A DNA stretch of 50,995 bases from an uncultured Lachnospiraceae bacterium (GTDB lineage: Bacteria; Bacillota; Clostridia; Lachnospirales; Lachnospiraceae). Made by a program: the position numbers and the translations under genes. The notes beneath the pieces were generated by a model that made no database searches, was not told the DNA's origin, and saw only the letters and a list, made by a program, of their open reading frames with translations. Positions 1 through 50,995 of this stretch are shown piece after piece; the first letter of the stretch is position 1; the number at the start of each line of letters is the position of its first letter. Where the stretch lies: positions 1 to 50,995 of the forward strand of contig ONNQ01000022.1 in assembly GCA_900319245.1 (NCBI GenBank), given 5' to 3'.

Positions 1-252
1 TCCTTCGGTACTTCACGCACCACACCACATGGTAGTTAATATTACACACACAAGTCCTGTATTTAATGATATTTGTTTTCATACGTATAGTATAGCATAT
101 GGAACGCATGTTCGCAAACATTTGTTCGCATATAATAAGAATAATAGATATAATGGGTATAGATTAAACTATAAAACAATAGAAAAAAGGGCAATTCCTC
201 TCGGAGATTGAATCACCGAGAATCCTTGCCCCAAAATCTTGAAAAAGTGTTG
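1..252. other. AT-rich left edge without a convincing gene
   Basis: The leftmost bases are AT-rich. The only open frame (29-211) has no ribosome-binding site, no recognisable domain and an unlikely composition, so I do not call it. The only supported element is the terminator of the gene to the right. Confidence 0.6.
183..231 (-). terminator. Intrinsic terminator of the YfhO-like gene
   Basis: On the minus strand a hairpin begins about 20 nt after the stop codon at 253. GGGCAA pairs with TTGCCC, and an inner CTCGG/CCGAG stem closes a loop of about 11 nt. A run of six T follows directly. Confidence 0.8.
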
Positions 253-2994
253 TTAAGCTGCGCGGTTTCTCAGGCGGGAACGAATGCTTATCGCTGCCAA
301 TAATAGCAGGGTGAGCAGGGAAACAGCAGCACCTTCCCGCAGATAGGGAGTTCTGTATTGCAGAACGATATCGTGGCGGCCTTCCGGGATGACCAGTGCC
401 ATATATAACAGATCTGAATTCATAACATCTGCCTTTTGCCCATCGATCCTTGCGGACCAGCCAATACTATATGGAATAGCAATCTGGAGGATTCTGCTTT
501 CGGAAAAGTCAACTGTTCCGGAGATCTGCTTCCCGTTCACACATATATTTGTCAAAGAAATGTTTCGCAGCTGCGTGACTTGGGATTCATAGCTGTCCAT
601 AGGGACAGCCCAGAGACTTATTGAGTCATAGGTAAACTGACTTTTCATAGGACAGCGGAGCAGAAACCGGGTTCTGCCGCTGCGTCCGATACCCAGATCA
701 AAGGTGATTCCATTGCGCTCCACGGGCCACTTACTGGAAAGGTTCGATATTTTGCCGATCCTGGATTCGCGGGCTTTGGGATCATCGGTGAAACGTACGA
801 CATTGAGCGAACAGGCGTCAGGATCCACAAGGCGGATCCCCTCTATCTGAAGATAGATTTCCGCATTCTCCGGAATATCTGCATAAAACTCCATACTGGC
901 GTCTTCGGACTCTGCAGTCATGGTGTCGTCAGTCAGCGTAAGGTCATGGAGCTCTGTGATCTCATAGTCCAGTTCATACGCGTCGGCATGGACAGCAGTC
1001 TCCTTGATCTGAGCCGGAAGCTCTTCACATGCGCCCGGATCCAGCACTACTCCCTGAAGAAGCGCCTCCTGTTTCTGAACCGGGCCGAGCGCGTCAAATG
1101 TATCTCTGCGGATAAAGCTGTCGAATGAGTAACCAACGGGCAGGGCCAGTTTGTTCTCATATACATTATAAAGGTCGGAAGACAGCGAGGACGAGAGCTC
1201 ATATCCATATGGAATCAAAGAGAATACATTCGAAGGTGACGTATAGTACTTCACTCCGGCCAGCTCTAGCAGAGAGGTTCTGTTGCCGATGCCGAAGAAA
1301 TTGCAGTTCTGCAACATGGCATTGGATTCTACCGCATTCAGGTAGTCATACATTGTGCGGGGATACATGCTCCACCAGGCACTGGTACTGTTGACTTTAT
1401 TGAAACCATCAACATTGGTTGTGATCTCTTTGCTCTCCACCCGGAAAAAATCCTGCTCCCGAGAAAGGCCGGACAAGGGCCTTGAGGAGTCGGATATGTT
1501 GTAATCATGTTCCTCTGCCTTCTCAAATTCTGACACATAATTGCCTTTGCCCGGTGCAAAAATATGGTAGATCTGAAAGAACATACACATGATCGTGATT
1601 GCCGTCAAAACACCGGCAGACATGCGCCCCCCCGATTTGCGCCGATCTGCAGCTCCGCTGATCAGGTACAGTACCAGTACAGCAAGAAGCGCGAGAAGTG
1701 ATATATCTACATACTGTTTACCGGGGAGATCCTTCATAAACCAGCAAAGGAAGACATAAGGGAGGCAGCTAAGAGCAATCACGAGGCGCCTTTTCAGTGA
1801 GCATTTGCAAAGTCCGGCAAACGATTCGGTAAACATGAAAGAAGCTGTAAAAGCGAAAGCATATGTCCAACGATTAGAGGCGTAGCCCATTCCGTTCATG
1901 ATCCGTCCGGCCATAGGAATCCCCAGCATGAGCAGCTGTACCGCACCGAACAGGCGGAAGGACCTATTAAGTCCGGAACGGTCCTCTGCCTGAAACAGAC
2001 AGAAGAAAATAACAGCGGGCAAAGCAATACTGAACAGACCGATTACGGTTGTATAATCCGCTTCGATATTAGTACAAAAGAGAGCGGCGAGAGCATGCTT
2101 ATAGAATGCCTTGCCATAGTGCAGCATGGAATCTGTATAGCCATTGAGTCCGCCGATGCGAGGATTTTGCGTATACGCATATAAAGTGGGTAAAAGCGAA
2201 AATGCACAGAGAAGGGCACCGGCGAGACAGATAAAAGCTGCCCTCAGATCCGTGCACAATTCATCGACAAACGTTTTCAGGCTTCTATCTTGAGACCAAG
2301 CAGTCAGACTCCTGCACACCACATAGATAACAAGCAGGACCGCATTGATATAAAAGGTATAGAAGCTTACAAGGAGATTAAAAAAGACCGTGAGCAGCAA
2401 CAACCCTTTCTTGCCGTTTCGCCTGTAAAGTTCGTAGCCGCCCAATAATAGAGGAAGAAAATAAGCCCAGTTGACAAAGTTGGGATGCATGGCGAACATG
2501 AGCAGGATATTACTGGAGAAGGTATACGTCAGCGCACCGCATAAAACAGCCCATTTGTTCCACCGCCCGCAAATAAAGCAATATACGGAGAATGCAATTC
2601 CAGCGAGCCATAGCTTAGAGAAGACCATGAGAGTATAGCGGTGTATGCGTGTCATGAAGAAAAGGGCAGCGCAAAGCCAGCTGATCGGATCCGCGAAGTC
2701 ATAGCTGTTAAGAACCATGAACAGGTCTGTGCCCTGTCCGATCGTATAATTGAAAGGAAGGATTCCAGTCAGATTTCCGCTGCCGCGCAGTACGGATTCT
2801 GTGATGTCGCATACATAGCTGAAGGACGGAAAATGCTGGTAAAGGCCATCGAGAACCCACAGCATATCTCTGCCCTGTGCGCGGTAAAAAAGATACAGGA
2901 AGACCGATCCTGCAAACCAGAGCAGCGAATAGATCAACAAGCAGGCGGGATAATGATAATGCGGACGCGGTTCTTTCGTAGAAGTAGTGGGCAT
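253..2994 (-). CDS. yfhO: YfhO family polytopic membrane protein
   Basis: A large membrane protein of about 913 residues. After a short basic N-terminus a first membrane helix leads to a DGLYQHFP motif, followed by about a dozen hydrophobic helices (GT-C-like fold). A long soluble extracytoplasmic domain follows, with one last helix and an Arg-rich tail. The YASNRW motif in the membrane half also fits YfhO. Family members are implicated in glycosylating cell-envelope polymers such as lipoteichoic acid; the substrate here is unknown. I chose the ATG at 2994 because a GGAG lies 9 nt upstream; the frame also opens at a TTG at 3027. It follows the serine dehydratase on the same strand after a gap of about 70 nt, so co-transcription is possible. 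Confidence 0.85.
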   Translation of the reverse strand: MPTTSTKEPRPHYHYPACLLIYSLLWFAGSVFLYLFYRAQGRDMLWVLDGLYQHFPSFSYVCDITESVLRGSGNLTGILPFNYTIGQGTDLFMVLNSYDFADPISWLCAALFFMTRIHRYTLMVFSKLWLAGIAFSVYCFICGRWNKWAVLCGALTYTFSSNILLMFAMHPNFVNWAYFLPLLLGGYELYRRNGKKGLLLLTVFFNLLVSFYTFYINAVLLVIYVVCRSLTAWSQDRSLKTFVDELCTDLRAAFICLAGALLCAFSLLPTLYAYTQNPRIGGLNGYTDSMLHYGKAFYKHALAALFCTNIEADYTTVIGLFSIALPAVIFFCLFQAEDRSGLNRSFRLFGAVQLLMLGIPMAGRIMNGMGYASNRWTYAFAFTASFMFTESFAGLCKCSLKRRLVIALSCLPYVFLCWFMKDLPGKQYVDISLLALLAVLVLYLISGAADRRKSGGRMSAGVLTAITIMCMFFQIYHIFAPGKGNYVSEFEKAEEHDYNISDSSRPLSGLSREQDFFRVESKEITTNVDGFNKVNSTSAWWSMYPRTMYDYLNAVESNAMLQNCNFFGIGNRTSLLELAGVKYYTSPSNVFSLIPYGYELSSSLSSDLYNVYENKLALPVGYSFDSFIRRDTFDALGPVQKQEALLQGVVLDPGACEELPAQIKETAVHADAYELDYEITELHDLTLTDDTMTAESEDASMEFYADIPENAEIYLQIEGIRLVDPDACSLNVVRFTDDPKARESRIGKISNLSSKWPVERNGITFDLGIGRSGRTRFLLRCPMKSQFTYDSISLWAVPMDSYESQVTQLRNISLTNICVNGKQISGTVDFSESRILQIAIPYSIGWSARIDGQKADVMNSDLLYMALVIPEGRHDIVLQYRTPYLREGAAVSLLTLLLLAAISIRSRLRNRAA

Positions 2995-3062
2995 TTTAGA
3001 GGTCTCCGGTGATTGACAGTGTTTCAAAATACAGAAATCATTATAGCATGCTCAAAAGTACA

Positions 3063-4262
3063 TTACGATTTGGCGCGATAGATCGCGGCCAATCCTCCGT
3101 GGGAAGTCTCCCTGTACTTTTCATCCATATCCAGGCCGGTGCGGTACATGGTGGCGACGACGTCGTCGAAGGAGATCTTCCTTGTTGTGTAGAGGAAGCG
3201 CGAGAGCGTGACGGAACTGATCGCACGCATGGCGGCGACGGCGTTCCGCTCGATGCAGGGGATCTGCACAAGACCGCCGACCGGGTCACAGGTCAGGCCC
3301 AGATTGTGCTCCATGGCGATTTCCGCGGCGTACTCGATCTGATCGATGTTGAGCTTTAGGAGCGCGGCGACAGCAGCAGCTGTCATGGAACAGGCGCTTC
3401 CGATCTCCGCCTGACAGCCGCATTCGGCTCCGGAGATGCTGGCATTGGTGCGGATCACATTGCCGACAAGGCCGGCAACGGCCAGCGCATCCAGAATCTC
3501 TTCCTCCGGGAATCCCCTGTCGACGTGCATGTAATAGAGCACAGCTGGCAAAACACCGCAGCTTCCGCATGTAGGCGCCGTCACAACGAGATTCTCATCG
3601 GCATTTTCTTCACTCACTGCATAGGCATAAGCAGCCAGCAGGCGGTTCATGGTCACATCGGCGCTCTCGTTATAGCAGCGCTTTTCATAAAGAAGCTTAG
3701 CTTTTCTGGCAACGCCCAGACCGCCGGGAAGGATCCCCTCTGTGGCAAGCCCGCGAGCAACGGCGTCTTTCATAGCGTCCCAGATTGTCTTCAGATATTC
3801 GCGCAGCGAAGGGTCTTCCATTTCTCCGATAAACTTCAGGAGCGTTATATTCTTGTCCCGGCAGACCTGCAGCATCTGGGAGAAATTCTCCTGGGGGTAG
3901 ATCTCGATCTCATCTTCGGAGGTCTCGTTCTCAATGCGGATCGAGCCGCCGCCGATACTGAAGATCCGGTTCTTTCCCAGGAGCTGCCCTTCCTTATATG
4001 CCTCAAAGAGCATCGTGTTGGGATGGGGGAGATCCTTTTCTGTCCGGTTGATGAGTATTTTGGCGCCGGGAAGGCCGGACTGGATCGCTTTGCCTGTGCC
4101 GTGTCCCTCGCCGGTAAAAGCCAGCGAGCCGTACAGCGTGACAAGGAAGCGGTCCGCCTCGGGATAACGGGCGCCGAAGATCTGCGCGGCGTGATAGGGA
4201 CCGACTGTATGGGAACTGGAAGGGCCGTGGCCGATCTTGTAGACATTTTTGATACTTTTCAT
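3063..4262 (-). CDS. L-serine dehydratase, iron-sulfur type, single chain
   Basis: Deaminates L-serine to pyruvate and ammonia using an oxygen-sensitive [4Fe-4S] cluster. The N-terminal beta domain starts with GHGPSSSHT (residues 11-19), followed by YGSLAFTGEGHGT. The catalytic alpha part carries APTCGSCGVLPAV, NASISGAECGCQAEIG and a late TCDPVGGL motif with the cluster cysteines. Both parts are in one chain of 399 residues, as in E. coli SdaA (a little longer), whereas many Firmicutes use two subunits. The ATG at 4262 has a GAGGT about 8 nt upstream. Pyruvate formation from serine suits a fermentative anaerobe. Confidence 0.93.
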   Translation of the reverse strand: MKSIKNVYKIGHGPSSSHTVGPYHAAQIFGARYPEADRFLVTLYGSLAFTGEGHGTGKAIQSGLPGAKILINRTEKDLPHPNTMLFEAYKEGQLLGKNRIFSIGGGSIRIENETSEDEIEIYPQENFSQMLQVCRDKNITLLKFIGEMEDPSLREYLKTIWDAMKDAVARGLATEGILPGGLGVARKAKLLYEKRCYNESADVTMNRLLAAYAYAVSEENADENLVVTAPTCGSCGVLPAVLYYMHVDRGFPEEEILDALAVAGLVGNVIRTNASISGAECGCQAEIGSACSMTAAAVAALLKLNIDQIEYAAEIAMEHNLGLTCDPVGGLVQIPCIERNAVAAMRAISSVTLSRFLYTTRKISFDDVVATMYRTGLDMDEKYRETSHGGLAAIYRAKS

Positions 4263-4302
4263 GACGTGTGACCTCGTTTGACATCAGCAGAAAAAACACA
4301 TA

Positions 4303-4311
4303 TACATTATA
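4303..4311 (-). promoter_or_regulatory. Putative extended -10 promoter of the serine dehydratase
   Basis: Minus-strand TGCTATAAT, an extended -10 element (TG, one base, TATAAT), lies about 45 nt upstream of the start codon. No good -35 box is visible, which is usual for extended -10 promoters. Confidence 0.5.
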
Positions 4312-4508
4312 GCATGTTGTGAATGTTCGTACTCAGTTTGGTTAGTTATGGTTTGGTCAGTTATGTTGAGAAGCAATGGCGCAGCCGTTTGTACAGGAAG
4401 AGAGAATTGCGTGTGCAGAAGAAAATAAGGTTGTATAATAGGGCTCAGGACTCACGCGCAGCATCATAGAAAGCAGGCGCAGGAAAACAGACTCGGGGAG
4501 ACATCTGC

Positions 4509-4685
4509 ATGGAACTACTCTGGTATATCATCGCGGTGCTGGTTTATCCGCTCTTGTCCATGTTTGAGAATGTGAGCTGGTATGGGAAACTGTTCGTGCA
4601 GAAGTCGCCGGGGGAGGTGAAGCGGAGTCTTCTCAAGGTCTTCTTCATGTTTGCGGCGGTGATCGCAGTTGCGCTGATCCTGTAA
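4509..4685 (+). CDS. Small two-helix membrane protein of unknown function
   Basis: A 58-residue ORF below usual calling thresholds. It has a GGGGA about 10 nt upstream and a TATAAT at 4434-4439. Helix one covers about residues 3-19 (LLWYIIAVLVYPLLSMF), a polar Lys-containing loop (QKSPGEVKRS) follows, and helix two (LLKVFFMFAAVIAVALIL) ends the protein. It ends 38 nt before the MATE start, so the two probably share a message. I do not recognise a family. Clean composition, ribosome-binding site and promoter support a real gene, but there is no homology evidence. Confidence 0.55.
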   Translation: MELLWYIIAVLVYPLLSMFENVSWYGKLFVQKSPGEVKRSLLKVFFMFAAVIAVALIL

Positions 4686-4722
4686 TGAAATTTGTGTCTG
4701 TTTGTGGATGATTGATAGTAAT

Positions 4723-6129
4723 ATGAAAAAACAAAGTCTTGAAGGAATATTGACAAAAAAGGAAGTGAGCCAGGCGGACAAGGTCCGTCTGGTTCTTGGC
4801 TTGAGTCTGCCTGCAATCCTGGCGCAATTGACCTCGATTGCCATGCAGTATATTGACGCCGGTATGGTCGGCAGCCTGGGCGCCGGCGCGACTGCGTCCA
4901 TCGGCCTTGTGTCGTCTTCGACCTGGCTGATCGGCGGAAGCTGTATCGGAATATCAGCCGGCTTTTATGTGCAGATCGCGCAGCTGATCGGCGCACGGAG
5001 AGACCGTGAAGCAGAGGATGTATTGCGCCAAGGCCTGACAGTCGTCCTGCTGCTGGGTGCACTGATTTGCCTTGCGGGACTTGCGATCAGCGGTTCTGTG
5101 CCGCGCTGGCTGGGTGGCGAGGAGGAAATCCTTGCGGATTCTACCGCCTACTTCCGGATTTACTGCCTGTCTATTCCTTTCGTCCTCATCCGGCAGCTGT
5201 CGACCGGCGTGATGCAGAGTACCGGAGACATGAAGACGCCAAGCGTCCTCTCGGCGCTCGTATGCCTTCTGAATGTGGTGCTCAACATGCTGTTCATTTT
5301 CCCGACAAGGACGGTGGAGATTCTGGGACATGCCTGTACCATTCCCGGCGCAGGTCTTAACGTGGTCGGCGCAGCGCTTGCCACAGCCCTTTCGGACGTC
5401 AGTATAGCGCTCACCGCACTTTACATGATCAGCACCCGCAACAAGAGGATTTCCCTTCGGAATAAGGGCAGCTGGCGCTGGAAAAAGCCTACCATGGCCA
5501 ACGCGGCGCGGATCGCCATACCGCTGTCCTGCGACCAGATCTTTATGTGCAGCGCCTATGTGGCAGGCACCAAGATCGTGGCCGGCTTGGGAACCGTGGC
5601 GGTTGCGGCCAACTCCCTTGCGATCACGGCGGAGAGCTTGTGCTACATGCCCGGTTATGGCGTCGGCGCGGCGGCTACTGCGATCATCGGGCAGACCATC
5701 GGCGCGGGCAGGAGAGATCTAACCAAAAGCTTTTCGAGGGTGTCAGTCTATCTGGGGATGGCCCTGATGGGACTCACAGCCGTTCTCATGTATATGGGGG
5801 CCCCTGCTATATTCTCGATGCTCACAAGCAGTGCGGAAGTCGCCGCGCTTGGCACAGAAGTTCTGCGGCTCGAACTGATCGCAGAGCCCCTGTACGGGGC
5901 GTCCATTTGCTGTGCGGGTGTGTTCAGGGGCGCGGGCGATACGTTAAGGCCCAGCATCATGAACCTTGTGAGTATGTGGTGCGTGCGCATTCTGATGGCG
6001 ATGATCCTGGTGCCCCGCATGGGCCTTCGCGGTTATTGGACCGCTATGGCGCTTGAACTGTGCTTCCGCGGACTGATCTTCCTGATCCGTCTCTACAGAG
6101 GAAAATGGATGAAGAAAGCAATTGTATGA
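4723..6129 (+). CDS. MATE family multidrug/cation exporter
   Basis: About 468 residues with 12 hydrophobic helices in two similar halves, typical of DinF/NorM-like MATE transporters. Recognisable stretches are LPAILAQLTSIAMQYIDAGMVG in helix one and the GAGDTLRPSIMN segment in the second half. Members export drugs or metabolites in exchange for Na+ or H+; the substrate cannot be read from sequence. Starts at 4723 and 4708 are both possible and neither has a strong Shine-Dalgarno; I prefer 4723 because the protein then begins with a normal basic tail. It is preceded by the small membrane ORF at 4509. Confidence 0.88.
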   Translation: MKKQSLEGILTKKEVSQADKVRLVLGLSLPAILAQLTSIAMQYIDAGMVGSLGAGATASIGLVSSSTWLIGGSCIGISAGFYVQIAQLIGARRDREAEDVLRQGLTVVLLLGALICLAGLAISGSVPRWLGGEEEILADSTAYFRIYCLSIPFVLIRQLSTGVMQSTGDMKTPSVLSALVCLLNVVLNMLFIFPTRTVEILGHACTIPGAGLNVVGAALATALSDVSIALTALYMISTRNKRISLRNKGSWRWKKPTMANAARIAIPLSCDQIFMCSAYVAGTKIVAGLGTVAVAANSLAITAESLCYMPGYGVGAAATAIIGQTIGAGRRDLTKSFSRVSVYLGMALMGLTAVLMYMGAPAIFSMLTSSAEVAALGTEVLRLELIAEPLYGASICCAGVFRGAGDTLRPSIMNLVSMWCVRILMAMILVPRMGLRGYWTAMALELCFRGLIFLIRLYRGKWMKKAIV

Positions 6130-6278
6130 ACGACCGGCAGTGGATATCTTGAACTGTGCCGTATATAATTGCATCGAGCAAAGCGGGGATTTCCCCGTTG
6201 GCATACAAATACCAACAGAAATGGCTACGGGAACAACAGAAATTATAGAAGGAAGCCATAGAAAGGACAGTAAATACT

Positions 6279-7451
6279 ATGAAGAACAGATTATTCATTT
6301 CATTAGGTCTTGCAGCAGCACTGATGACAGCGGGATGTGCCGGGAAAAATGCCGGACAGGCGCAGCCGGAAGAAGCGCCGGCAGCGGAGACCGTGCAGAC
6401 TACAGAAAATACAGAAAACGCAGAGAATGCCGGCACGCAGGATGAATCTATAGAGGCGGAGCCGATCACTGATAATACCGATGGCAGTACAGAAGAAGTC
6501 CCTGTCGAAGCGGAGGATGTGAATGAGGCGGCAGCTCCCGTCGATTATTCGGACGAGAACAATTGGGCTTACTACGGAATCGGCGAAGACAAGGATGTTG
6601 ACCTGTTTTTGGTCTGTCCCACTGTTGATACGCTGGACGAAGAGAATATGTCCCTCGAAAACGACGTCATGAAGGGATACTTCGAAGGCGCTCTGAACAT
6701 GGAGCGTGGCATTTATGAGGACAGCTGCAGAATGTACGCGCCTTACTACCGGCAGATGGCAATGAACGGTTATTCGCTGGAGGACGCGGAAGAGACAGAA
6801 AGACGCCTTGCATTTGCCTATAAGGATGTATCGGACGCGTTTGCTTACTATATTGAAAATGAAAACGACGGAAGGCCGATCATTCTGGCGGGCTTCTCTC
6901 AGGGAGCGGATATGTGCTACCGCCTGATGGAAGAATATTTTGGCGACAAGGAATTGCAGGATCAGCTCGTAGCCGTCTATGGAATCGGCTGGGCGGTCAC
7001 GGAAGATATGGTGGAAGCGTATCCGCAGATCGTTCCCGCTAATTCTGCAGACGATATCGGCGTTGTGATCAGCTTCGACTGCGAAGCGCCTGAAGTTACG
7101 GAGACGATCGTCAATCCCGCAGGTCAGAAGGCATATTCCATCAACCCTCTCAACTGGAAGACAGACGGGACGCCTGCGGATAAGTCCGAGAATATCGGCG
7201 CCTGCTTCACCAAATACAGCGGAGAGATTAAGAGCGAGGCAGCCGGCCTTTGCGGATGCTATATCGATGAAGAGCGAGGGGCTCTGAAGGTGACGGACGT
7301 AAGCCCCGAGGACTATCCGGCTGTGATCGATATCTTCCCGGATGGCGCGTATCACATCTATGACTATCAGTTCTTCTTCCGGAACCTGCAGGAGAACGTG
7401 CAGCACAGAGTGGAACTGTATATGGAGCAGGTTGCAGCAGCGGCCGCTTAA
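6279..7451 (+). CDS. DUF3089-like alpha/beta-hydrolase lipoprotein
   Basis: A 390-residue exported lipoprotein. The signal peptide ends in a lipobox with the acylated cysteine at residue 20 (MTAGC). A linker rich in Ala, Glu and Thr runs to about residue 85. The folded part contains VDLFLVCPTVDT and the nucleophile elbow GFSQGAD, both seen in DUF3089 proteins, with a C-terminal segment that could supply the catalytic His. Probably an esterase-like enzyme on the outer face of the membrane; the substrate is unknown. The start has a GAAAGGA ribosome-binding site and the gene ends shortly before a strong terminator. Confidence 0.8.
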   Translation: MKNRLFISLGLAAALMTAGCAGKNAGQAQPEEAPAAETVQTTENTENAENAGTQDESIEAEPITDNTDGSTEEVPVEAEDVNEAAAPVDYSDENNWAYYGIGEDKDVDLFLVCPTVDTLDEENMSLENDVMKGYFEGALNMERGIYEDSCRMYAPYYRQMAMNGYSLEDAEETERRLAFAYKDVSDAFAYYIENENDGRPIILAGFSQGADMCYRLMEEYFGDKELQDQLVAVYGIGWAVTEDMVEAYPQIVPANSADDIGVVISFDCEAPEVTETIVNPAGQKAYSINPLNWKTDGTPADKSENIGACFTKYSGEIKSEAAGLCGCYIDEERGALKVTDVSPEDYPAVIDIFPDGAYHIYDYQFFFRNLQENVQHRVELYMEQVAAAAA

Positions 7452-7489
7452 TACAAACAGGTTTAGGTAATACAAAAAGAATTCATGAG

Positions 7490-7520
7490 AAAAGCCTGCC
7501 GCAATGCCGGCAGGCTTTTC
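7490..7520 (+). terminator. Intrinsic terminator of the DUF3089 lipoprotein gene
   Basis: A perfect 12-bp stem (7490-7501 with 7508-7519) with a 6-nt loop and T/A runs on both sides. It lies about 40 nt after the stop codon and could work in both directions. Confidence 0.85.
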
Positions 7521-7551
7521 AATGCAGGAATATAAGGGCGGATCATACTAA

Positions 7552-7584
7552 AAAAGAAGGTGCTGTGAAACAGCACCTTCTTTT
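7552..7584 (-). terminator. Intrinsic terminator of the tRNA-Leu operon
   Basis: A long stem (7552-7566 with 7570-7584), 3-nt loop, A-rich on one side and T-rich on the other. It sits 6 nt beyond the 3' end of tRNA-Leu(AAG) on the minus strand. Confidence 0.85.
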
Positions 7585-7590
7585 CTTACT

Positions 7591-7673
7591 GCGGAAGATG
7601 GGACTTGAACCCACACGGTGTAACCACCACAAGATCCTTAGTCTTGCTCGTCTGCCAGTTCCGACACTTCCGC
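7591..7673 (-). tRNA. tRNA-Leu (anticodon AAG)
   Basis: On the minus strand an 83-nt cloverleaf with acceptor GCGGAAG/CTTCCGC, A73, anticodon loop CTAAGGA (anticodon AAG), a normal class II variable arm and T-arm GTGGG-TTCAAGT-CCCAT. No CCA is encoded. It is the second gene of a two-tRNA operon. Its long variable arm contrasts with the AAG tRNA of the array at 50219. Confidence 0.95.
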
Positions 7674-7705
7674 GTATGATCTGCAAAGAGTTAAATAATG
7701 CAGAT

Positions 7706-7787
7706 GCAGGAGATGGGACTTGAACCCACACTATGTTGCCATAACAGGCACCTGAAGCCTGCGCGTCTGCCATTCCGCCACTCCTGC
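7706..7787 (-). tRNA. tRNA-Leu (anticodon CAG)
   Basis: An 82-nt minus-strand cloverleaf with acceptor GCAGGAG/CTCCTGC, A73, anticodon loop TTCAGGT (anticodon CAG) and a class II variable arm. No encoded CCA. First gene of the operon, about 12 nt from a near-consensus promoter. Confidence 0.95.
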
Positions 7788-7798
7788 GAACGAATGAT

Positions 7799-7827
7799 AT
7801 TGTACATCGGATTAATCATATTGTCAA
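7799..7827 (-). promoter_or_regulatory. Promoter of the tRNA-Leu operon
   Basis: On the minus strand TTGACA (7822-7827), a 17-bp spacer and TACAAT (7799-7804), placed just upstream of tRNA-Leu(CAG). It is a near-perfect housekeeping sigma promoter. The same intergenic region must also serve the divergent lipoprotein gene at 7932. Confidence 0.88.
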
Positions 7828-7931
7828 CGGATAATAAAATTGTGTTATAGTAAAAAGTGGGGGTTTTTAATGGAAATGTAGTTATGATCTAAAATAGACG
7901 AAAGAATGGTAACAAATCGGAGGAGCGAGAA

Positions 7932-9611
7932 ATGAGAAACAGAGTATTGGTGAGCCTCATGTGCGCCTGCACAGTCGCAGCGACAGTTGTCGGCTGCGGA
8001 TCCGGCGCAGGGGGGAATAAAACAGAGGCAGCACAGGCCGAAGCGACCACAGCGGAAGAAGCCGCAGAGGCAGATACGGCGGAAGCACTTGCAGAGGCGC
8101 GAGAGCCCCAGTTCATTACGACGACGACAGCCGCTAATTTTACGGGTGAAAAATATGAGAGTGAGGACGGATGGTCTTGCAGGTATGACGCTGACCTCAT
8201 GGAAGTCAACGAGCGCAGTGATGCGGTGGAATTCATCTATACGGGGGAGAGCAACGGCACCAATAAGCTGATCGTTCGCTATATTCCCAACACATCCACA
8301 GATCTTGCGATTGCGGACGCGCTGATCCAGTACGACGGCGAGAGGATCGAGCGCGGAGAGGGATATTTTGGCGGAAGGACGGATATATGGGCCTTTTACG
8401 CGGATGTGATCCGGAATGGATGGCGCAACACGGTTGGCTTTACGGCAGTCGAGTACAATGAAGGCGTGCTTTTCATCGAGAGAGACCGTTATACGGAGGA
8501 CGACGAGGAGAAGCAGCAGCAGATCACAGATACGATCAACAATACGCTGGGCAGCTTTGAATTCGAGGACTTCGCGCCGCAGGAGGAGTACGACTACATA
8601 CCCGGCAAATATGTGCTGGAGGAGTCCTCGCTGGAAGGAGACGCCGAGAATTACGCGAAGTCTGTACGGTTAAACGCAGATCACACAGGCGAGATCACCA
8701 TACAGGACACGGTGCCGATTATCTGGCTTGCCAGAGACGGACTGATCAAAGAGGACTATGTGGGCGGCGAATCCTACTATTTCTCGATCGAGGGCGAGTA
8801 TCTTTACCTGCAGCAGGACGGAGAATGGATCGAATACCACAAGAAGCTGGGAGCGAACACCGGCGTCGCCAACATGGACGCGTCCGGCAGGGATCCGATG
8901 GCGTTTGCAACGTACGAGAACGAGAACGGATGGCTGGTCTATTATGACAAAAGGCTCTTTCAGGTAAACGAAAGCTATAACGCGGTCGACTTTGTATATG
9001 GGGAATCGGAAGACGATACGGATAAACTGAGATTTTCCTACGAAGAGGACGCGACGACCGACGAGGTGCTCGCGGACATCGAGAGCGATTATGACCACGA
9101 TCAGATCCAGCGCAGCGAGGGGTATTTTGGCGGCGGCCGCGAGGCGTGGGGCTTCACAGTGACAATTACAGAAGACAGCGACGCCGGGCGAAAGAAGATC
9201 TATACAGCGATGGAACACAATGGCGGCGTCCTGCTTGTTGAGAGAACCGCTCATACGTCGGACAGCGAGGAGCAGACCAGGATGGACGCGGCCTTCGAGG
9301 AGATCGCCACCACATTCCTGTTCACAGAGCACGATCAGCCGCAGGAGTATGACTATATTCCCGGCAAATACCTGCTCAATGACAAAATTCTGCAAAAAGA
9401 CGCAAGCAATTATCCGAAGTCGGTCGTCCTTAGAGATAACCATTCCGGCACCATGGGAGATATGGATATTGTCTGGTACGCAAGAGATGGAATCCTCAAG
9501 GAGGATAAGGCGGGCGGAAAGACCTACGATTATCACTTCGAGGGCGATACGCTCTATGTCGACATGGACGGCGAATGGGTCGAGTTTGAGAGAGAAGAAA
9601 CGGACGACTAA
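7932..9611 (+). CDS. Lipoprotein with two tandem copies of an unknown domain
   Basis: A 559-residue lipoprotein: signal peptide with lipobox VVGC (Cys22), an Ala/Glu-rich linker, then two related halves. Each half has a D/NGW segment, a Y-G-E-S segment followed by a K-L strand, an EGYFGG motif and the signature YDYIPGKY, followed by a KSV-x-L-x-x-x-H-x-G repeat near its end. The copies lie at about residues 73-305 and 320-555. I recognise no named family. Acidic composition and membrane anchoring suggest an extracellular binding or envelope role, but nothing identifies a ligand. The ribosome-binding site is GGAGGAG. Confidence 0.8.
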   Translation: MRNRVLVSLMCACTVAATVVGCGSGAGGNKTEAAQAEATTAEEAAEADTAEALAEAREPQFITTTTAANFTGEKYESEDGWSCRYDADLMEVNERSDAVEFIYTGESNGTNKLIVRYIPNTSTDLAIADALIQYDGERIERGEGYFGGRTDIWAFYADVIRNGWRNTVGFTAVEYNEGVLFIERDRYTEDDEEKQQQITDTINNTLGSFEFEDFAPQEEYDYIPGKYVLEESSLEGDAENYAKSVRLNADHTGEITIQDTVPIIWLARDGLIKEDYVGGESYYFSIEGEYLYLQQDGEWIEYHKKLGANTGVANMDASGRDPMAFATYENENGWLVYYDKRLFQVNESYNAVDFVYGESEDDTDKLRFSYEEDATTDEVLADIESDYDHDQIQRSEGYFGGGREAWGFTVTITEDSDAGRKKIYTAMEHNGGVLLVERTAHTSDSEEQTRMDAAFEEIATTFLFTEHDQPQEYDYIPGKYLLNDKILQKDASNYPKSVVLRDNHSGTMGDMDIVWYARDGILKEDKAGGKTYDYHFEGDTLYVDMDGEWVEFEREETDD

Positions 9612-9655
9612 ACCGCTTTGCGGCCGTGCAGGGATGAAATAGAAAGGGGATATGT

Positions 9656-10438
9656 ATGTATGCACTTGTAACCGGCGCCAGTGCCGGCATCGGTATGGAG
9701 ATCGCCAAATACCTGGCCGTCAAGGGCTACGACCTGATCCTGACGGCCCGCAGGGAGGACCGCCTTGAGAAGCTGCGCAGCCAGATCCTTCATAAGTATC
9801 CGGAGAGGAACGTGATCGTGATCCCGGCCGACTTGTCTTCCAGAGAGGAATGTATGCGCCTTTTCAAAGAGTCCTGCGAGAAGGCGGGCGCGGAGAACAT
9901 TGATTTTGTTGTCAACAACGCAGGGATGGGCGTATACGGCCGCTTTTTGGAGACGGATCTGGACAAAGAACTGACGCTGATCGATCTCAATGTGACGTCA
10001 GTCCATATCCTGTCCAAGCTGTTCCTTCGGCAGATGGTGCAAAATGGACATGGCGTACTACTCAATGTGGGATCCTGCGCGGGATTCACGTCGGGGCCGA
10101 CCTTTTCCAGCTACTATGCCTCCAAGAACTACGTCGTGCGGCTCACAGAGGCTATTCACGAGGAACTGCGGCAGGCGGGGAGCCCGGTAAAAGTCTCCTG
10201 CCTGTGCCCGGGACCGGTTGACACCGCGTTTAATGACAATTCGGGAGTCCTTGTGTCCGGCAAACAGATCACAGCGAAGCAAGCCGCGCGGGAAGGCGTG
10301 GACGGCGCGCTGCGCGGGAAGATGATCGTCATTCCGGGCACAAAGATGAAGCTGGTCACGATTGGATCCCATCTTCTGGGAGAGCATCTCTCTACCCGCA
10401 TCAACTATAGGATCCAGAAGAAAAAGGCCGGGGAATAG
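9656..10438 (+). CDS. Short-chain dehydrogenase/reductase (SDR)
   Basis: A classical SDR of 260 residues. The Rossmann cofactor motif TGASAGIG is at residues 6-13, NNAG follows strand four, the catalytic Ser lies in NVGSCAG and the catalytic Tyr-Lys in YYASK. LCPGPVDTAF follows, typical of the DltE/YqjQ-like group. It would oxidise or reduce an alcohol/ketone with NAD(P)H; the substrate is unknown. The start at 9656 has AAAGGGGA upstream. It follows the duplicated-domain lipoprotein by 44 nt and may be co-transcribed with it. Confidence 0.9.
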   Translation: MYALVTGASAGIGMEIAKYLAVKGYDLILTARREDRLEKLRSQILHKYPERNVIVIPADLSSREECMRLFKESCEKAGAENIDFVVNNAGMGVYGRFLETDLDKELTLIDLNVTSVHILSKLFLRQMVQNGHGVLLNVGSCAGFTSGPTFSSYYASKNYVVRLTEAIHEELRQAGSPVKVSCLCPGPVDTAFNDNSGVLVSGKQITAKQAAREGVDGALRGKMIVIPGTKMKLVTIGSHLLGEHLSTRINYRIQKKKAGE

Positions 10439-10546
10439 GACCGATACGAAAGGGATCATGCGGCACGCAGGCCGCGCAAGGCGGCAGCGTGCATGTCTGC
10501 AGTTTCATAGTAAGATTAGGTAAAACAGGGGTATCAGGGGACACAA
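10439..10546. other. Intergenic hairpin upstream of the WYL regulator
   Basis: GCACGC (10463-10468) pairs with GCGTGC (10487-10492), with an inner GCCGC/GCGGC stem. No T-run follows, so it is not a standard terminator. It could be a transcript 3' end structure of the SDR gene or a 5' structure of the next message. Confidence 0.4.
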
Positions 10547-11530
10547 ATGGAAGGGATTCGCAATAAGCAGCGCCCATTCAGGCTGCTCAAGTATTTATAT
10601 GAAAACACGGATGAGGAACATCCTGTCACAACGTCGGAGCTGGTGGAGATTTTTAAAGCAGAGGACGCGCATGCGTCGCGAAAGACCGTGAAGGATGATA
10701 TCGACATCCTGACTCAAGAAGGGTTTGATATCATTACGATCCGCAGTACGCAGAACTCATTTTTCCTGGGAGGGCGTACGATGGAAGTTCCGGAGCTCAA
10801 GCTCCTGATCGACGCAGTATCTTCCTGCCGCTTTATTTCGAAAGAAAAGAGTGCGGTTCTGATCGGCAAATTGAAGAAAATGACCAGCAAAGAGCAGGCG
10901 GCAAAACTTACGCGGCACATGTATGTGGCAGACAGGGTCAAAGCAGACAATCACCAGCTGCTTTATATTGTGGATACGATCACGGATGCGATCAACGAGG
11001 GGAACAAGATCCGGTTTCAGTATTTTGACTACAATGCATCCAAGGAGCGGTTCCTGCGTCACGACGGAGCGGAGTACAAGGTGAGTCCCTACGCGCTTTT
11101 ATGGGATGACAATAATTACTACATGTGCGGCTATTCGGATGAGAGGGAAGGGATTACGAACTATCGGGTGGACCGCATGTGCAATACGCACAAACTCGCG
11201 GAGGCGGCGGTACCGCTGCCCGCCGGAATTGATATCGAGGAGTATGTGGAGCACCAGTTCAGGATGTTCCAAGGCGAAGAAGTCGACGTGACGCTGGAAT
11301 GCGAAAACGGTATGATGCGCTATATAATCGACCGGTTCGGCGAGGACGTGGAGACATGGAACATCACGGACGATGCATTTGGGGTGAAGGTCCATGTGAC
11401 GGACAGCCCGACCTTTTACGGATGGGTCTTCTCCTTTGCGGGAAAGGTGAAGATCACGGGACCGGACCGGATCCGGGACAAGTATGGTGAAATGGTGAGT
11501 GCCGCGGCAGAGGGAAACGCTGCGGAATAA
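10547..11530 (+). CDS. WYL-domain transcriptional regulator
   Basis: 327 residues. An N-terminal winged-helix DNA-binding domain (RPFRLLKYLYENT through SRKTVKDDIDILTQEG, residues 7-65) is followed by a linker and a WYL domain with SPYALLWDDNNYYMCGY and the downstream YRVDRM motif. WYL proteins are ligand-responsive regulators, often binding nucleic acids or nucleotides. The target is unknown. It sits 23 nt upstream of the LytTR regulator start, so the three regulatory genes 10547-13617 may form one transcript. Confidence 0.9.
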   Translation: MEGIRNKQRPFRLLKYLYENTDEEHPVTTSELVEIFKAEDAHASRKTVKDDIDILTQEGFDIITIRSTQNSFFLGGRTMEVPELKLLIDAVSSCRFISKEKSAVLIGKLKKMTSKEQAAKLTRHMYVADRVKADNHQLLYIVDTITDAINEGNKIRFQYFDYNASKERFLRHDGAEYKVSPYALLWDDNNYYMCGYSDEREGITNYRVDRMCNTHKLAEAAVPLPAGIDIEEYVEHQFRMFQGEEVDVTLECENGMMRYIIDRFGEDVETWNITDDAFGVKVHVTDSPTFYGWVFSFAGKVKITGPDRIRDKYGEMVSAAAEGNAAE

Positions 11531-11553
11531 ACTGCGCGGGGGAGGCAGTGGAC

Positions 11554-12255
11554 ATGCTGCATATAGCAATTGTAGAAGATGAAGAGAAATATGCGAAGGA
11601 GCTGGAGGAATACATTCACCGCTATGGGGCGGAGACGTCGCGCCAGTTCAAAGTCACGCATTTTCAGGACGGCGAGGACCTGGTGGAGAGCTACAGCGGC
11701 GAATTTGACCTGCTGCTGATGGACATTCAGATGCAGTTTATGGATGGCATGACCGCAGCCGAGAAGATCCGCGAGCACGATCAGCAGGTGCAGATCATCT
11801 TTATCACCAACCGGAATGATTATGCGATCCGCGGCTACGAAGTAGATGCGCTCGATTATGTCTTAAAGCCTGTCAGCTATTATATTTTTGCCAAAAAACT
11901 GGACAAAGCCCTGTCCAGGATCGCGAACAAAAAGAGCGAGACGATCACGATCAGCACAAAGACCGGCGTCCGCCTCATTAAGCTGGAGGAGCTGTATTAC
12001 ATTGAGAGCGACGCCCATAACCTGATCTATCACACGGCAAAGGGCGCGTTTGTCACCAGGGAGCGCATTAAAGACGCGGAGAAAGCGCTGGAGGGCAAAG
12101 GGTTCTTTCGAAGCAACAAATGCTATCTGGTAAACCTGCAGCACGTAGACGGCATCAGTGACGGCTGCTGTGAGATCCATGGGGAGAAGCTCTTGATCAG
12201 CCGGGCAAGGCGCGGGGAGTTCATGGAGGCGCTGTCCAGACAGATGGGCGGCTGA
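11554..12255 (+). CDS. LytTR family response regulator
   Basis: 233 residues: a receiver domain with acidic pocket EDE (8-10), phospho-acceptor Asp57 in LLLMDIQM and the late Lys in LKPVSY, then a LytTR DNA-binding domain (about 130-230) with IESDAHNLIYH and FFRSNKCYLVNL. I chose the ATG at 11554 since GGAGG lies 8 nt upstream; the GTG at 11548 is too close to it. Partner of the GHKL kinase that starts 29 nt downstream, as in AgrAC-like systems controlling peptide or envelope responses. Confidence 0.92.
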   Translation: MLHIAIVEDEEKYAKELEEYIHRYGAETSRQFKVTHFQDGEDLVESYSGEFDLLLMDIQMQFMDGMTAAEKIREHDQQVQIIFITNRNDYAIRGYEVDALDYVLKPVSYYIFAKKLDKALSRIANKKSETITISTKTGVRLIKLEELYYIESDAHNLIYHTAKGAFVTRERIKDAEKALEGKGFFRSNKCYLVNLQHVDGISDGCCEIHGEKLLISRARRGEFMEALSRQMGG

Positions 12256-12283
12256 CACGAAAGGATCGGATCCGGGGGAAACG

Positions 12284-13617
12284 ATGAGTACGATTGCCAC
12301 AACATTTCCTGACATACCAAGACTCTATACAGGTATTGCGGAATGGGCGTCCTGTATGCTTTTTATATGCTATATGCCGCGCAGGCGCAGCAAAACCATG
12401 ACCGCCGCGATCGCTGCGGTGTTTCTTCTGGTGCAGTGTCTGTTCTTAATTGTGACTGCCAAGGTTCCTTTGTTTTTCTGGATTCCCTGCATGCTGACGG
12501 CGTTTGGCCTGATGGTTGTATTTCTCGCCATTTGTATGGAGTACCCCCTGCACATCAGCCTCTACTATGCGCTGCTTGCGCTGGTTGCGGCAGAGTTTAT
12601 GGCGTCGCTCGGGTGGCAGATCGTGCGGGAGGTCTACAGGCACTGGGGCAGGACAAATTGGCTGATAGAGGCGATTCTGATGGCGGTCACCTATCTGCTG
12701 GTCCTTGCCTCCATTGGCTGGCTTGAAAAAAGGACGCTGGAGGCACAGCTGGAAGTCCGCGTGCAGTGGGAGGATCTGATCCCGCCTTTGATCGTCGTCG
12801 TCGCGACCTTTTCCATCAGCAATCTGGGTTTTGCCCTCAATATACTGGGAAAGGGCATGACGGGAGACGCCGACCTGTTCAACACACGAACACTGATCGA
12901 TCTGGGCGGACTGACGCTTCTGTACGCGATCCGTTTACGACTGATCGGCATACAGGCGCAGCGCGAGCTGGAGCGCATCCAGACCATTCTCAACGCCCAG
13001 TATGAAAAATACAGAAACGCAAGAGAAGCCATCGACATGGTCAACCTCAAGTATCATGACTTAAAGCACCAGATCGTAGGGCTCCGTGCGGAAATGGATC
13101 CGGAGAAGCGAAGCCAGACGCTGGCCGAGATGGAGGCGCAGCTGGAAGAGTACAAGCCGGAGCGGCAGACGGGCAATCCGGTCCTGGACGCCATCCTGTC
13201 CGGTAAAGAGGCGCAGATCCGGGGCCTTGGGATCGCGTTTACCTGCGTGGCGGATGGGGCGCTTCTTTCGCCCATGCACGTGGTGGATATCTGCTCCATC
13301 TTCGGAAACGCGCTGGAAAACGCGATCGAATGTGAAGCGACTGTGCAGGAACGAGGCAGGCGGTGGATCCACATGGTCGTAACGGAAAAGAAAGGATTTG
13401 TGTTTGCCGAAATCTCCAACTATTGCGAAGGGGAGCTCCTTATGAAAGACGGGATGCCTGTGACGTCAAAAAGGACAGGGGACTGCACGGATATGGCGTG
13501 CGCAGCATCGGATATACCGCCCGAAAATATGGGGGAACGGCCACGTTTGAGAAGGGACCGGAGCAGTTTACGGTCCGGATCCTGCTCCCGAGCCCGGTCT
13601 CGCAGAGCACCCGGTAG
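12284..13617 (+). pseudogene. GHKL sensor histidine kinase with a frameshift in the ATPase domain
   Basis: The N-terminus has about six membrane helices (to residue 225), then a coiled segment and the His motif KYHDLKHQ, followed by the ATPase N-box IFGNALENAIEC. After PVTSK the frame changes: the 0 frame runs on into Arg/Ser-rich nonsense to 13678, while the frame one base back continues with DRGLHGYGVRSI (G-box) and KYGGTATFEKGPEQFTVRILLP and stops at 13617. The shift lies at the A5 run 13468-13472, and one extra A would restore the kinase. It could be a real inactivating deletion or a homopolymer sequencing error. No valid -1 slippery heptamer in phase is present. Confidence 0.85.
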
Positions 13618-13679
13618 CCCCGGTCCTGTAAAAAAGCAGCAAGCCGACCATTTATGCCAGACAAAGAGCCGTTTATGAC

Positions 13680-13706
13680 AAAAGCCGTCCTAAGGGCGGC
13701 TTTTTT
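13680..13706 (+). terminator. Intrinsic terminator after the kinase
   Basis: AAGCCGTCC pairs with GGGCGGCTT (one wobble) around a TAA loop, followed by a run of six T. Confidence 0.8.
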
Positions 13707-13768
13707 GCTATAGTAATATATATTGCTGATTTTGTAACCGATGATGTTATTAGAAGAAGGGAGGATCA

Positions 13769-16198
13769 ATGAAGCATAAAGAACTGATTGATCAGCTGAC
13801 TTTGGAGGAAAAGGCTGCTCTTCTGGGCGGCAAGGGGGAATGGGACTCCAGAGATATTCCCAGACTCAACATTCCGTCGATGATCATGTCCGACGGCCCT
13901 CACGGATTAAGAAGACAGGCAGGCGCAGGAGATCACCTCGGCCTGAACGCTTCGCTTCCGGCGACATGTTTTCCGACCGCAGCGACAATGGCGGGCAGCT
14001 GGGACAAGGACCTTGGCACAGAAGTAGGCGTCGCACTGGGCGAAGAAGCGAAGGCCATGGGCGTCAACATTCTGCTCGGCCCCGGTATGAACATAAAGAG
14101 AAGCCCGCTTTGCGGACGTAATTTTGAATACTTTTCCGAGGACCCTTATCTGGCAGGCAAGATGGCGGCTTCCTATGTCAAGGGAATCCAGAGCCAGGGC
14201 GTATACTCCTGTATCAAACATTTCGCAGTGAACTCTCAGGAGGAGCGCCGCATGGCGATGAACGCAGTCGTGGACGAGCGCACCCTGCGCGAGATCTATC
14301 TGACCGGCTTTGAACTGGCGATCGATGAGGCTAAGCCCGGTTCCATCATGACATCCTATAACCAGGTCAACGGCGAGTACGCCAATGAGAGCATGCATCT
14401 TCTCAAGGATATTCTGCGCGGCGACTGGGGATTTGATGGATTTGTCGTCTCCGACTGGGGCGGCGCCAACGATCATGTCACGGCTGTAAAGGCAGGCTCC
14501 GACCTGGAGATGCCGGCGCCGGGTCTCGGCTCTGCAAGAGAGCTGGTGGAAGCGGTCAAGAACGGCAGCCTTTCTATGGAAGATCTGGACGCGTGTGTCG
14601 ATGAGCTTCTGGACGCAGTCCTTACAACGACAGAAGCGGCCAAGGGACACAGCGAGGAATTTGACATTGAGGGCCACCATGCACTGGCCAGAAAAGCAGC
14701 TGCAAACTGCGCAATCCTTCTTAAGAATGAAGAGGGAATCTTGCCGTTAAAGGCGGGCACCAAGGTTGCGGTTGTCGGCGACTTCGCTTTCCAGCCCAGA
14801 TACCAGGGCGCAGGCTCCTCCATGGTCAACTCGACAAAGGTAGAGACCATCGAGAACCTGATCAAGGAAGAGAAGGATCTGGAAGTTACGGCGATGTGCC
14901 ACGGCTATAAGAGAAACGGCGAGGCAGATGAGGCGCTCCTGAGCGAAGCTGTCAAGGCGGCGGAAAGTGCAGATGTGGTTCTGTACTTCTTTGGTCTCGA
15001 CGAGATGAGCGAGTCCGAGGGACTTGACCGCACGCATATGCACATCCCGCAGGTACAGGTCGACGTGCTCCGCGCGATGGCCAAGGTCAATCCCAACGTA
15101 GTCGGCGTGATCAGCGCAGGCTCCTCCATCGAGATGGAGTGGGAGGATTCCCTGAAGGCGATCCTGCACGGCTATCTGACAGGCCAGGCGGGCGCAGGCG
15201 CGATGCTCGACCTCCTCACAGGCCGCATCAATCCTTCCGGCAAGCTGACAGAGACCTATTCCATGGTATATGAGGACATCCCGTCCTCCGCATATTATCC
15301 GGCCAAGGAGAGAAACTCTGATTACAGAGAAGCGCTGTATGTCGGATATCGGTATTTTGACACCTATAAGAAGGCTGTCCGCTATCCCTTCGGATTCGGT
15401 CTGTCCTACACGACCTTTGCGTACTCTGATCTCAAGGTCGCAGAGGACGGCGTGACCTTCACGATCACCAACACCGGCAGCCGCGACGGCGCGGAAGTCG
15501 CACAGCTCTATGTCGGACTTCCCGGCAGCAAGATCCTGCGCGCTGAGAAGGAACTTAAGGGCTTCGCGAAGGTATTTCTGAAAGCCGGCGAGTCCAAGAC
15601 GGTTGCAATTCCGTTCGATAAATACACATTCCGCTATTGGAACGTCAAGAAGAACGGATGGGCTGTCGAGGGCGGCACTTACGCGATCAGCGTAGGCAGT
15701 TCTGTGGCGGATATCTGTCTCACAGGCACACTGGAAGTGGTCGGCGACGCGGCACCTGCACCTTATGATGAGGCGAAGCTCGCGGCCTACAGAGAAGGAA
15801 AGCTCAAAGAGATCCCGGATGAGGCGTTCGCAGAGCTCCTGGGCGGACCGGTTCCGGATGGCAGCTGGACCAGTGAACTGACAGAGAACGACGCGATCTG
15901 CCAGCTGGTCAACGCAAAGAGCGGCCTTGCGAGATTTGTCTACAAGCAGCTCGAGAAGAAGAAACAGGCTGCAGACGCGGCAGGCAAGCCCGATCTGAAT
16001 GTTCTGTTTATCTACAACATGCCTTTCAGAGCGATCGGCAAGATGACAGGCGGCGCAGTCGACAAGAAGATGGTCGAAGGTATGGTGGAAGTAGTCAACG
16101 GACACTTCTTCGGCGGACTGGGCAAGGTGATCGGCGGCTACTTCGCAAACGGCCGTGAGAACAAGAAATACGAGAAATTACTGAAGGGAGATAAGTGA
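13769..16198 (+). CDS. Glycoside hydrolase family 3 beta-glucosidase
   Basis: 809 residues without a signal peptide, hence cytoplasmic. GH3 N-terminal barrel with SDGPHGLRRQ and the nucleophile Asp in FVVSDWGG; GH3 C-terminal domain (about 300-520) with the LLKNEEGILPL start and YPFGFGLSYTTF; a fibronectin III-like domain; then an extra C-terminal part of about 130 residues (DEAFAELLGGPVPDG onward) seen in some gut Clostridia homologues. It would hydrolyse beta-glucosides imported from plant oligosaccharides. RBS is GGGAGG. Its stop is 4 nt before the GtrA-like gene, so the two are translationally close. Confidence 0.93.
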   Translation: MKHKELIDQLTLEEKAALLGGKGEWDSRDIPRLNIPSMIMSDGPHGLRRQAGAGDHLGLNASLPATCFPTAATMAGSWDKDLGTEVGVALGEEAKAMGVNILLGPGMNIKRSPLCGRNFEYFSEDPYLAGKMAASYVKGIQSQGVYSCIKHFAVNSQEERRMAMNAVVDERTLREIYLTGFELAIDEAKPGSIMTSYNQVNGEYANESMHLLKDILRGDWGFDGFVVSDWGGANDHVTAVKAGSDLEMPAPGLGSARELVEAVKNGSLSMEDLDACVDELLDAVLTTTEAAKGHSEEFDIEGHHALARKAAANCAILLKNEEGILPLKAGTKVAVVGDFAFQPRYQGAGSSMVNSTKVETIENLIKEEKDLEVTAMCHGYKRNGEADEALLSEAVKAAESADVVLYFFGLDEMSESEGLDRTHMHIPQVQVDVLRAMAKVNPNVVGVISAGSSIEMEWEDSLKAILHGYLTGQAGAGAMLDLLTGRINPSGKLTETYSMVYEDIPSSAYYPAKERNSDYREALYVGYRYFDTYKKAVRYPFGFGLSYTTFAYSDLKVAEDGVTFTITNTGSRDGAEVAQLYVGLPGSKILRAEKELKGFAKVFLKAGESKTVAIPFDKYTFRYWNVKKNGWAVEGGTYAISVGSSVADICLTGTLEVVGDAAPAPYDEAKLAAYREGKLKEIPDEAFAELLGGPVPDGSWTSELTENDAICQLVNAKSGLARFVYKQLEKKKQAADAAGKPDLNVLFIYNMPFRAIGKMTGGAVDKKMVEGMVEVVNGHFFGGLGKVIGGYFANGRENKKYEKLLKGDK

Positions 16199-16202
16199 GC
16201 AA

Positions 16203-16766
16203 ATGAAAGACTTTATGAATAACTTCGCGCAGAAGCATCCCAAGGCGGCGCAGTGGATCCGCGAAGGCGGCCTGTTCATTCTCTTCAGCTATGTGGTCAC
16301 TTTTATCAAGTACCTGCTGCTGACATTCCTCCCCGGCTTCTACCATGGTTTGGTAGGAGACGTAGAGTGGGTGTGGCCCGGTATCCGGACACAGATGTTT
16401 GGCGTTCCCTTCACATTGGCACTGATCGGAAACAGTCTTGCAGACGGAGGTCTTGCCTTCACTCTGGCCAACTATACATCCATCATCCTGGGTGAATGCA
16501 TCAACTTCCCGCTGCAGAGGAACGTAACCTTCCGCAGTAAGGGCCCGGTCGGACTGCAGATCTTTTTCCACGCACTGGGAACGATCGGCGTCATGCTGGT
16601 CATGAACCTGTTCACCTGTATCTGGAACCCTGTTACGGCAGCAATCGGCATTCCGGACGCAGTCCGCAACATCGTGACAACGATCGCGACGGGCGGCGTC
16701 GCAATGGTCATCATCTTTGCCATTGACAAGACTATTTTCGCCCCCGGCTTTGGCGAGAAGAAATAA
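16203..16766 (+). CDS. GtrA-like four-helix membrane protein
   Basis: 187 residues with four hydrophobic segments (about 21-42, 66-90, 105-135, 150-172). The ECINFPLQRNVTFRSK segment between helices resembles the Asn-Phe-x-x-x-Arg-x-x-x-Phe motif of GtrA proteins, which move lipid-linked sugars across the membrane. Here it starts 4 nt after the GH3 gene. Whether it serves glycan export or has another role is not clear. A strong terminator follows. Confidence 0.7.
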   Translation: MKDFMNNFAQKHPKAAQWIREGGLFILFSYVVTFIKYLLLTFLPGFYHGLVGDVEWVWPGIRTQMFGVPFTLALIGNSLADGGLAFTLANYTSIILGECINFPLQRNVTFRSKGPVGLQIFFHALGTIGVMLVMNLFTCIWNPVTAAIGIPDAVRNIVTTIATGGVAMVIIFAIDKTIFAPGFGEKK

Positions 16767-16827
16767 TCCCGCGCAGGGAGCGGCAGCGTAAGCCGGTGGT
16801 CGGAGGACCTGATGTGATCCGATACAG

Positions 16828-16859
16828 ATCCCCTCTCCGGTTTCGGAGAGGGGATTTTT
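16828..16859 (+). terminator. Intrinsic terminator after the GH3/GtrA-like pair
   Basis: A perfect 12-bp stem (16828-16839 with 16844-16855), GTTT loop and a T5 tract. Confidence 0.9.
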
Positions 16860-16891
16860 GTTGCAAATAATCTTTACGAATTATGCAAATG

Positions 16892-16919
16892 TTGCAATTT
16901 TCTGATTTAGGAGTATGCT
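16892..16919 (+). promoter_or_regulatory. Candidate promoter of the Mrp-type operon
   Basis: TTGCAA (16892-16897), 16-bp spacer, TATGCT (16914-16919), 64 nt upstream of the first gene. An inverted repeat ACCGG-TTTCGG-CCGGT follows in the leader, between promoter and start codon. Match quality is moderate. Confidence 0.45.
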
Positions 16920-16982
16920 AAAAGAGATATTTTATCTAACTATGTACCAAACCGGTTTCGGCCGGTAAAGTCGGGAGACAAT

Positions 16983-17438
16983 ATGGCAATACTGTTGTTT
17001 CTTCTGTGGATCATATGGAACGGAAGGCTGAGCGTGGAAATTATCCTCTTCGGCGTACTTCTGACTGTGCCCGCTTTTTTATTCGGAGTAAAAGTGCTGG
17101 GTTACAGTCTTGAAAGTGAGTGCCGGTTCTGGAGGAACTTCCCGCTCTTTTTGTTATACACGCTGACCCTGATCCGGGAGATCTTTAAGGCGGCGCTGGC
17201 AGTCGCATTGCTCGCATTTGATCCGAAAGGGAAACCGGAACCGGTGATCGTGGAATTTGACTCCGGACTCCCCACCGACTTTCAGAATGTGCTTCTTGCA
17301 AATTCCATCACACTGACGCCGGGCACATATACGCTGTTTCAGGATAAGGATCACTTTGTGGTCCACTGCCTGCGCAGGGAATATGCAGAAGGAATGGACA
17401 ATTCCACGTTTGTAGAGCTGCTCAGAAAGGTGAAATGA
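16983..17438 (+). CDS. mnhE: Mrp/Mnh antiporter subunit E
   Basis: 151 residues. Two N-terminal hydrophobic helices, a LLYTLTLIREIFKAA amphipathic segment, then a soluble tail with LANSITLTPGTYTL, the hallmark of MrpE/MnhE. In Mrp complexes this small subunit is part of the accessory module that couples antiporter subunits. It is the first gene of a ten-gene same-strand run with short gaps or overlaps. Confidence 0.92.
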   Translation: MAILLFLLWIIWNGRLSVEIILFGVLLTVPAFLFGVKVLGYSLESECRFWRNFPLFLLYTLTLIREIFKAALAVALLAFDPKGKPEPVIVEFDSGLPTDFQNVLLANSITLTPGTYTLFQDKDHFVVHCLRREYAEGMDNSTFVELLRKVK

Positions 17439-17450
17439 GGTTTCCGGAAT

Positions 17451-17825
17451 ATGACTGTTGAGACTGCATATCAATATCTATACAGCGGCGCGCTGATCGT
17501 CTTTCTCATTCTGATCGGAGCAATGGTCGTCCGCTCTATCATAGGGCCGCGCAGCACAGACAGGATCATGTCCGTCAACATGCTGGGGACCATGACGATC
17601 TCGTCCATCGCGATCCTTTCATTTATCCTGAAAGAGGAGTACTTGGCAGACGTGGCGCTGATCTACGCGATGATCAGCTTCGTGGCAGTCCTGATGATGG
17701 CGTCTATGTTCATTCCGGCCAAACCCAAAAAGCCCAGGCTGGACGCAGAGAGAAAAAGCGGCGCGGCAGAGCGCTCCGAAGAGAGCACCGACCCGCACAG
17801 CATGCAGGAAGGAGGAGCAGAATGA
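17451..17825 (+). CDS. mnhF: Mrp/Mnh antiporter subunit F
   Basis: 124 residues, three membrane helices. VRSIIGPRSTDRIMSVNMLGT and the DVALIYAMISFVAVLMM helix are typical of MrpF. The Lys/Glu-rich tail after residue 90 is longer than usual. The stop overlaps the next start (ATGA). Confidence 0.92.
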   Translation: MTVETAYQYLYSGALIVFLILIGAMVVRSIIGPRSTDRIMSVNMLGTMTISSIAILSFILKEEYLADVALIYAMISFVAVLMMASMFIPAKPKKPRLDAERKSGAAERSEESTDPHSMQEGGAE

Positions 17826-18175
17826 TAGAGTGGATCCGATTTGCGATAGCAGCCATTTTGATGATCCTGGCGCTCTGCTCATTTATTGCCGCAGTGACCG
17901 GCGCATACAGATTCGGATTTGTCATGAACCGGATGCATGCGGCCGGAATCGGGGATACGGCGGGCATCTTTCTGGTGATCCTGTCATTGGCCGTGGCGCT
18001 TGGCCCCGGGATGAGCACCTGGAAGCTTCTCATCCTGGTATTCTTTTTGTGGTTCACGTCCCCTGTCTCGACGCATTTTCTGGGGCAGGTGGAATATTAT
18101 ACAAATCCCATACTTCGCAAACATGTAAAGAAAGCGGAGATACAGGAGAAAGGAGAGGCCGATGCAGCTGACTGA
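17822..18175 (+). CDS. mnhG: Mrp/Mnh antiporter subunit G
   Basis: 117 residues, three helices. GAYRFGFVMNRMHAAGIGDTAGI and the FLWFTSPVSTHFLGQVEYY stretch are the MrpG signatures. It overlaps mnhF by 4 nt and the next gene by 14 nt, suggesting translational coupling. Confidence 0.92.
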   Translation: MIEWIRFAIAAILMILALCSFIAAVTGAYRFGFVMNRMHAAGIGDTAGIFLVILSLAVALGPGMSTWKLLILVFFLWFTSPVSTHFLGQVEYYTNPILRKHVKKAEIQEKGEADAAD

Positions 18176-18533
18176 GATCGCAAGGATCATCCTGCTGATC
18201 CTGCTGGTCGTCTGCGCGATCGGCGTCAACTTCGGAAAGAGCCTTCTGCAGGCGGTGATCATCTTTATGTCCTACAGTTCTATTATGTGTATTCTGTGGG
18301 TCCTTCTTGAATCGCCGGACCTTGCGATCACGGAGGCGGCTGTCGGAGCGGGAGTCAGCAGTGTTTTGTTCATGCTTACGCTGCGCAGGATCCGGACAGA
18401 GGACCTGCGGCTGGAGGCGCTGGAGACGGAGGCCTATATAGCGGAAGCTGAAAAGATGAAGGAACAGACAGGCGCAAAGCAGGCTGCAAAGGCAGCCGGC
18501 ACAGAGAAGGGACCGGAGGAAAAGGCCCGCTGA
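18162..18533 (+). CDS. DUF4040 / MbhD-like subunit
   Basis: 123 residues with three helices and ESPDLAITEAAVGAGVSSVLFMLTLRRI, the conserved DUF4040 block. In canonical MrpA this block is fused at the C-terminus; here it is a free protein, as in the Mbh/Mbx hydrogenase-related complexes. A charged Ala/Lys/Glu tail follows. Confidence 0.88.
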   Translation: MQLTEIARIILLILLVVCAIGVNFGKSLLQAVIIFMSYSSIMCILWVLLESPDLAITEAAVGAGVSSVLFMLTLRRIRTEDLRLEALETEAYIAEAEKMKEQTGAKQAAKAAGTEKGPEEKAR

Positions 18534-18558
18534 GGCCGCAGATAAAGGGTAGACGACA

Positions 18559-19527
18559 GTGATCAAACTATTATTTGACGTGGAACTGGATGAAGACCTG
18601 AGCGCAGGAGAAGAAAGCGACCTTCTCGAGAACGTGATGACAGGCGCAGAGGTTCACGACAGTACACGTGAAAAAGTCAAAACAGAAAAAGGGTACTACA
18701 AAGATTATGTCCGCAGAGTACAGTGGACACAGAATCTTGTTGAGATCGAAAACAACGGATTCAAGATCTTCTATACATCCGTCGCTGTGATCAGCTGCGC
18801 GCTTCTGATCGGCATGCTGCTCTTTACGATCTCCTTTCTGCCCCGTTATGGAGTGGAGAACCCGGAAGGGCTGGACGTGGTCCGCAGATATGTGGAGCAC
18901 GGGCTGCAGGAGACCGGCGCGATCAATATCATTTCCGGCATTATCCTGGATTACAGGGCGTTTGATACGCTGGGAGAATCGCACGTGCTGTTCACCGCAC
19001 TTATGTGTGTGACCGTACTGCTGCGGATCGACAAGAAGAATATGCGGACCCAGTATGAGGATTTCTATCTGATCCGCGATGAGAAATACCATGAACTGTA
19101 CGGGGAGTCGATCATGCGGGGCGTTGCGGTAGTTCTCCTTCCCTGCCTGTTTCTGTACGGGGCCTATGTGCTCCTCAACGGACAGAATTCTCCCGGCGGA
19201 GGTTTTTCAGGCGGCGCTGTGGTAGGCTCGGGACTGATCATCTGCGCGGCAGCATATGGCTTCAACAGCACAGACCGCATGATCACGAGAAAGACAGCCG
19301 GTCTGATCGCGTTCTTCGCGCTTGGATTTTACAGTTTCGCGAAGGGATATGTGTTCTTTACGGGTGCCAACGGAATAGAAAACCATATTCCCAAAGGGCA
19401 GCCTGGCGCGATCCTCAGCGGCGGACTGATCCTGCCGCTGGATATTGCCGTGGGACTGGTGGTCGCATGCACCATGTTCGGTTTTTACAGCCTGTTCCGA
19501 AGAGGCAGCATTGGAAAAGAGGTCTGA
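18559..19527 (+). CDS. MrpB-like subunit with extended N-terminus (MbhE/MbhF type)
   Basis: 322 residues. A charged N-terminal region of about 65 residues, one helix (about 72-95), an extracytoplasmic loop, another helix, then the MnhB domain with LLNGQNSPGGGFSGGAVVGSG, the MrpB signature. The layout resembles MbhE plus MbhF in one chain. GTG start with a weak GGGT-type ribosome-binding site. The next gene starts 1 nt after its stop. Confidence 0.88.
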   Translation: MIKLLFDVELDEDLSAGEESDLLENVMTGAEVHDSTREKVKTEKGYYKDYVRRVQWTQNLVEIENNGFKIFYTSVAVISCALLIGMLLFTISFLPRYGVENPEGLDVVRRYVEHGLQETGAINIISGIILDYRAFDTLGESHVLFTALMCVTVLLRIDKKNMRTQYEDFYLIRDEKYHELYGESIMRGVAVVLLPCLFLYGAYVLLNGQNSPGGGFSGGAVVGSGLIICAAAYGFNSTDRMITRKTAGLIAFFALGFYSFAKGYVFFTGANGIENHIPKGQPGAILSGGLILPLDIAVGLVVACTMFGFYSLFRRGSIGKEV

Positions 19528-19528
19528 T

Positions 19529-19906
19529 ATGGAAAATCTGCTAGCCAACAGCACGGAAGCCGTAGCGATCATACTATTCGGCATAGGCTTTACGATGCTC
19601 TTATTTCACAGAAATCTGTTCAGGAAACTGATCGGACTCAATGTCATGGATACCGGCGTTTTCCTGTTTCTGGCATCCATGGGATACATTGAGGGGCGCA
19701 AGGCGCCGATCATCACAAACGGGATCCAGAGCACGGAAGCCTACATCAATCCGCTTCCCGCGTCGCTGGTACTGACGGGAATCGTCGTCTCCGTCTCGGT
19801 AACGGCGATCATGCTCTCTTTGACGGTGCGTCTCTATATGCGCTATCACACACTGAATCTGGATGAGATCTACAAGATGTCCGAACACCTTGAAGATGAC
19901 CGGTAA
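19529..19906 (+). CDS. mnhC: Mrp/Mnh antiporter subunit C (NuoK-like)
   Basis: 125 residues with three helices. NLFRKLIGLNVMDTGVFLF and LPASLVLTGIVVSVSVTAIMLSL match MrpC/NuoK. I chose the ATG at 19529, directly after the previous stop, rather than the longer open frame. Confidence 0.92.
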   Translation: MENLLANSTEAVAIILFGIGFTMLLFHRNLFRKLIGLNVMDTGVFLFLASMGYIEGRKAPIITNGIQSTEAYINPLPASLVLTGIVVSVSVTAIMLSLTVRLYMRYHTLNLDEIYKMSEHLEDDR

Positions 19907-19921
19907 CGGAGGACCCGCGCA

Positions 19922-21409
19922 GTGGACTTTATCAGAAACTTCCCGATGTTCAGCGTTGTGCTGAGCCTGTTTTCAGGCGTGCTCTGCACATTGCTCCCGG
20001 GCAAAAAAGCAAGAATATATACGATCGCCTATGAGTGTGTGCTCATCGCGATGGCAGCCGCGGTACTCTGGTTCACGGTGCATACGGGGGCGTCCTTTAC
20101 GTATGTGATGGGCGAATTTCCGGCGCCGTGGGGAAATGAACTGCGGGCAGGCGTCCTGGAGAGCGCAGTAGCGCTCCTGTTCATGAGTGTTATGCTCTGC
20201 TCTGTACTGGCCGGCAAACGCTATGTGGATCAGGATATCGACGAGAGCAAGATCAATCTCTATTACACGATCCTGAACCTGATGACAGCGGCGATCATGG
20301 CCATGACCTGGACCAACGACATCTTCTCCGGCTATGTATTTCTGGAGATCCTGACCCTTACCAGCTGCGGCATCCTGATCGTGCGTGAGATCGGAAGGAC
20401 GACGCTTGCGGCGGTCCGCTACATGATCCTCAACCTTGTGGGATCGGGACTTTTCCTTCTGGGCGTGGTGCTGATGTACGACATCACGGGAAACCTTCTG
20501 ATGGTCCCTATGCAGCATGAGATCGCTATGCTGTATCAGGATCCCGGCGCGCGCGTCGTGCTGATCATGGCGGCGGGCATCATCACGATCGGTCTTTCGA
20601 TCAAGAGCGGTCTCTTCCCCTTCCACTACTGGATGCCTGACACCTATGGCTGGGCGACGCCCACTTCAGCGTCGATCCTGTCGTCCCTGGTATCCAAGTG
20701 CTACATTTTCCTTTTGATCAAAATATACTGGCGCGTGATCGGGATCGACATATTTACTAAGATGCCGATCCGCAACATAGTATTTGTCCTCGGCCTCTGT
20801 GGTATGATCTTCGGCTCTGTGTCGGCGATCCGCGCGGACAATATCAACCGTATGGTGGCCTTTTCCTCCGCGGCGCAGATCGGCTATATCTATATGGGCA
20901 TCGGTCTCGGAGGCATTGCCGGATTTACGGCAGCGGTGTTCCACATTATGGCGCACGCAGTCACCAAGTCGCAGCTGTTTCTGACTACGCCGAGGCTTGC
21001 CGAGATATCAGGCAACAGCCTCCGGTTCAAAAACCTGCAGGGCTGCGCGCTGAAGGACCCCAATGCAGGGCTGTTCTTCTTGCTGCCCAGCCTGTCCATG
21101 ATCGGCATTCCGATCTTCGCGGGCTTCTCGTCCAAGCTGTTTTTTGGCATGGCGGCAGCAGATAACGGAGGGATCAAGCTGATCCTGGTCATGCTCACAA
21201 TGGCGGCCAGTTCCATGCTCAACGCGCTGTACTTTATCCGCACACTGATCAGGATCTATTCGCCGGGAGATGACCGCGAAGTCAGGATCCCGCACAGACT
21301 TGATTACAACATCCCCATGTTCGCGCTTACCGCGGGAAATCTTGCGATGGGACTGTTCAGCTGGATCTTCGTCGGTGCTATCCAGCAGGGATTCACAATG
21401 TTCATGTAA
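19922..21409 (+). CDS. mnhD: Antiporter-like proton/sodium channel subunit 1 (MrpD/NuoN type)
   Basis: 495 residues with about 14 helices of the proton-translocating NADH-quinone oxidoreductase family. The key Glu is in GYVFLEILTLTSCG (helix five) and the pumping Lys in LSIKSGLFPFHYWMPDTYGWATPTSASIL (helices seven to eight), with a further Lys in the discontinuous second repeat. GTG start with GGAGG 9 nt upstream. First of four paralogous antiporter-like subunits in this operon. Confidence 0.9.
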   Translation: MDFIRNFPMFSVVLSLFSGVLCTLLPGKKARIYTIAYECVLIAMAAAVLWFTVHTGASFTYVMGEFPAPWGNELRAGVLESAVALLFMSVMLCSVLAGKRYVDQDIDESKINLYYTILNLMTAAIMAMTWTNDIFSGYVFLEILTLTSCGILIVREIGRTTLAAVRYMILNLVGSGLFLLGVVLMYDITGNLLMVPMQHEIAMLYQDPGARVVLIMAAGIITIGLSIKSGLFPFHYWMPDTYGWATPTSASILSSLVSKCYIFLLIKIYWRVIGIDIFTKMPIRNIVFVLGLCGMIFGSVSAIRADNINRMVAFSSAAQIGYIYMGIGLGGIAGFTAAVFHIMAHAVTKSQLFLTTPRLAEISGNSLRFKNLQGCALKDPNAGLFFLLPSLSMIGIPIFAGFSSKLFFGMAAADNGGIKLILVMLTMAASSMLNALYFIRTLIRIYSPGDDREVRIPHRLDYNIPMFALTAGNLAMGLFSWIFVGAIQQGFTMFM

Positions 21410-21428
21410 ACGAAAGGGAGAGAAAACT

Positions 21429-22871
21429 ATGCTTATGCTCGCGGCTATCATGATACCGGTCATCGGAGGAATCGCGATCTATGCGGTGTCGTCTGACGGC
21501 CGCAGCAGAAACGCGCTGTATGCAGTCTGCATGCTCCTGACGGACGCGGCGGTGATCGCAGCCGCCTTTAGAAGTTCTCCGATCGTACTGGCACAGCTCT
21601 CGGAAGGTATCTTTGTGGCGTTCCGGGCAGATACGCTGGGCAGGTGCTTCCTTGCGGTGGCCCTGATCCTGTACACCTGCATCCTCTTCTACTCATTTGA
21701 GTATATGAAGATGGAAGAGCGGCTCCCCCTCTTTTACCTGTTCTACTTCATTTCAATGGGCGCGATCATCGCGGAATGCTTCTCCGCTAACCTTGTGACC
21801 ATGTACCTGAGCTTCGAGTTTCTGACCCTCTCCACCATGCCTCTGGTGCTGCATGAGAGGACCAAAGAAGCTGTGGCGGCGGGTCTCAAATATCTGTTTT
21901 ATTCGATCGCTGGCGCTATGATGGGCCTTCTGGCTATTTTCTTTGTATATCATTTCGCGGCGGACGCCTCCTGGTTTGACTATGGCGGATTTCTGGACAC
22001 CGCGAAGATCGCCGGTCATGAGACGGTTCTGTATGCGGCCACACTGGCAGGCGTCATCGGATTCGGCGCCAAAGCCGGTATGTATCCGCTTCACGGATGG
22101 CTTCCCGCAGCGCACCCCATCGCGCCTGCGCCAGCATCCGCGCTTCTCTCCGCACTGATCGCCAAGGGCGGCGTACTTGCGGTGATCCGGCTGATCTATT
22201 TCTCTGTCGGCGCTGACATTGTCCGGGGGACCTGGGTCCAGCGCGCCTGGATGTGCCTTGCACTCCTGACTATTCTCATGGGTTCCACTATGGCTTTCCG
22301 CGAGGAGATCCTGAAGAAGAGGCTCGCCTATTCGACAGTCAGCCAGATCTCCTATATCATGCTCGGCCTGTCACTTATGACGGATGAAGGGCTCAAGGGC
22401 GGCCTTTTACACGTTCTCAGTCATGCATCTGCTAAGAGCTGCCTGTTCCTGGTAGCCGGCGTGTTCATTTACAAATTAAGGATCCGCAGGACAACGGAGC
22501 TTCCCGGTATCGGAAAGACTATGCCGCTCACGCTGGCCAGCTTTACGGCCGCGTCGATCTCTCTGGTCGGTATTCCGCCCATGGGCGGATTTACCAGTAA
22601 GTGGGCGATCGCAGCGGCGGCCATGGACAGCGGAACCGGTCTTTTCGCGGTACTGGGACCTGTCGTACTGCTGATCTCCGCGCTTCTGACTGCGGGATAT
22701 CTGCTGCCGATCATGGTGGACGGATACTTTACGGGCGGCGCTACCGGATATGAGAACGAGGAAAAGGCGGAACCCAACGCGCTCATGCTCGTGCCGCTGT
22801 TCATTCTCTGCGGCTGCTCTTTGCTGGTTGGTCTTTTTGGAAGTATTTTTGCCGGCAGCCTTGTATTCTGA
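21429..22871 (+). CDS. Antiporter-like subunit 2
   Basis: 480 residues. Conserved Glu in MYLSFEFLTLSTMPLV, Lys in GFGAKAGMYPLHGWLPAAHPIAPAP and a second-repeat block KKRLAYSTVSQISYIMLG. The start at 21429 follows AAAGGGAGAG. The helices and charged residues needed for ion translocation are all present, so it should be a working channel subunit, not a degenerate copy. Confidence 0.88.
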   Translation: MLMLAAIMIPVIGGIAIYAVSSDGRSRNALYAVCMLLTDAAVIAAAFRSSPIVLAQLSEGIFVAFRADTLGRCFLAVALILYTCILFYSFEYMKMEERLPLFYLFYFISMGAIIAECFSANLVTMYLSFEFLTLSTMPLVLHERTKEAVAAGLKYLFYSIAGAMMGLLAIFFVYHFAADASWFDYGGFLDTAKIAGHETVLYAATLAGVIGFGAKAGMYPLHGWLPAAHPIAPAPASALLSALIAKGGVLAVIRLIYFSVGADIVRGTWVQRAWMCLALLTILMGSTMAFREEILKKRLAYSTVSQISYIMLGLSLMTDEGLKGGLLHVLSHASAKSCLFLVAGVFIYKLRIRRTTELPGIGKTMPLTLASFTAASISLVGIPPMGGFTSKWAIAAAAMDSGTGLFAVLGPVVLLISALLTAGYLLPIMVDGYFTGGATGYENEEKAEPNALMLVPLFILCGCSLLVGLFGSIFAGSLVF

Positions 22872-22977
22872 GGCGGTGTCCGGACAGATCCGGAAAAGGT
22901 TCATGGAATCTGAATTTTGACCCGGGAAGCTGATCCCGGATCGGTTTGTTGATCATGTAAGCGGGAGGAGATGGATC

Positions 22978-24495
22978 TTGAGCCCTTTGTTTCTGCTGAT
23001 TCCCATATTGCTGCCGCTCGCAGGCGGACTTGCAATGCTGGTGAGACCCATAAAGGATGTGACGCGCAGAAGGATCTGGTGTGAAGCTGTGACGTGCGCT
23101 GCGTCTGCCTGTGTCTGGGCAGCCGCGCTCTTTGTGCGCCGCGATCCGGTGTCCGTCTACAGTTTTACCCGCGGATTCGCGGTCAATTTCCGCCTGGACG
23201 GCATGGCCAATGTGTTCGCGCTGATGATCTCGATCATGTGGCCGCTGGTCCTTTTATACGCGTTCGATTATATGAAGGGAGACGAAGCACGCAACCGCTT
23301 CTTTGCTTTCTTTATCATGACTTACGGCGTGACGCTCGGCGTCTGCTATTCGGCGGACATGATCACTATGTATCTGTTCTTCGAGATGCTGACACTGGTT
23401 ACGATCCCTCTGGTTTCCCATTACGGAGGGCACGAGAGCATGTTCGCGGGGCGCAAATACGCGGCCTATACGATCGGCGGAGCCTCCCTGGGCTTTATGG
23501 CGGTCGTCCTGACGACCATGTTCGGCGCCTCCGGCACCTTTATCTACGGCGGGAGTATTGACGGAACGTATGACGCGCGCATGCTTCTGCTTGCGTTTGT
23601 CCTCGGGTTTATCGGTTTTGGCGCCAAGGCAGCCGTCTTTCCGCTTCACGACTGGCTCCCGACGGCATCTGTCGCACCTACGCCTGTAACAGCGCTGCTG
23701 CACGCAGTCGCAGTGGTCAATTCCGGCGTTTTTGCCGTGATGCGCATGACGTACTATGTGTTCGGCGCGGATTTCCTGCGGGGAACGATCGCACAGGCCA
23801 TCTGCCTCGTACTTGCGATCTTCAGTCTGCTGTTCGGTGCAGTTCAGGCACTGCGGGAGAGACACTTTAAGAGAAGACTTGCTTATTCAACGATGAGCAA
23901 CCTTTCCTATATGATGCTCGGCGCCATGACTATGTCGCCGCTTGGACTGAAAGCGGGCCTTGCCCATATGGTGTTCCACGGGATCATCAAGATCTGCCTC
24001 TTTATGTGTGCAGGCGCCTTCATGCATCGCGCGCGCAAGACCTACATATATGAGATCAACGGGATCGGGCGCCGGATGCCGTACACATTTACCGCATACA
24101 CCCTGTGTGCCCTCTCGCTGACAGGTATTCCGCTCTTTTGCGGTTTTGTCTCCAAGTGGCAGCTCCTGCAGGCGACTCTGAGTGCGGCCAGTGAAGCGGC
24201 AGGAAATGCCGTTCCGGATTCACGCCTTTCACAGATCCTTCCCTATATTTTCTATGCGGGCACAACCGCGCTGGTCATCGCAGCCTTTTTGTGTGCGATG
24301 TATACGCTTTCTATCAGCGTGCGAGCGTTCTTCCCGATGGATGACAAGGACTGGTTCAGAGAAAAGAAGGTGAAGGAGGCAGGCCCGCTGATGCTGGTTC
24401 CTATATGGATCTTTGCTGCTGTCAATCTGGCTCTGGGCGTATGCCCCGGACCTATCCTTGCGGTTCTGACCGCGATCGGAGAAGGGCGGATGTAA
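22978..24495 (+). CDS. Antiporter-like subunit 3
   Basis: 505 residues. Glu in MYLFFEMLTLVTIPLV and Lys in GFGAKAAVFPLHDWLPTASVAPTPVTALLHAVAVVNSG. In this copy the helix-eight segment reads HAVAVVNSG, nearer to NuoL/MrpA (HAATMVTAG) than to copies 2 and 4. TTG start at 22978, backed by GGAGGAG 8 nt upstream. A 106-nt gap separates it from copy 2, the widest in the operon, with no terminator seen. Confidence 0.86.
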   Translation: MSPLFLLIPILLPLAGGLAMLVRPIKDVTRRRIWCEAVTCAASACVWAAALFVRRDPVSVYSFTRGFAVNFRLDGMANVFALMISIMWPLVLLYAFDYMKGDEARNRFFAFFIMTYGVTLGVCYSADMITMYLFFEMLTLVTIPLVSHYGGHESMFAGRKYAAYTIGGASLGFMAVVLTTMFGASGTFIYGGSIDGTYDARMLLLAFVLGFIGFGAKAAVFPLHDWLPTASVAPTPVTALLHAVAVVNSGVFAVMRMTYYVFGADFLRGTIAQAICLVLAIFSLLFGAVQALRERHFKRRLAYSTMSNLSYMMLGAMTMSPLGLKAGLAHMVFHGIIKICLFMCAGAFMHRARKTYIYEINGIGRRMPYTFTAYTLCALSLTGIPLFCGFVSKWQLLQATLSAASEAAGNAVPDSRLSQILPYIFYAGTTALVIAAFLCAMYTLSISVRAFFPMDDKDWFREKKVKEAGPLMLVPIWIFAAVNLALGVCPGPILAVLTAIGEGRM

Positions 24496-24514
24496 AGCTG
24501 GTAGGAGGTAAACG

Positions 24515-26671
24515 ATGCTGATCGCGCTGATTGTCTTCGGACCGTTTTTGGGAGCCGCGGCGGCGGCCGTCATAGGAAAACATAATGAAAAAGCCGGTGA
24601 CTATACGGCTTTATTCGTGGCGGCCTGCGTTCTGGGACTGACCCTTGTCCTGGCGCGCTCAGCGGGGAGCACGCCGCTCTATCCGCTGGAAGTGGGCGCC
24701 ATGGCGGAGGCCGCCGTTTCTGTATGTCCGGAATTTGCGGTCCCCGGTATCCTGTCAGGCGGACTTTCCTTCTCTGTAAATGGCTTCCGTGCGGTCTACG
24801 CGGTGATCACGGCGCTCATGTGGGCGGCAACGACCCTGTTCGGCCTGGAATACTTTGCCCACGAGAGAGAGAATATCGGCCGCTACCGCTTCTTCGTCCT
24901 GTTTACGCTCGGCGCCGTGGAGGGCGTCATGCTCTCGGCGGATCTGATGACCGCTTTTGTCTTCTTCGAGATCCTGTCTTTTACTTCCTTTACATGGGTC
25001 ATCCATGAGGAGACCCGCGACGCGGTCAACGCCGGCTATACATATCTGTTTGTCGCGGTGATCGGCGGACTGCTGCTGTTCATGGGACTGATCCTTCTTG
25101 ACCACAACTGCGGGACGCTCTCTTTTGAGGGGCTCTCGGAAGCGCTCCGCGGCGCAGGCGCGTCGGCCGGCAGCACTGCGGATCCGCAGATATTGGCAGC
25201 AGGCGTACTGATCCTTCTGGGTTTTGGCGCCAAGGCGGGCATGTTCCCGCTGCATGTATGGCTTCCCAAGGCACATCCCATTGCGCCGTCGCCGGCCTCT
25301 GCACTTCTGTCAGGTATTCTGACCAAGGTCGGCATCTACGGAATCCTGATGACAGCGCTTTACGTGCTGGCGGGAGAGCTTCGCTTCGGCCTGATCGTGT
25401 GGGCGGCGGGTATGATCACCATGCTTCTTGGCGCGGTCCTTGCCCTCTTCTCCGTCAACTTCAAGCGGACACTCGCGTGTTCATCCATGTCGCAGATCGG
25501 ATTTATCCTGACGGGCATCGGAACGGTGGTCCTGATGGGGGCGGCCGGCAGCGGAGAAGCAGCTATGACAGCGCTTGCGGGCACTGTACAGCATATGATC
25601 AACCACTCACTGCTCAAGCTGACGCTGTTCATGGCGGCTGGCGTGGTTGTGATGAATCTGCATACACTGACGCTGGACGAGATCCGCGGATGGGGCAGGA
25701 ATAAGACCTTCCTCAAGATCGCCTTCGCGCTCGGCGGGCTTGGGATCAGCGGCGTACCGCTCTTTAACGGATATATCAGCAAAACACTCCTCCACGAGGG
25801 GATCGTTGAGTCGATCCACGTCATGAGGGAGATCGCGGCGGAACCGGCAGAAGCGGGATTGAGTATCATGGCAGAAAAGCTGGCAGTGCTTCTCTCAGCA
25901 GGCGAGTGGGTGTTCCTGTTCTCCGGCGGACTCACATTCGCCTACATGACCAAGCTCTTTATCTGTATCTTTATTGAAAAGAACCGCGATGAAGCGCGGC
26001 AGGACGCATATGACCGCAGCCCGGTGTGTATGAATCCAGCAAGTACGGCAGTCATTCTCGGCTCCTCGGCGTTTATGGTGATCCTGGGAATGCCCCCGGT
26101 GACAAAGAGGCTGATCGCCTTTGCGCTTGGCAGCGAAGAGATCATGCATTTCTCAGCCCTCACCGGGGAAAACCTCAAGGGCAGCTGTATATCGCTGGCG
26201 ATCGGCGGCGCTGTCTATCTGTTCATTGTCCGGCGTGTGCTCTTCCGCGACGGATCCTACGTCAACCTGTGGCCGCAGAAGCTGGATCTGGAGGAGCGCC
26301 TCTACAGACCGGCGCTCACTAAATGGCTCCCGGGCGCTATGGGCGCGGTCGCAGCTGTATTCGGAGAGAACAAAGTGCTCAGGCCGCTTTGCAGTAAAGG
26401 CTTCTTCCGTGCTTTCCAGAGCATCATGTTCCTTTTCAGTATCAGTACGGACTATATCATCCTCTCTCTGCGAAAAACGATATTTCGTGAAAAGAAGGTC
26501 CGCACCAGCGGCGTCGGACAAATCAGCCGAATCCGCATGGTCATCGAGGGTACGGAAGAGGCGGCGGCACCCGTTATACGCAATTTTACGTTCGCTTTGC
26601 TGATGACTTGTCTTGGAATCCTCGTCATTTTGGGTGTTTTGCTCATTGTAATTATTCATATTACGGCATAA
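24515..26671 (+). CDS. Antiporter-like subunit 4 (MrpA/HyfB-like, long)
   Basis: 718 residues, the longest of the four. Glu in FVFFEILSFTSFTWVIHEE, Lys in GFGAKAGMFPLHVWLPKAHPIAPSPAS, and a second block FKRTLACSSMSQIGFILTG. Beyond the 14-helix core there is a C-terminal extension of about 200 residues ending in two helices, comparable to the extended NuoL/MrpA class but without the DUF4040/MrpB blocks, which are separate genes here. Last gene of the operon; GGAGG precedes the ATG. Confidence 0.87.
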   Translation: MLIALIVFGPFLGAAAAAVIGKHNEKAGDYTALFVAACVLGLTLVLARSAGSTPLYPLEVGAMAEAAVSVCPEFAVPGILSGGLSFSVNGFRAVYAVITALMWAATTLFGLEYFAHERENIGRYRFFVLFTLGAVEGVMLSADLMTAFVFFEILSFTSFTWVIHEETRDAVNAGYTYLFVAVIGGLLLFMGLILLDHNCGTLSFEGLSEALRGAGASAGSTADPQILAAGVLILLGFGAKAGMFPLHVWLPKAHPIAPSPASALLSGILTKVGIYGILMTALYVLAGELRFGLIVWAAGMITMLLGAVLALFSVNFKRTLACSSMSQIGFILTGIGTVVLMGAAGSGEAAMTALAGTVQHMINHSLLKLTLFMAAGVVVMNLHTLTLDEIRGWGRNKTFLKIAFALGGLGISGVPLFNGYISKTLLHEGIVESIHVMREIAAEPAEAGLSIMAEKLAVLLSAGEWVFLFSGGLTFAYMTKLFICIFIEKNRDEARQDAYDRSPVCMNPASTAVILGSSAFMVILGMPPVTKRLIAFALGSEEIMHFSALTGENLKGSCISLAIGGAVYLFIVRRVLFRDGSYVNLWPQKLDLEERLYRPALTKWLPGAMGAVAAVFGENKVLRPLCSKGFFRAFQSIMFLFSISTDYIILSLRKTIFREKKVRTSGVGQISRIRMVIEGTEEAAAPVIRNFTFALLMTCLGILVILGVLLIVIIHITA

Positions 26672-26723
26672 ACTCTCATAGAAAGAATTTAATAAGACGA
26701 AATAACAAATAAAGGATGTGAAT

Positions 26724-28583
26724 ATGACTATATTCGATATTTTGACCCTGTTCGGCGGCCTTGCCATGTTCCTGTACGGTATGCGCCTCATGGGAGACGG
26801 CCTCAAAGAGAGTTCTTCGGGCGCCCTCAAGAAGGCCATGGAGTCGGTTACCAACAACCCAGTCAAGGCTTTTGTGCTGGGCCTCGCCGTCACAGCGATC
26901 ATCCAGTCCTCGACAGCCACGATCGTCATTACTTCCGGTCTTGTAGCCGCAGGTCTTCTGACGCTGCACCAGTCCCTGGGCATCATCATCGGCGCTAACG
27001 TCGGTACGACGGTCACAGGACAGATCATCAGGCTCCTGGACCTCAATGCGTCGGGCGGAACCTCCTGGCTGCAGATCTTCAAGCCGTCGTCGCTTGCCCC
27101 CATCGCCCTGATCATCGGTATCATCCTGATCATGGCAGGAAGATTTAAGAGCGCAAGGCAGGTCGGCAACATTGCGATCGGATTCGGAATCCTTTTCTCG
27201 GGTCTTATGAACATGACAAGCGCCGTCACGGTCCTGACTGAGTCGGGCGCGGTGGAGAAGCTGTTCACCGGTCTTGGAAACAATCCGTTTCTGGGATATG
27301 CAACCGGCGCAGGCGTTGCCTTCGTGCTGCAGAGTTCTTCTGCGACGATCGGTATCCTGCAGGCGTTCGCCGCGTCCGGCAGACTGACCTTTAAAGCCGT
27401 CTATCCGGTGATCGTCGGCGTGTACCTGGGCGACAGCGTGACCACGGCGATCGTATGCTCCATAGGCGCAGGCGCCGAGCAGCGCAGAGTTGGTATTGTC
27501 AACACCTTGTACAATCTCTGCAAATCGGCACTGGTCCTGATCGTCGTCGCGATCCTGCATCAGGTCGGCCTTTTGGATAATTTGTGGGACAAGGTCGTCA
27601 ATTCCGGTATGATCGCGAATACCAACACGATCTTCAACCTCTGCTGCGCGATCGCGATCTTCCCTACGCTTCCGATCCTGGAGAAGCTGAGCTGCAGGAT
27701 CGTCAAGGACGACGTCGTGGTGGAGAACAAGTACCAGGACAAGCTGGACGCACTCAACCCCATGTTCTTCGATACGCCGGCGCTTGCGCTTCGCTCTGTC
27801 TATGATGCGCTGCTGACGCAGCTGCAGGCGGTGCGTCAAAATATTGAGAAGTCCTTTGGTCTCCTTCGCGATTTTGACGAAAAGACGTATCAGGAGATCA
27901 TGGACGAAGAGGCTAATATCGACCTTCTGACGGACCGCATCAGCCGCTATGTCGTTGAATTCCTTCCCAACCTGCGGGGAGAAGGCAATGCGGCGATCCT
28001 GAACGAGTACTACAAGGTCGTGACAGAATTTGAGCGTCTGGGCGACCACGCGGTGAACATCGCGGACAATGCGGAGAATCTTCACAAGAACAACCGCAGC
28101 TTTACGGATGCTGCATTCAAGGAAATTGAGGTGCTGGAAGAGCTGCTCGGGGAGCTTCTGGATTATACGGAAACGGCGTTTGCCAAAAGAGACATTGAGG
28201 CGGCCTTCTGCATTGAGCCTCTGCAGCAGTTGGTCAGCGAAATGGTCCTTCGCCTCAAGAGACATCACCTGATCCGGATGGGCAGGGGAGAGTGCGATAT
28301 TTTCGCCGATTCCAACTTTGAGAATCTCATGTCCGACCTCAAGAGAATTGCAGACGTCAGCACCAACATCGGTGAAGCAGTGCTGGTCCGCGTCAATCCG
28401 GAACTTGCGGATGACGAGCACAACTATTTCACAGCACTGCGTGCGGGCAATGACAAGAAGTTCAATGAACTGTATGAGGAGGCAAACCACAAGTATATGG
28501 GACGAATTCCGACTTCATCGGATCTGCTGAAGGAGAGTCTGCAAGAAAGCGAGGGCGAAGACTTCAGCGAAGTGGCAGACTGA
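26724..28583 (+). CDS. Na+/phosphate cotransporter with PhoU-like C-terminal domain
   Basis: About 619 residues. The NptA/PNaS membrane half carries two QSS repeats, IIQSSTATIVITSGL and VLQSSSATIGILQAF, each within an inverted half. From about residue 345 a PhoU-like helical bundle follows (TEFERLGDHAVNIADNAENL and a second copy). It would import phosphate with Na+, or export it, with the PhoU part regulating. I use the ATG at 26724, 7 nt after AAAGGA; an in-frame GTG lies at 26718. It follows the Mrp-type operon by about 50 nt and would use the Na+ gradient such a complex maintains. Confidence 0.9.
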   Translation: MTIFDILTLFGGLAMFLYGMRLMGDGLKESSSGALKKAMESVTNNPVKAFVLGLAVTAIIQSSTATIVITSGLVAAGLLTLHQSLGIIIGANVGTTVTGQIIRLLDLNASGGTSWLQIFKPSSLAPIALIIGIILIMAGRFKSARQVGNIAIGFGILFSGLMNMTSAVTVLTESGAVEKLFTGLGNNPFLGYATGAGVAFVLQSSSATIGILQAFAASGRLTFKAVYPVIVGVYLGDSVTTAIVCSIGAGAEQRRVGIVNTLYNLCKSALVLIVVAILHQVGLLDNLWDKVVNSGMIANTNTIFNLCCAIAIFPTLPILEKLSCRIVKDDVVVENKYQDKLDALNPMFFDTPALALRSVYDALLTQLQAVRQNIEKSFGLLRDFDEKTYQEIMDEEANIDLLTDRISRYVVEFLPNLRGEGNAAILNEYYKVVTEFERLGDHAVNIADNAENLHKNNRSFTDAAFKEIEVLEELLGELLDYTETAFAKRDIEAAFCIEPLQQLVSEMVLRLKRHHLIRMGRGECDIFADSNFENLMSDLKRIADVSTNIGEAVLVRVNPELADDEHNYFTALRAGNDKKFNELYEEANHKYMGRIPTSSDLLKESLQESEGEDFSEVAD

Positions 28584-28658
28584 CCTTTGACAGGGACAGA
28601 CCTCACAGCAGAAATGTACGGGATAGAATACAATATCTGACTTCTCAAAATCTGAGGC

Positions 28659-28687
28659 TTGACAGAAATAATTCTATTTGGTATGTA
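28659..28687 (+). promoter_or_regulatory. Promoter of the ZTP riboswitch-fhs unit
   Basis: Perfect TTGACA (28659-28664), 17-bp spacer and TATGTA (28682-28687) preceded by TGG, giving an extended -10. It lies about 55 nt upstream of the riboswitch aptamer. Confidence 0.65.
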
Positions 28688-28740
28688 AAGAAATGAAAAC
28701 AATTGAATGATACAATTGTAAGAAACAATTAAATGAAGAA

Positions 28741-28816
28741 CTTATCCGGTTACTGACGGGTTTGTGGAAATTACCACAGGGGAGCCGGATAAAGGAAAAG
28801 TCGACCGTCTGGGCAG
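28741..28816 (+). promoter_or_regulatory. ZTP/ZMP riboswitch aptamer (pfl motif)
   Basis: TTATCCGG (28742-28749) pairs perfectly with CCGGATAA (28785-28792). Inside, TGTGG/CCACA forms the second helix with the conserved ACTGACGG before it and GGGGAG after it. The 3' block CGACCGTCTGGGCA (28802-28815) is the conserved pfl element, and its CCGT can form the pseudoknot with ACGG at 28756-28759. ZTP signals shortage of 10-formyl-tetrahydrofolate, so control of fhs fits the known regulon. Confidence 0.93.
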
Positions 28817-28860
28817 TAGTTGGTAGTGTACAAGTAAATACTATCGGTACTGCCCTTTAT
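28811..28860 (+). terminator. Expression-platform terminator of the ZTP riboswitch
   Basis: GGGCAGT (28811-28817) pairs with ACTGCCC (28850-28856), with an inner TAGT/ACTA stem, followed by TTTAT. The 5' arm reuses the GGGC of the aptamer's conserved block, so ligand-bound aptamer and terminator exclude each other. This predicts an ON switch for fhs. Confidence 0.8.
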
Positions 28861-28916
28861 GTTGCACAAAAGTCAGGATAGCGGATCACGTATCAAAACA
28901 CAGAAAGGAAACAAAC

Positions 28917-30602
28917 ATGGGCTACAAGAGTGATATCGAAATTGCACAGGAATGTCAGATGCTCCCGATCACAGAGATTGCCAAAAAGGCAGGCATCGAC
29001 GATGAGTATCTGGAACAGTACGGCAAATATAAAGCCAAGATCGACTACAAACTTCTCAAGGATTCCAAGAGAGAGAACGGCAAGCTGATCCTCGTGACAG
29101 CCATGAACCCCACGCCCGCAGGCGAAGGAAAGACCACAACGACCATCGGTCTTGCAGATGGTCTGCAGAAGCTGGGCAAGAAGGTCATGGTAGCGCTCCG
29201 CGAGCCCTCTCTGGGACCGGTCTTCGGAATCAAGGGCGGCGCTGCGGGCGGCGGCTATGCGCAGGTCGTCCCCATGGAGGACATCAACCTGCACTTCACA
29301 GGTGACTTCCACGCAATCGGCGCAGCCAACAACCTGCTGGCCGCGATGATCGACAACCACATCTACCAGGGCAATGAACTGAACATCGACCCTCGCAAGA
29401 TCACATGGAAGAGATGCGTCGATATGAACGACCGTCAGCTCCGCTTCGTGGTCGACGGCCTTGGCGGACGTGTCAACGGAACGCCCCGTGAGGACGGCTA
29501 CGATATCACCGTCGCATCCGAGATCATGGCAGTACTTTGCCTCGCAAGCGACATCAACGACCTCAAGGAGAGACTCTCCAGGATCATCATCGGCTATACC
29601 TATGGCAAAGTCAGCGAGCAGAAGCCCGTCACAGCAGGCGACCTGCACGCACAGGGCGCTATGGCGGCCCTTCTCAAGGATGCCCTCAAGCCCAACCTCG
29701 TACAGACGCTGGAGCATGTTCCCGCGATCGTACACGGCGGCCCCTTCGCCAACATCGCGCACGGCTGCAACTCTGTCACCGCGACCAAGATGGCTCTCAA
29801 GCTCGCAGATTACGCAGTCACAGAGGCAGGCTTCGGCGCTGACCTCGGCGCGGAGAAGTTCCTTGACATCAAGTGCCGTATGGCGGGCCTTCGTCCCAAT
29901 GCGGTTGTCATCGTATCCACCGTCCGCAGCCTCAAGTACAACGGCGGCGTAGCCAAGGCTGACCTCAACCAGGAGAACCTGGAAGCGCTGGAGAAGGGCC
30001 TTCCCAACCTCCTCAAGCACGTCAGCAACATCCGCGACGTATACGGACTTCCCTGCGTCGTCGCGATCAACGAGTTCCCCACCGACACAGCCGCTGAAGT
30101 CAAGCTGGTCGAGGACAAGTGCAAAGAGCTCGGCGTCAACGTAGTCCTCTCCCAGGTATGGGCCAAGGGCGGCGAAGGCGGCAAGGCCCTCGCAGAGGAG
30201 ATCATTCGCCTTGTGGAAGAGCCCTCCGATTTCCACTATTCCTATGAGCTGGAAGGAACCATCGAGGACAAGCTTAACCAGATCGCGACCAAGATCTACG
30301 GCGCGCGCGGCGTTGTGATGACCGCAGATGCGGCCAAGCAGGCTAAGCAGCTCGAGAGCATCGGCTTTGGCAACATTCCGATCTGCGTTGCCAAAACACA
30401 GTACAGCCTCACAGATGATCCCAAGAAGCTCGGCGCACCCAAGGACTTCGATATCACGGTCCGCGGCGTGAAGGTTTCTGCCGGCGCAGGATTCGTCGTA
30501 GCGCTCACCGGCGATATCATGACCATGCCCGGCCTTCCCAAGGTCCCCGCAGCAGTCAAGATCGACGTCGATGAGGACGGCAAGATCACAGGCCTCTTCT
30601 AA
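28917..30602 (+). CDS. fhs: Formate-tetrahydrofolate ligase
   Basis: 561 residues, full length for the family. Makes 10-formyl-THF from formate, THF and ATP, feeding purine synthesis, initiator tRNA formylation and C1 metabolism. The ATP loop TPAGEGKTT is at residues 66-74, with [24 protein letters not shown] and [15 protein letters not shown] following and EKFLDIKCR in the centre. RBS is AAAGGAAAC. Strongly biased codon choice (CTC, GTC, ATC, AAG) suggests high expression. Controlled by the ZTP riboswitch upstream. Confidence 0.97.
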
Positions 30603-31117
30603 TAGGATTTCTAAAACGATTTTCTACGAGGCTGGATGCGGATTTTGATACGGTTTTGACACTATGGCGTCTCCTATAGAGATTGAAATCGTTTGCAAAA
30701 AGTCAAAAATGACCGAAAGCAGGTCAAACAAACGCCTGTTTTACAAAAGGGGATTCGGGTACTATAACAACTGTCAGGAACAACTGACAACATAAATTAC
30801 CCCCCCTATACATTATTAACATCCCCTAAGAGATGGAGCTCCGTACTGAGGCTGAAGCCCGGTGTGGGGCTTTATTTCTTTTTGGCTGCAGAATCGCTGC
30901 GCCCTCTGCGCGGAGCACAGGCGGGGAGGGCAGCGCGCTTCCTGGTACGGATTCGCATTCGTGCCGCCGTATACAGCGGGCGGCAATTCGTGCTATTGTA
31001 GTAGTAATGATCGAAAAGGAGCGCAAAACCCCGGCCGACCATAGTCGTCCGCGGGTGCATCACGGAAAAGATACAGTAAGGCAGAGTGAAAGAAGGGTCC
31101 TTCGGCCCAGAGGAATC
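30603..31117. other. Long intergenic region between fhs and the amidohydrolase
   Basis: About 515 bp with no credible gene; the long in-frame extension upstream of the amidohydrolase is Arg/Ser-rich and out of character. It holds a TGTCAG/CTGACA hairpin (30771-30788), a terminator-like hairpin AAGCCC/GGGCTT (30855-30873) followed by TATTTCTTTTT, and a GC-rich stem around 30890-30930. The terminator could end the fhs message or a small RNA. Confidence 0.45.
30855..30884 (+). terminator. Possible terminator downstream of fhs
   Basis: A 6-bp AAGCCC/GGGCTT stem with a short loop, then a T-rich tract. It lies about 250 nt after the fhs stop, so the gene may have a long 3' UTR or the terminator may belong to a separate small RNA. 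Confidence 0.5.
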
Positions 31118-31120
31118 ATG

Positions 31121-32644
31121 ATGAAAACAGCCTATATCAACGGATTTATATTGGATGGAACGGCAGATATGCAGCCGCGAAGAGGTACGGTCCTTGTAGA
31201 GAACGGAAGGATCGCGGAGATCCTGTCACCGGACGCCCTGCTCCCCGCCGACTGCGGGATCCGGGATCTGCAGGGCGGATTCCTTATGCCCGGTCTCATC
31301 AATATGCATGTGCACCTCAATTCGGGCGGTAAGCCCTCCGCCAAGAAGAAGGAGCCGGAGGACTACGTGCGGCTTGTAAAACTCGCCACATCCAACCCGG
31401 TGACAGCACATCTGGTGCGGACTATAATCCGCGGTTTTGCAGAGTCACAGCTGCGCAGCGGCGTGACGACGATCCGCACCGTGGGCGGCATCCTGGATTA
31501 CGACGGCAAAGTGAGAGATGAGATGGACGCCGGCTATGCCAAGAGGGCGGAACAGAGAAAGCAGGGCGGCAGTGCCCGCAGCGGCAGAGTGAATCCGCTC
31601 CGCGCGGTTCGAACCGGTATGACACGCATTCCGCTGGGAACAATGGCGCCGTCCGGCCTTGGCGCGGCGCTCAGCGGCGGCGCAGCCAGCGCTTCCGCAC
31701 CCGGTCCCAGGATCCTCACCTCCAATGCGGGCATCTCTGTGCCCGGTGGACATGTAGCGGGATCGCTTGCGTACCCGGTCACATCGCCCGAGGAAGCCGT
31801 CCAATATGTGCAGAAGATCGCGGACAGTCATCCGAATCTCATCAAACTGATGATCACAGGCGGCATCATGGACGCGGAAAAGGAAGGGGAGCCGGGCGTT
31901 CTGAAAATGGATCCTGCCATCATCCGCGCAGCCTGCGAAGAAGCACATAGGCTGGGACTCCCCGTAGCCGCACACGTCGAGAGTACGGAAGGCGTTGTAG
32001 AGGCGCTCCGGGGCGGCGTAGATACGATCGAACACGGCGCTATGCCGACAGACGAGATGATGGACCTGTTTCAAGAGAGGAAATCCTGCCTGATCACGAC
32101 CATCTCACCGGTCCTGCCGCTGGCGCTTCTGGACATCCATAAGACCCATGTAAGGCCCATGGACCGCTACAACGCGGGCATCGTTCTGCGCGGGATCATT
32201 GCATGCGCAAGACGAGCGCTTAAAGAAGGCGTTCCGGTCGGTCTTGGCACAGACGCGGGCTGCCCGTTCGTGACGCAGTACGATATGTGGCGGGAACTGG
32301 CCTATTTCCACAATTTCTGCGGCGTCTCCAACGCCTATGCACTGCATACGGCGACACTTGGCAACGCGAAGATCGCAGGAATCGACCAGGAGACAGGCAG
32401 CATTGAAGCCGGAAAATCAGCGGACTTTCTCGTTACGGCCGGGAATCCGCTGGATGATCTGAGAGCTCTGCGCAAGCCGCAGATGGTCGTCATCCGGGGC
32501 GAAGAAGTGCCTGAGCCCGGAAACCGCAAGGACGGAGAGATCGAGAGAACGCTCGACGAGCTTCTGAAGGTCTCCTATGAGGATCTGGCTAGATTGCTTG
32601 GAAAAGAAAGCAGAGAAGACAGCAAGGGAGGACTTGCGGAGTGA
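31121..32644 (+). CDS. Imidazolonepropionase-like amidohydrolase
   Basis: 507 residues of the metal-dependent amidohydrolase superfamily. The first metal motif is MPGLINMHVHLN, the later ones AAHVES, DTIEHGAMPT and VGLGTDAGCPFV. The C-terminal composite beta domain ends the enzyme (AGKSADFLVTAGNPLDDLRAL). A low-complexity insert of about 60 residues (Gly/Ala/Ser/Arg-rich, about residues 145-205) is unusual. I use the second of two adjacent ATGs, 6 nt after AGAGGA. Substrate unknown; relatives act as dipeptidases or on cyclic amides. The stop overlaps the next gene. Confidence 0.87.
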   Translation: MKTAYINGFILDGTADMQPRRGTVLVENGRIAEILSPDALLPADCGIRDLQGGFLMPGLINMHVHLNSGGKPSAKKKEPEDYVRLVKLATSNPVTAHLVRTIIRGFAESQLRSGVTTIRTVGGILDYDGKVRDEMDAGYAKRAEQRKQGGSARSGRVNPLRAVRTGMTRIPLGTMAPSGLGAALSGGAASASAPGPRILTSNAGISVPGGHVAGSLAYPVTSPEEAVQYVQKIADSHPNLIKLMITGGIMDAEKEGEPGVLKMDPAIIRAACEEAHRLGLPVAAHVESTEGVVEALRGGVDTIEHGAMPTDEMMDLFQERKSCLITTISPVLPLALLDIHKTHVRPMDRYNAGIVLRGIIACARRALKEGVPVGLGTDAGCPFVTQYDMWRELAYFHNFCGVSNAYALHTATLGNAKIAGIDQETGSIEAGKSADFLVTAGNPLDDLRALRKPQMVVIRGEEVPEPGNRKDGEIERTLDELLKVSYEDLARLLGKESREDSKGGLAE

Positions 32645-33345
32645 GCAGAGTAAGTGCAAACGGTAATACAAAAGCTTCCGGCGAAGCTGTCGGCGCCCCT
32701 TCTTCCGGCGCGCACAGACTGTACAGCGCGCAGGATATGGCCAGAATCTCCAGCAGTGCCTGCGCGGGATGCGGCGCCTGCTGCCGCGGCATGGGCGACA
32801 CGATTGTGCTGGATCCCTATGACGTGTGGCAGCTGACACAGGGCCTTGGGAAACCGTTTGGGGCGCTTCTGGGCTCCGATCTGAACCTGCATGTGGAGGA
32901 CGGCGTCATTCTGCCCCACCTTGTGATGCGGGAGGAGACGCAGAGCTGTACCTTTCTGGGGGCGGACGGCAGATGCACGGTGCACGCCTATCGCCCCGGC
33001 ATTTGCAGACTTTTCCCCCTGGGCAGACAGTTTGACGACAAAAAGACCTCCTACTTCATCGTTCCGAACGGATGCGTGAAGGGAGGCCTTTCCAAGGTCA
33101 GAATTGACAGATGGCTCGGCATAGAGGATCTGCCCCGATATGAGGCGTACAAAGCGGAGTGGAGATCGCTCCTTCGCACCTTACAGGCGCGGATTGCTGC
33201 GGAGCCGTCCGAGGAGGTGCAGCGGAATGTGAACCTGTACTTCCTGCGTACCTTCTATATGAATCCCTACGAGGGAACCGGCGCGAATTCCTTCTATGAG
33301 GAACTGGCGACTAGGATGCGCGCGTTTACAGCGGCTGCGCTGTAA
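32641..33345 (+). CDS. YkgJ-family cysteine-cluster protein
   Basis: 234 residues. The CAGCGACC cysteine cluster (about residues 40-47) and the downstream C-TFLGADGRC and YRPGICRLFPLGR motifs define the zinc/iron-chelating YkgJ (UPF0153) family, usually annotated as Fe-S oxidoreductase-like, with no established reaction. GTG start overlapping the amidohydrolase stop by 4 nt, with GGAGG upstream, so the two are translationally coupled and may share a substrate pathway. Confidence 0.85.
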   Translation: MSRVSANGNTKASGEAVGAPSSGAHRLYSAQDMARISSSACAGCGACCRGMGDTIVLDPYDVWQLTQGLGKPFGALLGSDLNLHVEDGVILPHLVMREETQSCTFLGADGRCTVHAYRPGICRLFPLGRQFDDKKTSYFIVPNGCVKGGLSKVRIDRWLGIEDLPRYEAYKAEWRSLLRTLQARIAAEPSEEVQRNVNLYFLRTFYMNPYEGTGANSFYEELATRMRAFTAAAL

Positions 33346-33441
33346 GGCGTCAAAATAACGATCTACGAAGGCACTGCTGCGGTGCAGGGAAAACGAAGCT
33401 TCATCACGGCAAAGGCGTTGCAAAGACATAACGGGGACCGA

Positions 33442-34632
33442 TTACTTCGCAGTGACAGCAACCACATATTCGGCGTTCATTACCGGCATGGTCATGGAAG
33501 AGCCGTCCATCAGACGGGCGCTCACATCCTTGAACATGCCGTATATTTTGACCTGGGCGCCTTCCTTGGGCAGTTCGCCGTGGATGGATTTGGTGTAAAC
33601 GGCGCATAGCATGCCGGACGTAAGGCCCAGGAAATCGCCGGGCATCTCCAGAAAGACCTCGACGCTGCCGTCAGCGGCCGGCCGGCGCTCCTTGATGATG
33701 CCTTCGACGGAAATATTGGTGCCGGCATACTTGGCCGGATTGTGGTAGAGCGAGAAGTAGCCCGCCTTCAGGCAGCCCGACTGAAACTCCTCCGGCGTGG
33801 GTGTGGAGCAGGTGACTTCCAGCGCGCACATGGCGTCCTCATAGTGGACCTCCAGCAGGTACCGCTGTTTGGGTTCGAGCGTGACGGCCTCGGAAAGAGT
33901 CCAGTCTGTGACTTCTTCCTCCGTGCCGTCCGCATAATGCGCAGTCACCTTAATCGTATCGATTCCGGACGAGAGCACGGTGCCCTCCTCTTTACTGCCC
34001 AGATAAGAGGCTGTCAGCCTCGAAATGGAACGCGTCGTACACTGAATCGAAATCGAGCAGGAAAAGTCCTCATAGGAGATATTGATGGTAGACAGCGTAT
34101 CCTTCTCCAGCACAGTGGGATTGTTGACGCGCCAGCCGCCCTCGAGCGGCGTTTTCTTCCCGTCCCGGATCGCATAGACATGCAGGCCGGGCGTTTCATC
34201 GGTGATCTTGGTGCCAGCCTTGGTGTCGCCGTCATATTCGGCGGTGATCGATTGAATAAGGCCCGTCGTACACTGGACTTCACACTGCGTGCTGGCCTTC
34301 TTATAGGTGATCGTCACGACGCTTTTCTTGGTATCTTCCAGGGTCTGCGGCGATTCGATGGTCCAACCCGTGACCTTTTCGTCGTGGCCGTCCTTGAAAT
34401 AGGCGGTCACCACAAAGTCCGGATTGCTGCTGTCCAAAACAGTGCCGGCCTTGGTATCGCCGACGTAGACAGCGGTGATATGGTCAACAGCCTGATCCGC
34501 CGGCGTCCTCGTGAGTAAAAAAGCGGCGGCTGCCGCGACCAGAACTACAGCGGCGGCGACCAGAATGCATCGGCTGTGCGCCTGCCAAAAACTTGTATGT
34601 GTGCCATCTTCGGGCCTTCTGTTTGTGTCCAT
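33442..34632 (-). CDS. Membrane-anchored protein with three Ig-like repeats
   Basis: 396 residues. A short basic N-terminus, one helix (about 23-41, ILVAAAVVLVAAAAAFLL), then three tandem repeats of about 80 residues, each opening with an I-TA-Y-G-(D/S)-K-x-G-T pattern and ending in a C-x-V/I-x-C-T pair of cysteines. The last about 110 residues form a separate domain (GYFSLYHNPAKYAGTNISVEGII and IYGMFKDVSA), an OB-like segment. The single signal-anchor places it outside the cell. Role unknown; adhesion or wall binding is possible. It is monocistronic and convergent with the YkgJ gene. Confidence 0.75.
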   Translation of the reverse strand: MDTNRRPEDGTHTSFWQAHSRCILVAAAVVLVAAAAAFLLTRTPADQAVDHITAVYVGDTKAGTVLDSSNPDFVVTAYFKDGHDEKVTGWTIESPQTLEDTKKSVVTITYKKASTQCEVQCTTGLIQSITAEYDGDTKAGTKITDETPGLHVYAIRDGKKTPLEGGWRVNNPTVLEKDTLSTINISYEDFSCSISIQCTTRSISRLTASYLGSKEEGTVLSSGIDTIKVTAHYADGTEEEVTDWTLSEAVTLEPKQRYLLEVHYEDAMCALEVTCSTPTPEEFQSGCLKAGYFSLYHNPAKYAGTNISVEGIIKERRPAADGSVEVFLEMPGDFLGLTSGMLCAVYTKSIHGELPKEGAQVKIYGMFKDVSARLMDGSSMTMPVMNAEYVVAVTAK

Positions 34633-34796
34633 TCCTGCGCCTCCCTTCTATATATGCAGCAGCGTAAATAGAGTCACTATTACAATTAGAAAAACGAAAA
34701 GCAGATCCCTGTCTTACAGGGTTTCATCTGTACACTTCCAATTTGATAATTTCATTATAAATCTTTCCGTAGGGGGAAATTCTTATATCTTTGTGA

Positions 34797-34850
34797 ACTG
34801 CAGCAGCTGCAGAAATGGCAGCGGCTGCACGCAATTGGAGCTGCTGCAGT
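34797..34850. repeat. CAGC/GCTG-rich inverted repeat upstream of the metal regulator
   Basis: A perfect 12-bp inverted repeat, ACTGCAGCAGCT (34797-34808) and its complement at 34839-34850, with an internal GCAGC-G-GCTGC stem. More CAGC units follow to about 34875, just upstream of the promoter. Strong secondary structure without a T-run; function unknown. Confidence 0.7.
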
Positions 34851-34889
34851 AACAGCGGCCAGCAACTGCAGCGAATCCGCTCAAAGGTA

Positions 34890-34918
34890 TTGACAATAGA
34901 AAGGAATAGGGATACGAT
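34890..34918 (+). promoter_or_regulatory. Promoter of the metal-efflux operon
   Basis: TTGACA (34890-34895), 17-bp spacer, TACGAT (34913-34918). The operator follows 7 nt downstream, over the expected transcription start. Confidence 0.82.
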
Positions 34919-34925
34919 AGAATCA

Positions 34926-34951
34926 AACATATGAATAATTGTTCATATGTT
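34926..34951 (+). promoter_or_regulatory. ArsR/SmtB-type operator
   Basis: A perfect 10-bp inverted repeat, AACATATGAA and TTCATATGTT, separated by 6 bp. TATGAA-N6-TTCATA is the classic SmtB/CzrA/CadC operator core. Its position over the start of transcription predicts autorepression relieved by metal. Confidence 0.9.
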
Positions 34952-34987
34952 GAAAGCTTGTGATTTTAGTATATAGAAAGGCATGGA

Positions 34988-35365
34988 ATGAGAGCAGAGA
35001 AAATATACGCAATGGCAGAGGCGCCCTGCTGTGAAGAAAAGGAAGTTCACGCAGACAAGGTGCAGTATGTCAATGCGAACATGCCGTCGGAAGATGAACT
35101 GTATGACCTTGCGGAGCTCTTCAAGGCGTTCGGCGATTCCACAAGGATCCGCATTCTGTTCGCGCTCTTTGAGGCGGACATCTGTGTCTGCGATCTGGCG
35201 GAGTCCCTCAATATGACGCAGTCCGCGATCTCTCACCAGCTGCGGCTGCTCAAGCAGGCGGGCCTTGTGAACGGCCGCCGGGAGGGCAAGCAGATCATCT
35301 ATTATCTGGCGGATGACCACGTGAGGACCATCATTGCGATGGGATTGGAACATATCAACGAGTGA
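34988..35365 (+). CDS. ArsR/SmtB family metal-sensing repressor
   Basis: 125 residues. Winged-helix DNA-binding domain with recognition helix MTQSAISHQLRLLKQ. Two possible metal sites are visible: an alpha3N-type site from Cys14-Cys15 and the C66-V-C68 motif, and an alpha5-type site D109-x-H111-x10-H122-x2-E125. This combination resembles CadC, which binds Cd/Pb at the cysteines and Zn at the C-terminal helix. It should repress its own promoter through the operator at 34926 and release it on Zn/Cd excess. First gene of the efflux operon. Confidence 0.93.
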   Translation: MRAEKIYAMAEAPCCEEKEVHADKVQYVNANMPSEDELYDLAELFKAFGDSTRIRILFALFEADICVCDLAESLNMTQSAISHQLRLLKQAGLVNGRREGKQIIYYLADDHVRTIIAMGLEHINE

Positions 35366-35469
35366 TAAGACCATGCGATCAGATACGAGGAGCGCATGAT
35401 TGGGAGCTGCGCCGGAGGCGCATCTTCGGGGAATTAAACCAATAAACTCTTACATGGAAGGGGAAAGAA

Positions 35470-35688
35470 ATGAAAAAGACTTATAAGATCGACGTGGACT
35501 GCGCGAACTGCGCTAACAAGATGGAACTGGCAGCCAAGAAGACGGAGGGCGTCAAGGATGCAACGGTCAACTTCATGGCGCTCAAGATGAAGGTGGAATT
35601 TGAAGACGGCGCAGATCCGGCAGCGGTTATGCAGAATGTTCGCAGCAACTGCAAGATCGTCGAGGATGACTGCGAGATCTTCCTGTAA
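35470..35688 (+). CDS. Free heavy-metal-associated (HMA) domain protein
   Basis: 72 residues, one ferredoxin-like HMA domain. The metal-binding motif C11-A-N-C14 departs from the usual M-x-C-x-x-C by having Asp before the first Cys, and acidic residues follow near the C-terminus (EDDCEIF) with an extra Cys. In related exporters this domain is fused to the ATPase; here it is separate and 37 nt upstream of it. It probably carries Zn or Cd to the pump. Confidence 0.9.
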   Translation: MKKTYKIDVDCANCANKMELAAKKTEGVKDATVNFMALKMKVEFEDGADPAAVMQNVRSNCKIVEDDCEIFL

Positions 35689-35725
35689 GAGAGATGTGAC
35701 GGAGGCTCCGTGAGGAGATAGAACG

Positions 35726-37726
35726 GTGACGAAACTGACTGAAAATCTGAACAAGAAACAGAAAAACCTGCTGCTGCGTGTCATCGCGGCAGCAGTTATG
35801 CTTGTGGTGCTGCATCTGCTGCCCTTGAAAGACTACCCGGTTCTGCGGTTTCTGCTCTTTATGATACCCTATCTCACAGTGGGATATGACATCCTGCGCA
35901 AGGCGTGGAAGGGGATCCTGAATCATCAGGTTTTTGACGAGTGCTTTCTGATGGCAGTGGCAACGATCGGCGCAATGATCCTGGGTGAATACTCGGAGGG
36001 CGTCGCAGTCATGCTCTTTTATCAGATCGGCGAGCTTTTCCAGAGCATCGCGGTCGGAAAGAGCCGGCGCAGTATCAGTGAACTGATGGATATCCGGCCC
36101 GATTACGCCAACCTCGAGCAGGACGGCGAAGTGGAGAAAGTGGATCCCGACGAGGTCGAGGTCGGCAGTATCATCGTGATAAGGCCCGGCGAGAAGGTGC
36201 CGATCGACGGTATTGTCGTGGAGGGATCCTCCTCACTCAATACCAGCGCGCTGACCGGCGAGAGCCTGCCCAGAGACGTTAAACCCGGCGATGAGATCAT
36301 CAGCGGATCCGTGAATATGAGCGGCCTGCTGCGCGTCGAGACAACCAAGGAATTCGATGAGTCCACAGCGTCCAAGATCCTGGAACTCGTGGAGAACGCG
36401 GGCGAGCGCAAGGCCAAGTCCGAGCAGTTTATCTCCAAATTCGCAAGGTGGTATACGCCGGCTGTGTGCTATAGCGCGTTGGCGCTGGCAGTCCTGGGTC
36501 CTGTGGTCAGTATTCTGGTATTTCACAGGACGTCCGACTGGGCGCTGTGGTCCGACTGGATCTACAGAGCGCTCACATTCCTGGTCATCAGCTGTCCCTG
36601 CGCGATCGTGGTCAGTGTACCGCTGTCGTTCTTCGGCGGGATCGGCGGCGCGAGCAATCAGGGTATTCTGATCAAGGGCTCCAACTTCATGGAGACGCTG
36701 GCTAATGTCAAATATATCGTTATGGACAAGACCGGTACGATCACGAAGGGCAACTTTGAAGTGACAGCGGTCCACGACGAGCGCGAGCACAATATCGACG
36801 ACGCCCATATGCTGGAACTCGCAGCTCTGGCGGAGAGCCACTCCTCGCATCCTATTGCGTCGAGCATTCGACGGGCATATGAGGCGGATGGTGCAACATT
36901 GGACAAGGGCCGTGTGACGGACGTGCAGGAAGTCAGCGGCAAGGGCGTGATCGCCGAAGTTGACGCGCTGCAGGTCGCAGCGGGCAACCTCAAACTGATG
37001 AAGATGCTGGGCGTTGCATGCGAGGCCTGCAGAAGTGTCGGGACGATCGTCTATGTAGCGAGCAGAAGTGAAGCGGCAGATCCCGAAAATGGACAGCCTG
37101 CCGGGGAAGGCTCCGTACAGGCCGGCGGATCCTGGGAATACCTGGGCCACATTGTGATCTCCGATGAGATCAAGCCCGGAGCTGCGGACGCGATCCGGCA
37201 GATGAAGCAGAACGGCATTGTGAAGGCAGTAATGCTGACAGGTGATATCACCTCGATGGCGGAGAGCGTCGCGAGGGAAGTCGGCATCGATGAGGTACAT
37301 GCGGAGCTTCTTCCGGAAGATAAGGTGACGCTCGTCGAAAAGCTTCTGGCAGAAAAGAAAGCCGCCGCGGGCCCCAAAGCTACGCTGGCCTTTGTCGGAG
37401 ACGGCATCAACGACGCGCCGGTCCTGGCTATTGCGGATCTCGGCATCGCGATGGGCGCATTAGGATCCGACGCCGCGATCGAAGCGGCAGACGTCGTCCT
37501 GATGGACGATGATCCGGCCAAGATCGTCAAGGCGATGCGGATCGCGCGCAAATGCATACGGATCGTCAACGAGAACATCTGGTTTGCGATTGGCGTCAAA
37601 TTTACCTGCCTGATCCTGGGAGCGCTGGGAATTGCGAATATGTGGCTGGCGATCTTCGCGGATGTAGGCGTCATGGTGCTCTGTGTTTTGAACTCGGTGA
37701 GAGCCCTTTTTGTGAAGGGGATGTAA
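35726..37726 (+). CDS. P1B-type heavy-metal ATPase (Zn/Cd/Pb exporter)
   Basis: 666 residues without an N-terminal HMA domain. Actuator motif TGES, transmembrane metal site SCPCAIV, phosphorylation motif DKTGTITKG, HP motif in SHPIASSIR, GDGINDAPVLA hinge and the last helix ADVGVMV with the Asp typical of P1B-2 (Zn/Cd/Pb) pumps. A Gly/Ser/Glu-rich insert of about 25 residues sits in the nucleotide domain (SRSEAADPENGQ region). GTG start with GAGGAG upstream. With the regulator and HMA protein it forms a self-contained metal efflux operon. Confidence 0.94.
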   Translation: MTKLTENLNKKQKNLLLRVIAAAVMLVVLHLLPLKDYPVLRFLLFMIPYLTVGYDILRKAWKGILNHQVFDECFLMAVATIGAMILGEYSEGVAVMLFYQIGELFQSIAVGKSRRSISELMDIRPDYANLEQDGEVEKVDPDEVEVGSIIVIRPGEKVPIDGIVVEGSSSLNTSALTGESLPRDVKPGDEIISGSVNMSGLLRVETTKEFDESTASKILELVENAGERKAKSEQFISKFARWYTPAVCYSALALAVLGPVVSILVFHRTSDWALWSDWIYRALTFLVISCPCAIVVSVPLSFFGGIGGASNQGILIKGSNFMETLANVKYIVMDKTGTITKGNFEVTAVHDEREHNIDDAHMLELAALAESHSSHPIASSIRRAYEADGATLDKGRVTDVQEVSGKGVIAEVDALQVAAGNLKLMKMLGVACEACRSVGTIVYVASRSEAADPENGQPAGEGSVQAGGSWEYLGHIVISDEIKPGAADAIRQMKQNGIVKAVMLTGDITSMAESVAREVGIDEVHAELLPEDKVTLVEKLLAEKKAAAGPKATLAFVGDGINDAPVLAIADLGIAMGALGSDAAIEAADVVLMDDDPAKIVKAMRIARKCIRIVNENIWFAIGVKFTCLILGALGIANMWLAIFADVGVMVLCVLNSVRALFVKGM

Positions 37727-37733
37727 AGTGAAT

Positions 37734-37775
37734 CGCCCGGCGGATAGGATTGTTTCTATCCACCGGGCGTTTTTG
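37734..37775 (+). terminator. Intrinsic terminator of the metal-efflux operon
   Basis: CGCCCGG and CCGGGCG pair, extended by GGATAG/CTATCC with one mismatch between, and a T5 tract follows. Confidence 0.9.
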
Positions 37776-37802
37776 CCGCCGTATTTAAAGAGCTACTATA
37801 TT

Positions 37803-37821
37803 TTTTAATCTGATTTTAATC
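37803..37821 (+). promoter_or_regulatory. Candidate response-regulator direct repeat
   Basis: TTTTAATC occurs twice with an 11-bp period (37803-37810 and 37814-37821), the spacing usual for OmpR-family dimers on one face of DNA. It lies 94 bp upstream of a TATAAT at 37915-37920. A similar box (CTTAAT twice, period 11) sits 93 bp upstream of the -10 of the paralogous gene at 49053-49343. Confidence 0.4.
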
Positions 37822-37950
37822 TATCCCCAAAGATGCTTTCATCTGGCAGCGTTATCCTTTACTTACATCAAACGGAAAGAGACATTCCGAGATGTAAAAG
37901 AGCATAAACAAAGGTATAATTAAACAGTACACCGCATCGGAGGTAGAATA

Positions 37951-38493
37951 ATGGAAATGATCGAAAAAGTGGAACGTCTCAGAGAAAAAGCAGAGGTTAC
38001 CTACGAGGAAGCAAAGGCAGCATTGGAACAGTCTGACGGAGACCTTCTGGACGCCATGGTGCTCCTTGAGCGTCAGGGAAAAGTCAGGAAACCTGCGCAG
38101 AGCACGTTCTCTACAGACTATGAGGAACAGACGGAGTACATCAGAGTAAGAGACAAGGTGGAAGAGCAGGAGCAATCCGCTCCGAGCTTTGGACGCACGC
38201 TCGGCAGGCTGTTCAGGGGCTTTATCGGCTTTATCAGAAAGACGACATTCATTGTGACCAGGGAAGAAGATGTGGTATTCACAATGCCCACGATCGTATT
38301 TGCCGTTCTCCTGTTCTTCTTCTGGGAGATACTCGCCCCGGTTATGATCATTGCCCTGTTCTTCGGGGTCAGATACTCGTTCGAGGGAGAAGAAGAGGCT
38401 GAGAAAGCCAATTCGATCCTGAACAAAGCCGGAGATTTTGCGCAGGATGTGAGAAGTGAGTTTACCGGCGGCAGAGACACACAGGATAGATAG
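37951..38493 (+). CDS. DUF4342-like protein with UBA-like N-terminus
   Basis: 180 residues. The N-terminal 45 residues resemble a UBA/TS-N fold (YEEAKAALEQSDGDLLDAMVLLE). A polar linker leads to FIGFIRKTTFIVTREEDVVFTMPT and a hydrophobic region with two helices (about 112-135), then an acidic tail with DFAQDVRSEFTGG. I recognise it as DUF4342; function unknown, presumably a membrane-associated stress protein. It is directly upstream of an OmpR-type regulator and kinase (20-nt gap), so it is probably their partner or target. A partial paralog lies at 49053-49343. Confidence 0.82.
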   Translation: MEMIEKVERLREKAEVTYEEAKAALEQSDGDLLDAMVLLERQGKVRKPAQSTFSTDYEEQTEYIRVRDKVEEQEQSAPSFGRTLGRLFRGFIGFIRKTTFIVTREEDVVFTMPTIVFAVLLFFFWEILAPVMIIALFFGVRYSFEGEEEAEKANSILNKAGDFAQDVRSEFTGGRDTQDR

Positions 38494-38513
38494 AACTGTT
38501 AATGGAGTAAAAA

Positions 38514-39224
38514 ATGAAAGCAAGCATTCTTCTGGTAGAAGATGAGGAGAGACTGGCAAGATTTGTCGAACTGGAACTCCTGCACGAAGGATATCAGGTT
38601 GATAAATCCGGAAACGGAAGAGAGGCGCTGACAAAGGCGCTTGAGAACCATTACGACTTAATCCTTCTGGACATCATGCTGCCCGGCTTGAACGGGCTGG
38701 AGGTCCTCAGGAGGCTTCTGAATGAGAAAGAAGTTCCGGTGATCCTCCTCACAGCCAGGGATGCGGTCATGGATAAAGTATCAGGGCTTGATGCAGGTGC
38801 TGTGGATTACATCACCAAGCCCTTTGCAATAGAAGAACTGCTGGCAAGGATCCGCGTGGCGCTCAAGCTCCACGCGGGTCATTCCGCGCGTGAAAGCGCC
38901 CGCAGCGATGAAAATAAAGAGGGTATTCTCAAGTGGCAGGAACTGGTTCTGGACGACCGGCGTCACCAGGTCCGCTATGCGGGTCATGGGATCTCACTCA
39001 CGAACAGAGAGTTTCTGATGCTCAAGACCCTTCTTGAGAACCAGGACATAGTCCTCACAAGGGATGTGCTTCTCAACAAAGTCTGCGGATATGATTACGC
39101 GGGGGAGACAAATGTCGTCGATGTCTACATCCGCTACCTGCGCTCCAAGATCGACGATGTATTTGGCGTTAAGATGATCCGTACTGTCAGAGGAGTAGGC
39201 TATGTCATTCAATCAGAAGCATGA
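38514..39224 (+). CDS. OmpR family response regulator
   Basis: 236 residues. Receiver domain with acidic pocket E9-D10-E11, phospho-acceptor Asp53 in LILLDIMLPG and Lys in ITKPF; then a winged-helix domain with LTNREFLMLKTLLENQDIVLTRDVLL and VDVYIRYLRSKID. GGAG upstream of the ATG. It overlaps the kinase by 23 nt, so the pair is translationally coupled. Confidence 0.95.
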   Translation: MKASILLVEDEERLARFVELELLHEGYQVDKSGNGREALTKALENHYDLILLDIMLPGLNGLEVLRRLLNEKEVPVILLTARDAVMDKVSGLDAGAVDYITKPFAIEELLARIRVALKLHAGHSARESARSDENKEGILKWQELVLDDRRHQVRYAGHGISLTNREFLMLKTLLENQDIVLTRDVLLNKVCGYDYAGETNVVDVYIRYLRSKIDDVFGVKMIRTVRGVGYVIQSEA

Positions 39225-40473
39225 TGAGCAGCGGCGAATGACGTCGATCACCAGAAAGCTTCACTGGTACATGCTCCGGGGCAAAATACTGCACTATTTG
39301 GGCGCTGATATCCTGCTTGGCATCCTTATGACCGGCGGTTGGTGTCTGGAGCAGGAATATGCGCTGCTTGGAAATATCCTTGAAGAAAACCGAAGAAGTT
39401 TCGAGCGCGTGACGACGGCGGCAGAACCGGGATTTGACCTGATCTACAGGATTGCGTCAAAGGAGGGCACACCTCTTTTGTCTGTCTCCTGCCTGATCCC
39501 ATTTGCGGTCATTGCATCCGTGATCATCGCTTTGCTGATCCTTCAGCTCCTGGGAGTGATCTTTTCCTATTATCGCGAGGACAGAAAGATCCGAAAACTT
39601 CTCGCGCCGATCAATGAGATCGCGCTCAGAGCTGATGAGCTCAGCAGGCTTTCTTTCACAGAAGACAAATACCAGGTCATTGAAGACGCGATCGAGCACA
39701 TCCATCCGGAGCAGGCAGAAGGTGAGAGGCCGCTGTCTTTTGGCGACGCAGATCTGGCCGGCGTGGAAGCAGCGATGAACAACCTGCTTCTGCGCATGCG
39801 GGATACGATGCGGCAGCAGTCCCGCTTTGTCAACGACGCCTCCCATGAGCTGCGGACACCGATCGCTGTGATCCAGGGATACGCCAATATGCTGGAGCGT
39901 TGGGGAAAAACAGATGAAAAGACTCTGGATGAGGGGATCACCGCGATCAGGAACGAGGCCGACCACATGAATTATCTGGTGGAGCAGCTTCTCTTCCTTG
40001 CAAGGGGCGACAGCGGCAGAACGACTCTCAATAAACAACACGTCATGACGCAGGACCTGATGCGTGAAATTTACGAGGAGTCGCTGATGATCGACGAGAA
40101 GCATCAGTACCGCCTGAAAGAGGGAGGGGAATCGACGGAAGTGACTGTTGATCCCGGCCTGATGAAGCAGGCAGTGAGGATCCTGATCGACAATGCGGCC
40201 AAATATACGCCGGAAGGAGAGGATATAATCCTTTCCTACGGGAAAAATGAGAAAGGAAGCCCTTATCTGCAGGTACAGGATCTGGGGAGCGGCATCAATG
40301 AATCCGAGCTTCCCCATATCTTTGAACGGTTTTTCAGATCGGATGAAGTGCGCAGCAGCGAAGGCACAGGCCTCGGGCTGTCAATCGCGAAGTGGATCGT
40401 GGATAAGCACGGAGGGCACTTTGAGGTCCTGTCAAGGAAGGACCTGGGGACCAGGATCAGGATCGTACTGTGA
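39202..40473 (+). CDS. Membrane sensor histidine kinase
   Basis: 423 residues. Two transmembrane helices (about 33-50 and 98-122) flank a short extracytoplasmic sensor. A HAMP-like segment follows, then the HisKA box with phospho-accepting His215 in ASHELRTPIAV, and the ATPase domain with N-box IDNAAKYTP, G1 DLGSGI, F-box FERFFRSD and G2 GTGLGLSIAK. The ATG at 39202 has AGAGGAG about 6 nt upstream. It should phosphorylate the regulator before it in response to an envelope signal. Confidence 0.94.
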   Translation: MSFNQKHDEQRRMTSITRKLHWYMLRGKILHYLGADILLGILMTGGWCLEQEYALLGNILEENRRSFERVTTAAEPGFDLIYRIASKEGTPLLSVSCLIPFAVIASVIIALLILQLLGVIFSYYREDRKIRKLLAPINEIALRADELSRLSFTEDKYQVIEDAIEHIHPEQAEGERPLSFGDADLAGVEAAMNNLLLRMRDTMRQQSRFVNDASHELRTPIAVIQGYANMLERWGKTDEKTLDEGITAIRNEADHMNYLVEQLLFLARGDSGRTTLNKQHVMTQDLMREIYEESLMIDEKHQYRLKEGGESTEVTVDPGLMKQAVRILIDNAAKYTPEGEDIILSYGKNEKGSPYLQVQDLGSGINESELPHIFERFFRSDEVRSSEGTGLGLSIAKWIVDKHGGHFEVLSRKDLGTRIRIVL

Positions 40474-40525
40474 TCTTAAAAGCAGCTTTGTTTTGACACA
40501 TTCAGCATAGTGAAGGGGGCAGAGC

Positions 40526-41893
40526 TCACTGCTCCTCCCCCAATGTTCGGAATGCACCACGGATTACGATGAAAGCGGCGACGGCAACAAGAAAATCCGC
40601 GATGGGGCCGGAACACAGCACACCGTTGATGCCCATAAAGCGGGGCAGGATGAGCAGCAAAGTGATCAGCACAAGCTGCTTGGACAGGGAAATGATGATG
40701 CCCTTTCGGGGCTGCTTGATAGAGACCATTGTGTTCATGGAGACAGGAAGGACGCCGGCCAGGACGACCAGCAGCATGAACTCGTGCATGTAGCGCAGGG
40801 CAAACTCCTCATACCCACCGGCGCCGCCCCCGAACAGGGAGAGGATCTGATGCGGGAAGAGCCAGAAGCAGGCTGTCTCCACAGCGCCGATGAAAAAGGC
40901 GTAGCGGAAGATCAGATAGGAGGTCTTCTTGACGCGGTCATAGTTGCCGGCACCGAAATTGAAGCCCATAATGGGCTGGCCGCCGATACTGCAGCCGATG
41001 ATCGTGGAATAAAAGAGGAAATTGACTTTGGTGACAACGCCGGCCGCGGCCAGTGCTTCACTCCCCCCGTATGGGGAGAGTGCTCCGTAGCGGCTGAGAG
41101 AGCTGTTGAGAACCAGGTTCATGACAAACATGGCGGCCTGGTTGAGGCTGCCTGCGGCGCCTATGGAGGCGATCTGGGCGATCTTGGATCCTGTTACAGT
41201 GAAGTGATGCCTGACCAGCTTTCCTGTCTTGAAGCGGACCATGTACCCGGCGACAAGGAGGGCGGATACGATCTGTCCCGTGACTGTTGCAAGCGCGGCG
41301 CCTGCAATTCCCATATTGAGGGGAAAGAGAAACAGGTAGTCCAGAACAAAGTTGAGCGCGACGCCGGCCAGGGAACAGAACAGGGCATATCTGGGGCTTC
41401 CATCAGAGCGGATGAGCAGCGTACCGCCTGAAGTGATGGCAAGGAAAGGCAGGCCCGGCGCGATCAGGCGCATATATGTGAGCGCATATGGAAAGACCTC
41501 GTCGGTCGCACCGAATAGATGGACAAAAAAGGGAGTGAACAAAAAGACAAGTGTCGCAATGATAATCCCCTGCAGAGCGAGCAGGGTCAGCCCGGCACCG
41601 GCGAAACCGAGGGCTTCGTCGGTCTTTTTGCGGCCGTTGCACACATTGAAATTGACGGAAGAGCCGTTGCTGAAGAGGATCGTGAGCGCGCCGCACAGGA
41701 ATGTGAGCGGATAGGCGACGGTGGTGGCGGCATTGCCAAGGAAACCGATCCTCTGACCGATGAACATCTGATCCACCATATTGTAGAGGGAGGAGATCAG
41801 AGTGGCTATTATACTGGGAACGGCATACTGAAGCAGAAGTGTGCCAACCGGGGCGGTGCCCAGCGGATTGGGGGCTTTCGAGACCTGCGGCAT
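40526..41893 (-). CDS. MATE family efflux transporter (second copy)
   Basis: 455 residues with 12 helices. PLGTAPVGTLLLQYAVPSII at the N-terminus and the QPIMGFNFGAGNYDRVKKT loop place it in the DinF/VmrA-like MATE branch common in Clostridia, distinct from the copy at 4723. I use the ATG at 41893, which has AAGGAG about 9 nt upstream, not the longer open frame to 41968. Exports an unknown compound. It is convergent with the kinase operon. Confidence 0.9.
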   Translation of the reverse strand: MPQVSKAPNPLGTAPVGTLLLQYAVPSIIATLISSLYNMVDQMFIGQRIGFLGNAATTVAYPLTFLCGALTILFSNGSSVNFNVCNGRKKTDEALGFAGAGLTLLALQGIIIATLVFLFTPFFVHLFGATDEVFPYALTYMRLIAPGLPFLAITSGGTLLIRSDGSPRYALFCSLAGVALNFVLDYLFLFPLNMGIAGAALATVTGQIVSALLVAGYMVRFKTGKLVRHHFTVTGSKIAQIASIGAAGSLNQAAMFVMNLVLNSSLSRYGALSPYGGSEALAAAGVVTKVNFLFYSTIIGCSIGGQPIMGFNFGAGNYDRVKKTSYLIFRYAFFIGAVETACFWLFPHQILSLFGGGAGGYEEFALRYMHEFMLLVVLAGVLPVSMNTMVSIKQPRKGIIISLSKQLVLITLLLILPRFMGINGVLCSGPIADFLVAVAAFIVIRGAFRTLGEEQ

Positions 41894-42109
41894 AATGGGA
41901 CTCCTTTCGGGACGGGTATGTAGAATATCAGGCTGTGAGCTGATGAAATTTCGAGCGATTTTCCTCATTATATCATGAACAGATACTGCTAAAGTGAACA
42001 GGATCGGCGCACTGGCCAGATTCCGCTGGTGAAAAGTAAAATTTGACAGTTGTATTTTCCGCCTGTTTACAGTAAGATACTATTTGTCGAATGAATATCA
42101 TATGACATG

Positions 42110-42181
42110 GGGGCGTAGCTCAGTTGGGAGAGCGCGACACTGGCAGTGTTGAGGTCATGGGTTCGAGTCCCACCGTCTCCA
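42110..42181 (+). tRNA. tRNA-Ala (anticodon GGC)
   Basis: A 72-nt cloverleaf with acceptor GGGGGCG/CGTCTCC (two G-U pairs), anticodon loop CTGGCAG (anticodon GGC), T-arm ATGGG-TTCGAGT-CCCAC and A73; no encoded CCA. A TTGACA at 42043 is a possible -35 element. A tyrosine integrase ends 33 nt beyond it, so the 3' end of this tRNA is the likely attachment site of the adjacent island. Confidence 0.93.
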
Positions 42182-42196
42182 CTTTTTGGGTTAAAT

Positions 42197-42238
42197 GAAG
42201 TCCGAAAAATGCCTTATTTAAAGGCTTTTTCGGGCTTC
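42197..42238. terminator. Hairpin between tRNA-Ala and the integrase
   Basis: A long stem of about 18 bp with one bulge (42197-42215 with 42221-42238), flanked by T/A runs. It could terminate the tRNA-Ala transcript on the plus strand and the integrase on the minus strand; it overlaps the integrase 3' end. Confidence 0.75.
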
Positions 42239-43521
42239 GTGTTTTTTTGGAGACGCCGGGTGACTCGCGGGTGACTCACTGGGGACTCGTCAAAGAAGCT
42301 TATGACCCTGCAATTTGGGTTTTCCTTTTCGCATGGATCGAGTCGGAGTTCATCAATTTCACCCAGTATGCGGGATTTTTCTTTCATACGGTTGCGGTCT
42401 TTGATATAGACGTTCTCCGTAATCTTGATATCGGTATGACCTATCTGATCGATGATCGTCGTATCGTCAACGTCAGCTGCCTTTAAAATAGACGCATAGG
42501 TCTTCCGGAACTTGTGAGGGGGCCTATACGGGATATTAAGCTCAGCACAGATTTTTTTCAGATGACGTCTGACCTGGCTGGCCCGGACACGATTACCGAC
42601 GTAACGTTTTTTAAATCGTCCCGGTTCCTGTTTGAACAGATATCCCCCGCCGGTCTTTTCCGCGATTTCCTTGATTTCGCGAAGCCATTCGAGAGCGTTA
42701 TCAGGAATCGCTACACGTCGGATCCCTGCTTGTGTTTTCGCTCCTTCTCTCACCGTTTCCATCTGCTTCCCCGTGTTATCTGCTTGGGTTTCGGTCCGGC
42801 GTATGAGGATGTAAGGTTCCTCCAGGTTTATATCCTCCACAAGCAAAGCAACACATTCGCCGATGCGCTCACCCGAGGTCATTGACAACAGAATACAGCG
42901 GGTATAGGGATTTGGATTTGAAAGGCAGTATGACTTTAGGAGCGCATATTCATCAGGATAATATACTTCGTTTTCCGTTGGGGATGTCGTATGACGGAAT
43001 CCGTTTATATCGGTACGAACATGCGATATTACTTCATCCGCGGTGTATGTGATCAGGTCTTCATCTTCAGCGCGATTTAGGATCCCCCTCACCACGCATT
43101 TTATGCGCCCTAGCTCTTTTGCCGAGATCCTTCTTTTAGGGTCTTCTTCTGTCGGGCTGCCTGCGTCATAAATATCCTGAAGGAAACCGGTCCATTCTTT
43201 CCGGGTGATCCTTTTCACCGATTTCTTGTTGATGGCCGCGTTTTTAATATACTTGTCGCATGTCTTACGATATCTAAGAGCTGTTGCGCCTTCGATCACG
43301 CCGCTATTGAGTCTGGCCATATTCCATTCTGTGAAGATATCCTCCGGTTTTTTACCTTCGGATTCCTTCTCTGTTTTCTTTCTTTCCTTCTGGATCTTTA
43401 TAATCTCGCTTTCTACATCTTCACGGTTTTTTCTTTTGAGCCTCCTTCCGTCCGGGAGACGGCAATACCATCTGCCGCCGCTTTCAAAGATTTTGTATTC
43501 ATATGAATCTAATAAATTCAT
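42214..43521 (-). CDS. Tyrosine recombinase (phage-type integrase)
   Basis: About 435 residues. N-terminal AP2-like/arm-binding region (YEYKIFESGGRWYCRLPDGRR), SAM-like core-binding domain (about 75-160), then the catalytic domain with Arg in SMTSGERIGE, the HxxR block PPHKFRKTYAS, GHTDIKITENVYI with the late His and the nucleophile Tyr. The ATG at 43521 is preferred to the TTG at 43545. All five catalytic residues seem present, so it may be active. It would integrate the element at tRNA-Ala. Confidence 0.93.
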   Translation of the reverse strand: MNLLDSYEYKIFESGGRWYCRLPDGRRLKRKNREDVESEIIKIQKERKKTEKESEGKKPEDIFTEWNMARLNSGVIEGATALRYRKTCDKYIKNAAINKKSVKRITRKEWTGFLQDIYDAGSPTEEDPKRRISAKELGRIKCVVRGILNRAEDEDLITYTADEVISHVRTDINGFRHTTSPTENEVYYPDEYALLKSYCLSNPNPYTRCILLSMTSGERIGECVALLVEDINLEEPYILIRRTETQADNTGKQMETVREGAKTQAGIRRVAIPDNALEWLREIKEIAEKTGGGYLFKQEPGRFKKRYVGNRVRASQVRRHLKKICAELNIPYRPPHKFRKTYASILKAADVDDTTIIDQIGHTDIKITENVYIKDRNRMKEKSRILGEIDELRLDPCEKENPNCRVISFFDESPVSHPRVTRRLQKNTKPEKAFK

Positions 43522-43530
43522 TCGTTCACA

Positions 43531-44010
43531 CTCGCCCTGTATCAAGAGCTATTTTACAAAAACATCAACCTTGTTTTTCTGAAGGAGCCGCACATCAATA
43601 CAACGACCTACCGCGACTCACTTAACAACGGCCTTGCGCTGACAGGGAATGACATCGCAGATATTTATATCAACGCGACGAACCGCGTTCTTATGATTCT
43701 CGCGGAGAAGCAGATCAGATATGCATTTGAACAGGCACAGAAAGAGGTCGACTATCTCCATACCCGCACCAAAGAGGGGATGATGAGAGCAAAAGAGGCA
43801 GGGCACATTGCAAGCAGGAGAACCGGGAGCAGAGTTGAAACCCGGAAAGCCATTAGCGCGAAAGAGACGATACGGAAGCATAACAAGTCTTTTGGCGGAT
43901 CGCTGTCGAACGAGGAGACATGGAGGCTGGCCGGAATCTCGAAGATAAGCTTTTATAAATACAAGAAGGAAATCTTGGATGGATGCGATTCAGGAAAAAT
44001 CCACAATTAA
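43531..44010 (+). pseudogene. Serine recombinase, 5'-truncated
   Basis: The open frame carries LVFLKEPHINTTTYRDSL, ALTGNDIADIYINATNRVLM, FEQAQKEVDYLHTRTKEGMMRAKEAG and a C-terminal helix-turn-helix SLSNEETWRLAGISKISFYKYKKEI. This is the middle and C-terminal part of a small resolvase/invertase. The catalytic Ser domain is missing: a stop lies just upstream, and the 5' part is replaced by the integrase gene start. I read it as a relic of an earlier element cut by the integrase-bearing one. Confidence 0.8.
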
Positions 44011-44275
44011 AGGGAAACATATTGCGATCACTGGGATTCTTGCATTTTACAAACGACAGGATGCATTCGACCAGATCGAAGCCTGCGGCGGCTTTTCACA
44101 AAACAACGTGACTCAATATACAGATTACCTTGTTATCGGCTACTATCGCCGCAATTCCATTCACGGCGAAAAGTCCAATAAGACCCGGCTGGCTGAAAAG
44201 TATATCCGACAGGGGAAGAAGATAGCGATCATCAGAGAGGATGAATTCCTCGGAATGCTGTGGCAGACATCGTAA
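43979..44275 (+). CDS. Small stand-alone BRCT-domain protein
   Basis: 98 residues, essentially one BRCT domain: IKGKHIAITGIL at the start, the central Gly-Gly in EACGGF, VTQYTDYLVIG, and a C-terminal KIAIIREDEFLGML helix with the conserved Trp near the end. In bacteria BRCT is usually the C-terminus of DNA ligase LigA or part of an exonuclease; a free copy on a mobile element could bind DNA ends or a partner. It overlaps the recombinase relic by 32 nt and has AAGGA about 9 nt upstream. Confidence 0.72.
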   Translation: MDAIQEKSTIKGKHIAITGILAFYKRQDAFDQIEACGGFSQNNVTQYTDYLVIGYYRRNSIHGEKSNKTRLAEKYIRQGKKIAIIREDEFLGMLWQTS

Positions 44276-44433
44276 TTGACCTTGTCATTAGCGTAAACAT
44301 AGGTAAAAAACAAGAAAATACCGAGGTTTACTAAAATGATTATACCTGTACAGCTATAAGGAGAGCTTCGGTCGTCGGTGATCGAGATGACGAGACGATA
44401 TTGAATGAAAACGAGATGGGAGTAGTGATCAAC

Positions 44434-44601
44434 ATGCGTTCTGTACTGAAAGCACTGATCATCGTTATAGTGGGGACGGTGGCATTTTGCTTAAGTTTGG
44501 TATATTTTGGCGGCATCATCGAGCAGGTCATTGAAATATTGCTGTATTTGTTGTGTGTGGCAGGTCTGGTGGCCGCATTTATCCTTGGAGCACAGGTATA
44601 G
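44434..44601 (+). CDS. Small hydrophobic membrane protein
   Basis: About 55 residues. Two helices (about 5-27 and 31-53) with Glu-Gln in between; no family recognised. GGGAG lies 11 nt upstream of the chosen ATG; other in-frame starts at 44416 or TTG 44401 would add a polar head. Support is composition and a ribosome-binding site only. Confidence 0.4.
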   Translation: MRSVLKALIIVIVGTVAFCLSLVYFGGIIEQVIEILLYLLCVAGLVAAFILGAQV

Positions 44602-44976
44602 ATATATGTTCGGAGCCTTGTATACATATGTCTCAACTCTAAAATAATACAACATACTTGAAATAACGCATTGCAATTTAAAGAAGATACAACTTTCGAA
44701 TCCGAAAGCACAACAATTTGCCTTTTCAGAATACTGGTAGTTGAAGTGTTTTCACAGTGTTGTAATAAAAGAACTGGAGGGCACGTTCTGATAAAAGTCT
44801 TGGTCAATATGGCACTAAAATCGATTTACTGCCGAAATATCGGAAGAAGGTGTAGAATACAGGGGAGCTCTTGTGAAATACCGGGAATTCGTTATAAATG
44901 AAGCGGGATTGAAGTAGGGGGATTTGGGAATATAATCATCGGGGAAAACTACTTTCTTATCATCTTATGAAAATAT
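44602..44976. other. AT-rich intergenic region of the island
   Basis: No convincing gene. A short hairpin CTTTCG-AATC-CGAAAG lies at 44692-44707. The open frame at 44671-44901 has a TTG start, no ribosome-binding site and no recognisable sequence, so it is not called. Confidence 0.5.
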
Positions 44977-45005
44977 TTGAATTGTAACATAAAAAGAGTT
45001 ACAAT
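44977..45005 (+). promoter_or_regulatory. Promoter with overlapping inverted-repeat operator of the AbiE-like pair
   Basis: TTGAAT (44977-44982), 17-bp spacer, TACAAT (45000-45005). A perfect 8-bp inverted repeat, ATTGTAAC and GTTACAAT with a 9-bp spacer, covers 44981-45005 and spans the spacer and the -10 box. A repressor bound there would block RNA polymerase, as shown for AbiEi-type antitoxins. Confidence 0.78.
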
Positions 45006-45042
45006 TAAAAAAGGAATGCAAAAGAGAAGAAAGGACGCATCG

Positions 45043-45993
45043 ATGAAAGAATATATAGAAAACATACTGCATCGAGATGTACAGATCATCCCGATGCAAG
45101 ATGAACGGAAGCTGCCGCTTGCCTATAAAAGCGGTTATGAATTAAGCCGTATGATTATAGGGGGACAGGAAGCCCTTATCGCAAGACCTAAGGAGAAGAT
45201 CCCGCTTGTTACATTGCGGAAGCAACAGCGTCAGATGGAAATCTACACGGGGCTCCCCTGTGTGCTTTATCTTGCTGATATGAACTATTATATGCGGGAT
45301 TCGCTGTTGAAAGAAGGAATTTCTTTTGTCTGGGAGGGACACCAGATTTATCTGCCTTTTGTAGGGGCCCTGTTAGATGACCATCCTGCGCGACAGATCA
45401 CAACCTGCGCTAAGATTTCCTACCTGACACAGAAGCTTCTGTTGACAGCGCTTTACCAGGGATGGCAGAAAGTTACCGTGACAAAAGCAGCACAGATACT
45501 GGATGTTTCCAAGATGTCCATTACTCGCTGCTTCGATGAGCTTGAAGCTATGAACATCCCATATCTTACAGTCCGAAGCCGGGCGAGAAGTATTACTGCC
45601 GACACAGACAAAAGAGCAATGTGGGAAACGATCCGGAGTGTTTTACGAAATCCGGTGATTGCGGCCTATGCGCTTAAAAAAGAGCCCGAAATAGTACTGC
45701 CAATGTCCGGCACAATGGCGCTTGCCCACTACTCCATGCTTGATGATGGTCCATACCCAATCCGGGCTGTGACAAAGAAAGATCTGGCTGATGTAAGTAT
45801 TACAGCCGATAAGCTGGTTCCGGCAGGTGAAGCTCCCGGATGTATTATTCAGGAGATAGGATATCAGATCCTTTTCGATGGAGGTGCTGCATTAGATCCA
45901 TTAACGACAGCACTTACGATAAGTGACGAGGAGCGGTCTGATCCGAGGATCAGTATTGCGATAGATGAAATGCTGGAGGCACATGTATGGTAA
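45043..45993 (+). CDS. AbiEi-like antitoxin/repressor
   Basis: About 316 residues. A central winged-helix (KVTVTKAAQILDVSKMSITRCFDELEAMN, about 146-174) suits a DNA-binding antitoxin; the rest is mixed alpha/beta with GAALDPLTTALT near the C-terminus, reminiscent of the AbiEi C-terminal domain. AbiEi proteins neutralise the AbiEii toxin and repress their own promoter. The ATG at 45043 follows AGAAAGGA; its stop overlaps the next gene. Assignment rests on the pairing with a nucleotidyltransferase and on the operator, since similarity to characterised AbiEi is weak by eye. Confidence 0.68.
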   Translation: MKEYIENILHRDVQIIPMQDERKLPLAYKSGYELSRMIIGGQEALIARPKEKIPLVTLRKQQRQMEIYTGLPCVLYLADMNYYMRDSLLKEGISFVWEGHQIYLPFVGALLDDHPARQITTCAKISYLTQKLLLTALYQGWQKVTVTKAAQILDVSKMSITRCFDELEAMNIPYLTVRSRARSITADTDKRAMWETIRSVLRNPVIAAYALKKEPEIVLPMSGTMALAHYSMLDDGPYPIRAVTKKDLADVSITADKLVPAGEAPGCIIQEIGYQILFDGGAALDPLTTALTISDEERSDPRISIAIDEMLEAHVW

Positions 45994-46730
45994 AAGGAAT
46001 TGACAGATTCAAAGCATATTTCAGGGACTATACGGATCAGTATGTGCTCATTGGTGGAGCCGCCTGTGATATTTCCTTTGGAAGTAATAATGCTGAGTTT
46101 AGGGCGACAAGGGATTTGGACGTTGTTCTGATTGCAGAGGCGCTTACGAGAGAATTTGGGCAGCGCTTCTGGGAGTTTATCCGGGACGGCGGTTACCAGA
46201 ACCGGGCGAAATCTTCCGGAGCCTCTCAGTTTTACCGGTTTGACAAGCCGACACAGGAAGGATTTCCTGCTATGATCGAGTTGTTTGCCCGAACAGAATA
46301 TATTCTGGAAGATGGCGCGGAATTAACTCCAATCCACATTGATGACAGCATTTCGAGCCTGTCTGCCATCCTTCTGAATGACTCCTATTATGACGCTTTG
46401 TTAAGGGGACGGGACGTGATAGACGGCTTCTCAATTTTAAGGCACAGCTGGCTTATACCTTTTAAGGCAAAGGCATGGCTGGATCTGAATGAACGAAATA
46501 GACGTGGCGAGCATGTGGACTCCAGGAATTTAAAGAAACATCGGAACGACATTATTCGGATGGCGGCAGAATTAGTGTTGGAAAGATGCGAGCTCCCCGA
46601 GGAAGTCAAAAGCGACATGGCAAACTTTATTGAAGAAATGAATGTGACAGACCAGGAAATCAGAAATCTGAAACTGCGCGGAGTTAAGGCAGAAGATATT
46701 CGAAGATTGCTGACGGATATGTATCTGTGA
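45987..46730 (+). CDS. AbiEii-like nucleotidyltransferase toxin
   Basis: 247 residues. The minimal nucleotidyltransferase core is visible: VLIGGAA (19-26) followed by T41-R-D43-L-D45-V, the Gly-Gly and DxD metal site. A later IPFKAKAWLDL segment with Lys and KKHRNDIIRM match DUF1814/AbiEii proteins. Known relatives (AbiEii, MenT) transfer nucleotides; MenT toxins add nucleotides to tRNA 3' ends and block charging. It overlaps its antitoxin by 7 nt, with GGAGG upstream. A terminator follows 30 nt after the stop. Confidence 0.8.
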   Translation: MVKGIDRFKAYFRDYTDQYVLIGGAACDISFGSNNAEFRATRDLDVVLIAEALTREFGQRFWEFIRDGGYQNRAKSSGASQFYRFDKPTQEGFPAMIELFARTEYILEDGAELTPIHIDDSISSLSAILLNDSYYDALLRGRDVIDGFSILRHSWLIPFKAKAWLDLNERNRRGEHVDSRNLKKHRNDIIRMAAELVLERCELPEEVKSDMANFIEEMNVTDQEIRNLKLRGVKAEDIRRLLTDMYL

Positions 46731-46760
46731 CTCAAATATCTTTGTGTTATGAAAAATTCA

Positions 46761-46800
46761 TAGACTATCGGCAATAAACTGAATAATTGCCGATAGTCTA
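46761..46800. terminator. Bidirectional terminator between the TA pair and relB
   Basis: A perfect 15-bp stem (46761-46775 with 46786-46800) with a 10-nt loop. T/A-rich flanks let it serve the AbiE-like operon on the plus strand and the RelB gene on the minus strand. Confidence 0.8.
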
Positions 46801-46853
46801 ATTATTACAGTGCATATTTACTCTAAACCGGTCCGTATGTTCCGAGATATACG

Positions 46854-47057
46854 TTAATATTGGACCTCGATGCCTGCTTCTTCTTCCGGCATCCTGTCAT
46901 CAAGTTTCATGCTAAAGGGAATACCGTTCTCTTTATTAAGCCGGATCATACATATCCTGAGATATGCAGGCAGCGTAAGTCCCATCGTTTCAAGGATCTG
47001 TGAAGATCTCCGTTTCTCGTCATTTTCAATCCGAAACTGAACTAGTGTACTTGCCAT
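46854..47057 (-). CDS. RelB/DinJ-type antitoxin without toxin partner
   Basis: 67 residues. ASTLVQFRIENDEK is the ribbon-helix-helix strand and ILETMGLTLPAYLRICMIRL the helices of RelB/DinJ proteins; the C-terminal tail (MPEEEAGIEVQY) would normally bind the toxin. GGAGG precedes the ATG at 47057. No RelE/YafQ toxin follows; the next element is a terminator. It lies just after the replication-type gene on the same strand, as in plasmid maintenance modules. Confidence 0.82.
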   Translation of the reverse strand: MASTLVQFRIENDEKRRSSQILETMGLTLPAYLRICMIRLNKENGIPFSMKLDDRMPEEEAGIEVQY

Positions 47058-47073
47058 ATTATCCTCCACTGTG

Positions 47074-48143
47074 TTAACTGATGTAATTGGCCCCGAGTAA
47101 TTCTGCTTCCAGTGCATCGATCGTTTCAGCATCATAGATCTGATTTTCAAAGTTGTTAAAGCTGTTTTTGGCAGGGGGGATTCTCGGGATTATCTTGTAC
47201 CCCTTCATTACAGCGGATTTAAGCCAACCCATTGCATTTTTGATCGGCTCACGCTGAACATCATAAACTGCTTTGGCTTCCCTGCACTTTTTGATGTCAT
47301 ATCCAGATGCCTTAACGATGGCGCGGACATCTTCTTCATCCAGTTCGATTGGGGCAAAATACCCATGGCTTCGGTGACAACAACCTCGCGCGCAAGCGCG
47401 GTTGTTGAGAAAGATGTCGAATTCTTTGTCGTATTCTTTGTATTTGTGGGTACCGTCAGGGCAGGACATGTTTCCTTATTTGTTAACACGTCATCATCAT
47501 CCGGTAATGATGTTATGTCTTCGTCCTGCTGATAAACAGCAAAATCCGCAGTATTTGAGCCATGACCCGCATTCTCAGTGGAGGAGGTATTGCCTTTTTT
47601 GTCAACACCCTTGTCGTCAGGATCCTCTTGATCAGGAGTCTCGTTTTTAACACTCTTACCGTTCACGCCTGCGTTGTCAGCGCTCTCGTCATCAGCGCAG
47701 GTAAATGTAAGTCTATACAGCGCTTCAGGGTTCAACTCGAGATACAACACATTAGGGCACTTACCGAGCTTTGTTTCAATGTTCCGAAGATCTCTCTTCA
47801 CAACGCCAAGACGTTCCAGCGTAATCAACGCATCACGGATCTGTTTATGGCTTGCATTGAATTTTTCCTCCAGCGCGGCATAGCTTTTCTGCAGACAATC
47901 ATCTGCCTCAAACTTCTTTTTCCACTTCACATCCCCCGTTTTTTCGTCGCGGACTTCGGTGGGCTTGTACCAGTACACGATTTCTGACAGGATAAAAATT
48001 GCCAGGAGATGTACCTTCCCCGATGCGGTGACGATGGTCTTGAACCAGTTTTCCGGGATGACGTTCCCTGCATAATTCATCTTGCCAACGGCGTCGGCAA
48101 CAGGATTCCCCGTTTTTAAATTTACCTTTCTGCCTTCACACAT
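47074..48143 (-). pseudogene. Replication-initiator-like protein with a frameshift
   Basis: The N-terminal frame (48143 down) gives MNYAGNVIPENWFKTI and a winged helix SYAALEEKFNASHKQIRDALITLERLG, as in phage/plasmid replisome organisers, then an acidic Asp/Asn/Thr-rich linker. Around 47370-47400 the frame changes: the frame one base back continues with YFAPIELDEEDVRAIV and KNAMGWLKSAVMKGYKI to the stop at 47074, while the original frame ends at 47208. One lost base explains this. A GC-rich hairpin (ACAACC/GGTTGT with GCGC arms) lies at 47376-47403, close to the break. Confidence 0.7.
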
Positions 48144-48189
48144 GTTTTATTCATTTACCCAACCTATATTCATAACTTTCATCCCTTCC

Positions 48190-48849
48190 ATGTTCGGCGC
48201 ACCGGAACCCCTGATGGAAAACAGCCGGATCCGTGCTGTCCTTGCGTTTGCACGCGTCGTACGCGATACGTCGAACACGAAGGACGCGCTGACGGCTGCA
48301 AACGCCCTGTGTGCGGGAATGCTGATGGACAAGGATCCTGCAGAGGTGGAGGATGCCGTACGGCAGATCGTTGAACGTGCGGAGATGATCCGCAGCGCCG
48401 GTGACCAGAAGTCACTGTTCCTCTCGTACATCGATGAGATCTCGCTCGATGACGAGGCGGTCGGGCACTTCAGGGAAGGACTCGATGCGAAGGACTACGA
48501 GGAGATCATAGACTACTGCCGTGACTTCTCACTGTACGGTGACGGGGTAGAGTACCGGCGCACGGATTCCTATCCGGGCGTCGCGCTTGTGACGGCGCAC
48601 AGTTCGAAGGGGTTAGAGTGGCCCATCATCTACAACACCATCACCAGATACCAGAAAAGTGCTGTGATGCGTACCGTGGACGTCGAAGAGACGAGGCGGC
48701 TGCTTTTCGTATCCGCGACAAGAGCGCGGGATGAGCTCTTTATCACGGGTCTTTACGCGAACGGCACAAAGATGAACAAGGTGGAGAACAGGTTCCTGAA
48801 AGAACTGTTCGACATCGCGAGCAAAGGCTGGAATTACCTTCCGGTCTGA
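48190..48849 (+). pseudogene. UvrD/PcrA-type helicase, C-terminal fragment
   Basis: About 220 residues of a superfamily 1 helicase tail. Motif V is YPGVALVTAHSSKGLEWPIIY and motif VI is RRLLFVSATRARDELFITG. Motifs I to IV, including the Walker A loop, are absent, so it cannot act as a helicase. Its 5' part was probably removed when the island inserted; the upstream residues (SFTQPIFITFIPS) do not look like helicase. It marks the right border of the island. Confidence 0.85.
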
Positions 48850-48863
48850 GCTTTACAGAAGAG

Positions 48864-48896
48864 ACAGTCCCGTCCGGTTGGATGGGGCTGTTTTTT
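48864..48896 (+). terminator. Intrinsic terminator after the helicase fragment
   Basis: CAGTCCCGTCC pairs with GGATGGGGCTG (two wobbles) around a short loop and is followed by T6. It belonged to the intact helicase gene. Confidence 0.8.
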
Positions 48897-48982
48897 ATGT
48901 TGGAGTACTCTGAAAGTTCAGACCGCAGCAAGAAATGCTCTGGCATTTGGAAGAAAAACAGATAATGAAAGGAAATAGCATA

Positions 48983-49021
48983 AAAAGGGACCCTGTCGCG
49001 CGGTGCGAGCGGGATCCCTTA
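48983..49021 (-). terminator. Intrinsic terminator of the DUF4342-like paralog
   Basis: AAGGGA-CCC pairs with GGG-ATCCCTT with one bulge and a loop of about 17 nt; on the minus strand a T5 run follows. It lies about 30 nt past the stop codon of the gene at 49053. Confidence 0.7.
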
Positions 49022-49052
49022 CATAACAGGGCACCGGTTCTGTATAGTATCA

Positions 49053-49343
49053 TCAGATCTCTTCGGAACCTGCGGAGCCTGGATCATCTTTTGTGAACTC
49101 ACTTCTTGCGTCTTCTGCAAAATCGCTGGCTTTATCCAGGAAGCGGTTGGGCTTCTCCGTGTCCTGTGAGCCATCGAAAAAATATCCGACCCCAAAGAAC
49201 AGGGCGATGACCATCACAGGAATGAGTAGCTGCCAGAAGAACAGCATCAACAGGGCGAACACGACGGTCGGCATCGTAATGAAAGTTTCCTCTTTCCTTG
49301 TTACGACGAAAGTAGTCTCTATGATAAAGCGAATGAATCTCAT
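49053..49343 (-). CDS. Small paralog of the DUF4342-like protein
   Basis: 96 residues matching the C-terminal half of the protein at 37951: FIRFIIETTFVVTRKEETFITMPTVVFALLMLFFW aligns with FIGFIRKTTFIVTREEDVVFTMPTIVFAVLLFFFW, and DFAEDARSEFT with DFAQDVRSEFT. The UBA-like N-terminus is missing, so it is essentially the membrane and tail part. GGAGG precedes the ATG and a TACAAT lies at 49368-49373. A direct repeat box resembling that of the first copy lies further upstream, suggesting control by the same OmpR-type regulator. Confidence 0.85.
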   Translation of the reverse strand: MRFIRFIIETTFVVTRKEETFITMPTVVFALLMLFFWQLLIPVMVIALFFGVGYFFDGSQDTEKPNRFLDKASDFAEDARSEFTKDDPGSAGSEEI

Positions 49344-49465
49344 AGTGTAACCTCCATATGATTTGTGATTGTATTAAACGTTTTCGGCGAGTTATGGACT
49401 GGTCGTTTGTTCCATCGTTGTAACTAAAGGATATCTTATGAACTTAAAAGGATCCTGAGAAGAAG

Positions 49466-49482
49466 ATTAAGACTGCATTAAG
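49466..49482 (-). promoter_or_regulatory. Candidate response-regulator box of the paralog
   Basis: On the minus strand CTTAAT occurs twice with an 11-bp period, 93 bp upstream of the gene's -10. Spacing, period and core match the box at 37803-37821. It lies directly downstream of the tRNA array, which has no obvious terminator of its own. Confidence 0.4.
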
Positions 49483-49512
49483 TTTTGGTGGAAATAGATA
49501 TGATAGTTAAAG

Positions 49513-49596
49513 TCGACATGGTGGGAATCGAACCCACAATGGCCTATGGCCGCTGGCTTCTGAGACCAGCCTGTCTTCCAGTTGCAGCACATGCCG
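49513..49596 (-). tRNA. tRNA-Leu (anticodon CAG), array position 11
   Basis: 84 nt, acceptor CGGCATG/CATGTCG, so the first pair is C1-G72 rather than the usual G1-C72 and one wobble follows. Anticodon loop CTCAGAA (CAG), variable arm GGCC-ATA-GGCC, T-arm GTGGG-TTCGATT-CCCAC, A73. Confidence 0.85.
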
Positions 49597-49609
49597 ATAT
49601 TATTATGAG

Positions 49610-49696
49610 CGCCGCTCCCGGGTCCCGACCCCGGATGCCGGACGAGCCGGCCCCTGCTTAGCAGGCAGGTGCATTTGCCAATTCTGCCAAAGCGGC
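49610..49696 (-). tRNA. tRNA-Ser (anticodon GCT), array position 10
   Basis: 87 nt, acceptor GCCGCTT/GAGCGGC, anticodon loop CTGCTAA (GCT), long variable arm GCCGG/CCGGC, G73 as usual for serine. The T-loop reads GTCGGGA, with G instead of the nearly invariant T at position 54. Confidence 0.85.
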
Positions 49697-49703
49697 TTAA
49701 TAG

Positions 49704-49788
49704 CGGGGATGGAGGGATTCGAACCCCCAGACCCTTTCGGATCACCTGTTTTCGGGACAGGCTGCCTGCTCGATTAGCACACATCCCC
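49704..49788 (-). tRNA. tRNA-Ser (anticodon CGA), array position 9
   Basis: 85 nt, acceptor GGGGATG/CATCCCC, anticodon loop CCCGAAA (CGA), variable arm with GATCC-GAAA-GGGTC, T-loop TTCGAAT, G73. Position 33 is C instead of the almost universal U, which should affect the anticodon turn. Confidence 0.85.
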
Positions 49789-49793
49789 ATAAG

Positions 49794-49879
49794 CGCCGCA
49801 CACAGGAGTCGAACCTGCAAGCCGGTATTGCCGGCCCACTGTCTTCCAGGCAGCTCCTCCACCGTTGAGGGACTACGGC
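49794..49879 (-). tRNA. tRNA-Ser (anticodon GGA), array position 8
   Basis: 86 nt, acceptor GCCGTAG/GTGCGGC (one mismatch at 7-66), anticodon loop CTGGAAG (GGA) on a stem with a C-A mismatch next to the loop, variable arm GCCGG/CCGGC, T-loop TTCGACT, G73. Confidence 0.82.
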
Positions 49880-49885
49880 ATAAAG

Positions 49886-49968
49886 TCGGCAGAGTAGGAC
49901 TCGAACCTACAGGCCCGAGGGCGACGGTTTTACAGACCGCTTGCTTCATCCGGTTTGCATATCTGCCG
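49886..49968 (-). tRNA. tRNA-Tyr (anticodon GTA), array position 7
   Basis: 83 nt, acceptor CGGCAGA/TCTGCCG, anticodon loop CTGTAAA (GTA), class II variable arm GCCC/GGGC, T-loop TTCGAGT, A73. C1-G72 is the archaeal/eukaryal arrangement for tRNA-Tyr; bacterial ones normally have G1-C72. Confidence 0.87.
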
Positions 49969-49980
49969 ATATTGTATGAG

Positions 49981-50067
49981 CGCTGTGAGAGGGATTTGAA
50001 CCCCCAGTCCGCTTTCGCGGATCACCGGTTTTCAAGACCGGCCCGGTACCATTTGCGGCATCACAGC
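49981..50067 (-). tRNA. tRNA-Ser (anticodon TGA), array position 6
   Basis: 87 nt, acceptor GCTGTGA/TCACAGC, anticodon loop CTTGAAA (TGA), long variable arm with TCCGC-GAAA-GCGGA, T-loop TTCAAAT, G73. The most regular tRNA of the array. Confidence 0.92.
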
Positions 50068-50071
50068 ATAG

Positions 50072-50133
50072 TGTCCAGGACGGGATTCGAACCCGCAAGC
50101 CCCAAAGGGCACATGATCCTGAGTCATGCCCGT
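50072..50133 (-). pseudogene. 5'-truncated tRNA-Leu (anticodon CAG), array position 5
   Basis: Only the anticodon arm (CATGA-CTCAGGA-TCATG), a class II variable arm (GCCC-TTT-GGGGC), the T-arm and the 3' acceptor strand CCTGGAC with A73 are present. The acceptor 5' strand and D-arm are missing: the preceding tRNA ends directly before it at 50134. It cannot fold a full cloverleaf by itself. Confidence 0.75.
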
Positions 50134-50206
50134 TACAGGAGAAGGGACTCGAACCCTCAAAACACCGCTTTTGAGGCGGGTACGTATTCCATTCCGTCAC
50201 TCCTGC
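50134..50206 (-). tRNA. tRNA-Leu (anticodon CAA) with short variable loop, array position 4
   Basis: 73 nt. Acceptor GCAGGAG/CTCCTGT (first pair G-U), D-arm like tRNA-Leu (CGGAATGG), anticodon loop CTCAAAA (CAA), then only about 5 nt before T-arm GAGGG-TTCGAGT-CCCTT; A73. It shares the acceptor and D-arm start with the housekeeping tRNA-Leu(CAG) at 7706 but lacks the long variable arm that bacterial tRNA-Leu normally has. Confidence 0.82.
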
Positions 50207-50218
50207 AAAATATATAAG

Positions 50219-50293
50219 TACCTCTGGCGGGATTCGAACCCGCAAAAGCCCGGATCCTTAGCCCGGCGCATATTCCAGTTCTGCTACAGAGGC
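50219..50293 (-). tRNA. tRNA-Leu (anticodon AAG) with short variable loop, array position 3
   Basis: 75 nt. Acceptor GCCTCTG/CAGAGGT (first pair G-U), anticodon loop CTAAGGA (AAG), variable loop of about 6 nt, T-arm GCGGG-TTCGAAT-CCCGC, A73. Same anticodon as the class II gene at 7591 but a class I-sized body. Confidence 0.82.
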
Positions 50294-50347
50294 ATATTCT
50301 GTTTTGGTTTCTCAGCCATAAAGCGAGAATGCGGGTATACCGCACAG

Positions 50348-50421
50348 TGCTTCCGAAGGGAGTCGAACCCTCACTGAGCCGGGTTTAAACCGGTTTCCTC
50401 TTCCAATTGGGATACGGGAGC
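50348..50421 (-). tRNA. tRNA-Leu (anticodon TAA) with short variable loop, array position 2
   Basis: 74 nt. Acceptor GCTCCCG/CGGAAGC with a C4-A69 mismatch, anticodon loop TTTAAAC (TAA), variable loop of about 5 nt, T-arm GAGGG-TTCGACT-CCCTT, A73. The anticodon stem-loop is nearly palindromic. Confidence 0.78.
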
Positions 50422-50428
50422 AAAACAG

Positions 50429-50512
50429 TGGGCAGGGAAGGACTCGACCCTTCGGTGTTTCTGATGTAACGGATTTACAGTCCGCCGCCCTCGCCGCTAG
50501 GCATACCTGCCC
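50429..50512 (-). tRNA. tRNA-Tyr (anticodon GTA), array position 1
   Basis: 84 nt. Acceptor GGGCAGG/CCTGCCC, anticodon loop CTGTAAA (GTA), extended but weakly paired variable region, T-arm GAAGG-GTCGAGT-CCTTC with G at position 54, A73. First tRNA of the transcript, starting 10 nt after the attenuator hairpin. Confidence 0.85.
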
Positions 50513-50552
50513 ATAAAAATAACCGCCTGCGCGGAGTGCTCCGTACAGGCGG
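50513..50552 (-). terminator. Attenuator terminator upstream of the tRNA array
   Basis: On the minus strand CCGCCTG pairs with CAGGCGG (7 bp), with an inner CGGA/TCCG stem and GCAC loop, followed by TTATTTTTAT and then directly by tRNA-Tyr. Read-through past it is needed to make any tRNA of the array. Its 5' arm contains CGCC (50548-50551) and CGGAG (50539-50543), which could pair instead with GGCG and CTCCG in the last codons of the leader ORF. Confidence 0.85.
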
Positions 50553-50582
50553 CCTGACAATCGATAAATCATCATGAAAAGT

Positions 50583-50699
50583 CTATTTACGCCATCGTTT
50601 GATCGGAGTATCCTCACACGCCAAAAGGACCTTGCTGCCAAGAAGCAGAAGGGACAGATAGAGAACGTATGAGCTCGATAAAACAGTGTTGCGTGTCAT
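50583..50699 (-). CDS. Leader peptide of the class II tRNA array
   Basis: 38 codons. ATG at 50699 with AAGGA exactly 8 nt upstream. Residues 7-20 read LSSSYVLYLSLLLL and residues 22, 25 and 26 are S, L and L, so 16 of 20 residues at 7-26 are Leu, Ser or Tyr. Codons used are TTA, TTG, CTC, CTT and CTG for Leu, TCA, TCC, TCG and AGC for Ser, and TAC and TAT for Tyr. Each array anticodon (TAA, CAA, AAG, CAG, TGA, GGA, CGA, GCT, GTA) has its cognate codon; the unread CTA is absent. The tail is polar (EDTPIKRWRK). It could also be a small membrane peptide by composition, but the codon match and the terminator 30 nt after the stop favour a regulatory leader. Confidence 0.85.
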   Translation of the reverse strand: MTRNTVLSSSYVLYLSLLLLGSKVLLACEDTPIKRWRK

Positions 50700-50768
50700 A
50701 GTCGTGATCCTTTTCCTTTCGCAGATTTCTGAGTGTGGTTTATGGGATTTCTCTCTTGCCATATAAAC

Positions 50769-50797
50769 AATATACGGCGGATGAGGGTGGTTGTCAT
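50769..50797 (-). promoter_or_regulatory. Promoter of the leader and tRNA array
   Basis: On the minus strand ATGACA (50792-50797), 17-bp spacer, TATATT (50769-50774); each box differs from consensus by one base. The predicted start near 50762 gives a leader RNA of about 60 nt before the ORF. Confidence 0.8.
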
Positions 50798-50813
50798 TCT
50801 ACCTATAGTATAA

Positions 50814-50845
50814 ACCAAGCTGGCCTAAAATATGGCCAGCTTGGT
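50814..50845. terminator. Perfect inverted repeat upstream of the array promoter
   Basis: A 12-bp perfect stem (50814-50825 with 50834-50845) with an 8-nt loop. On the minus strand TTTAT follows, so it may be a terminator of a gene to the right of the window. It lies 17 bp upstream of the array promoter and could instead be an operator. Confidence 0.55.
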
Positions 50846-50995
50846 CGCGGACGTGTTTTTGTTGGTGAATGTGATGATGATCAAGAATATAATAAACCTA
50901 GATTATTCACGGCTATACCGTGTGAAGTGGCTGAAATCCACGTAATTACTGTATTTTAATTGAATATTGCTGTTTCACCTATCAAGTGAATAAAA
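50846..50995. other. Right edge, no gene supported
   Basis: AT-rich. The plus-strand open frame 50735-50959 runs across the array promoter and the inverted repeat, has no ribosome-binding site and no recognisable domain, so I do not call it. Confidence 0.5.

Follow-up and report, generated by a model that had tools for sequence, protein, structure and literature searches.

Architecture of the window locus

In the window, which is the whole stretch of DNA analysed (50,995 nucleotides of contig ONNQ01000022.1 from an uncultured Lachnospiraceae bacterium), a short open reading frame (ORF) rich in Leu, Ser and Tyr codons lies upstream of tRNA genes for the same three amino acids, which raises the question of whether the ORF controls these tRNAs. 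The first-pass annotation held that the ORF senses the supply of charged class II tRNAs and that attenuation controls a reserve set of them. The conserved match between leader and array described below supports this reading, and we consider it probable that leader, terminator and array constitute a transcription attenuator that senses a shortage of particular charged tRNAs and restores those tRNAs.

The best minus-strand promoter-like site of the scan, ATGACA-17-TATATT (50797–50769), agrees with the consensus at 10 of 12 positions, and its −35 element is overlapped by the promoter-proximal motif TTTATACTATAGGTAGAATGA (50794–50814, minus strand), which agrees with the motif pattern at 0 mismatches. 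The leader ORF MTRNTVLSSSYVLYLSLLLLGSKVLLACEDTPIKRWRK consists of 38 codons and the stop codon TAG (50583–50699, minus strand, stop included); GAAAGGAAAAGGA is located upstream of it, and the ribosome-binding site was confirmed. The hairpin GCCGCCTGTACGGAGCACTCCGCGCAGGCGGT with a T-rich tail (50553–50514, minus strand; −22.9 kcal/mol) forms an intrinsic terminator between the ORF and the tRNA genes. It was found by folding, not listed by a simple terminator scan, and has a counterpart in all 15 aligned leaders. The near-consensus promoter, the ORF with its ribosome-binding site and the terminator, all noted in the first-pass annotation, were borne out. As in attenuators, a short ORF with a ribosome-binding site and enriched control codons stands behind a promoter and is followed by an intrinsic terminator. 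The ORF is presumably translated, because it is conserved.

The sensor core comprises codons 7–26 (50622–50681, minus strand), of which 16 of 20 specify Leu, Ser or Tyr. A codon is present for each of the nine distinct anticodons of the array, and CTA is absent; our recount agrees with the annotation in these respects. The annotation had also suggested comparing the codon content with that of shuffled ORFs. None of 20,000 random fragments of neighbouring proteins contained a 20-residue window this rich in Leu, Ser and Tyr, whereas 2.8% of random synonymous recodings covered all nine codon classes and 2.2% did so without CTA. The codon-level match is the weaker part of the argument against chance.

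ARAGORN called ten tRNA genes on the minus strand (49512–50512), exclusively for Tyr, Leu or Ser, in the transcription order Tyr-GUA, Leu-UAA, Leu-AAG, Leu-CAA, Ser-UGA, Tyr-GUA, Ser-GGA, Ser-CGA, Ser-GCU and Leu-CAG. What looks like the 3′ remnant of another class II tRNA gene (about 50075–50131, minus strand) was read from the sequence without an ARAGORN call, so that the annotated count of ten tRNAs and a fragment stands. The array tRNAs share 51–66% identity with the fetched host tRNAs of the same anticodon (nine of the ten genes comparable), and because of this low identity they were probably acquired rather than duplicated from the host. The lack of an encoded CCA was rejected as a distinction between array and host tRNAs, since 29 of 30 fetched host genes also lack it. 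A dense cluster of tRNAs unlike those of the host is typical of mobile-element arrays, and the array is probably a foreign set of replacement class II tRNAs carried by such an element. Downstream of the terminator lie tRNA genes, not genes for the metabolism of the monitored amino acids as in biosynthetic operons.

Relatives of the window-type leader

Homologous leaders were detected in eight other genomes of the genus (E values 4e-18 to 2e-5). In total, the leader occupies 13 places in nine genomes including that of the window. Promoter and terminator are seen at 12 of these places, and a contig end truncates the remaining one (G014). We collected 15 distinct window-type leaders. Class II tRNAs were called behind 14 of these, and all 88 tRNAs called in the first unit behind those 14 are for Leu, Ser or Tyr. 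The best 20-residue windows contain 13–16 Leu, Ser or Tyr residues in all 15 leaders, which 0–8 of 20,000 fragments reach. The leader L111, from another genus, has 15 Leu, Ser or Tyr codons in a row in an order unlike that of the window. Each leader covers 6 to 9 of the nine codon classes, so that some fall short of the full set. CTA is found among 0 of 124 Leu codons of the leaders against a background of 3%, and its avoidance is only suggestive.

The annotation had regarded arrays without a matching ORF as evidence against its proposal, and the homologues gave a mainly favourable answer: 15 distinct codon-matched leaders with a terminator, one of them in a different codon order, stand beside arrays without an intact ORF. 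In G044 and G035, the class II array has the terminator but no sensor codons; in G043 it has neither, and the leader ORF of G350 is frameshifted. A class I array in G033 has the motif and terminator without the ORF, and one genome, G028, has three array-bearing contigs. Eight pattern or profile matches were discarded as unsupported, five (L085, L090, L091, L109 and L110) with no tRNAs called and three (L162, L163 and L165) with no leader seen. The leader region gave no blastn match in the plasmid and phage record collections.

The proposed antiterminator of the window-type leader pairs a 5′ strand within the ORF (GCGTG, GAG and CTCCG; 50604–50621, minus strand) with a 3′ strand in the terminator loop and the start of its 3′ arm (CGGAG and CTCCGCGC; 50529–50543, minus strand). 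Over the 15 leaders, 96.9% of 195 cells pair, against 32–63% when the strands are slid. Across the same leaders, neither pairing nor covariation exceeded that of shuffled columns, and 13 of 14 single sequences were not better than shuffles. Minimum free energy folding was rejected as proof, the terminator being formed in all 13 folded sequences (two leaders left out). The antiterminator pairing of the window-type leader is unproven.

Other leader families and the promoter-proximal motif

A second leader with a terminator precedes mainly class I arrays, and on the sequences compared the window locus makes up one half of a wider system. In the window genome (87% complete), the class II half alone was found; neither leader 2 nor a closely similar regulator turned up. 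Comparable units occur in other members of the order and in viral contigs, in front of tRNA arrays, RtcB or a Cro/CI-type regulator. The sensing of class II tRNA supply proposed in the annotation is supported, but the design extends beyond class II: with other codons, it also stands ahead of class I arrays, mixed arrays and RtcB. Genes for RtcB, Thg1 or DUF2828 are linked to the units in some relatives. In genus g256, 39 leader places were found in 32 of 79 genomes; a named tRNA lies behind 32 of the 39 places and is missing behind seven. One g256 leader, L199, has a 24-residue stretch, chosen by eye, in which each of the 11 amino acids of its array is represented and the remaining nine are absent.

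In most other families, the codons following the presumed stall site can, as judged from the sequences, pair with the 5′ arm of the terminator, which is the classical antiterminator. Measured against shuffled sequences, the antiterminator ranked in the top 5% for 16 of 22 leader-2-like, seven of eight g256 and two of two f8 leaders, five of the passing leaders being repeats of one place. The g256 pairing is kept in 94.6% of 350 cells.

In many relatives, the motif is of the inverted repeat type TTATAC-N5-GTATAA. With at most four mismatches, it was found ahead of 75 of the 76 leader entries (which count five places twice) and in 25 of 1,520 shuffled upstream sequences; this enrichment is partly circular, because part of the leaders were gathered through the motif itself. 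The motif is a possible operator for the Cro/CI-type regulator. A motif-only scan of 392 genomes gave 11 matches in 10 genomes, and the reversed pattern gave 0. Four matches were known and seven were new. At L247, L248, L252 and L253, a leader, a terminator and, by reading, a regulator are present. The other three of the seven new loci are leaderless: the motif at L249 precedes tRNA-Arg and tRNA-Tyr, and L250 and L251 show none of these features. Matches from other searches occur in G285, G247, G210, G345 and G367.

Leader content and downstream tRNAs

We compared the residues before the antiterminator strand with the tRNAs of the same unit in 11 distinct families from 17 assembled units, leaving out the near relatives L106, L092, L231, L209, L214 and L112. 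None of 200,000 permutations matched as well. The corresponding numbers were 30 without the class II leaders, 23 for the eight families with at least three tRNAs, 1,326 with both restrictions (six families) and 2 for the ten families without L157b. Three families (L160, L161 and L157b) were first noticed because they apparently matched, 13 sites on the motif list were selected by eye, and A5 accounts for 25 of the 33 distinct g256 segments. Two array loci came up later through the motif only; of these, L252 ranked 1 of 12 and L247 ranked 2 of 12. Two class I leaders matched their large tRNA sets no better than expected (z of 0.2 and 1.0). Single-residue ties within g256 are loose: Arg is present in both distinct g256-type cores with Arg arrays and also in 6 of 17 cores whose arrays showed no Arg, and the tie vanishes in a slice two residues longer because a conserved Arg follows.

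Proposed mechanism and alternatives

The mechanism that we propose builds on the anatomy, its conservation, the leader-array match across unrelated leaders and the potential of most other families for alternative pairing, all read from sequence. Polymerase would start at the conserved promoter, possibly under control of the linked Cro/CI-type regulator, and a ribosome would translate the leader. With an ample supply of charged Leu-, Ser- and Tyr-tRNAs, the ribosome would reach the stop codon and cover the 3′ portion of the ORF, which would let the terminator form. If any of the three ran short, translation would stall in codons 7–26, the codons just downstream would pair with the terminator, and the resulting read-through would allow the missing tRNAs to be made. 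Both stalling and read-through are inferred. The most likely trigger appears to be tRNA cleavage or loss rather than starvation, since genes for RtcB, Thg1 or DUF2828 are found in some relatives.

An unlikely alternative is that the leader responds to any stalling or slowing of ribosomes, as under antibiotics, with incidental Leu, Ser and Tyr content. PA5471.1 of Pseudomonas is such a case as described in PMC12057347, the leaders L108, L117, L119, L248 and L253 lie ahead of RtcB or transporter-like genes without a tRNA call in the vicinity, and most leader-2-like peptides have an ordinary composition (3.7–63% of random fragments reach their diversity). We rejected them as significant lists of all amino acids; three have 20 of 20, but so do 3.7–4.1% of random fragments, and the others are unremarkable. 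However, leader content tracks the tRNAs of its own unit in 11 families and two later loci, and the Leu/Ser/Tyr run recurs in another order in another genus. Somewhat less likely still is the sensing of amino-acid starvation through uncharged tRNA, with the extra tRNAs having a starvation role. The anatomy is that of biosynthetic attenuators; nevertheless, extra tRNA could not be expected to relieve a lack of amino acid, the monitored sets follow tRNA content up to 11 amino acids, and RtcB, Thg1 or DUF2828 genes lie beside some units.

We regard as very improbable that the ORF encodes a small functional (e.g., membrane) peptide in front of an ordinary mobile-element passenger, even though the window peptide is hydrophobic and tRNA arrays are described in mobile elements (PMC5966550, as far as available). 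Several leader families have no evident shared peptide sequence, yet they agree in position, promoter, terminator and codon match, and their C-terminal codons are able to pair with the terminator. A lone short ORF proves little in itself, but a chance open frame next to a tRNA cluster is refuted by the conservation of the ORF, its ribosome-binding site and the terminator across many genomes, and we give it a negligible probability. The attenuator thus remains our preferred reading.

Relation to known systems and significance

The trp, leu and his operons are controlled by leader-peptide transcription attenuators. The present units resemble these in the control-codon leader ORF, the intrinsic terminator and the proposed stall site upstream of a putative antiterminator strand, and differ in that the output is tRNA or RNA repair rather than biosynthesis, that several amino acids appear to be monitored together, and that the control codons tend to match tRNAs encoded downstream. 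T-box riboswitches similarly sense uncharged tRNA and prevent termination, but the T-box is an RNA aptamer, whereas a translated ORF would be the sensor here; a search of the window against Rfam at gathering thresholds gave no T-box, and at this locus it gave tRNA matches alone.

A partial precedent by description is PA5471.1, the leader peptide of armZ (PA5471) in Pseudomonas aeruginosa, for which stalled-ribosome attenuation with an RtcB-like RNA ligase as output is proposed (PMC12057347); in the available part of that report, it is tied to ribosome-targeting antibiotics, and no tRNA array or codon-to-tRNA match is described. The RtcR-controlled RNA repair operon likewise responds to damaged tRNA with RtcB output, according to the accessible part of PMC7790460, through RtcR with a CARF-like domain rather than leader attenuators and a Cro/CI-type protein. 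Like the present arrays, those of phages, plasmids and chromosomes are dense and foreign; phage tRNAs are a proposed counter to tRNA cutting, and XRE regulator and HNH genes accompany about 87% of arrays in one mycobacterial group (PMC5966550 and PMC10264068, as available in part). The words leader, attenuat and promoter are absent from the available text of PMC5966550, as are leader and transcription from that of PMC10264068. Our literature searches found no description of such a leader/tRNA-array system. What appears new is a known attenuator design with tRNA as output, several monitored amino acids and codons matching downstream tRNAs.

In related bacteria and a few viral contigs, the design is retained while the codons differ and often match, a pattern suggestive of a switch by which tRNAs in short supply are made. 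We think it fairly probable that self-matched attenuators are widespread, in which the leader lists the tRNAs behind it and is edited with the array, so that loss of one tRNA (e.g., to a defence nuclease or toxin) induces its own replacement, often together with RNA repair. If so, they would form a closed feedback loop of tRNA supply on mobile elements and phages, sense the loss of individual tRNAs unusually directly and tie tRNA arrays to RtcB-type RNA repair. The large foreign tRNA arrays of some bacteria and viruses would then be explained as a reserve opened when matching codons stall, and their purpose, a long-standing question, becomes testable with simple reporters. The leaders would be tRNA sensors readable from sequence, each predicting the tRNAs that its carrier expects to lose.

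Leader and tRNA array of the window

The locus lies at the end of the contig and is read from the minus strand. In the order of transcription, it consists of a conserved promoter (50814–50769) followed by a strong ribosome-binding site, a leader ORF of 38 codons (50699–50583), a spacer of 29 nt (between 50583 and 50553), an intrinsic terminator (50553–50514), and ten tRNA genes for Tyr, Leu, and Ser only (50512–49512). The promoter, leader ORF, terminator, and ten class II (Leu, Ser, or Tyr) tRNAs claimed by the first-pass annotation were all present, and the codon content that it described was reproduced. Leu, Ser, or Tyr is encoded by 16 of codons 7–26; an equal window occurred in 0 of 20,000 fragments drawn at random from neighboring proteins. 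This core possesses a codon for each of the distinct array anticodons (9/9) and lacks CTA; such full cover without CTA is expected in 2.2% of synonymous recodings.

The array is probably foreign, because its tRNAs exhibited 51–66% identity to the fetched host tRNAs of the same anticodon (9 of 10 comparable). Neither a close relative of the linked Cro/CI-type regulator (best match, E 4e-5) nor leader 2, a second leader type described below, was found in the 87%-complete assembly of the window's own genome; the class II unit may therefore be a remnant or work alone. A second array in this genome (L001; G000:C33:21500–26000) contains 12 class I tRNAs, and the motif search gave no promoter motif there. 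The window also contains a ZMP/ZTP riboswitch (Rfam RF01750) at 28739–28821.

Distribution of window-type leaders

We searched 146 relatives with the window peptide (E of 2e-5 or better) and obtained 13 places in nine genomes of one genus, the window's own included. When the named genome collection was scanned with a pattern, 14 contigs matched, from uncultured Lachnospiraceae, Eubacteriales, and Clostridiales assemblies and Sarcina sp. DSM 11001. Three were read, giving two leaders and one chance match, and the other 11 are apparently loci already read elsewhere in the analysis. Among viral contigs, one of three pattern matches was genuine (locus L092). Fifteen distinct window-type leaders were collected. 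The first units after 14 of them contained 88 called tRNAs, every one of which (88/88) was Leu, Ser, or Tyr; no tRNA was called after the fifteenth (L073). The leader of L111, from another genus, is MITITRANMLSSLYSLSYSLLYLSNKVNFVREKAPNTYAWLK, with 15 consecutive Leu/Ser/Tyr codons in a different order. The Leu/Ser/Tyr composition is preserved in L111 and the peptide sequence is not.

The expectation from the first-pass annotation that homologous class II arrays would carry a matching leader and terminator was borne out for 14 distinct leaders and failed in genomes G044, G035, G043, and G350. The arrays of G044 and G035 retained the terminator and lost the sensor codons, that of G043 lost both, and the G350 leader is frameshifted. 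G033 has the motif and terminator without an ORF ahead of class I tRNAs. As loci, the degenerate relatives are L059, L064, L071, L072, and L107, with loss of sensor codons or ORF and the terminator kept, loss of both, or a frameshifted leader. In L061, two ORFs (7121–9483; by reading, transposase-like and an ATPase partner) lie between the first Tyr tRNA and the remaining class II array.

Second leader and RNA repair genes

A further unit, comprising a similar promoter, an ORF of 55–56 codons, and a terminator, follows the class II unit in L061, L062, L063, L092, and L106. These units contain 6 to 22 called tRNAs, all class I except one called Ser (L063). The second leader ORF, found at L061 reverse 6134, L062 7374, L063 7180, L092 4964–5131, and in L106, was also present at L060 reverse 657 and L073 2621; the mainly class I arrays behind it are visible where the contig continues. 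The amino-acid diversity of leader-2-like peptides was mostly not significant. The class I array of L106 includes a DUF2828/DUF7788 protein gene (1374–2843), the product of which we take to be TROVE-like.

Other leaders and terminators precede a gene for the RNA ligase RtcB. L108 (1737–3515) has the regulator and then RtcB after the leader, and no tRNA was called there. In L117, a viral contig (2264–3762; Pfam E 5.4e-57), RtcB comes first behind the leader, as it does by reading in L118 and L119; in L157 (6635–8549; E 1.3e-55), a Lys tRNA stands ahead of RtcB. The L157 operon also contains AAA_33 kinase-like and Thg1 genes (11209–12428), which lie between two leader units and suggest an RNA repair cassette.

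Regulator and promoter motif

The Cro/CI-type regulator gene was read in L061, where the protein has an HTH_3 domain, and in L062, L092, L106, L108, and L111. A search with the regulator as query reached E ≤ 1e-18 in 24 of 295 genomes from the order and also gave 11 viral loci; tRNAs were near 10 of 30 genome loci. The promoter-proximal motif (inverted repeat of the TTATAC-N5-GTATAA type) precedes 75 of 76 leader entries when up to 4 mismatches are allowed; these entries include five places entered twice and leaders found via the motif itself. Of the listed motif sites, 13 were hand-picked; in each, an ORF of 43–52 codons and a hairpin with a T tail lie downstream of the motif. The genus g256 has 39 such leaders in 32 of 79 genomes, with a named tRNA behind 32 and none behind seven. 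These places (L197–L235), a large family with leaders before mixed arrays, are suited to a study of leader-array coevolution; in L226, L227, L228, L232, and L235, the leaders are Lys/Phe/Ser-rich variants, and the stretch behind them gave no named tRNA. The motif-only search gave seven new loci, three without a leader. In L248 and L253, a leader, terminator, and regulator stand ahead of ABC-transporter-like genes (by reading), not tRNAs.

Match between leaders and arrays

In L199, the stretch NYCLYSESYESSLQSKSEWMFNFM, selected by eye, includes each of the 11 amino acids served by its array (Ser, Trp, Leu, Glu, Tyr, Gln, Cys, Phe, Lys, Asn, and Met), and the remaining nine are absent; by the cross-family scoring rule, 23 of 26 residues fit. 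An unrelated leader, MIRNFHVIGLFAELTEALYLEYKGLVC..., stands ahead of Leu, Leu, Tyr, Leu, and Glu tRNAs. We scored the excess of each unit's own amino acids among the residues preceding the antiterminator strand in 11 families and permuted the leaders. The mean z was 2.47 versus 0.70 for permuted leaders, and 0 of 200,000 permutations reached the observed 2.47. Without the two class II families, 30 of 200,000 permutations were as high, and for the six non-class-II families with ≥3 tRNAs, 1,326 of 200,000. Two of the seven new motif-found loci have both leader and array, with good agreement between them (L252, z 4.1, rank 1 of 12; L247, z 3.0, rank 2 of 12). Single-residue ties within g256 are loose. 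The match is weak for the two class I leaders (z 0.2 and 1.0), whose sets span at least roughly half of all residues.

Alternative RNA structures

The codons that follow the core in g256 (UCAUUUAAGG-A-UAGGC) can pair with the 5′ arm and loop of the terminator. This pairing held in 94.6% of 350 cells (one base-pair position in one sequence) versus 29–47% when slid, with changes in both partners in four cells. Comparable pairing, formed by different sequences, is seen for leader 2 and the RtcB leaders. Against dinucleotide shuffles, 16 of 22 leader-2-like, 7 of 8 g256, and 2 of 2 f8-family leaders were in the best 5%, with five g256 places counted in both of the first two groups. In regards to the window-type leader, a conserved pairing (96.9% of 195 cells) uses the loop and the start of the terminator 3′ arm; it showed no excess covariation, and in 13 of 14 sequences it did not outperform shuffles. 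In the window itself, the antiterminator pairing is the least secure part of the proposal.

Proposed mechanism and trigger

In leader-peptide attenuators, ribosome progress on the leader decides between terminator and antiterminator. Here, when the listed charged tRNAs are all plentiful, the ribosome would reach the stop codon and transcription would terminate. When one is scarce, the ribosome would stall in the core, freeing the antiterminator strand, and the polymerase would read into the tRNA genes.

The first-pass annotation knew of no such system, and our full-text search, judged by titles and abstract starts and with most subscription papers and the bioRxiv preprints outside its scope, likewise gave no account of leader-attenuated tRNA arrays. 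The leader peptide PA5471.1 is a proposed attenuator of armZ (RtcB-like ligase) via stalled ribosomes (review PMC12057347), an RNA repair operon with the activator RtcR is under damaged-tRNA control (PMC7790460), and tRNA arrays occur with XRE regulators (PMC5966550, the retrieved text of which lacks the word "leader"). Phage tRNAs have been proposed as replacements for tRNAs cut by host nucleases (PMC10264068). The product is tRNA itself, and some units have RtcB, Thg1, or DUF2828 genes beside them; the trigger is therefore more likely to be the loss or cleavage of tRNA than an amino-acid shortage.
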